From assembly GCA_903861125.1 (NCBI GenBank), contig CAIOTF010000040.1:1-43496 (forward strand): DNA of 43,496 nucleotides, read 5' to 3'. How positions within the stretch are numbered: position 1 is the first letter of the stretch; every line of letters starts with the position of its first letter. The notes beneath the pieces are model-generated. The model saw nothing but the letters and a program-made list of their open reading frames with translations. It had not been told where the DNA came from and did no database searches. The position numbers and the translations under genes were made by a program. Below are positions 1 to 43,496 of the stretch, in pieces. Source of the stretch: an uncultured Ignavibacteriota bacterium (GTDB lineage: Bacteria > Bacteroidota > Ignavibacteria > UBA10030 > UBA8401).

Positions 1-491
1 AAAGGCACTAATCTTCACTGTTGTTTTTTCCGTGTTCATCCGTGTTCTTTCCGCGAAATCAGTGGTTAATATTTTTAAGAGCATTCACCACAGAAAAATA
101 CTGTAAAGGCACTAATCTTCACTGTTGTTTTATCCGTGTTAATCCGTGCTCTTTCCGCGAAATCCGTGGTTAATGTTTTAAGAGCATGCACCACAGAAAG
201 ACACTGTAAAGTTACGGATCTTCACTGTTGTTTTTTTCCGTGTTCATCCGTGTTCTTTCCGCGAAATCAGTGGTTAATGTTTTAAGAGCATTCACCACAG
301 AAAAACACTGTAAAGGCACTAATCTTCACTGTTGTTTTTTCCGTGTTCATCCGTGTTCTTTCCGCGAAATCAGTGGTTAATATTTTTAAGAGCATTCACC
401 ACAGAAAAACACTGTAAAGGCACGGATCTTCACTGTTGTTTTATCCGTGTTCATCCGTGCTCTTTCCGCGAAATCCGTGGTTAATGTTTTA
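1..491. repeat. Tandem array of ~104-bp repeat, five units
   Basis: Four full units (1-104, 105-207, 208-311, 312-415) and a fifth partial unit (416-491) lie head to tail. Each starts AAAGGCAC or a variant and ends CACTGT, and each contains the sub-repeat ATCCGTG two to four times. All five units carry the variant CTTTCCGCGAAATC, while the second array (4341-4717) carries CTTTCCGTGAAATC. There are no unique spacers, so this is not CRISPR. No open reading frame is convincing here. The array abuts ygeW and its last bases form the ygeW stop codon. The left end is cut by the window edge, so more units may exist. Confidence 0.95.
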
Positions 492-1676
492 TCTTCTCCC
501 GCTGTTGTTTTCAAGTAATTGTTTCATCTTTTCCGTCGGATTTTCCATACGGGTCAGGAACATCAGTGCTGCGATCACGAAGGGTTTATAACCGGCTTCC
601 GCGTACGTAGCCAAACGATATTTTTCAAAAACATCCTTCGCAACTTCCCCTTCTGCGCAGCTCACACCCGAAATATCCGCCGGAAGGCAATGCATATACA
701 ATGCTTCACCTTTTTTCGTCAATTTCATTTTCTTCTCATCACATTCCCAATTTTTGAACTTCGCGTTGTTGGCAAGACATTCTTTCTCAAGATCTTTCAA
801 TCCCGGTTTATCATTGCTGTTCAATAATACTGTTCTGCGCTGCATAACATTGAACGGTGCCCACGATTTCGGATAGACGATGTCGGCATTACTGAACGCA
901 GCATCCATACTATTGACGATCTCAAATTTTCCACCGGACTGCACGGATTGTTTCTTTGCTTGCTCGATCACATCGGGAATCAAACCATATCCTTCGGGAT
1001 ATGCAAGAGAAACATCCATGCCGAAGCGTGACATCAGACCAATAACTCCCTGCGGAACCGAAAGCGGTTTGCCATAGCTTGGTGAATATGCCCACGTCAT
1101 GGCAATTTTCTTGCCGCGAAGATTCTCCAGCGAACCGAAAGTATTCTTCAACTGCATCAGGTCCGCAAGAGCCTGCGTCGGATGATCAATGTCGCATTGC
1201 AGATTGACAACTGTGGGCCGCTGATGAAGTATCCCATTCTCATATCCTTCCTGTATAGCGGAACCGAATTCGCGCATATACGTATGGCCTTCCCCAAGAA
1301 ACATATCGTCACGGATTCCGATCACTTCTGCAAGGAACGAGATCATATTTGCAGTTTCACGGACCGTTTCACCATGTGCGATCTGCGATTTTTCTTCGTC
1401 AAGCTCGGAAAGACCGAGACCAAGCGCATTGGCTGCCGATGCATAACTGAATCGTGTGCGCGTAGAGTTGTCGCGGAAGATCGATATTGCGAGACCAGTA
1501 TCGAATGTACGGATCGACTTGCCTGCTTTATGCATATCCTTCAATAATTGTGCAACCGTCAAGACCGCTTTTATTTCATCCTCCGACCGGTCCCAGGTAA
1601 GAAGAAAATCTTTATTGAACATATTCGTCTTGAGGCTGCTCAGCGTGTTGAACTTTGTTTGAAATGCCTGTTGCAT
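489..1676 (-). CDS. ygeW: Knotted carbamoyltransferase YgeW
   Basis: A 395-residue protein of the aspartate/ornithine carbamoyltransferase superfamily, almost the length of E. coli YgeW (396). The carbamoyl-phosphate loop STRTR is at 71-75, HPTQ at 165-168 and HCLPAD at 329-334, so the carbamoyl phosphate site looks intact. The overall sequence pattern (FRDNSTRTRFSYASA, QRPTVVNLQCDIDHPTQ) is that of YgeW rather than ArgF or PyrB. The second substrate of the YgeW family is not established; its genomic home in E. coli is the anaerobic purine-catabolism locus, which agrees with the neighbours here. It is the last gene of the operon, 45 bp after the xdhD-like gene. AAAGGG lies just upstream of the ATG and supports the start. 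The stop codon falls in repeat array 1. Confidence 0.93.
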   Translation of the reverse strand: MQQAFQTKFNTLSSLKTNMFNKDFLLTWDRSEDEIKAVLTVAQLLKDMHKAGKSIRTFDTGLAISIFRDNSTRTRFSYASAANALGLGLSELDEEKSQIAHGETVRETANMISFLAEVIGIRDDMFLGEGHTYMREFGSAIQEGYENGILHQRPTVVNLQCDIDHPTQALADLMQLKNTFGSLENLRGKKIAMTWAYSPSYGKPLSVPQGVIGLMSRFGMDVSLAYPEGYGLIPDVIEQAKKQSVQSGGKFEIVNSMDAAFSNADIVYPKSWAPFNVMQRRTVLLNSNDKPGLKDLEKECLANNAKFKNWECDEKKMKLTKKGEALYMHCLPADISGVSCAEGEVAKDVFEKYRLATYAEAGYKPFVIAALMFLTRMENPTEKMKQLLENNSGRR

Positions 1677-1721
1677 TGTATCCCTTTCATAATTAATATT
1701 TCAAAAACTGCAAATAATGTT

Positions 1722-4307
1722 TTATTGAGAAATCTTTTTTGCCGCCGGCGAATCTTTCATCGGCAGTTTGTAACGGCGGATACCGTCGAATTTATATAGT
1801 GCGCCGGCAACGGCTCCTGCGGTCGGCACAAGTCCGATCTCACCGACACCTTTCGCACCAAACGGTCCTTCGGATTCATGTTCTTCAACAAATATTACTT
1901 TTGTTTCCGGCATATCCTTAGCCCGCAATATCCCAAGGGAACGGAACTTGAATGATTCGGGAACGCCGTTCTTCAGCTTCAACTCTTCGGTGAGCGCATA
2001 GCCGAGTCCCATATGTATGGACCCTTCCATCTGCCCTTCCAGCAATTTTCTGTTTATGATCCTTCCGACGTCGTGCGCTGCAACGATCTTTTTTAGATGT
2101 CCGTTCTCATCAAGAATACAGACTTGCGTTGCAAAACCAAATGTCATATGAGTGATCGGTTTTTTCGTTGTGTCTTCGAGCGCCGTCGTGTAATCAATAA
2201 CTACTTCACCAAAATATTTTTTACCGGTTAGATCCGAAATCTTTTTGCCGGCATCAAGATCTTTTTTCATTTCCTGCGCTGCTTTGATCACGGCGCGGCC
2301 GCCAAGCACGGTTGCGCGCGAAGCTGTTGTCATTCCGCACGGTGTCGGCTGCGTTGTGTCGATGTCCACCCGGATATTTCTCGGATCAACGCCGGTCACA
2401 TCGCTGAAGAATTGAATCATCACCGTACAAAAACCTTGTCCCATTTCAGTGAAACCAGTGTTAATGGTGATCGTTTCGTCCGGATGAATTGTTGCGATCG
2501 CCTGGCCGTATTCCGGCATGCCGTTTCCTATGCCGACATTCTTTATTCCGCATCCGATGCCAACATATTTCGATGAATAATAGACATCCTTTACCGCCAG
2601 CAATGTTTTTTTGATTCCGACAGCCCGTTCAAAGACTTGTCCCGTGCAGAAGGTATCTCCGACATCAACAACATTTCTCCATCGAATTTCCCACCCATCG
2701 ATCCCGACTTTTTCCGCAAGGATATCCATCATTCCTTCAATGGCGAACGAAGCCTGGTTTGCACCGAATCCGCGCATTGCACCGCACGGAAGATTGTTTG
2801 TATAGACCGCTTTTGCTTCAACATCGGAGTGAAGAATATTATACGGACCGCATGCATGACCTGCAGCCCGTTCCAGCACTTTTGTTCCGACGGATGCATA
2901 CGCCCCTTTATCGCCGATCATCCGGGCGCGAACGGCCGTCAATTTTCCATTCGCATCACATCCAACGGTATATGTCATTTTGATCGGATGGCGTTTCGGA
3001 TGAAGACGGATGCTCTCTTCGCGTGTCAATGTTGCTTTCACCGGTTTGCCGACCAACAGTGATGCAAGCGCAACGTGTGCTTGTATGCTAAGGTCTTCTT
3101 TTCCGCCAAAAGCACCGCCATTGGTAATGAGCGTTACTTTCACTTTCTCTTCCGGTAATCCTAAAAACGATGCGATCTGTTTCCGGTCATCAAACACGCC
3201 TTGGCCCTGGCTCAGCACTTCAATGACACCGTCCTTTGGGAAGGCAACGGCACTTTCAGGTTCAAGGAATGCATGTTCAATCACTTGCGTTTCGAATGTT
3301 CTGGTTTCCACAAATGCCGAGTGTACCAAAGCCGAGTCCACATCGCCACGTTTGATGATTGAATTGGAAAGGAGATTTATGTGGTCCGCGTGGACTTGCG
3401 GAGCGTCCGGATTCAGTGCTTCTTCGGGATCGAACACGCCGGGAAGAATCTCGTATTCTAGTTTTATTTTTTCAACTGCGTTTCGGGCAGTACGATTATC
3501 GGTCGCAACAACCATCGCAAGCATATCACCGATGCAATGCGTGATCTCCCCTTCAGCATGAAGCAGAGGCCAATCATGATAAATTAATCCTTGTTTACGT
3601 TGCCCCGGAACATCGCCGGCTTTGATTACGCGTATAACACCCGGAATCCGTTCCGCATCCGAAGAATCTATCTTGTTGATTCTGATCCGTGGATGCGGTG
3701 AGAAAAGAAATGCAGAGTACATCATTCCAGGCATTGTAATGTCATCGATAAACGGACGTTCGCCCATCGCAAATTTTTCGCCGTCCATTTTCGGAAGGCT
3801 TGTGCCGATCTTCCCCGAATAATCCGGCTGGGGAAGCGGCACTCCGTTAAATGCCTTGGCGGCAAGTTCAATCGCATCCACGATCTTTACATATCCGGTA
3901 CAGCGGCAGATGTGATTGTTCAAAGCGAATGAGATCTCTTCCCTGCTTGGAGTCGGATTCTTTTGGAGCAGACTCTTTGCACGCATCACAATTCCGGGAG
4001 TGCAGAATCCGCATTGTGTTCCGGCGGAGAGTACAAATGCCTTTGCAAAGATGTTCCGTTCTTTTTCGTCAAGTCCTTCGAGTGTTATAACGTTCTTCCC
4101 CTGCATATTTTTTGCAGGAACCGCACATGATGCGACCGCCTTGCCATCAACGATAACAGTGCAGCAGCCGCATGAACCTTGCGGTGCGCAACCGTTCTTC
4201 GGAGAGATCAGTCCGGCCTGCTCGCGCAGAACATCCATCAAAGACATATTCTCTTCAAGCGCCGCTTCGAATTCTTTCCCGTTCAATGTAAATTGCAATG
4301 GATTCAT
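1722..4307 (-). CDS. xdhD: XdhD-like molybdenum hydroxylase ([2Fe-2S] plus molybdopterin domains)
   Basis: An 861-residue xanthine dehydrogenase family protein. Residues 1-155 hold a plant-type [2Fe-2S] domain (Cys40, 46, 49, 61) and an alpha-helical [2Fe-2S] domain (Cys99, 102, 134, 136). Residues 165-861 are the molybdopterin-binding part, with GGAFGGKE at 397-404, MRGFG at 511-515, EMGQG at 621-625 and GVGEIG at 820-825, where Glu823 is the expected active-site base. Glu404 and Arg512 occupy the positions of the two purine-contacting residues of bovine xanthine dehydrogenase (Glu802, Arg880), so a purine substrate is plausible. There is no FAD domain between the halves; E. coli XdhD has the same layout. 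No in-frame TGA suggests selenocysteine; selenium, if used, would be the labile cofactor type. The ATG has no clear ribosome-binding site and follows repeat array 2. Confidence 0.92.
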   Translation of the reverse strand: MNPLQFTLNGKEFEAALEENMSLMDVLREQAGLISPKNGCAPQGSCGCCTVIVDGKAVASCAVPAKNMQGKNVITLEGLDEKERNIFAKAFVLSAGTQCGFCTPGIVMRAKSLLQKNPTPSREEISFALNNHICRCTGYVKIVDAIELAAKAFNGVPLPQPDYSGKIGTSLPKMDGEKFAMGERPFIDDITMPGMMYSAFLFSPHPRIRINKIDSSDAERIPGVIRVIKAGDVPGQRKQGLIYHDWPLLHAEGEITHCIGDMLAMVVATDNRTARNAVEKIKLEYEILPGVFDPEEALNPDAPQVHADHINLLSNSIIKRGDVDSALVHSAFVETRTFETQVIEHAFLEPESAVAFPKDGVIEVLSQGQGVFDDRKQIASFLGLPEEKVKVTLITNGGAFGGKEDLSIQAHVALASLLVGKPVKATLTREESIRLHPKRHPIKMTYTVGCDANGKLTAVRARMIGDKGAYASVGTKVLERAAGHACGPYNILHSDVEAKAVYTNNLPCGAMRGFGANQASFAIEGMMDILAEKVGIDGWEIRWRNVVDVGDTFCTGQVFERAVGIKKTLLAVKDVYYSSKYVGIGCGIKNVGIGNGMPEYGQAIATIHPDETITINTGFTEMGQGFCTVMIQFFSDVTGVDPRNIRVDIDTTQPTPCGMTTASRATVLGGRAVIKAAQEMKKDLDAGKKISDLTGKKYFGEVVIDYTTALEDTTKKPITHMTFGFATQVCILDENGHLKKIVAAHDVGRIINRKLLEGQMEGSIHMGLGYALTEELKLKNGVPESFKFRSLGILRAKDMPETKVIFVEEHESEGPFGAKGVGEIGLVPTAGAVAGALYKFDGIRRYKLPMKDSPAAKKISQ

Positions 4308-4340
4308 AATTTTTTATTCAACTTTGCATGGATATTTTTT

Positions 4341-4717
4341 TTCATCCGTGTTCATCCGTGCTCTTTCCGTGAAATCCGTAGTTAATATTTTTAAGAGCAT
4401 TCACCGCAGAAAGACACTGTAAAAGCACTGAGCTTCACTGTTGTGTTCATCCGTGCTAATCCGTGTTCTTTCCGTGAAATCCGTGGTGAATGTTTTTAAG
4501 AGCATTCACCAGAAAGACACAGTAAAAGCACAGATCTTCACTGTTGTTTTTATCCGTGTTCATCCGTGTTCTTTCCGTGAAATCCGTGGTTAATGTTTTT
4601 AAGAGCATTCACCACAGAAAGACACTGTAAAAGCACAGATCTTCACTGTTGTTTTTATCCGTGCTAATCCGTGCTCTTTCCGTGAAATCCGTGGTTAATG
4701 TTTTTAAGAGCATTCAC
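4341..4717. repeat. Second array of the ~104-bp repeat, four units, inside the operon
   Basis: Units are 4341-4420 (5' truncated), 4421-4523, 4524-4628 and 4629-4717 (3' truncated). They are clearly related to the array at 1-491 but share their own variants (CCGTGAAATC, AAAAGCAC). The array fills the 356-bp gap between ygfK and xdhD and runs 54 bases into the ygfK reading frame, giving its last 17 codons and stop. The transcript toward xdhD and ygeW must either read through the array or start in or after it. Confidence 0.95.
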
Positions 4718-6664
4718 AAAATGAACACGGTCTGTTTTCATAATTCCATGCAGCAAAGAATTCATCACATAATAATACCGCATGTCGATTACTAAATGGG
4801 CATTACCGGAGGCATCAAGAATTTTGTTAGTTTCAGGATGTAGTGTTACGTGGACCGCATTATACCTGAATTCACTTTTGCTGCCTTGTTTATCGTAATG
4901 CAATTCATATTCATGGCTATTGAAACGTCCATAAAGAATAGCCTTGTTTCCATTGAACTGCAAAACAAATCCGCTCAAAATGTTCCATTTTTTGAACGAT
5001 TCCAAAGAACCAAAGAATCTCGGCTTTTCAATATATGGTCCGCCATCTTCCGGACAAAACACATCGCAATTGCCGCATTCATTGCATGCATCGGCATAAT
5101 TGCCTATCTGATGTCTTTCTTTTATTGACAGATGACCGCCAACGATTTCCTTCCATCCGTGAACTGTTACTTCAACATTATTGAAATCAATTTCAATCGG
5201 TTCGGTCTCAAAATAGAAATTTGCATCATTCGGACAAACCGGGATGCATTTATCGCAATTAATGCAATCGAATAACTGCAGAGTGCTTCCGATCTTCCGC
5301 GGTGCAGTTTTGTTGTTGGAAAAATGATACCGTGGATTTACAGTACTTTTCGCGACAAGTACTGTTGTGTTATGAATAATCGCCGATTGAACATTCTCAC
5401 TTTTACATCCGGAACTGTTTGCCGTACGAATGATAAAGTCATCAATCGTTTTGGCACCCAGTGTTCGCATCGCCTCCTCAAGATTGGTCAGATATTTTGG
5501 CAATCTTCCATAGCCACCCGGACGGAGGAGATCAGTACACGTTGTGACGGGGACCAGGCCAATGGAAACACAATCAGCAAAATTATTTGCATCAACGCCG
5601 GCAGAAAAAGAAACGGGAAAACTTCCGCCGAAGATTTTCCGCCAATCATCTACCAGGGAAAGATGCAGAAGATGAAGCGGCTGTCCGGAAAGATATTGGA
5701 CCTTGTCTTTAAGATATTTTCCGTTGTTCACCACTTCCAGCGTATTGCCGAATTTCACACCGATTGTTTTTCCGGTTTGCGATGCAATGTTTTGCAGACG
5801 TTTCACCATTGCCACCGCATCATCAAAGGGAATATTGAACTCGTACGCTTTGGGATTTACAACTATATCCGTGTATCCAAGTGTTTGATACAGCAGATTT
5901 TCAAGACGATCTTTGCCGAGCATCGGCGGATTCATCTTAACAACAACGTGGAATCCCATCTCACTTAATAAATATTCACAAATCCGTTCGATCTCATCAG
6001 CCGGCGTTCCATGAAACGTGGAGAGTGTGATACTGTCCGATATTTTTTTGCTGAACGGCAGGTCACGATACTGTTTGAATTCATCGGGTATCTCTGCACG
6101 CAGTTCATCGATAAGCGCGGAGGCATCTTTCATTGTTTGCAGCCATGACCGCATTTGCGAAGACCGGAGACCCGCAAGATCGTACCCCACACTAACATCG
6201 AAGATCGTATCGAATTGTGACGGCCAGAAATTTGAATTTGGCAGATCAAGAAAGAGCCAATGCTTCAGTATCTCCACCATCATTCGTGCTTTAACATATT
6301 CTTTCGCCGATTCTTCAAGACGCAGTTCCTGCGACCATTCCGTATTATAGCCGACCGTTGCCATATCAATACAGGGACGTGCAATTTCAAGCCGGTCTTT
6401 TATTTGAACGGTCTTCAATTCGATGATTCGGGAACCGGCAAGCCAAGAGAGAGCGATATTCTGCGCCAGTTGAGTATGGGGTCCGGCAGCGGGGCCGACG
6501 GGATTTGCAGCAGGATTTCCGCAGGAGACTACTTTTAGATTGCTTTCGGCAACAGGAGAATAGAATTTTCGTGACGGCAGATCGAAGATCGCATTGGTCT
6601 TCGTGTATTCGTAATACATTCTTCGTAAAAGAGTGTGGAATGATATCGGAAAGAGTTCTGCCAT
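4664..6664 (-). CDS. ygfK: YgfK-like Fe-S oxidoreductase lacking the central flavin/NAD(P)H domain
   Basis: The first ~440 residues match the N-terminal dihydroorotate-dehydrogenase-like half of E. coli YgfK (for example GPAAGPHTQLAQNI at 57-70, RIIELKTVQI at 79-88, TDLLRPGGY at 377-385). Residues 465-540 form a double [4Fe-4S] ferredoxin domain (Cys467, 470, 473, 477 and Cys527, 530, 533, 537). The GltD-like FAD/NAD(P)H module that lies between these parts in E. coli YgfK (1032 residues) is missing, which explains the length of 666. The likely role is electron transfer linked to the XdhD-like hydroxylase; this is inference from the locus. The final 17 residues (from Val650) are translated from repeat array 2 and are probably not native. 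It lies 64 bp after ssnA. No Shine-Dalgarno site is evident. Confidence 0.85.
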   Translation of the reverse strand: MAELFPISFHTLLRRMYYEYTKTNAIFDLPSRKFYSPVAESNLKVVSCGNPAANPVGPAAGPHTQLAQNIALSWLAGSRIIELKTVQIKDRLEIARPCIDMATVGYNTEWSQELRLEESAKEYVKARMMVEILKHWLFLDLPNSNFWPSQFDTIFDVSVGYDLAGLRSSQMRSWLQTMKDASALIDELRAEIPDEFKQYRDLPFSKKISDSITLSTFHGTPADEIERICEYLLSEMGFHVVVKMNPPMLGKDRLENLLYQTLGYTDIVVNPKAYEFNIPFDDAVAMVKRLQNIASQTGKTIGVKFGNTLEVVNNGKYLKDKVQYLSGQPLHLLHLSLVDDWRKIFGGSFPVSFSAGVDANNFADCVSIGLVPVTTCTDLLRPGGYGRLPKYLTNLEEAMRTLGAKTIDDFIIRTANSSGCKSENVQSAIIHNTTVLVAKSTVNPRYHFSNNKTAPRKIGSTLQLFDCINCDKCIPVCPNDANFYFETEPIEIDFNNVEVTVHGWKEIVGGHLSIKERHQIGNYADACNECGNCDVFCPEDGGPYIEKPRFFGSLESFKKWNILSGFVLQFNGNKAILYGRFNSHEYELHYDKQGSKSEFRYNAVHVTLHPETNKILDASGNAHLVIDMRYYYVMNSLLHGIMKTDRVHFVNALKNINHGFHGKSTD

Positions 6665-6728
6665 ATTTTTTGTTTTAGAAGCGGGATAATCGCTTAATGC
6701 GACGGTGCCGCCAAACTGCTGTAAGGTG

Positions 6729-8033
6729 TCATGGGACCGTCTCCATCATTTTGATCCACATTTTTTTTGATTTTGCCTGTGCTTCGGAATATATTTTTTC
6801 AACATCCATTCCTGCAACCGTGCGGTCTTTTACGACCCATTTCCCGCCGACCATAACAGATTCAACATTGGCAGAGCGCATACCAAACAGATAATGACCA
6901 AGGAGATTCTCTGCCGTTATTGGTGTCGGCGTAGTATAATCCGACACGATCAGATCGGCTGCGGAATTTTTCGCCAGTGTTCCAATCTGCGCGCCGAAGA
7001 TCTCCGATGCGCATTGCTGTCCGCCCGTAATCAGCCGTGAGAAATCTATGTTTTGCTTATGTTGAGAATCCCGGCGTTTGAAGAAAGCGATCTTTGCCTC
7101 TTCGATCATATCCGAAGGAAAGCCATCCGTTCCTATCATGCCGCGATTTTTGAATAGATGGACCGGTGCATAACCAACCATATTATTCATATTTGAACGG
7201 GGATTATGTGCAAGCCATGTTCTGGTCTTATTCAGATGGGAGTACTCTCGTTGCGATAGATGGATACAATGAGCAAGAATTGATTTGTTTGTTAAAATCT
7301 TTGCACGGGAAAGACGGTCAATAATGCTGCAATGATATTTTTTTCGGGCATCCGCAACATCACACAAATCTTCTGCAACATGAATGTGAACGCCGGTTCG
7401 ATGAGTTGATGCCACTTCGCCGCACAGAGAAAGCGACTCATCACTCATGGTAAATGATGCATGTGCACCGACAAGTCCGCGGAACAATGTATTGCTGCTG
7501 TTCGCAGCGATGAACCTGTCGTTCTCGGCTATGCCTTCATTGCGCCGCTTCTTTCCGCCGCGGTCAGTCACCTCATAGCACAATACTCCCCGTAATCCGA
7601 CCTTTGACATTGCTTCTTTAATAATATCAAGTGAACCATTAATTGCATTCGGCGATGCGTGATGATCGATGATGGTTGTCGTACCATTTTGAACAGCCTC
7701 AATTGCACCGACGAGTGCACTATAATAAATCGTTTCTTCATCAAGTGCCCGATCCAGTTTCCACCACACTTTTTTCAGGATATCAAGAAAATTTTTCGGA
7801 GGGGTTTTGGGCGGCGGCATTCCGCGCGATAGAGATGAATACAAATGTGTATGGGCATTCACCCATCCGGGAAGAACAATTTTTCCCCGAAGATCAACTA
7901 TTTTTTCGGCAGGGTGAGATGCGAGACCCTTTCCGCGTTCAACAATAATACCATCGCTGATCCGCAGATCAACCGTTTCCATCATACTAGGATAGAGAGT
8001 GCAAACAACGCTATTTTTAAGAATGATCTTCAA
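6729..8033 (-). CDS. ssnA: SsnA-type amidohydrolase
   Basis: A 434-residue metal-dependent hydrolase of the amidohydrolase superfamily, close in length to E. coli SsnA (442). The metal motif NAHTH is at 59-63, further ligand candidates are His216/His218 (HIHVAED) and His255 (LAHC), and the catalytic Asp is probably Asp303 (GTDG). C-terminal strands complete the composite beta domain. SsnA is related to guanine deaminase and other aminohydrolases; in purine-catabolism loci it is thought to act on a ring intermediate, but the exact substrate is not established. The start is a TTG at 8033, only 2 bases after the stop of the upstream PLP-enzyme gene, so translation is probably coupled. Confidence 0.9.
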   Translation of the reverse strand: MKIILKNSVVCTLYPSMMETVDLRISDGIIVERGKGLASHPAEKIVDLRGKIVLPGWVNAHTHLYSSLSRGMPPPKTPPKNFLDILKKVWWKLDRALDEETIYYSALVGAIEAVQNGTTTIIDHHASPNAINGSLDIIKEAMSKVGLRGVLCYEVTDRGGKKRRNEGIAENDRFIAANSSNTLFRGLVGAHASFTMSDESLSLCGEVASTHRTGVHIHVAEDLCDVADARKKYHCSIIDRLSRAKILTNKSILAHCIHLSQREYSHLNKTRTWLAHNPRSNMNNMVGYAPVHLFKNRGMIGTDGFPSDMIEEAKIAFFKRRDSQHKQNIDFSRLITGGQQCASEIFGAQIGTLAKNSAADLIVSDYTTPTPITAENLLGHYLFGMRSANVESVMVGGKWVVKDRTVAGMDVEKIYSEAQAKSKKMWIKMMETVP

Positions 8034-8035
8034 GA

Positions 8036-9319
8036 CTATTTTAACTTCCGTGATGCAAGAATAGACGTTAATGCTTCCAGTGTGGGGGATAAACTGATCG
8101 GATCTCCGACCGCTTGTTTTGCAGATTGAATATCTTTCAATCCGTTACCGGTAACCATTACCAGCGCAGATTCATCCGGCAAAATAATTTTTTTCTCAAG
8201 AGCACGTTTCAATCCGGCCGCGGCCGTTACACCCGCAGGTTCACCAAACACGCCGCCGAGGCGCGCGGTGGTTTTCATTGCTTCAAGAATTTCGTCGTCA
8301 GAAACTGTGATCATTTCTCCGTGCGACTGTTTGATCTGTTCAATCGCTCGACGCCAATTACGCGGGGTGCCGACCGCTATACTGTCTGCAATAGTATTTG
8401 TATCCGTTGGAACAAGATCGGTGCCGGACATGAATGCATTTACCATAGCCTTTGCACCTTCTGCCTGAACACCAAGCAGCCGAGGAACACGGTCGATGAA
8501 ACCAAGCCGTTTCATCTCCTGCAGACCTTTCCCAATTCCGCCGATCGTGCAACCGTCTCCAACTGAAACCACCACCCAATCAGGCATATCGTCGGCACAT
8601 TGTTCGGCAATTTCCAATCCTGCCGTCTTCTTCCCTTCAACTAAAAATGGATTCGTTCCGCTATTACGGTTATACCATCCGAACTGTTCACAAGCTTCAC
8701 GGCAAAGATCGAATGCGTTCTCATACGTTCCCTGCACCTTCAGGACCGTGGCACCAAACACCAACAGCTGCGTAATTTTCGGTTCGGGTGCGCGCTGCGG
8801 GACGAAAATATAGCTTTGCAAACCTACGGCGGCTGAAAGACCGGCCAGAGATGATGCGGCATTTCCTGTTGAAGCACACGCGATCGTATCAAATCCGAAC
8901 TCGATGGCTTTTAATACCCCAATGGAACTTGCACGATCCTTGAATGAATTTGTCGGATTCCGGCCATCATCTTTAATGAATATTTTTTTTATGCCAAGAT
9001 GCGATGCAAGCCGCGGAACATTATACACCGGAGTCCAGCCGACATGTAAATGCGGGAGCTGGATTTCTTGCGGAATTGGAAGCAGTTCTTTATAACGCCA
9101 ATGGTTAAATTTTCGGGTTTGAAGAGATGCCGCAGTAAGTAGTTTTTTTATTGAATCGTAATCGTATTGAACATCGAGAATGCCTTCGATACCGCATTTC
9201 GGACAGGTTTGGATATTACCGTACTCAAATTGATTTCCGCAGACGAAACACTTCAGACCGGTAACAAACGGCGACGGCGGATAGTGATAATCTTTTTGAT
9301 TCAAAAATACATTCTGCAT
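8036..9319 (-). CDS. Threonine-synthase-like PLP enzyme with N-terminal zinc ribbon
   Basis: A 427-residue fold-type II PLP enzyme. Residues 20-48 hold a zinc-ribbon (Cys24, Cys27, Cys39, Cys42) as in one group of ThrC proteins. The PLP lysine is Lys127 in NPTNSFKDRA, and STGNAASS is the phosphate/substrate loop. By sequence alone it would be called threonine synthase. However, it is the first gene of a purine-catabolism-type operon and sits where E. coli has ygeX, which encodes another fold-type II PLP enzyme (2,3-diaminopropionate ammonia-lyase). No hom or thrB is nearby. A role on a purine-derived amino acid is therefore possible but is inference; ordinary threonine synthase remains the alternative. 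Confidence 0.85.
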   Translation of the reverse strand: MQNVFLNQKDYHYPPSPFVTGLKCFVCGNQFEYGNIQTCPKCGIEGILDVQYDYDSIKKLLTAASLQTRKFNHWRYKELLPIPQEIQLPHLHVGWTPVYNVPRLASHLGIKKIFIKDDGRNPTNSFKDRASSIGVLKAIEFGFDTIACASTGNAASSLAGLSAAVGLQSYIFVPQRAPEPKITQLLVFGATVLKVQGTYENAFDLCREACEQFGWYNRNSGTNPFLVEGKKTAGLEIAEQCADDMPDWVVVSVGDGCTIGGIGKGLQEMKRLGFIDRVPRLLGVQAEGAKAMVNAFMSGTDLVPTDTNTIADSIAVGTPRNWRRAIEQIKQSHGEMITVSDDEILEAMKTTARLGGVFGEPAGVTAAAGLKRALEKKIILPDESALVMVTGNGLKDIQSAKQAVGDPISLSPTLEALTSILASRKLK

Positions 9320-9452
9320 TAGTGAATGTAAGGAAATTCCATCTATAGTTCAACGCGCTATATTCCTGCGTACCGTAAAAGGAATTTGTACCTTACTTAG
9401 ATATTCATATATTGAGCATTGCAATTTTACACCAACAAAGCGAGTACCATTT
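9320..9452. promoter_or_regulatory. Divergent intergenic region with an inverted repeat
   Basis: This 133-bp gap separates the purine-type operon (minus) from the membrane/NTPase gene (plus), so it should carry both promoters. It contains a long imperfect inverted repeat: GTAAGGAAATTCC (9328-9340) against GGAATTT (9381-9387) and CCTTAC (9391-9396), with a 3-base bulge. This could be a regulator site or a hairpin in the leader. No standard -10/-35 pair was assigned. Confidence 0.4.
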
Positions 9453-11126
9453 TTGATCCAAGCATCTGCGATACATCAACGCTGGCAGAAAGCCGCCTTG
9501 CTCGGAAGCGTATGGGCTTCACTCGAGATCGTGGTAGGCAGTTTTCTCCATAACATGACATTCCCATTCACCGGCACCATCCTTTCGGGATTGGGAATAG
9601 CTTTACTGATCGCCGGACATTCTTTATGGAAAGAGAGAGGTATCGTATGGAGAGCCGGTCTCATCTGCGCCGTTATGAAATCCGTTTCACCAAGTGCAGT
9701 GATCTTCGGTCCTATGATCGGCATAGCAGCCGAAGCATTCATCGTTGAGATTGCAATCAGAATGCTCGGAGCAAATGCATTCGGTTACATCATCGGAGGG
9801 GCTATTGCCTGTACAACACCGATCATTCAAAAAACGATAGCATATCTTTTCACCTACGGAATGGACGTTGCGTTATTATTCGGCAAATTAGTGGAATTCG
9901 CATCGAAGAGTGTAAAGACTACTACGCTTGGTCCGGCCGATGTCATTGCCGCCGTTATTGGCATCAACCTTATCTGGGGAGGCATTTCGGGCGTTGTCGG
10001 CATGAAAGTAGGCAAAAGGGCCGCCATAATTTCCGAATCGGGTCAATCCAACATGCCACGGTCCGTGCAACGATCGAACTTCCTGGACGATGCCGGGATT
10101 CATTTCTCCGAACTATTACTTGCCGCTCACCTAATTGTTCTTTTGTTCGGACTTGTTTTTCAATCGTTGTTTTTTCTTCTTTATATTCCCTTTTGCTTTT
10201 ACCACTATCAACAGGTACGCAATAAATTTCGCCGTTGGATATTCTGGGTTGAGATAGGAACAGTTTCGGTCTTGGCCGGGATCGTCCTTGGAGAATTCGT
10301 GCTGGCAGACCGGACCACAGGTATCCTCATCGGCCTTCAGATGTTCTTCCGGGCGGTCTTTGTTGTTTCGACTTTCACTGCTATCAGCGTTGAACTGCGA
10401 AATCCCGTAATATTGAATTATCTGTTCAAGCGGCGCATGAAGAATTTTTCTCTTGCGATCGATGCGGCCTTCGGAGCTTTACCATCCATTATAGACTCCT
10501 TACAGCAGGAAAAGACATTCTTCCGGCATCCAATTGATTCGCTGTCAAGGATCCTCTCCCACACAAATGAGATTTATAAACAACAACTGCCGGCATCCAA
10601 CGTCTTTATTTTGAGCGGAGAAAAAGGAAGCGGTAAAACGAGTCTGCTGCTGGAACTACTTCCTGAATTAACGGTGAACAAAATTACTGCCGGCGGAATT
10701 TTGCAGCTAGGATTGTGGAAAGAGGGGACGCGGTATGGATATGATCTTCTCAATATTGAAACCGGCACCGTTGTGCCACTGTGCCGAACCGATGCTCCCG
10801 ATTGGGGAATCACAGCCGGACCATTCAAGTTTTTCCCCGAGGCTTTCCGGCTTGGCAGAACTGCTCTGTCGCAGTCTGCGGTCGGGAAATGCGACGTTGT
10901 CATTATTGATGAAATCGGTCCGCTTGAGTTCGATGGAAATGGTTGGGCAGATTCTCTTGCTGAGATTCTGCAAAGCTATTTTGGGACGATCATTATCGTT
11001 GTTCGCAGTTCCAGCATTGATGATATCATCAAGAAATTTGAAATTTCCCCTACTGCCATTTGGAATACCCCCAACATTACCGCAGCCGATATTTTGAATC
11101 AGCTAATACCGATCCACGAAAAATGA
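9453..11126 (+). CDS. Fused membrane protein: ECF S-like and EcfT-like domains plus THEP1 NTPase
   Basis: A 557-residue protein with three parts. Residues ~13-190 have about five or six hydrophobic helices and resemble an ECF-transporter substrate-binding (S) component. Residues ~218-350 are a second membrane block whose end (GLQMFFRAVFVVSTFTAIS, 294-312, then an amphipathic stretch) looks like EcfT/CbiQ. Residues ~383-557 are a THEP1/NTPase_1 P-loop domain: Walker A GEKGSGKTS at 389-397, the family pattern around ITAGG (411-415), and Walker B VVIIDEIGPLEF at 482-493. No ABC-type signature is present. It lies divergent to the purine-type operon. Roles could be uptake of a purine, molybdate or another cofactor, or cofactor maturation; none is proven. 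The TTG at 9453 is the best available start; the next in-frame ATG (near residue 35) would cut the first helix. Confidence 0.75.
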   Translation: MIQASAIHQRWQKAALLGSVWASLEIVVGSFLHNMTFPFTGTILSGLGIALLIAGHSLWKERGIVWRAGLICAVMKSVSPSAVIFGPMIGIAAEAFIVEIAIRMLGANAFGYIIGGAIACTTPIIQKTIAYLFTYGMDVALLFGKLVEFASKSVKTTTLGPADVIAAVIGINLIWGGISGVVGMKVGKRAAIISESGQSNMPRSVQRSNFLDDAGIHFSELLLAAHLIVLLFGLVFQSLFFLLYIPFCFYHYQQVRNKFRRWIFWVEIGTVSVLAGIVLGEFVLADRTTGILIGLQMFFRAVFVVSTFTAISVELRNPVILNYLFKRRMKNFSLAIDAAFGALPSIIDSLQQEKTFFRHPIDSLSRILSHTNEIYKQQLPASNVFILSGEKGSGKTSLLLELLPELTVNKITAGGILQLGLWKEGTRYGYDLLNIETGTVVPLCRTDAPDWGITAGPFKFFPEAFRLGRTALSQSAVGKCDVVIIDEIGPLEFDGNGWADSLAEILQSYFGTIIIVVRSSSIDDIIKKFEISPTAIWNTPNITAADILNQLIPIHEK

Positions 11127-11726
11127 TCATTCTCATTATCGGACAAACCAAGCGATAATTATCCCCATTGTAGTATTGATCACCGGCAGGATACAAATCG
11201 AAGGTCTTATAAAGGAATGTAGACGGTCAACGGCTTGGAGGGAAACCAAAATAAAAATTTGGTAACCGTAAAGCAGATCACAATGTGATAACGACTTGCA
11301 TGGTACTGATCAAGCGATAAGATTGATCTTTATAAAAGTCGCATGAGGGTGTATCTATTTACTAATAGCGTGAAGGGCTTGCGAGAAAAAGTGTGCTATA
11401 TTTTTCATCATTATAACAATCGTAGCTTGAATGCTACGTTTGAAAAATCATCGGTGTTAATTCATTCGTTTCTTTTTCGCGACAATAAAGGCCACGCCAG
11501 CGTTATAGGAAATAATGTGGATATTACGCAAGCGGTTCTAAGATCTATATCGCAACCCAGCCAAAGTACATTTTCCCATCTATGAAGAATAGAAATTATT
11601 AAAAAATATCCAGAACCGCCGCTCCTCCCGTATCCGCAAGTGCCCGTCCCCTTTACTCCGGGTCCTTCGGCGGGGTTGAGACTCAGGTATGGCTTAAATA
11701 CGGGATCCCTATTTTCGTAGGTGCAT
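11127..11726. other. Gene-poor intergenic region
   Basis: About 600 bases without a convincing gene. A small hairpin with stem CGTAGC/GCTACG lies near 11419-11438. A short inverted pair ACCAAA/TTTGGT lies near 11246-11264. The stretch around 11600-11720 is GC-rich like the downstream NHL gene. The longest reading frame (minus strand, 11462-11770) has no recognisable family features and is not called. No known riboswitch was recognised. Confidence 0.5.
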
Positions 11727-11730
11727 ACAA

Positions 11731-11757
11731 AAACCCGCCAATGATTCTGACGGGTTT
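11731..11757 (-). terminator. Rho-independent terminator of the NHL-type gene
   Basis: On the minus strand AAACCCG pairs with CGGGTTT around a 13-base loop and is followed by a short T run. It lies 21 bases past the stop of the gene at 11779-13494. Confidence 0.75.
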
Positions 11758-11778
11758 CATTGAACGTCACCTACCGTA

Positions 11779-13494
11779 TTATTTCATGATACTCAACCGC
11801 TTCACATCCGAAAAGCTCCCGACATCTAGCTTGTAGAAATACACTCCGCTGGAAAGACGCGAGGCGTCAAACTGCGCGGTATGCGATCCGGGCGCCATCT
11901 GAGTGTTAACCAGAACAGCGATTTCGCGGCCCAGCAGGTCGAACACTTTCAGGGACACATGCGATGCCGATGCGATCGAATAGCCGATGACGGTTGTCGG
12001 GTTGAAAGGATTGGGATAATTCTGCAACAGGGCAAATACAGTTGGTGCCTCAACTGTCGTCTCTACTTCTTTTGAATATATAAATTTTCCATCGCGATCG
12101 ATCTGTTTCAAACGATACGACACTTTTCCGATTGCATTGTTATCGGAATAGCTGTACGACTGTGCTGCGTTCGTAGTGCCATGGCCTTCGATGAATCCGA
12201 CCTTACTCCAATTGATTGCCGACTTACGTTCGATGTCAAAACCGTAGTTGTTCACTTCAGTTGCAGTTTTCCAATCTAACGTAACAGAAGAGCCGTTGAC
12301 GTTTGCAGCAAATGAGACTAATTCTACCGGCAGCGATCCCGCGACGCTCGCGAAAATAAGGACGCGGCTGTCGAATGCGACGGAGACGAACAGCTTCCCT
12401 GTCGCGTTGTCGATGGCCATACCAGACACACCAGAAACGCTTGAGGCCGAAGTAGGAGTTGAATAGCCTGCCAAATCGAGGCGGGTCGCCCCGAGCACAA
12501 AGTCAGCCGCGGCCCCGTTTGCCTTCGCGTAGGCATTTTTGAAAATCATCACCCGATAATTACTGCAGTCGCCGACATAGAGAGTGCCCGAGCCATCGAT
12601 TGCCGTCGCATCGGGAAAATTAAATGTCGATGCCGATGCAGACGGGTTGTGCTTAATATAATCTGCCGCTCCGAGCACACCATCCGCATTTGCATAATTC
12701 GACTTCGAGGCTGCATTGTCGAACCGAAGCACGCGATGAGCGTATCCTTCGGCAACCCAGAGTGTCGTGCCGTCGCTGCACACTCCGTACGGATACGGAA
12801 AATCCTTTTGCGACACGACGCGAGCTTCGTTGACTGTCGTGAAGTCAGGCGCTCCGAGCACCTTGTCCGCAGGTGCGCCCGTTGCCTTTGCCGATGCGTT
12901 CGCGTATTCGAGCACCCGAAAATTGAGAAGGTCGGACACCCAGAGATTGCCCGAACCGTCGAAACAGACATGATTCGGAAGATACAAACCGGTCTGGGTA
13001 CAGGAGGAAGCATTTGAGACATCATTGGGTTGGCCGAGCACGACTGTTGCCGCCGGACCATTGCTCGATGCACTCCATGCCGAGGGATATTTGACAAGGC
13101 GGTGGTTGTGCATATCTGCCACCCAGAGGTCCCCGTTATAGACGACACACCCATTCGGGAAATCAAGCTCAGTGGCGCTGCACCCTTGCGACGCCGACGT
13201 CATATTCGTCTGGCCGAAGACGAGATCGGCCACCGGCATGTCCCCTGTCACGGGATACGGATAGCGGAGAACCCGGTTCCCCTCGCCATCGGCGATATAG
13301 AGCTTGCCGTGCGCCTGATCGAAGGCGATGCCGTATGAATATCCGCTAAATGTCGTGCTCGATGCCCCCCTCGGACCAGAGCTTGTCTTGTTCTGCTGGC
13401 CGATCACAAATTCGGCCGCCTGGTTGTTGACCCATTGGGATGCGAGAGGTGCGGCGAAGACCGCAGAGAGGAGAATGACGATAATGGATTTCAT
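11779..13494 (-). CDS. Secreted NHL-type beta-propeller protein with type IX sorting domain
   Basis: A 571-residue protein with a Sec signal peptide (about residues 1-19). Six propeller-like repeats follow, each with a motif such as LYIADGEGNRVLRYP, LWVADMHNHRLVKYP or LWVSDLLNFRVLEYA, and linkers of the type VLGQPN/VLGAPD. A spacer domain follows (about 395-480), then a type A type IX sorting domain at 487-571 that begins FALLQNYPNPFNPTT and ends in a basic tail. It should be exported to the cell surface or medium and cut near the sorting domain. The function is unknown; such propellers usually mediate binding. The gene is visibly more GC-rich than its neighbours (39 of 60 bases at 12481-12540, against 25 of 60 at 17221-17280). 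Confidence 0.85.
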   Translation of the reverse strand: MKSIIVILLSAVFAAPLASQWVNNQAAEFVIGQQNKTSSGPRGASSTTFSGYSYGIAFDQAHGKLYIADGEGNRVLRYPYPVTGDMPVADLVFGQTNMTSASQGCSATELDFPNGCVVYNGDLWVADMHNHRLVKYPSAWSASSNGPAATVVLGQPNDVSNASSCTQTGLYLPNHVCFDGSGNLWVSDLLNFRVLEYANASAKATGAPADKVLGAPDFTTVNEARVVSQKDFPYPYGVCSDGTTLWVAEGYAHRVLRFDNAASKSNYANADGVLGAADYIKHNPSASASTFNFPDATAIDGSGTLYVGDCSNYRVMIFKNAYAKANGAAADFVLGATRLDLAGYSTPTSASSVSGVSGMAIDNATGKLFVSVAFDSRVLIFASVAGSLPVELVSFAANVNGSSVTLDWKTATEVNNYGFDIERKSAINWSKVGFIEGHGTTNAAQSYSYSDNNAIGKVSYRLKQIDRDGKFIYSKEVETTVEAPTVFALLQNYPNPFNPTTVIGYSIASASHVSLKVFDLLGREIAVLVNTQMAPGSHTAQFDASRLSSGVYFYKLDVGSFSDVKRLSIMK

Positions 13495-13560
13495 GTGGTA
13501 CCTTTCAGGACTGATTTATGGGGGGAGGCATTGTTTCTGAGATGTTGGAAATTCGGCAGC

Positions 13561-13872
13561 ACAACAATTGCCGCCATCTATAAAGACCGGTGGCAAATTG
13601 AAACCTTTTTCTAAACGATAAAACAAAGCTTTAAGATCAAGACTTTTATCGGAACAAGCGCGAATGCTGACAAAGTTCAATTGTGGACCGCGCTCATTGC
13701 GCTTCAGTTGCTCAAAATATTAAAAGCGATGGCGCAATTTGCATGGTCGATGTCTAACCTTGTAGCCATGCTTCGGTTCAATCTCTTTACATATCGCGAT
13801 TCAGTTCATTGGCTCGATGATCCGGTGAATACTCCACCGTTTGTTCCCGATGATCAACTTGTAATGTTTTAA
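13561..13872 (+). pseudogene. 3' remnant of an IS4-type (DUF4372-like) transposase
   Basis: Read in one frame this stretch gives IYKDRWQIETFF, a stop (TAA, 13612-13614), then TIKQSFKIKTFIGTS, VQLWTALIALQLLK and MLRFNLFTYRD to a final stop at 13870-13872. The YKDRWQIE-FFK-IKQ and LVA-LRFNLF patterns are typical of the C-terminal catalytic part of IS4-family transposases. The expected Lys after FF is replaced by the stop. No 5' part of the transposase is visible, as the NHL gene promoter region lies immediately upstream. This is a decayed, inactive insertion sequence. Confidence 0.8.
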
Positions 13873-13873
13873 T

Positions 13874-13980
13874 TTGGACAGCAGATTAAAGGGGGTTCAT
13901 CTTGATATTGATAATAACTTGTCCTTAACGCTTCATTTTTCAAACTTTTAATACTCAAACTTGATTTATCTTGGACAGCA
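13874..13980. repeat. Probable right end of the decayed insertion sequence
   Basis: The 10-mer TTGGACAGCA occurs exactly twice, at 13874-13883 and 13971-13980, downstream of the transposase remnant. The second copy lies 7 bases from the stop of the response-regulator gene. It may mark the element end; the matching left end is not seen. Confidence 0.4.
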
Positions 13981-13987
13981 CTGATCG

Positions 13988-14470
13988 TTAGAATTGAAAT
14001 GCATATCGCGACATTGATTTACTGACGTATGTTGACCCATTGCTGACACAATGGATACAATCGGCAAGATCGTTCGCAGCATCTTCTTTTACGATGTACC
14101 CTTTTACGCCGACTTGTTTTGCCTGAGCAAGCACTTCTTTTTCGTTATGCGACGTCAGCATGATCACCTTCGTCTTCGGATAACGATTACGGATATGTGT
14201 TGCAAGTTCAAATCCGTCCATTTTCGGCATGTGAACATCAAGTATCGCAATGTTGATGCTATTCTGGCCAAGAAGGCGTAATGCATCCTCGCCGTCTATC
14301 GCCTCCACAATCGTACTTTGGGGAAACGTTTCTTCAAGCAGTGAACTTACGGTCTGACGGAACAGACCATGGTCATCAACAACCATGATCGAATCATATT
14401 TTTTTTGAAAACCCATAAACGTCTCCGACAACGAGTCAAATACCATAGTAAAGTTTTTCATAGTCCTCAT
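13988..14470 (-). CDS. NarL-type response regulator receiver, lacking a DNA-binding domain
   Basis: A 160-residue protein with a CheY-like receiver. Acidic pocket Asp32/Asp33, phosphoacceptor Asp78 (LDVHMPKMDG), Thr106 and Lys128 are all present. The segment VKGYIVKEDAANDLADCI and the following linker are typical of NarL/FixJ-like regulators, but the protein stops at SMSRYAFQF, just where the LuxR-type helix-turn-helix would begin. The stop lies a few bases from the IS-like end, so truncation by the insertion is likely. The start ATG overlaps the kinase stop by 4 bases (ATGA), so the two are co-translated. A possible internal start is Met4. Confidence 0.85.
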   Translation of the reverse strand: MRTMKNFTMVFDSLSETFMGFQKKYDSIMVVDDHGLFRQTVSSLLEETFPQSTIVEAIDGEDALRLLGQNSINIAILDVHMPKMDGFELATHIRNRYPKTKVIMLTSHNEKEVLAQAKQVGVKGYIVKEDAANDLADCIHCVSNGSTYVSKSMSRYAFQF

Positions 14471-15618
14471 CTGTACATTGATAGAGTCATGTTTGTTTGG
14501 TATACTTTTTTTTCTTTGACGCTGGGCAGAAAAACACTGACAGTCGTCCCTATCCCAACTTCACTTTGAATGCTCAACGTACCGTCGAATATTTCTGCAA
14601 GTGCTTTGCAAATCGCCAAACCGAGTCCGGCTCCCTGCTGCTCGTACGATCCACGTTCATATTGCCGGAATGCAGCAATTTTCCCGATCTGTTCTTCCGA
14701 CATGCCTCTGCCTTGATCCCGTACCACGATCTCAATTTTTTTTCCGTTCTCGATGCATGAAACGTAAACTTTAGTGTCGGGCTTGGAAAATTTTACGGCA
14801 TTGTCGAGCAATTCTTCGATAATTTTCGCCAGATGGATTTGCGTAATGTTAGCCACAACATCCTGTCCTGAGATCACTATTGATCCCGGCAGCTCTTTAT
14901 TCCTTTCGTTATTCTTTAACGCTGATTGAATTGCATTCAAGACTCCGGCACCCGGTCCCTGCCGAAGTTCGTGGATAACTTCGTTATCCTGCACCCATAA
15001 TTTCAATTGTGCATAAATATTCATATTCTCAAGCAGGTGTAATAAACGAATACCCGCTTGGTAAATCATTTTGCTGTATTCTTTGATCTCATCTTTTGAA
15101 AGAGAATTTTCATCACGCATCAATTGCGAAAATCCCAATATCCCGTTCAGAGGAGTTCGGTATTCGTGCGGAAGGGATTGTGCTATGAATTTTTTGACAT
15201 CGTCATATTTTGATTCATAATATTGATGCTGTGAATTATTTTTTGATAGCCGAGTTTCAATTGCACTCAACAGGTCTTCAGCCGTAAATGGTTTAGTCAG
15301 ATAATCATCTGCCCCTTCTTTCATCGCTTTCCGCAAATCACCCATATCGACATTGCCCGTTAAAAAGACTATTGGAATACTGGAAAAGTCAGGTTTCTTT
15401 TTCAGTTCGCCAAGGAATTCCATCCCGTTCATTACCGGCATGTTCACGTCACACAGAATCAGGTCCGGATGAACCTGTTCAATATGCTGAAGGCCTTCAA
15501 GACCATTTTCTGCTTCAAGGATTTTATAATTTGACGACGACAGCATGGAACTTATTGCAATCTTGTACGGCAGATCATCTTCAATAACCAGGATTGTTTT
15601 TTTATTTTCGCTATTCAT
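14467..15618 (-). CDS. Receiver-histidine kinase hybrid
   Basis: A 383-residue cytoplasmic protein with no membrane helix. Residues 7-125 form a receiver (Asp57 phosphoacceptor, Lys109). Residues ~140-205 form the dimerisation/phosphoacceptor domain with His151 in HEYRTPL (Tyr in place of the usual Leu). Residues ~255-372 form the HATPase with Asn273 (ELLDNAVKFS), DQGRGM at 301-306 and GAGLGLAI at 329-336. A receiver placed before the kinase suggests that it is itself controlled by another kinase and passes phosphate to the receiver encoded immediately downstream. The signal and targets are unknown. Confidence 0.9.
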   Translation of the reverse strand: MNSENKKTILVIEDDLPYKIAISSMLSSSNYKILEAENGLEGLQHIEQVHPDLILCDVNMPVMNGMEFLGELKKKPDFSSIPIVFLTGNVDMGDLRKAMKEGADDYLTKPFTAEDLLSAIETRLSKNNSQHQYYESKYDDVKKFIAQSLPHEYRTPLNGILGFSQLMRDENSLSKDEIKEYSKMIYQAGIRLLHLLENMNIYAQLKLWVQDNEVIHELRQGPGAGVLNAIQSALKNNERNKELPGSIVISGQDVVANITQIHLAKIIEELLDNAVKFSKPDTKVYVSCIENGKKIEIVVRDQGRGMSEEQIGKIAAFRQYERGSYEQQGAGLGLAICKALAEIFDGTLSIQSEVGIGTTVSVFLPSVKEKKVYQTNMTLSMYR

Positions 15619-15872
15619 GATACATCATTACATAGATTTGGAGAACTTATTGGTAAAAATCTTTACACAATTAGTAAACAATCAGTATGCCATAAAAAAC
15701 CATTGAAAAACGGCCTGTTTTGCATGTTGCCTAAAATTGGGTGACAACTTTTGTTTACACATGTCTACTTTTATTGTCTAAATAGTTGACACTCCAAAAG
15801 TAGTGAATGCGAGGCACTTGCGAAGTAGCACAGAAATGAATCAGCTTTGCTTTTGAGGATGGGAGGGTCTAA
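15619..15872. other. Upstream region of the kinase gene
   Basis: These 254 bases carry no gene-like reading frame. They should hold the promoter of the minus-strand kinase/regulator pair, but no promoter elements were assigned. Confidence 0.4.
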
Positions 15873-15908
15873 AATAGAACTTCCCGGTTTTCACCGGGAA
15901 GTTCTATT
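15873..15908. terminator. Perfect 15-bp hairpin
   Basis: AATAGAACTTCCCGG (15873-15887) and CCGGGAAGTTCTATT (15894-15908) are exact complements around a 6-base loop. It lies between the kinase/regulator operon and the PepSY-type gene. It could terminate readthrough on either strand, although the following T run is short. Confidence 0.5.
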
Positions 15909-15943
15909 GTTATTTCAGCATATCACAGGGTATTTAAGTATAG

Positions 15944-15972
15944 CACCTGTTCAGTGATATACTGAACAGGTG
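15944..15972 (-). terminator. Terminator-like hairpin after the PepSY-type gene
   Basis: CACCTGTTCAGT (15944-15955) pairs exactly with ACTGAACAGGTG (15961-15972) around GATAT. It lies 12 bases past the stop of the gene at 15985-16542, as expected for an operon end, though no strong T run follows. Confidence 0.55.
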
Positions 15973-15984
15973 TTTGGACCCTGG

Positions 15985-16542
15985 TTATAGATATTGATAC
16001 CAGATCCAATACACAGCGGGTATGACAACACCAACGATAGAGAAGAATGCGCCACGTCCGGTTATCCCGTTCTTACCTTTCAGTACAAAAAGACCGGTGA
16101 TTGCTACGATGATCAGCGATGCGGCATACGCATCGGCAAACCATGTCCACGCTTTTTTCGGCGTATTGAGATGCAGCTGATTGAATTCAAAGAGAACACT
16201 TCGGGGGCGGACATGTTCGATGATGCCTTTTCCCGTCGGAATATCGACAGTATATGTTCGTCCCTGATAAAACAATTGAATCGTTTCCGGATCCGGCCGG
16301 AACACCGATTTGGGTTCATCCTTCAAATTCAACTGGCTCATAACATTTTGTTTCATTTCAGGAGTCGCGGTCCCTTTCACAGGTTCCAGGGAGAAAGATT
16401 CCTTCTGCAGCTGATAGTTGGGATTCCAGTCAGCCGTATGATTTACAGCAATCCCTGATATCCCATACACAAGCGTCAGCATCGTTATGGTATATCCAAT
16501 ATCCCTGTGCAGGATATTGTTCCATTTTCTCCATTTAATCAA
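15985..16542 (-). CDS. PepSY-type membrane protein
   Basis: A 185-residue inner-membrane protein. A helix near 15-34 (after HRDIGY) is followed by a periplasmic PepSY-like region (~45-120, with RTYTVDIPTGKGIIEHVRPRS), then two helices near 136-155 and 163-182. Short PepSY-associated membrane proteins are often found with iron- or metal-uptake genes and are thought to assist reduction or release of the metal; this is family knowledge, not seen here. Its start overlaps the end of the DUF4920-like gene by 8 bases, so the two are translationally linked. It is the last gene of the run. Confidence 0.75.
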   Translation of the reverse strand: MIKWRKWNNILHRDIGYTITMLTLVYGISGIAVNHTADWNPNYQLQKESFSLEPVKGTATPEMKQNVMSQLNLKDEPKSVFRPDPETIQLFYQGRTYTVDIPTGKGIIEHVRPRSVLFEFNQLHLNTPKKAWTWFADAYAASLIIVAITGLFVLKGKNGITGRGAFFSIVGVVIPAVYWIWYQYL

Positions 16543-16996
16543 TGACTGCTCCTTCGCCTTTTAATTGAATGACAGTCTTTGGTCCTTTAATGGAAGCGGG
16601 ATCAAATTCTTGCTTCTCTTTTTCGGCATGTTTTTTTCCGGATTCGATCAGCTGCTCTTTTGTGAACGTCTTGACCGATAGGACCCCTTCTCCATGCGCC
16701 TTCTTTCCTTTGGCATCGAGCGGGAAAGTAATGACTCCGTCATCTACTTTGAAAACCAACGATTCAAAATCCTTATCGCTGGCAATTTTGATCCAGCAGC
16801 CCCGTTCCTTGCAGACATCAACGATATTTCCTTCAACGAGAATCCTTTTCCCGTTATAGATTTCAGGTTTTGCAAGAATATCGGATATTTTCGTTACCTC
16901 TTTCACCGTCAGTTCTTTGCCGTATTGCTTGCCGTCACCGGCTAAAGCTGCATGAGCAATAAATAAAAATGTAAAAAGCAATATTGATGCGCGCAT
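16535..16996 (-). CDS. DUF4920-like periplasmic protein
   Basis: A 153-residue protein with a signal peptide (about 1-19, ending AALA). The core holds an OB-fold-like pattern with VCKERGCWIKI at about 60-70, whose two cysteines are the hallmark of the DUF4920 type and could bind a metal or form a disulfide. The function is unknown. It lies 56 bp after the Fe-S membrane protein gene and overlaps the PepSY-type gene, which suggests a shared envelope redox or metal role. Confidence 0.7.
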   Translation of the reverse strand: MRASILLFTFLFIAHAALAGDGKQYGKELTVKEVTKISDILAKPEIYNGKRILVEGNIVDVCKERGCWIKIASDKDFESLVFKVDDGVITFPLDAKGKKAHGEGVLSVKTFTKEQLIESGKKHAEKEKQEFDPASIKGPKTVIQLKGEGAVID

Positions 16997-17052
16997 GTGT
17001 ATCTCCTTTGATATTAGGTATTGAGTTGTTTATAAATTATCATTTTTATGCG

Positions 17053-19023
17053 TTAGAGAGTGTCATCATTGAGGAATAATGACTCTGCTTTTTCAACTTT
17101 CCCTTCCGCTTTGATATGGTAAGGGTTTGGCATATCTTTTTTTTCGGTCTCTGTTACGAAAATTGTTAATGTTTGTTTTGTCAGTGCAGTCTTAATATTC
17201 TCCGCATTTGTTTGTTTAGGATCGAATACAACATACCCGTACGGTTTATCTTCATACCGTGTTGATAAACGAACGATGCCGTTATCCGCCGACAAATGAC
17301 TGGCAAGAGAACCAAGATATCTCCGAAGCGCAGGAACACCTGCTTCCGGCATCGCAAAAACAAACACAAGTAATTGGTCGGACTTGTATTCCTTATAGTC
17401 ATTGAATTTTTTGTCATACGAACGGAATATCTGTTTTGTATAACTTGTAACCGCGATCATCCCTTTGCCGTTCCCATCGTTCTCTCTTTTGAACGCAACT
17501 TCCACTTTTTCTTCACCTTCACCTTTTTTTACCATTGCATAATTTCTTTCGAGAAGGGCAAGCATTTTACCGGGCGTTGTTTGCCGGTTATCATAATAGA
17601 CAGATGTCGATACCGGTTCGCCGTATTGTGTTTCGAAACCATAAATACCTTCATCCTCTTTCAGCAGATAGAATAGATTATTATTGTCTATCAGGTCAAA
17701 TAATCCAAAAACACCAACTTCCCAAACAGCCAGGGAATCAATTGTTTTGTCCTTCACCTTCCTAATCTCCTGTTTCATCGGGGTGAACAGCGTCCGTTTT
17801 ATCTTCGCTTCAGTAATTTCCAGCGGATTATAATAAATTGCTACTGTATGCGAGGCAGCGTAGGTGTCTAAACCATAGATACCATCAATAGAAGTAAGCT
17901 GGCTTTGCAATGCTTTAGAACTGCCGTAACATTTGATATTTTTCAAGCCTGATCGTTCGAAAACAGACATTTTTGATACGGTTTGAGAATCGCCCCACCG
18001 TTCTGATATTGTTTTGAATTCAACTCCTTTAGAGGCACCAAGGCTCAGCAGAACCAATACTACTACTGTAACGGGAGACAGGTACTTCAGATTCGACGAT
18101 TTGTGAACCGTGAGGGTATTTTTCAAGGGACACGAATAGACGCAGTCCGTACAAAGATTGCAGTCTGTATGATTCACTTTTACATAAGAGGATATTTTGA
18201 TACCCTGAGGGCATTTTTCATCGCATATTCCGCAATCCGTACAGTTTTCTGTTGTACGGGTAATCTTTGGTGCAGGCATAAAGACACTTCTCAGAAATCC
18301 CAACTCAGTAACAGCTCCAATCACTGTTAGCACAAGAAAAAGAACAACAAGACTTATTCCCGCTCCGAGAATATTTGCAACGATATAGAGCACGATGACC
18401 GATGCTACCGGAATGATATTGAGAAATATATTGCTCAATGCGCTGAGTGGACATAAATATTTGCACCAAAACAGTCGGTAAACTATGGAACCAATAATAG
18501 CAATGAGAAATGCAGGTATGGCAAAATACAGAACCATGTCGGTGTTATTGAACAGATTTACTGCGGCGAAATACGGATCATATTCCTTACAGAAAAGTTC
18601 ACTGCTCGTCATAGTGATGTAGAGTGTTGCAAAAAGGATCCCGTATTTAAATATTCGAAGAGGCCGGTCAACGCGGCCAGGGATATCCCTTCTTATTCCG
18701 AATTTTTCACCAAGTTTGCCGAGCCATTCCGATACAGAGCCGATGGGACAAAGATAACTGCAAAAGAGCTTGCCAAAAATAATGACTCCGGCAACGAGTC
18801 CGATGCCGAGCATTACCTGCACCTCACTCATATTGCATGACATGGTTCCCTTGAATAATTTGCTCCCTAACGATGACAATCCGCCGAACGGACAATACGA
18901 TTCAAAGTCGGAAACATATGCTTTGTCAAAAAGCGGACGCAATGCAACGTAACCGATCAGAGCCAGTATGGTCGCTTGAAATGCTATTCGTATGGTATTC
19001 AGATACTTAAATTTCTTTTTCAT
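17053..19023 (-). CDS. NapH/FixG-like Fe-S membrane protein with HMA-like C-terminal domains
   Basis: A 656-residue protein. The N-terminal ~250 residues contain about five or six helices and two membrane CxxxCP motifs (Cys88/Cys92, Cys187/Cys191) as in NapH/CcoG-like proteins. Two [4Fe-4S] motifs follow (Cys261, 264, 267, 271 and Cys288, 291, 294, 298), then a helix near 315-331. The remainder contains three segments that look like ferredoxin-fold HMA domains (about 360-418, 432-495 and 548-622), for example SQLTSIDGIYGLDTYAASHT. They lack the usual metal-binding CxxC. This suggests electron transfer across the membrane, perhaps tied to metal handling. It lies 40 bp after the M16 protease gene and leads the DUF4920-like and PepSY-type genes. 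Confidence 0.8.
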   Translation of the reverse strand: MKKKFKYLNTIRIAFQATILALIGYVALRPLFDKAYVSDFESYCPFGGLSSLGSKLFKGTMSCNMSEVQVMLGIGLVAGVIIFGKLFCSYLCPIGSVSEWLGKLGEKFGIRRDIPGRVDRPLRIFKYGILFATLYITMTSSELFCKEYDPYFAAVNLFNNTDMVLYFAIPAFLIAIIGSIVYRLFWCKYLCPLSALSNIFLNIIPVASVIVLYIVANILGAGISLVVLFLVLTVIGAVTELGFLRSVFMPAPKITRTTENCTDCGICDEKCPQGIKISSYVKVNHTDCNLCTDCVYSCPLKNTLTVHKSSNLKYLSPVTVVVLVLLSLGASKGVEFKTISERWGDSQTVSKMSVFERSGLKNIKCYGSSKALQSQLTSIDGIYGLDTYAASHTVAIYYNPLEITEAKIKRTLFTPMKQEIRKVKDKTIDSLAVWEVGVFGLFDLIDNNNLFYLLKEDEGIYGFETQYGEPVSTSVYYDNRQTTPGKMLALLERNYAMVKKGEGEEKVEVAFKRENDGNGKGMIAVTSYTKQIFRSYDKKFNDYKEYKSDQLLVFVFAMPEAGVPALRRYLGSLASHLSADNGIVRLSTRYEDKPYGYVVFDPKQTNAENIKTALTKQTLTIFVTETEKKDMPNPYHIKAEGKVEKAESLFLNDDTL

Positions 19024-19062
19024 TTCGATTTTCCTTCTCTATAAGAAACGTTTCATTTTATG

Positions 19063-21861
19063 TCATAACTGATCTGCCAATCCATCCAATGATTTTTCAT
19101 CGATAGGACCATCCACGGCAATTACAAATCTATCCACCGTAAAATATTTTTTAGCGATACGCAGAACATCCTCTTTCGTTATTTTTTTGATTCGATCCGT
19201 CTTTTTATCAAAAAAATTGAGCGGTTTTTTGTCCTGCAGCAGTTCAAAGATCCTCGATGCAACGTCTTCCGGTGTCTCAACCATGAACGGCAGCAATCCC
19301 AACTGGCGGTTCTTTGCTGTTTCCAGTTCTTCATCTGTAACCCCTGACTCCAGCAATTTTCTGATCTCCTTAAAGATACCGGTGATCACTTTCGTCGTAT
19401 TCTTTGGAGCAGTTTTGGTGCTGATCTTCCAATATCCCACACCCAAACTGATTGTCCAGGGCTGACTCTTTATTCCATAAATAAGACCTTGTTTGTCCCG
19501 CAGTTCCACTCCAATCCGCGAGGTAAGTGCACTTCCAGCAATGACGTGATTCATAACGCTCATGATCTCTTCTTCATCATTGTCAATATCGTTCGTTGGT
19601 GCAAAACCGATATTGATTGTACATTCGGCATAGTCCTTCTCCGTAAATACTTTTACGATCTTTTCCTTCAGTTCCTTTGCTTTCGGTACTTTCATGAACG
19701 AGACCGATTCACTTTTTGTGCTCCATTGGCCGTAATACCGTTCGGCAATTTCCTTCATTTTATCATTGCTCATATCGCCGATCATAAGTAACGTGAGATT
19801 ACGCGGATTGAAATATTTTTTATACAGCCCAACCAGATCCTGCCGTGTAATTGAGTTAACGGACTGTTCAGTGCTGAAGTACTTGGTCAGCGGATGTCCT
19901 TCAAATATTTTGTTATACATATAATAAAACGCCTGCAACGACGTGGTATTCAGGCGGTCTTTTGCCTGAAGAACATGGCGAGACCTTAGCTTTTCAATTT
20001 GAGCCGGGGCAAGAACGGGATCGTGCACCATGGAGTAGCCAATTTTCATCATTTCGTCTGCATTCTCTATCAACGAGTTACCCTGAAAATAGAATGACTT
20101 AAAACTTCCGCCGACACTGAAAGTGAATGGAACAAATGATAATCGTTCCGTCAATTGATCCGACGACAATTCTTTTGTCTCTCTGCTCATCACATCGGCC
20201 AGCATGCCGACGATTCCCGGTTTTTCGCCTTCAAGATTTTCCGGCATCACACCCGTTTCGATCATTCCAACGATGTTCAGTGTCGGAATAAGGTGGTTTT
20301 CAATAGCATACAGTGTGATCCCATTTTTCAACCTCATCTTTTTTATGAGCGGGGCAATTTCCTTAATCTCTTCATCATCATTAACCGGATCATTTACCGC
20401 GTTGATCAGATTTTCCTGAAATTCCGGACTTTGATAATAGAACAGATCATTCACTTCCTCCTGAATCTGGGGTTCCGCTACCTGATCCTCCGCATCGGTA
20501 TCAACGGACTGTTTCTCCTTCCCCTTCGGAAACGCGTAAGCGATCGTCACCTGATCTTTATTGAAATATTTTTTCATTACTGCGATAATTTCCGATTTAT
20601 TAATCGCAAGAACTTTTTTCATAAAAACATCGCTGTACTCCCATCCGTAGTATGCTTCATACTGACTGATCCGGGTTCCAATATCCTTATTTTTCGTATA
20701 GTTCGTTTTCTGGAGAAAATTGAATTTGTTCTTTGCTTTTTGCAGTTCATGATCTGTGACTGAATCTTTCTTCATCAATTCAATCTCTTCCCAGATCAAT
20801 CGTTCGGCTTCGTCAATACTGCTGTCCGGTTTCATCGTTGCCGTGATCGAAAATATGGTGGGATCTTTACTGATGGCAAATCCGCCGGCTACCGACGCAA
20901 CCAAACCTCGCTGATCGGCTAACCGTTTATACAACCGGGAATCTCTGCTCTTGGCGCACAACACAGCTCCTGCCATTCGGAGTGCGGGAGCATCATTATC
21001 CTTGAGGTTCGGAACGACGAAACCCATCCTAAACGAACGCTGAGCAATGTCATTATGATATAACGTGAAGGTCTTCCGTACCTTTTGCGTTTCCTGCAAT
21101 GACCATGGTTCTTCGGGTGTGATACCGGCCGGCAAAACACCATAATATTTTTCTACCATTTTCAGGATCTCATCGGTCTGAAAATCTCCGACAAGCACAA
21201 GAAATGCATTATTTGGATTATAATGTGCTTTATAGTATGCATAGGCATCTTCCACGGTAATATGCCGGAGATCGCCCGGCCAACCAATGATGGGGTCTCT
21301 ATTGGGATGAGAATAAAACACCATGGAATTCATAACTTCTCTCATGATTCCCTGCGATCCGCTTTCCGAGCGCATTCTGCGTTCCTGAATGATCACTTCG
21401 ATTTCAGATTTTATTTCTTCTGCATTAAAGGTGCAGTTCATCATTCTGTCGGACTCAATATCCATTGCAACATCGATCTTGCTTGCAGGAAGATATTCGA
21501 AATAGCTCGTCATGTCATTCGATGTAAAGGCGTTAAAGACACCCGAATTTTTTGAAATGATTTTCGATGTCTGTCCTTTCCCGTATTTTGGTGTCCCCTT
21601 GAACATCATATGTTCTACTACGTGTGAAATACCGGTTGTGCCCAATTTTTCATTTCGCGAACCGACATTGTACGTAAGCTGATGATAGATCAGCGGCGCA
21701 ATGTGCCGTTCCATGGTTAACACTTTCATTCCATTGGCAAGCGTATGACGATAGACTTTACCCTCATCATATTTGTTAGAATCTGCCGATGCGTGAAAAG
21801 ACAAACAAAATAATAACAATGAAACCGCTGCACTTCGTCTCGTACTGCTTGAAAACATCAT
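19063..21861 (-). CDS. Periplasmic M16 zinc protease, two-domain single chain
   Basis: A 932-residue pitrilysin-family protease with a signal peptide (about 1-26). The zinc motif HxxEH is His80-Val-Val-Glu83-His84 (GISHVVEHMMFKGT), and the third ligand is probably Glu160 in VIIQE. The second half (from ~500) repeats the M16 fold (NLTLLMIGDMS) without the motif, as is normal in the family. M16 proteases degrade peptides or small proteins inside a closed chamber. The gene heads the set with the Fe-S, DUF4920-like and PepSY-type genes. Either of the first two Met codons may be the start. A second M16 protease lies at 37884-40703. Confidence 0.92.
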   Translation of the reverse strand: MMFSSSTRRSAAVSLLLFCLSFHASADSNKYDEGKVYRHTLANGMKVLTMERHIAPLIYHQLTYNVGSRNEKLGTTGISHVVEHMMFKGTPKYGKGQTSKIISKNSGVFNAFTSNDMTSYFEYLPASKIDVAMDIESDRMMNCTFNAEEIKSEIEVIIQERRMRSESGSQGIMREVMNSMVFYSHPNRDPIIGWPGDLRHITVEDAYAYYKAHYNPNNAFLVLVGDFQTDEILKMVEKYYGVLPAGITPEEPWSLQETQKVRKTFTLYHNDIAQRSFRMGFVVPNLKDNDAPALRMAGAVLCAKSRDSRLYKRLADQRGLVASVAGGFAISKDPTIFSITATMKPDSSIDEAERLIWEEIELMKKDSVTDHELQKAKNKFNFLQKTNYTKNKDIGTRISQYEAYYGWEYSDVFMKKVLAINKSEIIAVMKKYFNKDQVTIAYAFPKGKEKQSVDTDAEDQVAEPQIQEEVNDLFYYQSPEFQENLINAVNDPVNDDEEIKEIAPLIKKMRLKNGITLYAIENHLIPTLNIVGMIETGVMPENLEGEKPGIVGMLADVMSRETKELSSDQLTERLSFVPFTFSVGGSFKSFYFQGNSLIENADEMMKIGYSMVHDPVLAPAQIEKLRSRHVLQAKDRLNTTSLQAFYYMYNKIFEGHPLTKYFSTEQSVNSITRQDLVGLYKKYFNPRNLTLLMIGDMSNDKMKEIAERYYGQWSTKSESVSFMKVPKAKELKEKIVKVFTEKDYAECTINIGFAPTNDIDNDEEEIMSVMNHVIAGSALTSRIGVELRDKQGLIYGIKSQPWTISLGVGYWKISTKTAPKNTTKVITGIFKEIRKLLESGVTDEELETAKNRQLGLLPFMVETPEDVASRIFELLQDKKPLNFFDKKTDRIKKITKEDVLRIAKKYFTVDRFVIAVDGPIDEKSLDGLADQL

Positions 21862-21949
21862 GAAAGGTACCTCTTCCTGGTAAATTGTGACCTGTTTATT
21901 AATTGATACATCTGTAACTTTTATAAAATATTATATTCGACCCCGACAA

Positions 21950-22035
21950 AGCAGGGAGAGATTTCTTACTCTAAACAAAACAACAAGATCGAGATTCTTC
22001 GCTTGCCCCTTCGGTGCTTCGTTCGGAATGACAAC
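21950..22035. repeat. Dispersed intergenic repeat-like segment
   Basis: Part of a 328-bp gap without a gene. GAGATTTCTTACTC and GAGATTCTTCGCTTG followed by TTCGTTCGGAATGACAAC resemble a dispersed intergenic repeat found in many environmental bacterial genomes. Only this copy was noticed in the window. The rest of the gap should hold the promoter of the M16 gene. Confidence 0.4.
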
Positions 22036-22132
22036 AGATAAATATTATTGTTTAAGAATCTTATTCTCTAAAAACTTTTGACACTCTCAATGTTAGAACG
22101 CTGAGCGCCGACATAACCAATCGGTGACTATA

Positions 22133-22171
22133 CGAAGAAGTGCCGTGCCGATGTATCCCGGCACTCCTTCG
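22133..22171 (-). terminator. Terminator-like hairpin after the Hydin-type gene
   Basis: CGAAGAAGTGCCG (22133-22145) pairs with CGGCACTCCTTCG (22159-22171) with one mismatch and a 13-base loop. It lies 18 bases past the stop at 22190. There is no strong T run. Confidence 0.45.
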
Positions 22172-22189
22172 ATTCTGTTCTGTATGTTC

Positions 22190-23923
22190 TTATTTTAACA
22201 ATTGCATTTTCTTCAGCTGTACTTTTTCTCCGCTTTTCAGTCTGGCAATGTACATTCCGCTGGAGAGTTTTGATGCATTGAACGTTGCAGAATAATACCC
22301 TGCCTCTTTCATCTCATCTATCAGTGTTGCCACCTCCCTGCCCAATACATCATAGACAATTAACGTTGTATAGTTATTGGCCGGCAGCTGAAATCCGATA
22401 GTTGTTGTCGGATTGAATGGATTGGGGTAGTTCTGATCAAGTGCAAACTGATTTGGCCGAAGCTCGTCGCCGTGCAATACTGATGTAAGCGGATTGCCTT
22501 TACCCGTTACAGCAATCGAGATGACTCCTTTTTGCTGGTTTGAATACACAAATAAAGTATCGATAAACGTACGAACCGAGTCGGGTCTGAATGAAAGAAC
22601 ATACACTGATGAGTCTTTGTTCGCAATAAACACGGGGGATGCAAACGTATGTGTGAATTGTTTTGTCCGTGTTTTGAGCGAATCAATTCTCAACTTATTA
22701 ATTGAACTGTTCTTAAATACAATGGATCTTTTAGCTGTAGAATCCTTAAAGACATTTCCAAAATCAAGTGACGCAACTGAGGCAGACATTACAGGAAATG
22801 GCGAGTATCCTGACAAAGGATATTTTGTCTGGCCATTAATCGAAGTGATGGATAGAGTATCCAAATATTCGGCAAATGCCAACGGCTTAAATACCACTGA
22901 GAAGGAAACGCTATCATGACTTTTCACGGTCCCGCTCGTAGAACCGATAATTATGAATGCCGATGTTTTTTTGGTAAGGTCTTTATAATCCAGGCTGTTT
23001 ATTGAGTTATTGATGATCATAAATTTTTGAACGGACGAATCACCAATAGCAACCGTGTCTTTACGATATATGACCGGTCGCAGAGAAAAAATAGGCTGCG
23101 GTGATTCCGCCCTTAGCGGTATTTTGACCAAAGTATTGACTGAATTATTGTGCAAAAACAATGTATCAGTAAATACTGCAAATGTATCTGCCGTGAAGTT
23201 TATTGATACACTGAGAGTTTCATTCATAGCAACATTACCATTTGTTTTATTAGCTATGAACTGTTTTGTTTTTGTATAGATTGAATCAATACCAAGTGTA
23301 TTAATCGATCCGTTCATTAAGCGCAATTCTTTTGCCTGACCAACTCCTTTACTGACAGTAAGCCAGTCCAGAGCAGTCTGATTCGACGACAATACCGGAT
23401 ACGGTGAATTACCATTCAAAGGTACTTTTTTCGATCCGCCATCCGAAACTATGGTAAGTGTATCAGTAAATGTCCCGAAACGGTTAGGTTTGAACCATAT
23501 GCGGACTTTTAAAGTATCCTTCACGACTGCCGGAAGTGAAAATTCCGGCACGATTCCGCCGATTTGATTGAATGTCGAAAGATATTTACCATCTGATCTT
23601 CTATTTGTTACAACACCACCGGGCAGAACGGTTGCAGTATCAACCGAAAAAGCATTTGTGCCAACGGATATGCTGCTTACCGTCATCTGTGATGCGGATT
23701 TGTTTAGGATTAATATGATATGGCTGGCTGAATCGGTTTTTACTTTATCACCATACTGTATCATAGTATCAGAAATTGCTAAAACTGGCGTTGGAGCAAT
23801 CCGCACTGTTGCAGAAAAATCTCCTCTGCCAATTCCTCCCGTATATTGCGCGAAAAGCATTGCCGGTAATGCCAAATATAAAATGATGCTGATAATTTTA
23901 TTTTTCATAATTTTTATTTTCAT
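22190..23923 (-). CDS. Secreted Hydin-type repeat protein with type IX sorting domain
   Basis: A 577-residue protein with a signal peptide (ending near LFAQ, residue 26). About four immunoglobulin-like repeats of ~100 residues follow, each with the pattern of choice-of-anchor/ASPM-SPD-2-Hydin domains: a NNSINSL-type strand, then SFRPDSVRTFIDTLFVYSN-like segments. The last 85 residues (493-577) are a type A type IX sorting domain opening FALDQNYPNPFNPTT. It is probably a surface or released structural protein. The start may be Met1 or Met6. It lies 50 bp after the FGE-fold gene. Confidence 0.85.
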   Translation of the reverse strand: MKIKIMKNKIISIILYLALPAMLFAQYTGGIGRGDFSATVRIAPTPVLAISDTMIQYGDKVKTDSASHIILILNKSASQMTVSSISVGTNAFSVDTATVLPGGVVTNRRSDGKYLSTFNQIGGIVPEFSLPAVVKDTLKVRIWFKPNRFGTFTDTLTIVSDGGSKKVPLNGNSPYPVLSSNQTALDWLTVSKGVGQAKELRLMNGSINTLGIDSIYTKTKQFIANKTNGNVAMNETLSVSINFTADTFAVFTDTLFLHNNSVNTLVKIPLRAESPQPIFSLRPVIYRKDTVAIGDSSVQKFMIINNSINSLDYKDLTKKTSAFIIIGSTSGTVKSHDSVSFSVVFKPLAFAEYLDTLSITSINGQTKYPLSGYSPFPVMSASVASLDFGNVFKDSTAKRSIVFKNSSINKLRIDSLKTRTKQFTHTFASPVFIANKDSSVYVLSFRPDSVRTFIDTLFVYSNQQKGVISIAVTGKGNPLTSVLHGDELRPNQFALDQNYPNPFNPTTTIGFQLPANNYTTLIVYDVLGREVATLIDEMKEAGYYSATFNASKLSSGMYIARLKSGEKVQLKKMQLLK

Positions 23924-23973
23924 ATTTAGTTGTTGAATAGGATATTATGATATGCAAACATTTTCACTTTTTA

Positions 23974-25614
23974 CTATGGTGCAGTACGAACACCTCTTCC
24001 TCCATTCGAACTGGTACAGGCAGCATTATTCCGGGCACCGTAAAACCGATCGGAGACCCGTACAGAGCGAAGAGCATCATTCCTATTCCAATGGCCGCCT
24101 TTGTAGCCACCACCAGCCGCAGCATTCATCTTTACGCCGGTCGTTCCGCCGTAAATATTATTTGCAGTTGTGGCGCTTAAATTTCCATTGATCCCCGGCC
24201 AATAATCCGTTGTGGCCTCCCCTATGGTATTCAAAATACCGTCACCATGTAAACCGGTAAAACTTCTGCCTGAGATATATCCGGCATTGACAACACGTTC
24301 AGTGACATTACCGCACATGTCCATGATGCCATAATATGTTGCACCGGAAGATTGACGATCGGTCAATGTTGTGGCAAATGCTCCCACACGCATTGGGCCA
24401 TGCACTGCAGCCGCACTATCAACAATGATATTGGCACCTGCCGTGCTTCCTGTTTCGCTTATCATACCCGGATTGTTGAGTCCGGCATTGGCTGTCATTG
24501 ACGTTGAGCCCCATGCATATTCTTCCGGAACTGCGGCAATCGTACCACGGCATGCTTTTTCATATTCCAATTCCGACATTGGCCGCAACCCGCTCCAATC
24601 CAGAAATGATGCAAGGTGATGCCAATTCAGATAATTGCACGAAACATTCTTGCCGTCATCTGTCTCACCATAGACAGTATTCCCATTCAAGTTACATGCA
24701 TATACAGCCGGCGTTGCTGTGGCTACGCCAGGAGTCTGTATGACAATTCCATTTCTATACGTAAGTCCGGAGAATATGAGCGTACCTGCTGCGAGACCCG
24801 GATTGGCGGCAGTAGTAACACCAGTAGTTGAGCACCAACTTTGCTGTACATAGGTCAGTGTGTTAAGGAACTCAACATATTGTTGCTGGCTGATCTCGTA
24901 TTTCATGCAATAAAATGCATTATATCCTTTCGGATACGAAGCGGGGATTGGTCCGGTAGTATCACCACCCGAACCGGTCGTAGCAGAGCCGCGTAAACTA
25001 TAAAAAAGGTATCCCGCAGTAGAACCCACGTTAATGGCACTTTCGCTTGTAACTGGGAACACGTTGGCTTTTGATGGAGATTGGTAGAACTCAGCAGAAT
25101 CGCTTCCTCCGCTGCCTAATGAAAATGCACCTTGCGGAACATACACCATTTCGATTGCAAACACCTGAATATCCATCGTTGCTTCATCGGCTACACTATT
25201 GAGACCATAATTCCACCGAAGTTGCACTCCCGTTTTTGAAAACGTACCTGTACCATTTTCACTTCGATAAATAAAAGCACCTGTACCGTCAGATGCCGGA
25301 GTGATTGTACTGCCTGTCGGTGCGACATGACCTGTTGCATTTAATTTTGCGTGGTTCCACTCTCCACCGCTTACTTTATACTTTACAAACACCCAGGCAG
25401 CATCCCAGTTATTCGGCGCCGACGATGTTCGCCATGAATTTTCCCACGTAATATCAAATTGCACCAAAGCATAATTAGCCGCATTATTTACTCCGGCAGT
25501 TGTATTTCGACCGGTAACAGTAACGTTGGTCACGTTAACATTGTTTGAGAAAGCAATGTTGAACGCAGCAGCAACAATCCAGAGCAACAAAAAAAAGTGA
25601 ATCGGTTTTTTCAT
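23974..25614 (-). CDS. Secreted FGE-sulfatase (SUMF1) fold protein
   Basis: A 546-residue protein with a signal peptide (about 1-23). Residues ~24-155 form a beta-rich domain; from ~155 (VYVPQGAFSLGSGG) to the end lies a formylglycine-generating-enzyme-type C-lectin fold, with FYCMKYEISQQQYVEFLN, RPMSELEYEKACRG, YGIMDMCGNVTERV and the terminal GGHWNRND...RGVR pattern. Whether it has enzyme activity is doubtful; many such exported proteins are structural or binding proteins. The sorting domain of its neighbours is absent. AAAGGAG lies 8 bases before the ATG and fixes the start. Confidence 0.85.
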   Translation of the reverse strand: MKKPIHFFLLLWIVAAAFNIAFSNNVNVTNVTVTGRNTTAGVNNAANYALVQFDITWENSWRTSSAPNNWDAAWVFVKYKVSGGEWNHAKLNATGHVAPTGSTITPASDGTGAFIYRSENGTGTFSKTGVQLRWNYGLNSVADEATMDIQVFAIEMVYVPQGAFSLGSGGSDSAEFYQSPSKANVFPVTSESAINVGSTAGYLFYSLRGSATTGSGGDTTGPIPASYPKGYNAFYCMKYEISQQQYVEFLNTLTYVQQSWCSTTGVTTAANPGLAAGTLIFSGLTYRNGIVIQTPGVATATPAVYACNLNGNTVYGETDDGKNVSCNYLNWHHLASFLDWSGLRPMSELEYEKACRGTIAAVPEEYAWGSTSMTANAGLNNPGMISETGSTAGANIIVDSAAAVHGPMRVGAFATTLTDRQSSGATYYGIMDMCGNVTERVVNAGYISGRSFTGLHGDGILNTIGEATTDYWPGINGNLSATTANNIYGGTTGVKMNAAAGGGYKGGHWNRNDALRSVRVSDRFYGARNNAACTSSNGGRGVRTAP

Positions 25615-25683
25615 TTATATCTCCTTTGGGTTAATTGTGGTATACGTTAATTATAACTACGTTAATAAATTTTGATATAAGCA

Positions 25684-26937
25684 TCACATGCGTTTTTCAT
25701 AATCAAAATCTTTCACCGTCAGCAAAGCGATAAGTCCGTATATCCCTGTCAGTAGTACAACCAAACAATAAATTGCGGCTTTGCGGACCGGGATATGTTT
25801 TTTTCTAAAAAAGTACATCGCGAACAGTAAAGAGATATTTAAGGCAAACAGAGCGCGGTAATCGGAAAAGTGAACGTAGAAATTAATATATGGTGTCGTC
25901 TCTTCTTCGATGTTTACTGTGAACGGAAACAGACATGCGGCTATGACGCCTGCATTCGTGATCTCGCTTCCACTCCAACTCTCACCGGTTCTGTTTATCG
26001 TTTGATACTTGCGGTCAGTCACGACCGAATGATATCCGTTCTGATGGTTCACCGTAATTACCCTATAGAACAGATCACCTTTGATGAGCAGCGTGTTCTC
26101 TTTATAATCATACTCATCCACAGGAACTTTTATCAACGTATACCTGTCGTATGAAATGATAAATACTTCGTTCTTTTTTGTGATCACCAGCGCATATGAT
26201 TCACGCAATTCATTTTCTGTTGTTACCATACAGACGATATTGAGGTCCGTCGGTATTCCGGTATCCTTACAGAACGGCATCCCTTTTACCATCTTTATGT
26301 GAAACACTTTCCCTTTATCATCGATGACAAAATATCCTTCGTCGAACGGTTTTTTTGTGGAGGGATTACCATAGATAGCTTTTGCAGGAAAAGAGAAACC
26401 TTCCTTTACCAGTGCCTCTGTAAAGAGCGTACTTTTTTCCTCATTGATTTCGTTCGTTAAAGAGGTAATGAATTCCATCCTGGAACGTATCCTGAAAAAA
26501 TCCGGAGGAAGTTCAAGACGAAGCCTTCCGGAGGCCGATTCAAAGAGAGGGAATATTTGCAAAGGTTTGTATTGGATCAATGCCGGCTGTACACGCATGT
26601 TGATATTATTGAGGCTAACCTCTTTGGGCCGTATTGGGATCCCGTCGATCGATTCAGGCAATTTTCCCGTGAGCATCAGCTGACGGAAATTCAAGAACGG
26701 AAGCAACGGCTCAAATTCGTCACGCGTGTAGTAATTTCCTTTTGCATCGGCATAATACGTCTGACGAACATCGGCTTTAATAAAAACAAAATCTTTCAGG
26801 ATCGGACTATAGAATACATTGGTCTTATTATTCTCGTGTTTGTTCGCTTTCCAAAAGAAGTCCGGAAGGTAAATAGATGCTGCCAGGACGATGATGAGCA
26901 TTAAGAGCACACGGATTGCATTAATATATCTCACCAT
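25684..26937 (-). CDS. DUF4857-like membrane protein of an ABC system
   Basis: A 417-residue protein with an N-terminal helix (about 6-26), a large extracytoplasmic middle of beta-rich character, and two C-terminal helices (about 355-375 and 384-407). It resembles the DUF4857 family that accompanies ABC transporter genes in Bacteroidota. Its start overlaps the permease gene by 7 bases and a GGGGG run precedes the ATG, which fixes it. The function is unknown; it is probably part of the same transporter complex. Confidence 0.65.
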   Translation of the reverse strand: MVRYINAIRVLLMLIIVLAASIYLPDFFWKANKHENNKTNVFYSPILKDFVFIKADVRQTYYADAKGNYYTRDEFEPLLPFLNFRQLMLTGKLPESIDGIPIRPKEVSLNNINMRVQPALIQYKPLQIFPLFESASGRLRLELPPDFFRIRSRMEFITSLTNEINEEKSTLFTEALVKEGFSFPAKAIYGNPSTKKPFDEGYFVIDDKGKVFHIKMVKGMPFCKDTGIPTDLNIVCMVTTENELRESYALVITKKNEVFIISYDRYTLIKVPVDEYDYKENTLLIKGDLFYRVITVNHQNGYHSVVTDRKYQTINRTGESWSGSEITNAGVIAACLFPFTVNIEEETTPYINFYVHFSDYRALFALNISLLFAMYFFRKKHIPVRKAAIYCLVVLLTGIYGLIALLTVKDFDYEKRM

Positions 26938-27599
26938 ATCCCCCGCTTAAAATTAAATGCTGAAAGAAAAATTATCGCGCCGGATAAAAATGTCAGGACA
27001 CCGATATACAACAACGAGGGAGCATACATAGCGTACCCACCACCTTCAAAAAAGAGACTCACAATCCCGATACCGACAATTGCCATGAGTATTCTTTTCA
27101 CCCAACCGGGTTCAATAAAAACTATCATTACCCAAAAATATGAACAGAGGCTGCCAAGATACCACGGCAGTGTTGTCGTGACCATGCTGTCAAAAAATTC
27201 GCGGGGCAGGAACTTAAGCGTAATCAAAGAAAGGATACATACATCAAAAACCGAAAGAACAATGAGAAGTGCTGCGCCCGTAGCTGCCATTTGAAAAATC
27301 AATTTATTTTCTTTAACAGGCAGATGCAGAGTTAATTTTAAGCGTGATTGATTCAGTTCCGGAAAGAACTGAAATATCCCTATCCCTAATCCGGTCAGCA
27401 GTGAAACATATTTTACCTTTGAATAGAATACGACTTCAAACGTGATAAATTGAATGATGACCTCGTTGGCCTTGTATATCTTAAACGTATTGAGCAGATC
27501 ATAATACGTAACCAGCAATGCCGCACCATGCAAAACCACCAGTCCGATGAATACCCATCGCACCTTAAGCCACTCTTTCATTACCAAAGCTTTTATCAT
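26931..27599 (-). CDS. ABC-2-type permease
   Basis: A 222-residue integral membrane protein with about six hydrophobic helices, starting MIKALVMKEWLKVRW as in many ABC-2 permeases. It lies 10 bp after the ATPase gene and overlaps the DUF4857-like gene by 7 bases. AAGGA lies 7 bases before the ATG. It should form the membrane channel for the ATPase encoded upstream. The substrate is unknown. Confidence 0.8.
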   Translation of the reverse strand: MIKALVMKEWLKVRWVFIGLVVLHGAALLVTYYDLLNTFKIYKANEVIIQFITFEVVFYSKVKYVSLLTGLGIGIFQFFPELNQSRLKLTLHLPVKENKLIFQMAATGAALLIVLSVFDVCILSLITLKFLPREFFDSMVTTTLPWYLGSLCSYFWVMIVFIEPGWVKRILMAIVGIGIVSLFFEGGGYAMYAPSLLYIGVLTFLSGAIIFLSAFNFKRGIW

Positions 27600-27609
27600 A
27601 CGTATGTCC

Positions 27610-28497
27610 TTAATATTTTCCCGTTAGTCCGATAAAAGCATCTTCCAGCGACATCGGTACCTGCTGAAGTGCGCTGAACGTAATTCCGCGGGCGTTCAAA
27701 TAATGTTCGATCTCATCCAGGTTGCTGAATGTATAGATCGAGACCCTGTTTTTTACTTTTTCAACGTTCTTTACCACATTGTCTTTGGGAAACTGTGACA
27801 ACGGATCCGCGACATCGAATTTAAATTGTTTGAATGTCGCGAGGAATTCTTTGACGGGCATGGTTAAGAGTACAGACCGATAATCAAGAACAATGCAGTC
27901 ATCCAGAAAATTTTCGAGGTCCTGAATAATGTGCGAGGTAATAAAGATCGTTTTACCTTCTGCTTTAGCGTATTCGGTAAGATAATCGATAAACAACCGG
28001 CGATATCCTGCATCCAGTCCCATGGAAAAATCGTCCAGGATCAGCAGATCGGGATCCTGCGCCAGAATCAGTCCGAGTGCCACCTGTGATCTCTGTCCGC
28101 AGGACATTTTCGACAATTTCTGGTGTTCGGTCACGGCAAGTTTCGACATCAGCTCATAATATGCCTCCTTCTTCCATTTAGGATAGAAGGCGGCATAATA
28201 TTTTTCGATCTGTTTGATGTTCATAAAACTGTACTGTACGTGACCTTCAATAAGGAACCCGACCCGCGCCTTCGTTGCCGGAGAAAGCGTGTATGAATCT
28301 TCGCCGAACATCAAACACTTTCCTGATTTGGGTTTCAAAAAGCCATTCAGGATATTGATCGTCGTGGTTTTGCCTGTGCCGTTTTTCCCCAGCAAGCCAA
28401 AGATGGAACCTTCGCGGATGTTAAAACTAAGGTTCTCAAATATTAACCGCTCACCGTAATAATGGGTTAAATTATTTATTTCAACAACATTGCTCAC
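27610..28497 (-). CDS. ABC transporter ATP-binding protein
   Basis: About 295 residues from the GTG at 28497, which has GGGAG 7 bases upstream; a longer form would start at the GTG at 28518. Counted from the longer start, Walker A GKNGTGKT is at 44-51, Walker B LLILDD at 158-163 and the H-loop His at 196. The signature reads MSCGQRSQ instead of the usual LSGGQ, and the residue after Walker B is Asp, not the common catalytic Glu. It belongs with ABC-2-type exporters of the CcmA/YtrB kind. It forms a transporter with the next two genes. Confidence 0.9.
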   Translation of the reverse strand: MSNVVEINNLTHYYGERLIFENLSFNIREGSIFGLLGKNGTGKTTTINILNGFLKPKSGKCLMFGEDSYTLSPATKARVGFLIEGHVQYSFMNIKQIEKYYAAFYPKWKKEAYYELMSKLAVTEHQKLSKMSCGQRSQVALGLILAQDPDLLILDDFSMGLDAGYRRLFIDYLTEYAKAEGKTIFITSHIIQDLENFLDDCIVLDYRSVLLTMPVKEFLATFKQFKFDVADPLSQFPKDNVVKNVEKVKNRVSIYTFSNLDEIEHYLNARGITFSALQQVPMSLEDAFIGLTGKY

Positions 28498-28575
28498 TTC
28501 ATTTCTCCCGCTTTGCACTGTTTACCGAATGGTATCATGCAAGACACTCCTGCATGCTGCCACAACGGCTTGAAC

Positions 28576-30801
28576 TTATTTTATGAGCATCATTTTTTTC
28601 ACTTCAGTATATTTGTCAGACTGCAGCCGGTAGAAATACAAGCCTGACGATAAAGCTGAAGCATCAAAACGGACGGAATAATATCCCGGCTCCATTACTT
28701 TACTGACAAGTGTCGCAATTTCTTTCCCTAAAATATTATAGACAGTCAACCGTACGTTACTGCGTACCGGCAGTTGATAAGAGATCGTTGTTGCGGGATT
28801 GAAAGGGTTGGGGAAATTTTGTCCCAATGAATATTCTTGAGGTACTTTAGGATCAGCTAATACGTTTGTCAGAGCAGCATTTGAGTATATCACACTATTC
28901 CCGGCACAAACATAGACAGCACCGGAGGGTGCAATGGTCACATCGATGACCGTATTGGTTGAATCAAAGACAGCATAATTTACTTTGTTCGTCCAGGACG
29001 TGCCGGCATCGGTGCTTTGTAAAATTCCGGTGCTCTTTGGCGATGCTACCTTGGCACCAACGGCCCATATGGAAGATTGTAATGAGGCAATACCGGTTAA
29101 GGTTTGATCCAAAGTAACATTACTATAATTCCACGTTGCTCCGCCATCGGTAGTTTTAATAAACAGTTTGTCACCGGCAGCAATGGCTGTTGAGGCATCT
29201 AAATAAGTAACCTCCCGTAAATTCGCTGTTGCTGAACCGGTTGGTACACCATTAATAACCGAGGCCGTCCACGTAGTACCACCGTCTTTTGTATACATCG
29301 CTTTCATTTTTTCAGCAACTGCAATACCATTTTGCGCATTGTAGAATGCCACACCGCGCAGGTTCGTAGAAAGAATATATTTGGTGTTCGTCCAATCTAC
29401 GCCGCCATTGACAGTCTTGTAAACAACATCGACATTGTTCCCGGCTTTCCCGACAACATAACCGACGCTTTCACTAATAAAGTGAACACCATAATTGGTG
29501 ATTGTTGCATCTGTCGTATCTTTCATTGCATAACTCCACGTATTGCCACCATCGGTAGTTTTAGCAATTACACCATAGGAGTTTGCAGAATAGCCGGTAT
29601 TTTCATTTACAAAATAAAGACCTTGAATGTTTGAGGAAGAATTATTTATCCGCTGATACGTTCCTTTCCAATTTTTCCCTCCGTCGGTTGTCTTCATAAA
29701 GACACCATCCTGACCACCAGCATAGATCACGTTGTTATTCACCGCAAAAATAGATGCAAGCGGAGTAATCGGAATCTGAGTAAGCATTTCCCACGACGTA
29801 CCAAAATCTTTCGAAGATAGAAATGCCCCCGCGGATGTAACACCAATAATCGAATTCCCGTAACCAAATACTCTTGATATAAGAGAACCGCAAGGCACTT
29901 CAACAGGTACCCATTTTGCCCCTCCGTCTGTTGTTTTTACAACAAGCCCTGTTCTGCCCCCTCCGCCAACGGCAAGTCCGGTAAGTGCGTCCTTAAAATA
30001 GAGATCATACATATTATCATAAGTCTTATTTACAGCATCCTGAACCAAATATGTCCATGTAACTCCGCCATCGGTTGTTTTTATTTGAATGCTTGGCTGT
30101 GCACCGACCAGCGAACCCCAACCGGTAGCGTAAGCAATATTCTGGTCAAACATGAATATGCCTCGGATATCCGTGCGCGTGTAACCGGCCGGGAATGTCG
30201 GCGCAGTTGTTTTTGTCCATGATGAACCATCTTTTGTATAATAAATATCACATTTCCCGCCACCGCCACCGGCTGCGATACCGGCTGCAGAACCAAATAT
30301 TTTCATGGTTTGAATATTGCCTGCGGTATTATTTACAGATGTGATCCACGTTTTCCCGCCATCCGTTGTGTGCAAAACTTTCCCGAGAGATGCTGAAGAT
30401 GAAAGGAACCATCCGTTCAGTGAATCGGAAAAATAAACATCATTATATGACGGAGAGGGAATAACTCCTGCAACAGAAATAGAATCCCAGGTTACGAACC
30501 CATTAACAGACTTGTAAAATTTTGTTGCTGTTCCGATATACCCTGTGTTTACATCACGAAAATACACCGATTTCAAGTCGTCTGTAATTCCGGAATTGAT
30601 ATCGGACCATGTTTTCCCTCCGTCTGTTGTCTTTCGAATCAATCCCTTTGCACCAACAAACCATCCTGTATTTGTATTCAGGAAAAAAGAGCCTGAGTAC
30701 GATGGAAGCGTTGATTTTGCTACCTGATTCCACGTTTGCGCATCCAGAACGGAAACAAGCAGCAAAATGACTGCAATAAGTGTGGTATGTTTTGAGTTCA
30801 T
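28576..30801 (-). CDS. Secreted YCF48/BNR-repeat propeller with type IX sorting domain
   Basis: A 741-residue protein from the ATG at 30801, which is preceded by GAGGAG; a start 21 bases upstream is less likely. The signal peptide ends near residue 22. It carries about ten repeats with TTDGGKTW-like motifs and FxDxxTGYxxG-like strands, the YCF48/sialidase-type beta propeller. The last 85 residues form a type A type IX sorting domain opening YSLGQNFPNPFNPATT. It is probably displayed on the surface or released. It lies 30 bp after the outer-membrane barrel gene. Confidence 0.88.
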   Translation of the reverse strand: MNSKHTTLIAVILLLVSVLDAQTWNQVAKSTLPSYSGSFFLNTNTGWFVGAKGLIRKTTDGGKTWSDINSGITDDLKSVYFRDVNTGYIGTATKFYKSVNGFVTWDSISVAGVIPSPSYNDVYFSDSLNGWFLSSSASLGKVLHTTDGGKTWITSVNNTAGNIQTMKIFGSAAGIAAGGGGGKCDIYYTKDGSSWTKTTAPTFPAGYTRTDIRGIFMFDQNIAYATGWGSLVGAQPSIQIKTTDGGVTWTYLVQDAVNKTYDNMYDLYFKDALTGLAVGGGGRTGLVVKTTDGGAKWVPVEVPCGSLISRVFGYGNSIIGVTSAGAFLSSKDFGTSWEMLTQIPITPLASIFAVNNNVIYAGGQDGVFMKTTDGGKNWKGTYQRINNSSSNIQGLYFVNENTGYSANSYGVIAKTTDGGNTWSYAMKDTTDATITNYGVHFISESVGYVVGKAGNNVDVVYKTVNGGVDWTNTKYILSTNLRGVAFYNAQNGIAVAEKMKAMYTKDGGTTWTASVINGVPTGSATANLREVTYLDASTAIAAGDKLFIKTTDGGATWNYSNVTLDQTLTGIASLQSSIWAVGAKVASPKSTGILQSTDAGTSWTNKVNYAVFDSTNTVIDVTIAPSGAVYVCAGNSVIYSNAALTNVLADPKVPQEYSLGQNFPNPFNPATTISYQLPVRSNVRLTVYNILGKEIATLVSKVMEPGYYSVRFDASALSSGLYFYRLQSDKYTEVKKMMLIK

Positions 30802-30831
30802 GTGTTTTCTCCTCATAATCATAATGGCTCG

Positions 30832-32298
30832 TTACAGTGCGGTTAATTTTATTGAAATATTTCCGTTGATATAGTTCCTGACAATGTTCGCCGGAAATTC
30901 CGGGGTAGTGATGCGATACTGAAGCTGAGCATCGACACTTAACACATCGGAGAGAGGAAATCCGGCGCCGCATGTAATTTTTTTGACAGTGCAGCGATCT
31001 CCACCGTAGACAAGATCGTGAGCCATGAATCCATAATTAAATCCTGCACGCAGGAAGATTTCATCACATACCTTGTATTCGGCACCTGCACGTATCGTAT
31101 GGTCTATTGATGTGTTTTTCACGATTTTGTTATCAATATATTTTGAAGAATCGGCATTGGATGAAGCAATCTCATATTCAAATCCCACAAGCAGAGAACT
31201 ATTCAATTGATAACTGCCGCCTGCGCCGAAGAGATATTTTTTTACGTCCCATTCCCAGATCAGCAGATCCTTTAAGGATATTTTGGACCAACTGTATTCA
31301 TGATAATATCCGCCGAAAATACCGAACAGGATATCATCATTGTATTTGTATTGGGTTTTCAATTGAATATCGGAATACTCAAACGCCGCATAACTGTCTT
31401 CCACCTCATCGAATGTTTGAATAGACGAGGAAAACGGCTTTAGAAGTTTTGAATCAGACGGCCGATAATTTGCCTGAACGCCGATAGAAATATCATCCCC
31501 GTTATCCCAAAAGAACTGGGAACCGAACGCGATCCCTTTCTTTTTTATTTTTCCCGTCATACTCGACGATCTTTTGCTTATAAAAAGATTGTCACCTCTG
31601 AAATAGTAGAGCTCTACATCGAGCAGGTTGACATCGCTCGCTTCAATTGATTCCTGCGAATCGAAATACTCCACCATTCCGCCGATCATCACCCTATCGA
31701 ATGGAGTGTAGGTAAGTCCTGCTTGTATTTCCGTATTGCGGTAAATTGTTTTTGCATACGAAAATTGTTTTTTAAGCCCATCAAGCAGCTGATAGGAAAC
31801 TGTAATGCCGGCATTGAGGTCGCTCACCGGTTCCCAGCTATATGTCAAATCAACGCTGGGTCCTCTATACCTGAAATCGGCAGCAGTAGTATCCGAAAAA
31901 AAGAATGACTCACCATTGTAAGGATCCTTCTTTAAGGATCGATAATAGTTCCGTCTGTTTTCGTAGTTATAAGAGGTGAAGCCTGAAAACGTACCATTCT
32001 CGCCTAAGGTTTTTATTTCCTGGAACGATATTCCGGCATTCATCGTCCCTTCGGCATCATATTTCCGGCGATATCTGCCCCAGTCATTGCCGCCAAACGC
32101 CCCCATTTTAAGAATGGATTCCTTTTCATCGAGATACAGTCCGGCTGGATTGCCGCCGAAATCGTACGGCGACAAAGAAAGGTCCTTGTCGACAAGTGAA
32201 AAACTCAGGCTGCCCATTCCCTCGGTTCGACTGAACTGTGAAAAAATGTTCAGTGATAGAATAATGGTAGTCAATATTATTTTTGAGAATCTGTTCAC
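30832..32298 (-). CDS. Outer-membrane beta-barrel protein (DUF6850-like)
   Basis: A 488-residue protein with a signal peptide (about 1-20) and many alternating, aromatic-rich strands (GGYYHEYSW, VGFEYEIASS, LRAGFNYGFMA), ending in KLTAL. This is a long beta-barrel, resembling the barrel protein that follows DUF4876 lipoproteins in Bacteroidota TonB loci. The function is unknown; it may assist uptake through the receptor. The gap to the lipoprotein gene is 113 bp, the longest within this part of the run. Confidence 0.7.
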   Translation of the reverse strand: MNRFSKIILTTIILSLNIFSQFSRTEGMGSLSFSLVDKDLSLSPYDFGGNPAGLYLDEKESILKMGAFGGNDWGRYRRKYDAEGTMNAGISFQEIKTLGENGTFSGFTSYNYENRRNYYRSLKKDPYNGESFFFSDTTAADFRYRGPSVDLTYSWEPVSDLNAGITVSYQLLDGLKKQFSYAKTIYRNTEIQAGLTYTPFDRVMIGGMVEYFDSQESIEASDVNLLDVELYYFRGDNLFISKRSSSMTGKIKKKGIAFGSQFFWDNGDDISIGVQANYRPSDSKLLKPFSSSIQTFDEVEDSYAAFEYSDIQLKTQYKYNDDILFGIFGGYYHEYSWSKISLKDLLIWEWDVKKYLFGAGGSYQLNSSLLVGFEYEIASSNADSSKYIDNKIVKNTSIDHTIRAGAEYKVCDEIFLRAGFNYGFMAHDLVYGGDRCTVKKITCGAGFPLSDVLSVDAQLQYRITTPEFPANIVRNYINGNISIKLTAL

Positions 32299-32411
32299 GA
32301 ACTACAAACTCCGGATTTTAGACTTTATATTTTGAAAACTTGCCTGGGAAATTTGTTCCGTTGCACAATTATTCCGATACAACGATTCAACAGCGTTACA
32401 TTATCTGCACA

Positions 32412-33512
32412 TCACTGGCTGCCGGGTGTTGCAACATGAATAATTTCCCAATCGGAAATTCCGTCATTGGAATCACCGCCGGGTTCCCTCCGCTGCATTG
32501 ATTCACCGCTGTATCTGGACGGACTCAGCATAAAGCTTTTATCAACTCTAAGGTCAAGTGTTTTACTGCTTGTTGTACTCGATTTATATTGGACGCCATC
32601 GATCACGGTGGAAATATCTATACCGTCCGCCCACACTGAATCAACCCCTGAAGCCAGCACAATCACATCGGAGATCAGATTAATCAGAAAATCCGAGGTC
32701 TTGTCGGACCGTAGGTTAATAAGATTTGGGACATCGGGATTGTTAAAGTCGGAAATCGAAAATTGGTTATAAAATTCCCAGTCAGCGTGTGACAGATCGA
32801 AACTTGTTGAGACGACATTCTTGTGGTTGATTGCGGTAGATGCAAGCACTTTGTACGTTTTTGGATAAAACGGGAAATTTTTCTCACCGGGTATGCCGGG
32901 AAATTTGAAAATGTATGTTACTCCGTCAATATCACCATCATTCCCCTCATCGGCCCCCGGGCCTTTCCCGCCGCTTTCGGTATTCCCCGACATGCGCATC
33001 ACAGACATTCCATCCAAATACCGCACCTCATCACTGTAATTATATAGTTCGATGAATTGATCATAGAAGAAAAATATATTGTTCACCGGACCGGATGAAT
33101 AGATCTCATTGATCGCAATTCCCGTATTTGCTACCTGAACTGCTTTAATAGTGTCCGTATAAACGTTGCCGGAAATTATTTCCTTTCCTTTCAACGTACC
33201 AACGAGCAGAATATATGGATACGTCGGATGGATTAGCCGGGCTGAAAAACTATATGTTGATGAAGCAATGTTATTCAGAATTAGTTTTCCCTCTGAATCC
33301 GTGTATTTGATCATCACACCGTATTCCGAAGAAAGAATCACTTTGGCATTTTTCAAAGGAACATATGACATATTTGAATTAGTCAGTGAAGTATCCCCAA
33401 CGACAATCAGTTGCATTGTCGCATTCCCTTCCGTAGTTACCGGCTGCGGTTCATTGCAGCTGAGCAATACTGCACATACGGAAACGATTACCAATTGCAC
33501 GATAGGCTTCAT
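32412..33512 (-). CDS. DUF4876-like lipoprotein
   Basis: A 366-residue lipoprotein with signal and lipobox LLSC (lipidated Cys19). A transthyretin-like beta domain follows (MQLIVVGDTS and AKVILSS to IASSTYSFSARL), then a region with INEIYSSGP and FIELYNYSD that resembles a lamin-tail/DUF4876 fold. Such proteins lie next to TonB receptors in Bacteroidota and probably act as surface partners. It starts 9 bp after the receptor stop; AGGG precedes the ATG. Confidence 0.75.
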   Translation of the reverse strand: MKPIVQLVIVSVCAVLLSCNEPQPVTTEGNATMQLIVVGDTSLTNSNMSYVPLKNAKVILSSEYGVMIKYTDSEGKLILNNIASSTYSFSARLIHPTYPYILLVGTLKGKEIISGNVYTDTIKAVQVANTGIAINEIYSSGPVNNIFFFYDQFIELYNYSDEVRYLDGMSVMRMSGNTESGGKGPGADEGNDGDIDGVTYIFKFPGIPGEKNFPFYPKTYKVLASTAINHKNVVSTSFDLSHADWEFYNQFSISDFNNPDVPNLINLRSDKTSDFLINLISDVIVLASGVDSVWADGIDISTVIDGVQYKSSTTSSKTLDLRVDKSFMLSPSRYSGESMQRREPGGDSNDGISDWEIIHVATPGSQ

Positions 33513-33521
33513 ATAATTACC

Positions 33522-36497
33522 CTATTCAATAATTCGGTCAAGGATCATACTCATTTCAATTCCGTAGAACAGATCGGGATTACGTTTCTCATCCATTTGC
33601 TGGGTCAAAGAAACATAGTATCGCCGAATCGCATAATCATCTAAGAAGTTGTTTACATAGAAAGATATTTCAGCACCTTTAAAGAGTGATTTGCTCATAT
33701 TGAAACTAAAGAGCCATTTATTCGGCTTGAGTTTCATCTCCCGGCTGAAAAGATAATTTGCAACGTCGGCCTGATTGGCAATGGCAGGGTCTATCGGCGC
33801 CTGATCGTATGTTTGCGAACGTTCGAACAGTACTTGTTCGGCACGCAACGTTACCCACAAGCCGAGCGAACGCAATGTGTATTTGGCAGAATAATTTAAC
33901 TGGAAGCGGTCATTCCATTTTTCATTCCTGGGATACGTCCACCCGATGACCGTATCGACCAGCGAAGTGTGTAAGGCATAATTCGGATATTGACCTTTGC
34001 TAGCATCATATGTGGCAGAGAAATATCTTCCGGCACCTGGATTTTTGATGAACAGGTACGATCCGTTTACAGAGAAGACCATGTTTAACGGTTCGATCCG
34101 TGATGACTTTAAGCTGAATTCCAATCCTTTCGTTTCCGTTTTGCCGATGTTCGACAGCCGGGAGAACTCATTGACGAAATACGCCTTATATGCATTCCCG
34201 GATTGAACTTCGGCAAACAGCGGAATATCGTTCGACATGGGATACCCGTTCCTGATTTTATAATATCCGGAGAGTGTCACTCCAATCTTATTAAAGAGCT
34301 GCTGATCATACGATACCTCACACATCGACTCGCGGTATCCTTTTAGATTCGGCTGCCACAGATCCTGACGAAAAAAATAATTCTTTCCGTCAACAGGATT
34401 TCTCCACGGAGAAACATCTTCCGGAGGGTACAGTGTACTCATCGGCGGCGATTTGGACGATGTACCGGCACTCAATCGAAGCTGGTTATTCTTTGAAAAA
34501 TAGATCATCACATTCAAGCGGGGATTAAAGAACGATCCCTGGCGTGATTGTACGATATCGCCGTCTCCCCACGCTCCTGACAGATTGAATTTTGTCGGAT
34601 TGTACATCTCGTACCGGAATCCAAACATTACGTTGAAATCAAAGAACAGATGACCGGTAATCTTATCCTCGCAATACAATCCGACCAGCAATTGTCCGGG
34701 AATATTGTTAAACGAATACGGCCGGTTGCCGGATCCCTGACCGTAATAACTCAGCAGCGTATCAAACACAACACCTTCGCCGGTATTCGCATTGTATTGA
34801 GGTTCAATTCCATACAAGACCTTGTGAATAACAGAGCCGGTATAAAAAACATTATTATATTCCAGACGACCGCCGACATTCCATTCCACTCCCTTGTTTT
34901 CAAGTTTGCCGATATAACTTGTGATGGTATCGCCGGAAGGAATGATGACATAATCAGTCACCAGTTTTGACTTCATGGAATTTTCACGGCGCATTGTAGT
35001 GTAGAAATTATAATCCAGCGACGAGACCCCTTCGTTGAATTTAAAATTTCCCCATGTTGATGCCGACACGGAATAACTGTGGTTAAAGTTATTTGTTTTC
35101 CGCAGATCACCTCTTGGCTCCTGATCATCCATAATACGCTGAAGAGACAACTTATAATTCGTCTGCAGTGCATCGTCCAACATTTTTTGAGAATAGACAG
35201 TCTGTCCTGTTAAACGTACGTATTCATCACCTGTCACCCTCACATCTCTTTCGCTTTGTGCGGCGTTAACATTATAACTGATGGCGCCTTCGCCCAACGC
35301 CACACCCCCTTCAGCATTTGCTTCTTTGGTATCCGGATTGTTTTTCAACTTAATGCGGTGAGGAGAAACACCTGCTTTGGTTCTCATATTGATGACACCC
35401 GAGGTTACATCGCCATATTTTACGGAAGGCAATCCGGTGATCACTTCAAGATTTTCGATATTATCGGCCGGTATCGTACGAAGATCGACACTGCCTCCGA
35501 TATTTGATGTGCCGAATGTGGCGCCGACGGGGCGTTGGAATTGGAGGTTGGCATTATTGGAAACAGGCATTCCGTCAACTACTACAAGCGTGCCGAATGC
35601 GCTTCCGAAATCGTTTTCGTTCCCTCTCAGCGCAACTTGTGATGTTTTGCTTAGTCCGGGATTTTCTGTTTTTTGAACTCCCGGCACAAGATCCAGTACA
35701 TCTTTCAGGCTCGATGCCTGGAAGTGTTCTATTTCGCCACTTGATATTTTCGTCTTAGTTCCCACTTCATCCGGAAGCAGTTCTGCCGTGCCGAGCACTT
35801 CAATACCACCAATCTGAAATGCCGTAACTTTCAGCGTCAGGTTTATTTCCAGAATCTCGCCGGCTTGAATTGTTATTTTGCGTATAATCTTCTCGTACCC
35901 CGTAAACGATACTACCAAAGTATATACTGCGGGATTCAGTTTCCGAAGAAGAAAGTTTCCATTGACATCTGTGGTGCAGCCATTCCGTAATTCCTGCACC
36001 AGAACATTTGCGCCGACAATGTTTTCTCCTCCATCCGTTTTTACATTACCGCGGATACCCCCTGTTGATTCATCGATCTTTGTCTGACTTGCGAGCAGAA
36101 CCCCACCCGGTTCGAATTCATAGTATCCGATGCCGTGACCGGAGAACAGTTCGTCAAGAACACTATATAAGGGCTGGTTCACTGCATTGATGGTAATGCC
36201 GGAAATATTCAATAACCGGTCACCGTACACAAAATTGATCTTGTTTTTTTTGGATATGTCGTGAATCACTTCAGAGAGTTTAGCGTTGACAGAGTGGATT
36301 GAAACGTACGTTGCGAGCGTAGAATGCGTTAACGCTCCAAGAATTTCTCCGTTTTTGTCGTACTCTAATACAATTTCGTTATCATCTCCGGGAACCAAAT
36401 ACGTTTTTTCGGAATCACCCGGATCCTGAAACGATGAAGCAGGAACGACTACGGCGAAAGTAAATACACAACACCAATATGTAAATATCGTTCGAAT
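33522..36497 (-). CDS. TonB-dependent receptor with STN domain, apparent ATT start
   Basis: A 991-residue receptor if translation starts at the ATT at 36495-36497. From there the frame gives a good signal peptide (RTIFTYWCCVFTFAVVVPASS). The STN domain is at about 71-129, a carboxypeptidase-regulatory-like domain at 146-223, the plug at about 248-380 (LRGNENDFGSAFGTLVVVDG) and the barrel to the end. The STN domain fits signalling to the FecR protein encoded immediately upstream. The first in-frame ATG/GTG/TTG is a TTG at 36398, which would lose the signal peptide. AAGGG lies 6 bases before the ATT and the FecR stop lies 2 bases before it. A sequencing error is the main alternative. The ligand is unknown. 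Confidence 0.9.
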   Translation of the reverse strand: MRTIFTYWCCVFTFAVVVPASSFQDPGDSEKTYLVPGDDNEIVLEYDKNGEILGALTHSTLATYVSIHSVNAKLSEVIHDISKKNKINFVYGDRLLNISGITINAVNQPLYSVLDELFSGHGIGYYEFEPGGVLLASQTKIDESTGGIRGNVKTDGGENIVGANVLVQELRNGCTTDVNGNFLLRKLNPAVYTLVVSFTGYEKIIRKITIQAGEILEINLTLKVTAFQIGGIEVLGTAELLPDEVGTKTKISSGEIEHFQASSLKDVLDLVPGVQKTENPGLSKTSQVALRGNENDFGSAFGTLVVVDGMPVSNNANLQFQRPVGATFGTSNIGGSVDLRTIPADNIENLEVITGLPSVKYGDVTSGVINMRTKAGVSPHRIKLKNNPDTKEANAEGGVALGEGAISYNVNAAQSERDVRVTGDEYVRLTGQTVYSQKMLDDALQTNYKLSLQRIMDDQEPRGDLRKTNNFNHSYSVSASTWGNFKFNEGVSSLDYNFYTTMRRENSMKSKLVTDYVIIPSGDTITSYIGKLENKGVEWNVGGRLEYNNVFYTGSVIHKVLYGIEPQYNANTGEGVVFDTLLSYYGQGSGNRPYSFNNIPGQLLVGLYCEDKITGHLFFDFNVMFGFRYEMYNPTKFNLSGAWGDGDIVQSRQGSFFNPRLNVMIYFSKNNQLRLSAGTSSKSPPMSTLYPPEDVSPWRNPVDGKNYFFRQDLWQPNLKGYRESMCEVSYDQQLFNKIGVTLSGYYKIRNGYPMSNDIPLFAEVQSGNAYKAYFVNEFSRLSNIGKTETKGLEFSLKSSRIEPLNMVFSVNGSYLFIKNPGAGRYFSATYDASKGQYPNYALHTSLVDTVIGWTYPRNEKWNDRFQLNYSAKYTLRSLGLWVTLRAEQVLFERSQTYDQAPIDPAIANQADVANYLFSREMKLKPNKWLFSFNMSKSLFKGAEISFYVNNFLDDYAIRRYYVSLTQQMDEKRNPDLFYGIEMSMILDRIIE

Positions 36498-36499
36498 TG

Positions 36500-37618
36500 T
36501 TATCCCTTGATAGTGTTCTTCTTTTTTGAATGACTGTCCACGGTGATGACACCGTTATTATGCGATACACTGATATCCAATGTGATACTGATAACAGTAA
36601 GGATATTATTCATAGAGTCGGTGTTGAAATATCCGGTAATGGTTTTCGTTTTTAGTGATTCTTCGACAAAAAATACTTTTACATTATAGTACCGCTCAAT
36701 TTCATCCATTACATCTTTTAATGATGAATGTGAGAATGATAATTTGTCGTCCCGCCACGCAAGGGCATGCCGCAGCTGAACTTTCTTCGGCTGCGATAAT
36801 CCGGTCACTTCGTCATACGATACTATTTCACCTGTTTTCAACTTGTATTTTTTTTGCGATGCAAGAGCGTAAGTTTCCACAATTCCTTTGACAACAACAA
36901 CGCTGACGGATGTTCCCCGGTTTTTAATATTAAACTCGGTTCCCCGAACTACTGTCATCGTCTTTGCACATTTCACCTGGAACGGTCGTGTGATGTCGTG
37001 CGTGACAGATAGATATGCTTCACCTTCCAGTTCCACTTTTCGTTCGGTTGCATTAAAATCGTTGGAGATCTTCAACGTGCTGGAGGAATTCAGGTGGATT
37101 CTTGATCCGTCACGGAGCATGAGAGATTTTTTTTCTCCCTTCTGCGTCGTGATTATTGTCCAATCATTTGGCGATGTGATCTGCTGTGCCGGATCATTGA
37201 TTTTAACTCGCCCGTGATATTTGTTCACCACAAACCCGATTGTAAACATGACCAGGATAATCGCCGCCGCAGATAAATACTTCCCATAATTAGGCCAACT
37301 GAATCCGGCAAAGATATTTTTCTCCGGTCCGTTCAAATGCTGCAAGTGTACCGTACGCTTTACAGAGGCACTGTTTTTCAAATGATCATCGGGAAGACGT
37401 GATGTTATAACTTCCCATTGGCGGAGTGGATCGGGGGGCATCATAGTGCGGGATGGTCCGCATTGTTCCCAAAGGACCTTAACAGAACGGAACTGCTTCC
37501 GGTTTTTCTCGGATCTCGCCATCCATTCTTCAAAGATTTTCTTTTCTTTCGGAGTTATCTCATTATTAATAACCCTGACGAGAAAATGATATTCAATATT
37601 TATTGGTTTTTTTGCCAT
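36500..37618 (-). CDS. FecR-type anti-sigma factor
   Basis: A 372-residue protein: cytoplasmic N-terminal part with helices of the sigma-binding type (1-60), one membrane helix (114-133), a periplasmic FecR domain (about 150-255, with GSRIHLNSSSTLKI and VVRGTEFNIKNRG), and a C-terminal DUF4974/STN-like domain (about 290-360). It should pass the receptor signal to an ECF sigma factor. No such sigma gene lies in the window: upstream is the divergent M16 gene. It is the first gene of the run and is followed by the receptor with a 2-base gap. Confidence 0.9.
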   Translation of the reverse strand: MAKKPINIEYHFLVRVINNEITPKEKKIFEEWMARSEKNRKQFRSVKVLWEQCGPSRTMMPPDPLRQWEVITSRLPDDHLKNSASVKRTVHLQHLNGPEKNIFAGFSWPNYGKYLSAAAIILVMFTIGFVVNKYHGRVKINDPAQQITSPNDWTIITTQKGEKKSLMLRDGSRIHLNSSSTLKISNDFNATERKVELEGEAYLSVTHDITRPFQVKCAKTMTVVRGTEFNIKNRGTSVSVVVVKGIVETYALASQKKYKLKTGEIVSYDEVTGLSQPKKVQLRHALAWRDDKLSFSHSSLKDVMDEIERYYNVKVFFVEESLKTKTITGYFNTDSMNNILTVISITLDISVSHNNGVITVDSHSKKKNTIKG

Positions 37619-37883
37619 AGTATTTGTCGTTTACATAAAAGACACAAACCGCGAAATATTGTACTACGGCCGCCGAAAAAATATTTCACTATTTTACAGT
37701 ATTCCGGCAACGCCAAAAGTGCTTCAATTATATCGTTTTTTGAGGTCCGGCAAGGGGTAAAATGCTGATCGGACAGTAACTATGATTTGGCTGTTTCTGT
37801 ATAGTACATTTACCAATAAATTGTGTATTAATAGTGGGAACATTGTAATTATCATCCATTGGACACACACGAAAGGTAATACC
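37619..37883. promoter_or_regulatory. Divergent promoter region of fecR and the M16 gene
   Basis: 265 bases between divergent genes, so both promoters should be here. No sigma-factor gene or clear operator was found. The in-frame sequence from 37782 ahead of the M16 ATG is not considered coding. Confidence 0.5.
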
Positions 37884-40703
37884 ATGAAATTAATCAGAAA
37901 TGGCTGCATTTTCTTAATGTTATTGATTATATGCAGTGTTACATCAAATGCACAAACACACAAACAATACGGCTTGATGGATACTTTGACTCCCTCACCC
38001 AATGTTTTGATCGGTACGCTCCCCAATGGTTTACGATATTACATCCGTGAGAACAAAAAACCGGAAAAAAGGATGGAACTGCGCCTTGCAGTAAAAACGG
38101 GCTCCGTATTGGAAGATAACGATCAGCAGGGTCTTGCTCACTTTGTAGAGCATATGATGTTCAACGGAACAAAACGTTTCCCTAAAATGGATATCGTTAA
38201 TTTTTTAGAACGAACAGGCGTCCGTTTCGGTCCCCACTTAAATGCAAATACCAGTTTTGATGAAACTGTGTATATGATTCAGGTCCCGACCGATTCGCTG
38301 GAAGTCGTACAAAAATCATTGAACATCATTGAAGATTGGACACGTGCCGTTCTATTTGAAGATTCTGAAATCGACAAGGAACGGGGAGTGATCGGTGAAG
38401 AATGGCGCCTTGGCCGCGGAGCATCTGAGCGGGTGAATTACAAACATTACCCACTCATTTTTTTCAAATCAAAATATGCAGACCGTTTACCGATCGGCAA
38501 AAAAGAGGTCATTGATACAGCAGACTACGATGCCGTGAAACGATTTTACCGCGATTGGTACCGGCCCAACCTTATGGCCGTAGTCGTTGTAGGTGATTTC
38601 GATAAAAAAGAGATTGAAAAAATGATCGTCGAACGGTTCTCTTCACTGAAGAACCCACTCTCTGAACGTGCACGGGAGGAATTCACAATTCCCGATCACA
38701 AAGAGCCTCTCATCTCTGTCGCCGCGGACAAAGAACTTCCGGGATCCTCGGTGGCCATTTATTTCAAACGAGTAAAAACAATTCCGGTAACCGTTGGCGG
38801 CTATAAAGAACATATCCTGGATGGTTTATATAACGGCATGCTGAACGCGCGATTGCAGGAACGATTGCAAAAACCGAATCCTCCTTTCATCACAGGAAGT
38901 GTCGGCAGTATCGATTTTGCAGGAGACAGACAGGCATTCGGAATGATTGCATCGGTAAAAGAAACGGATATCGTTCGCGGCCTGGAAGCGCTTGTAACGG
39001 AAGCATTCCGTGTAAAGCAGCATGGGTTTACGCAGACCGAGCTCGACCGCCAGAAATTACAACGAATGCGAATGATTGAGCAGACGTATAAAGAACAAGG
39101 GAAAACTGAATCGAATACATATGCCAATGAGTATTTGCGAAATTTTCTAGAGCGAGAAATGATACCGGGAATTGCTGCGGAATACGATCTGTATCAACAA
39201 CTCCTTCCGACGATCACATTGGCAGAGATCAACAGTCTATCGACTGAACGCATATTGGACAGCAACCGCGTTATTACTGTCTCCATCCCTGAAAAAGCGG
39301 GCGTCATGGTTCCCACCAAGGAAGAAATAGTACGGATCCTGGATGATGCCGGCAAAAAATCGTTGGAACCATATATTGATGCCGTCAATGCAAAACCACT
39401 TCTTTCCGCACAACCTAAAACCGGGAAGGTGATCTCACAACGGCAGATTAAAGAGTTGGATGCCTGGGAATGGAAACTTTCCAACGGAGCCACAGTAGTT
39501 TTAAAATCAACCGATTTCAAGAATGATGATATTTCCTTTGTGGCCTTCAGTCACGGCGGTCATTCTCTCGTTACGAATAAGGATTTCGTTTCCGCAAGCA
39601 TGGCCGGGCAACTGACGGCAATGAGCGGAATCGGTGAATTTGATGCCGTTACGCTGCAAAAAAAAATGGCTGGCAAAATCGTCAAGGTCAATCCGTATAT
39701 CGCTGAATTATCGGAAGGGTTCATCGGCAATTCCTCACCAAAGGATCTCGAAACACTGTTCCAACTTGTGTATCTCAATTTCACGGCACCGCGGAGTGAT
39801 TCATCCGCCATCGGCGCATTTCTTTCACGGATAAAATCTTCCCTTCAGAATTCTTCCGCATCTCCTGATCAGGCCTTCAAGGATACGGCACAGGTTACGT
39901 TGGCGCAATATCATTATCGCGCCCGCGTTCAGTCACCTGCATTAATCGATGAGGTGAACAGTGCAAAGGCATTTTCAATTTTTAAGGAGCGTTTTTCCGA
40001 TGCAAGCGGTTTTAAGTTCTTCTTCGTTGGTAATTTCTCACCCGACAGCATGAAACCTCTGGTGGAAAAATACCTTGCATCCCTGCCGGCACTGAAAAAG
40101 AATGAAAAGTGGAAAGATGTTGGCCTGCATGCACCAAAAGGTATCGTTGTTAAAGAGGTTATCAAAGGGATTGAGCCGAAAAGTTCCGTCCTGCTTTCCT
40201 ATAACGGGTCATTCAATTGGTCTGCACAAAACCGGTTCGATTTTTCTGCAATGATTGAAGTGCTGCGGATCAAACTCCGGGAAGTCCTCCGGGAAGATAA
40301 AAGCGGTGTCTACGGCATCAATATCACCGGCAGTACAGTCCATCTGCCCCGTAACGAATATTCCATCCGAATCAGTTTTGGATGCAACCCGAACCGTGTT
40401 GATGAATTGGTTTCAACCGTAGTTCAGCAAATTGACAGTATGAAAATGAAACCGGTTAACGCGGTGTATATTGACAAGGTAAAAGAATTACAGCGACGTG
40501 ACCGCGAAGTAAATTTAAAAGATAATAACTATTGGATCGGACTTTTCAGGACGAATTATGCCAACGGAGAAGATCCCCGCAGTATGCTGAAAATTCCGGA
40601 ACGGATCGACAAATTAAGCGCGGCGGATATCCAGTTATCGGCAAAGAAATATTTTGATCAGAAGAATGTGGTAAAGATCATACTAAAGCCCGAAAAACAA
40701 TAA
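37884..40703 (+). CDS. Periplasmic M16 zinc protease, two-domain single chain (second copy)
   Basis: 939 residues from the ATG at 37884, which has GAAAGG 7 bases upstream and is followed by a signal peptide ending near SNAQ; an upstream in-frame start at 37782 is rejected. The zinc motif is His86-Phe-Val-Glu89-His90 (GLAHFVEHMMFNGT), with a later Glu in GVIGEEWR (168-175) as third ligand. The C-terminal half repeats the fold without the motif. It is only distantly similar to the M16 protein at 19063-21861, so it is not a recent duplicate. It diverges from fecR and the TonB receptor, suggesting a shared role in handling imported protein. Confidence 0.92.
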   Translation: MKLIRNGCIFLMLLIICSVTSNAQTHKQYGLMDTLTPSPNVLIGTLPNGLRYYIRENKKPEKRMELRLAVKTGSVLEDNDQQGLAHFVEHMMFNGTKRFPKMDIVNFLERTGVRFGPHLNANTSFDETVYMIQVPTDSLEVVQKSLNIIEDWTRAVLFEDSEIDKERGVIGEEWRLGRGASERVNYKHYPLIFFKSKYADRLPIGKKEVIDTADYDAVKRFYRDWYRPNLMAVVVVGDFDKKEIEKMIVERFSSLKNPLSERAREEFTIPDHKEPLISVAADKELPGSSVAIYFKRVKTIPVTVGGYKEHILDGLYNGMLNARLQERLQKPNPPFITGSVGSIDFAGDRQAFGMIASVKETDIVRGLEALVTEAFRVKQHGFTQTELDRQKLQRMRMIEQTYKEQGKTESNTYANEYLRNFLEREMIPGIAAEYDLYQQLLPTITLAEINSLSTERILDSNRVITVSIPEKAGVMVPTKEEIVRILDDAGKKSLEPYIDAVNAKPLLSAQPKTGKVISQRQIKELDAWEWKLSNGATVVLKSTDFKNDDISFVAFSHGGHSLVTNKDFVSASMAGQLTAMSGIGEFDAVTLQKKMAGKIVKVNPYIAELSEGFIGNSSPKDLETLFQLVYLNFTAPRSDSSAIGAFLSRIKSSLQNSSASPDQAFKDTAQVTLAQYHYRARVQSPALIDEVNSAKAFSIFKERFSDASGFKFFFVGNFSPDSMKPLVEKYLASLPALKKNEKWKDVGLHAPKGIVVKEVIKGIEPKSSVLLSYNGSFNWSAQNRFDFSAMIEVLRIKLREVLREDKSGVYGINITGSTVHLPRNEYSIRISFGCNPNRVDELVSTVVQQIDSMKMKPVNAVYIDKVKELQRRDREVNLKDNNYWIGLFRTNYANGEDPRSMLKIPERIDKLSAADIQLSAKKYFDQKNVVKIILKPEKQ

Positions 40704-40790
40704 CGCCGACCTAAGAAGAAATGTAACACCAATTGTTTGCATGCCGTTCATCATCGTTCGGCACGGTTATCTGCGAAGAACAGAACATAA

Positions 40791-40830
40791 AAAAACATCC
40801 GCGAATGTAATATTATTTGCGGATGTTTTT
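40791..40830. terminator. Bidirectional terminator
   Basis: AAAAACATCCGC (40791-40802) pairs with GCGGATGTTTTT (40819-40830), flanked by A and T runs on both sides. It lies between the converging M16 (plus) and C25-type (minus) genes and can serve both. Confidence 0.85.
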
Positions 40831-40853
40831 TTTCAACTAACAGAATAAAGTGT

Positions 40854-43070
40854 TTACGGTGTCACTGGATCATTGGAGCCAGTCATAAGCCGGTTTTTTG
40901 TCTTTAACGCTTCGTTCTTTAATTCCGGAGCAGAAGATGGATCAGCTATCAGTTTATTGCACGCATCGATGAATTCTCCCCGCCGATACGAAAACGAATA
41001 CCAGCCCATTGCTTCAATTGCAGTTACACGAACACGAAGAGGATTACCCGCCTTTAATGCAACATTCAACAAGACCGGTACAGCCCCGGTGTAATTATAC
41101 AACCGGAATGTTCTGATTGTTTGCACTCGTGACTTCACCGAAAGCGTATCATTCAGACTTAGTGGTACAAGATCCGAATCGAGCCGTGAATGATAATATA
41201 AACGGGACCGTTTAAAGTCCGCCAAAAAACTTTCTTTTTTTGAACCTTCGGCAACATGGTTCGCAAATTCTTGCAGCGGACCTGCTATTACATCAAGACC
41301 AATTTTTTCCATGGCATTACGTGCGCTGTACTGAACCCGTTCCGATGCATCTGTCATTGATGCTTTTGCTACCGCAGAAGCGTAATCCGGTTTACTGACC
41401 TCTCCCATCCACAAAATCGCTATGCGGCGGATAAACTCATACGGATCTTCTGCTGCTATCATCAATGCTTTTTCGAATATTTCAGTACGCAGGACAGCAA
41501 GATATTTTAAAGCTGCCATCCGAACATTGTAAGACGGATCGTTCTTGAATATTGTGAACAGTTCCTGTTCAAACGCTTTCCCCTCGTTTTGGAACATCAT
41601 CGTCACAGCCAAGGAACGAAGCGGTACATCCTGTTCCTTCAGCAATTTTTTCCACGTTGCAACATCACTGCGTTTTGACGAAAGCAAGGTTTGAATATCA
41701 GTTTGAGTTCGGTTGGCAAACCTGTACGTCGGATCGCCAATGATATGCGATTCGAGCGTATTGCGGAACCGGTGCCACGAACCAATACGGACACCATATC
41801 CCAAAAGACCGATATGCTCATTTGCCCACACATCCTGCAGAATATTAACGGAATTTGCGACTGCGGCTACCGTTCGTCCGTTCCCAAACACATATTTACC
41901 CGCGACATACTCCTTTTCATGGAAACTTCCGTTAAAACATTCATCGAACATAACAAAACGCGGCTGCGGTGCAATCATGTCAATGTCGTACGAGTGAATG
42001 TCCTGCTTTTCATCGTCGATGGAATCCGCGGCGGCAACAGAATCGGTGAACGTATCGGCGAACCATTCTTTCGGAAGACGATACTGATCTACATAGTACT
42101 GCAGCGCTTCGTCAACAGATTTTTTTCGCCGTTTTGCCGTACGCATCTTACTGCGGATGAAACGTTTGATCGCCTGGATATTATGGTCCATCATAAAAGT
42201 CGGCGGTTCCCCAACGATCAGCTGAGCATCGACTGCACCATGGGCATGAAAGAGCGCAAGATCAAGATCATCGCTCTGCACTTTCTGCACCAGCATCGCC
42301 TTCATTTCGTGGTCCATCGCAAAGTTGAGATTCTGTATGTGCCCTCCCGGTTGGTATAGCGACGGAAATAGTTCTTTCATCGCAAAACTATTCCCTTCCC
42401 ACGATGCAAGCGACTCGGAGTGATATCCGTAACCGGTATACACAAGAGCATTGTCTAAAACCTCACTCTTCTTCTTTTCACGCACTATACGGTCGAAATA
42501 TTTTTTCAGGATATCGTATTTTTCATCTCCATTCACAGGAGATTTAATTCGTGCGCTGTACATGTCACGGTCAATACGCTGCGGAGAATCTGCATCGAGG
42601 GAATAATAAAAGTACAATTTCCGCGCGGTATCCTGTTTTATGAATGTGAATTTCAGATCAAGATCGTCGTAGAATCTGTCGGATGGAACAGAGGACCTAA
42701 CCCATGATACTTCCTGATCCAATTTGAACGCCGTTGTCATGTGTTGAGCATCGCGGATCATCGGAATCGGAATATCGCCAACGAGAACAAATCCTTCTAG
42801 CGGGATTTTTTCGGAATACAATTTCTTAATGACTGATTTTACGGCATCAGCATTTTTCCAATCATCAACAACGATGTACGAAGGAAGTCCGTCACGTTCA
42901 ACGCTCGACCGGTATGCGTCTACCGACTCGCCGATCTTTTGATATGTTTCTGCGTCAACAATAATCGCAAATGTCGTGCTCCCCTTAATCGTCGGTTTTT
43001 TGAGGATACTGTCAGCTTCAAGAAGACCAACAGAAAGAAATAGAATAAGTAAATATGTTACACACTTCAT
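40854..43070 (-). CDS. C25 (gingipain-like) peptidase fused to HEAT repeats
   Basis: A 738-residue protein with a signal peptide (about 1-19). Residues ~30-450 match the caspase-like fold of peptidase family C25: FVLVGDIP at 94-101, His277 in HAHG, Cys378 in FDECFNG, and HIIGDPTYRF near 442-451. The two catalytic residues are ~100 apart, against ~33 in gingipain R, because of an inserted helical segment at ~290-370. Residues ~470-735 are HEAT-type helical repeats (for example NVRMAALKYLAVL, VRVTAIEAMGWY). It has no type IX sorting domain, unlike gingipains. Substrate and location beyond export are unknown. Confidence 0.82.
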   Translation of the reverse strand: MKCVTYLLILFLSVGLLEADSILKKPTIKGSTTFAIIVDAETYQKIGESVDAYRSSVERDGLPSYIVVDDWKNADAVKSVIKKLYSEKIPLEGFVLVGDIPIPMIRDAQHMTTAFKLDQEVSWVRSSVPSDRFYDDLDLKFTFIKQDTARKLYFYYSLDADSPQRIDRDMYSARIKSPVNGDEKYDILKKYFDRIVREKKKSEVLDNALVYTGYGYHSESLASWEGNSFAMKELFPSLYQPGGHIQNLNFAMDHEMKAMLVQKVQSDDLDLALFHAHGAVDAQLIVGEPPTFMMDHNIQAIKRFIRSKMRTAKRRKKSVDEALQYYVDQYRLPKEWFADTFTDSVAAADSIDDEKQDIHSYDIDMIAPQPRFVMFDECFNGSFHEKEYVAGKYVFGNGRTVAAVANSVNILQDVWANEHIGLLGYGVRIGSWHRFRNTLESHIIGDPTYRFANRTQTDIQTLLSSKRSDVATWKKLLKEQDVPLRSLAVTMMFQNEGKAFEQELFTIFKNDPSYNVRMAALKYLAVLRTEIFEKALMIAAEDPYEFIRRIAILWMGEVSKPDYASAVAKASMTDASERVQYSARNAMEKIGLDVIAGPLQEFANHVAEGSKKESFLADFKRSRLYYHSRLDSDLVPLSLNDTLSVKSRVQTIRTFRLYNYTGAVPVLLNVALKAGNPLRVRVTAIEAMGWYSFSYRRGEFIDACNKLIADPSSAPELKNEALKTKNRLMTGSNDPVTP

Positions 43071-43106
43071 GTTGTACCTTTTTCAAGATTGATTTAATTC
43101 ATCAAG

Positions 43107-43248
43107 AATCCCGCTGTGAAACAACACAGCGGGATTTCAGATGAATCATTTTGAAACTACTTCGTTAACAATCCCGCCAAAATGCAGCGGGATTTATTCA
43201 AACCAAATATTCTTTCATAAACAACCCCGACAGAAAAACGTCGGGGTT
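43107..43248. terminator. Three tandem hairpins
   Basis: Three stems lie in a row: AATCCCGCTGTG with its exact complement (43107-43136), AATCCCGC/GCGGGATT (43170-43194) and AACCCCGAC/GTCGGGGTT (43223-43248). Each has flanking A/T runs. They follow the gene that ends at 43260 and precede the promoter of the C25-type gene, so they probably form a strong transcription stop. Confidence 0.7.
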
Positions 43249-43259
43249 TATTCAAACTA

Positions 43260-43496
43260 TTACTTCATTAACAACATCTTCTTTACCTGCATGAACGGCT
43301 TGCTGTTCGGTTCGCTCGACTGAGCCGTGATGCGGATAAAATAGACGCCGCTGCCGACATGGCTTCCGTTGTTATCCGTTCCATTCCATACAACCCGGTA
43401 GAAGCTTGGACTCTGGTCATTATTCACCAACGTTTTCACCTCCTGGCCAAGCACCGAATAGATCTTTACCGTTACGTTGCTCTGTTTCGGTAAGCC
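43260..43496 (-). CDS. C-terminal part of a type IX-secreted protein (cut by window edge)
   Basis: The frame is open to the window end and encodes the last 78 residues of a protein. They form a type A type IX sorting domain: VTVKIYSVLGQEVKTLV, WNGTDNNGSHVGSGVYFIRI and a terminal KKMLLMK. The rest of the protein lies beyond 43496, so its function cannot be told. Confidence 0.8.
   Translation of the reverse strand, partial: GLPKQSNVTVKIYSVLGQEVKTLVNNDQSPSFYRVVWNGTDNNGSHVGSGVYFIRITAQSSEPNSKPFMQVKKMLLMK

Follow-up and report, generated by a model that had tools for sequence, protein, structure and literature searches.

A single-chain S-T-NTPase membrane protein proposed to import the molybdenum cofactor in an uncultured Ignavibacteriota bacterium

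The molybdenum cofactor (Moco) is proposed here to enter some bacterial cells through a protein that joins, in a single chain, a membrane module resembling the S-components of ECF transporters (S), a second membrane module (T) and a THEP1-type NTPase (N). On the strength of sequence comparisons, we assign a probability of about 0.78 to the reading that this protein is the inner-membrane part of a Moco uptake (salvage) system, the cargo being Mo-molybdopterin or possibly metal-free molybdopterin. Its gene lies at positions 9453..11126 of the forward strand of the window, that is, the whole stretch of 43,496 nucleotides analysed, which comes from an uncultured Ignavibacteriota bacterium. The system is probably the first known for bacterial uptake of external molybdenum cofactor. 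A search of open-licence papers yielded no bacterial Moco importer, and a 2022 paper states that uptake of exogenous Moco has been neither examined nor observed outside Caenorhabditis elegans, and poses as a question how Moco crosses membranes (PMC9793310).

The distribution of the gene among related genomes supports this reading. Homologues of the fusion were found in 28 of 100 related genomes, own genome included, with 56-95% identity within genus and family; the first fusion set comprises 26 of them, leaving aside one with a lone 160-aa NTPase (G041) and one with split genes (G043; G and L numbers denote our genomes and loci). These genomes were compared for MoaA, MoeA, MoaE, ModB, the xanthine dehydrogenase (XDH) family (PF02738) and Molydop_binding. 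An XDH-family gene is present in all 26 fusion genomes versus 48 of the 74 others, while MoeA is found in 2 versus 49 (p 1.4e-7), MoaA in 2 versus 48 (p 4.4e-7) and MoaE in 1 versus 38 (p 5.7e-6). For genes of the DMSO-reductase type, 43 of 55 matching genomes were selected by hand according to where the match starts and how long the frame is; their presence is not linked significantly to the fusion (12 of 26 versus 31 of 74, p 0.82). Once two genomes with the fusion in pieces on different contigs (G063 and G092) are added, the 74 genomes with XDH divide into 26 with the fusion only, 41 with MoeA only, two with both (G032 and G060) and five with neither (p 7.9e-13), and the association persists with one vote per genus and state (p 1.5e-6). 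In genera g11 and g33 the fusion and the pathway swap; in g18 and g21 a genome has either both the fusion and XDH or neither of them. This division indicates that the fusion replaces the biosynthetic pathway in the related genomes, where carriers have a molybdenum hydroxylase and mostly lack Moco biosynthesis genes.

Chance absence through incomplete assemblies was considered and rejected, given that the window's own genome is 100% complete and that the split holds in the 56 XDH-bearing genomes of at least 90% completeness (18 fusion only, 35 MoeA only, two both and one neither, the last being G063, afterwards found with the fusion in pieces). Two XDH loci are present in the own genome, in which neither MoaA nor ModB exceeds its cut-off and the thresholds applied gave no match to MoaE or MoeA; its second XDH locus (L144) contains YqeB-, MocA-, XdhA- and YgeY-like genes, with the MocA-like gene beside XDH. 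The five genomes with neither gene are 89% (G001), 71% (G019), 79% (G062), 70% (G083) and 69% (G096) complete; G062 has MoaA, G096 has MoaA and MoaE, and in G001 the contig stops inside ssnA, short of the position of the fusion in sister genomes. As for mixed cases, G060 has the fusion together with the whole Moco pathway and ModB, and G042 has the fusion and MoaA without MoeA or MoaE.

Two other cargoes have to be weighed at this point. Import of the metal alone (molybdate, tungstate or a metal chelate) could take the place of ModABC if molybdopterin were made by unrecognised enzymes. ModABC and other molybdate importers also serve molybdenum enzymes, and PMC5317091 places a Moco riboswitch upstream of a predicted molybdate transporter. 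DUF364/DUF4213 genes, annotated for putative heavy-metal chelation, also lie near the fusion in 8 of 80 loci, and ModB exceeds its cut-off in only one of the 26 fusion genomes versus 11 of the 74 others, although this difference is not significant (p 0.18). On the other hand, these importers are proteins unrelated to the fusion, whose carriers mostly lack molybdopterin synthesis genes, and metal import cannot compensate for the joint absence of MoaA, MoaE and MoeA from most fusion genomes. A pure molybdate importer was rejected because the pterin pathway is missing too, and we regard metal import in any form as improbable. Import of a form that precedes Moco, such as metal-free molybdopterin, cPMP or a nucleotide form, is a possibility of a higher order, with the odds still clearly against it. 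Genome G032 has the fusion, MoeA and a MobA-like gene, with neither MoaA over the cut-off nor MoaE, as import of molybdopterin predicts, and may import that compound; moreover, the MocA/MobA-like genes kept in several carriers argue against a dinucleotide form. Against a precursor stands the loss of both MoaE and MoeA from most fusion genomes, which would make cPMP useless and leave metal insertion without a known enzyme. With both enzymes absent from most carriers among the related genomes, the cargo is most likely finished Mo-molybdopterin; the molybdopterin case overlaps the second option of the Moco uptake reading, so the likelihoods of the two do not add.

The pattern is weaker in the phylum. 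In a sample of 395 genomes, an S match was obtained in 38, and the 140 genomes with XDH comprise 17 with S and no MoeA, 11 with both, 102 with MoeA only and 10 with neither (p 2.3e-8), figures from a search that scored at most eight candidates per genome and may have missed copies. Near the XDH genes read in four of those ten (G107, G263, G354 and G402) there is no S gene. MoeA occurs in 14 of the 38 genomes with S, which suggests salvage alongside synthesis in some of them, and 10 of the 38 have no XDH-family gene. The phylum-wide sample fits the uptake reading less well than the related genomes do.

Regulation offers a further line of evidence. The Moco riboswitch (RF01055 of Rfam) scores over the gathering threshold upstream of the S-T-N gene in three of a first 20 sources, 14 of the S-T-N and six of the N-S-T order (L006, L008 and L012, from genomes G032, G054 and G042). 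Among 20 further sources it was found in eight, which are all of the strong stand-alone S genes (L172-L179; XDH is present in all eight genomes and MoeA absent from five), and at none of the eight N-S-T and four S-T sources. Another ten sources, six of them preselected by a match to the model R1 described below, gave five: L078, L105 and L116 with S-T-N genes, L035 with an N-S-T run and L051 with a split S gene; the score at L108 is under the gathering threshold. In L035 the riboswitch precedes a run that starts with TonB receptor-like reading frames (by BLAST clustering) and contains an N-S-T gene, and the order riboswitch, S, T, TonB receptor recurs in genomes of the window's class.

A search model, R1, was made from 11 of the RF01055 copies at family genes and run on 154 sources (2.48 Mb, in which some loci are represented twice; L038, L059 and some others lie outside the scan). 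It gave 18 matches at 17 distinct places, the one in L070 repeating that in L048, and every match directly precedes a gene of the family or a run containing one, with 16 measured gaps of -13 to 358 bases (the gene start being assumed in L116). As the sources were picked as family loci, these matches show placement and not a genome-wide rate. By type, they fall in five of 79 GTDB loci (L060-L138), three of 12 S-T-N relatives (L039-L050; one locus is common to both groups), one of 16 N-S-T loci and no S-T gene. The riboswitch is thus the exception among fused copies, and the window has none by RF01055 or R1, so that membership of its gene in a Moco-riboswitch regulon does not hold; this is counted against the uptake reading. 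It is also worth mentioning the weaker second S-like genes of about 200 aa in L197 (3582-4274), L198 (15888-16469) and L199 (4852-5436), which have no riboswitch match and may be S paralogues for another cargo.

In the window, the gene faces a run transcribed divergently from it on the reverse strand. The nearest member is a threonine synthase-like PLP enzyme (8036..9319, by Pfam and NCBIfam), followed by the SsnA aminohydrolase (6729..8033, over the NCBIfam cut-off), a short YgfK-like protein (4664..6664; 411.9 bits by NCBIfam, below the cut-off of 835), a selenium-dependent xanthine dehydrogenase of XdhD type (1722..4307; 975.5 bits, over the NCBIfam cut-off), which is a likely user of the cofactor, and the YgeW carbamoyltransferase (489..1676, over the NCBIfam cut-off). 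The same divergent block adjoins the fusion gene in L039 and, as far as its contig extends, in L038. The YgfK-like protein has only 666 aa, and its best stretch spans positions 5-404 of a model with 1012 positions; similarly short copies (656 and 676 aa) are found in L038 and L039. Genes similar to the threonine synthase-like one, which neighbours ssnA in the window, stand beside XDH genes in L146, L150 and L156, and a 1151-aa reading frame of L145 includes such an enzyme.

This divergent arrangement in three loci would agree with import of a purine, hydantoin or related substrate of the xdhD/ssnA products. That idea was rejected, and we give it hardly any weight, because relatives adjoin other molybdenum enzymes, such as members of the DMSO-reductase family with NrfD; in addition, some relatives are under the Moco riboswitch and the distribution tracks the missing Moco pathway. 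For instance, L049 has a DMSO-reductase-family enzyme with ferredoxin, NrfD, rhodanese and MobA-like genes near the relative, identified by Pfam; clustering shows comparable genes of the ferredoxin, NrfD or rhodanese type in L041, L047 and L050, and in L199 a molybdopterin oxidoreductase with a TAT signal and ferredoxin-type proteins come directly before the run of S, T and receptor. TonB-dependent receptors follow the S-T-N gene in L042 (by Pfam) and in L044 and L048 (by clustering), and the S-T pair in L199 (by Pfam) and in L197 and L201 (by sequence reading). The window's copy has no adjacent TonB receptor, which is likewise counted against Moco uptake.

Neighbours within 7 kb were also counted for 80 loci through BLAST comparison with selected references, at a threshold of 1e-10 (one row, L081, being read in the wrong frame). 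A molybdenum-related gene (XDH, DMSO reductase, YgfK, SsnA, YqeB/XdhC or MobA/MocA) occurs in 23 of the 80, and in 14 of the 29 having 7 kb on both sides; a TonB receptor occurs in 10, a DUF364 protein in eight, and a Moco biosynthesis or Mod gene in none. A preliminary description of this DNA had linked the gene to molybdenum-enzyme loci, and that tie stands, in the window as in relatives beside such enzymes; the point it proposed to check, that homologues always lie beside genes of the xdhD/ssnA type, is not supported by these counts. Its alternative of transport or cofactor maturation can be narrowed to Moco uptake, since carriers with molybdenum hydroxylases mostly lack MoaA, MoaE and MoeA and a riboswitch accompanies some homologues. 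Regarding minor neighbours, the DUF364/DUF4213 gene is adjacent and co-directional in six of its eight loci (among the eight is L086, 8657-9475) and its product is a possible partner in molybdenum or Moco handling. A methyltransferase-like gene adjoins the fusion in some loci (L091, 9166-9954; L117, 5936-6703), and in L212 (5485-8215) ABC genes with weak similarity to ModB and ModC end less than 1 kb upstream of an N-S-T gene.

The protein itself is encoded by a reading frame of 557 amino acids with a tentative TTG start; upstream of this codon the frame stays open, giving 608 aa. Its hydrophobic segments fall between residues 14 and 315. An AlphaFold2 model of the whole fusion, built from a 13-sequence alignment (mean pLDDT 79.8, pTM 0.57), has helices at residues 9-196, 220-352 and 360-378, followed by an alpha/beta NTPase. 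This last domain (residues 383-557; 10599..11126, on the forward strand, as are all features of the protein below) is a member of the THEP1/NTPase_1 family (PF03266) by profile score, fold and motifs. Pfam NTPase_1 matches residues 385-530 with an E of 1.1e-17 and 64.9 bits, against a cut-off of 23.9; the modelled domain aligns with THEP1 (1ye8) at a VIA Z of 18.0 (rmsd 2.7, 161 residues aligned), and Foldseek with the whole model returned, at E 0.001 or better, only two THEP1-type chains. A motif scan locates Walker A, GEKGSGKT (residues 389-396; 10617..10640), and Walker B with the catalytic glutamate, VVIIDE (residues 482-487; 10896..10913). The NCBIfam equivalog NF010248 (PRK13695 NTPase) is not reached (70.1 bits, against a curated cut-off of 156), and all that NCBIfam gave for the fusion protein is a THEP1 match under the cut-off, together with weak matches to P-loop models.

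The Walker A pattern is present in 70 of 76 aligned sequences (the window's and 75 homologues) and LSGG[QE] in none of the 76, LSGG and SGGQ being absent from the window's protein too. Residues K395, D486 and E487 are 98% conserved over 77 rows, one of which, L081, is in the wrong frame; this alignment of the window with the 80 best loci left out L059, L076, L091 and L109. The ABC-type ATPase with LSGGQ that marks an ECF transporter is therefore not found, its place being taken by PF03266. The NTPase also has a weak similarity to MobB (E 0.059 in the window and 0.0071 in L195), which, together with the XdhC/YqeB and MocA-type genes among the neighbours, would suit a protein that sits in the membrane and matures or senses molybdenum hydroxylases without transporting anything, its NTPase being a handling domain like MobB or CobW. 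A maturation factor would not substitute for the biosynthetic pathway, and the resemblance of the fold to S-components and the TonB receptors encoded in shared gene runs speak against this reading as well; we consider it very unlikely.

The S module, as proposed for the Moco importer, occupies residues 7-196 (9471..10040), and its resemblance to ECF S-components is supported by a fold match of the model and by weak Pfam matches. Among the matches listed, the best relative of the membrane part is 5edl, an ECF S-component that we take to be YkoE (VIA Z 13.7, rmsd 6.8, 174 of 197 residues aligned); this Z ranks above the P-loop rows that follow and is close to the level of about 13 at which VIA warns for helical bundles. 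PF09819, presumably the YkoE family, and PF09605, which we assume to be S-component-related, each match weakly in 4 of 27 S modules, with best E values of 5.2e-4 and 2.1e-4, respectively; the Pfam cut-off, given for member 1 alone, is 28.7 bits, against a score of 16.6. For residues 1-340 there is no match in Pfam with an E of 1 or lower, nor in NCBIfam with an E of 0.1 or lower, a single-sequence phmmer search gave a best E of 0.13, to an unrelated protein, and against PDB sequences the S-module profile found no match and the membrane-part profile only matches at E 1.5 or worse. In a 35-row alignment covering both domain orders, the invariant residues of S are W11, G18, E25, G29, H33, P38, K76, S79, P80, P87, M88, I91, G136 and G176. 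The best-conserved motif, KSVSPSAVIFGPM (residues 76-88; 9678..9716), is a candidate substrate site.

The T module, the membrane and coupling part (residues 217-379; 10101..10589), is delimited by the model and by alignments, and elsewhere in the class it is encoded by a gene of its own; its R300 is invariant in the aligned forms. Its profile (A7) found no EcfT chain among PDB sequences, with matches only at E 1.5 or worse, and the stand-alone T of L195 has no Pfam match; among the VIA matches listed for the whole model there is no EcfT chain, which is not evidence of absence. The preliminary description had seen a fusion of S-like, EcfT-like and THEP1 parts, with intact Walker motifs and no ABC signature, and had proposed a comparison of the predicted structure with those three folds. 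The comparison sustains the THEP1 and S-like parts and the motifs agree; a second membrane part is there, and its likeness to EcfT is not borne out by any match. With an S-like part, a second membrane part and a non-ABC THEP1 NTPase, the protein is probably, as had been suggested, an undescribed transporter type.

Similar features can be recognised in known systems. ECF transporters (S-component, EcfT and EcfA/A'; for instance those of folate or thiamine) also combine an S-type membrane module with another module in the membrane and one that hydrolyses nucleotides, either fused or separate, and carry cargo of the cofactor type, as the fusion family would. They differ from the fusion in the motor, which here is a THEP1-type NTPase without ABC signature, and in T, which has no detectable EcfT match; moreover, the window's version is one chain. 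Lacking an ABC ATPase, the fusion is not an ECF transporter by membership, but it may work like one. With the THEP1/NTPCR nucleoside-triphosphatases (PF03266) it shares a C-terminal domain that is a clear member; the THEP1 of known structure consists of one domain only, and its role in vivo is given as unknown (PMC1079890), whereas the fusion joins the NTPase to membrane modules.

The family of the fusion is widespread and has no curated model. A GTDB contig scan gave 456 related stretches, with homologues 31-39% identical in records of several phyla, and the titles of the best 80 of the 456, which were retained, include Ignavibacteria, Bacteroidales, Acidobacteria, Elusimicrobia, Desulfobacterota-type, Neomarinimicrobiota, Gemmatimonadetes and KSB1 bacteria. 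The homologues show two domain orders, S-T-N as in the window and N-S-T (about 480 aa), which among related genomes (L031-L057) are circular permutations of each other. A single S-module profile (35 sequences, 14 invariant columns over both orders) also finds S-T proteins and stand-alone S genes. The S-T proteins, of about 330-370 aa, were read in 16 loci of the window's class and, in a few cases, of the wider phylum; eight of these have a separate NTPase of 151-159 aa beside them (L201, L203, L205, L208, L222, L224, L225 and L227). In all eight of L195-L202, from the window's class, stand-alone S genes of about 200 aa are followed by T genes of 181-202 aa, and Pfam assigns the NTPases encoded apart in L195 and L203 to NTPase_1. 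The arrangements are thus S-T-N, N-S-T, S-T (in some cases accompanied by an N gene) and three genes; as the modules are found fused, permuted and separate, they recombine as expected of a transporter. We lean somewhat towards a general class of non-ABC, THEP1-powered, ECF-like importers with split, fused and permuted modules, dedicated to Moco by way of a TonB receptor and the inner membrane.

The proposed mechanism would proceed as follows. In several relatives the cofactor would first pass the outer membrane through the TonB-dependent receptor of the same gene run, under expression controlled by the Moco riboswitch, also in several relatives. The S module would bind it at the outer face and the T module would connect S to the NTPase, whose hydrolysis of ATP or GTP would reset S in the manner of ECF transporters, with a non-ABC motor; the toppling cycle is borrowed by analogy from the mechanism of those transporters, as described in PMC7145868. 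Inside the cell, a MocA/MobA-type nucleotidyltransferase and XdhC/YqeB-type proteins would complete the cofactor and insert it into recipient enzymes of the XDH or DMSO-reductase families. We infer the direction of transport, the exact substrate and the coupling to hydrolysis; the domain make-up, the modularity, the distribution complementary to Moco biosynthesis and the riboswitch or TonB receptor of some relatives can be read directly from the genomes.

Salvage of vitamin B12 by BtuB-BtuCDF follows a comparable plan, with a TonB receptor and an inner-membrane importer under a cofactor riboswitch in genomes without biosynthesis genes, as PMC5317091 describes; the relatives of the fusion are similar, except that their cofactor would be Moco and that the importer is not the BtuCD ABC transporter. 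Dietary uptake in C. elegans is another parallel, since external Moco is used there by cells unable to make it, as proposed for carriers of the fusion; it differs in that the nematode's transport route is given as unknown in PMC9793310. In a marine bacterium, mutants in two molybdopterin synthase subunits fared better in mixed culture, which the authors read as cross-feeding (PMC10041152); this hints at a sharing of Moco or one of its precursors. If the general class of Moco importers described above exists, numerous bacteria, in this phylum and in others, would be Moco auxotrophs living on what their neighbours release, and Moco would be a shared good, as vitamin B12 is. The family would provide the missing Moco importer, a cellular role for THEP1-type NTPases and an example of an ECF-like importer with a different motor. 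Elsewhere in the window, between 25684 and 37618, genes for a TonB-receptor plug protein, FecR, DUF4876, DUF6850, BNR repeats, an ABC ATPase and DUF4857 form a run that looks like a separate uptake system.
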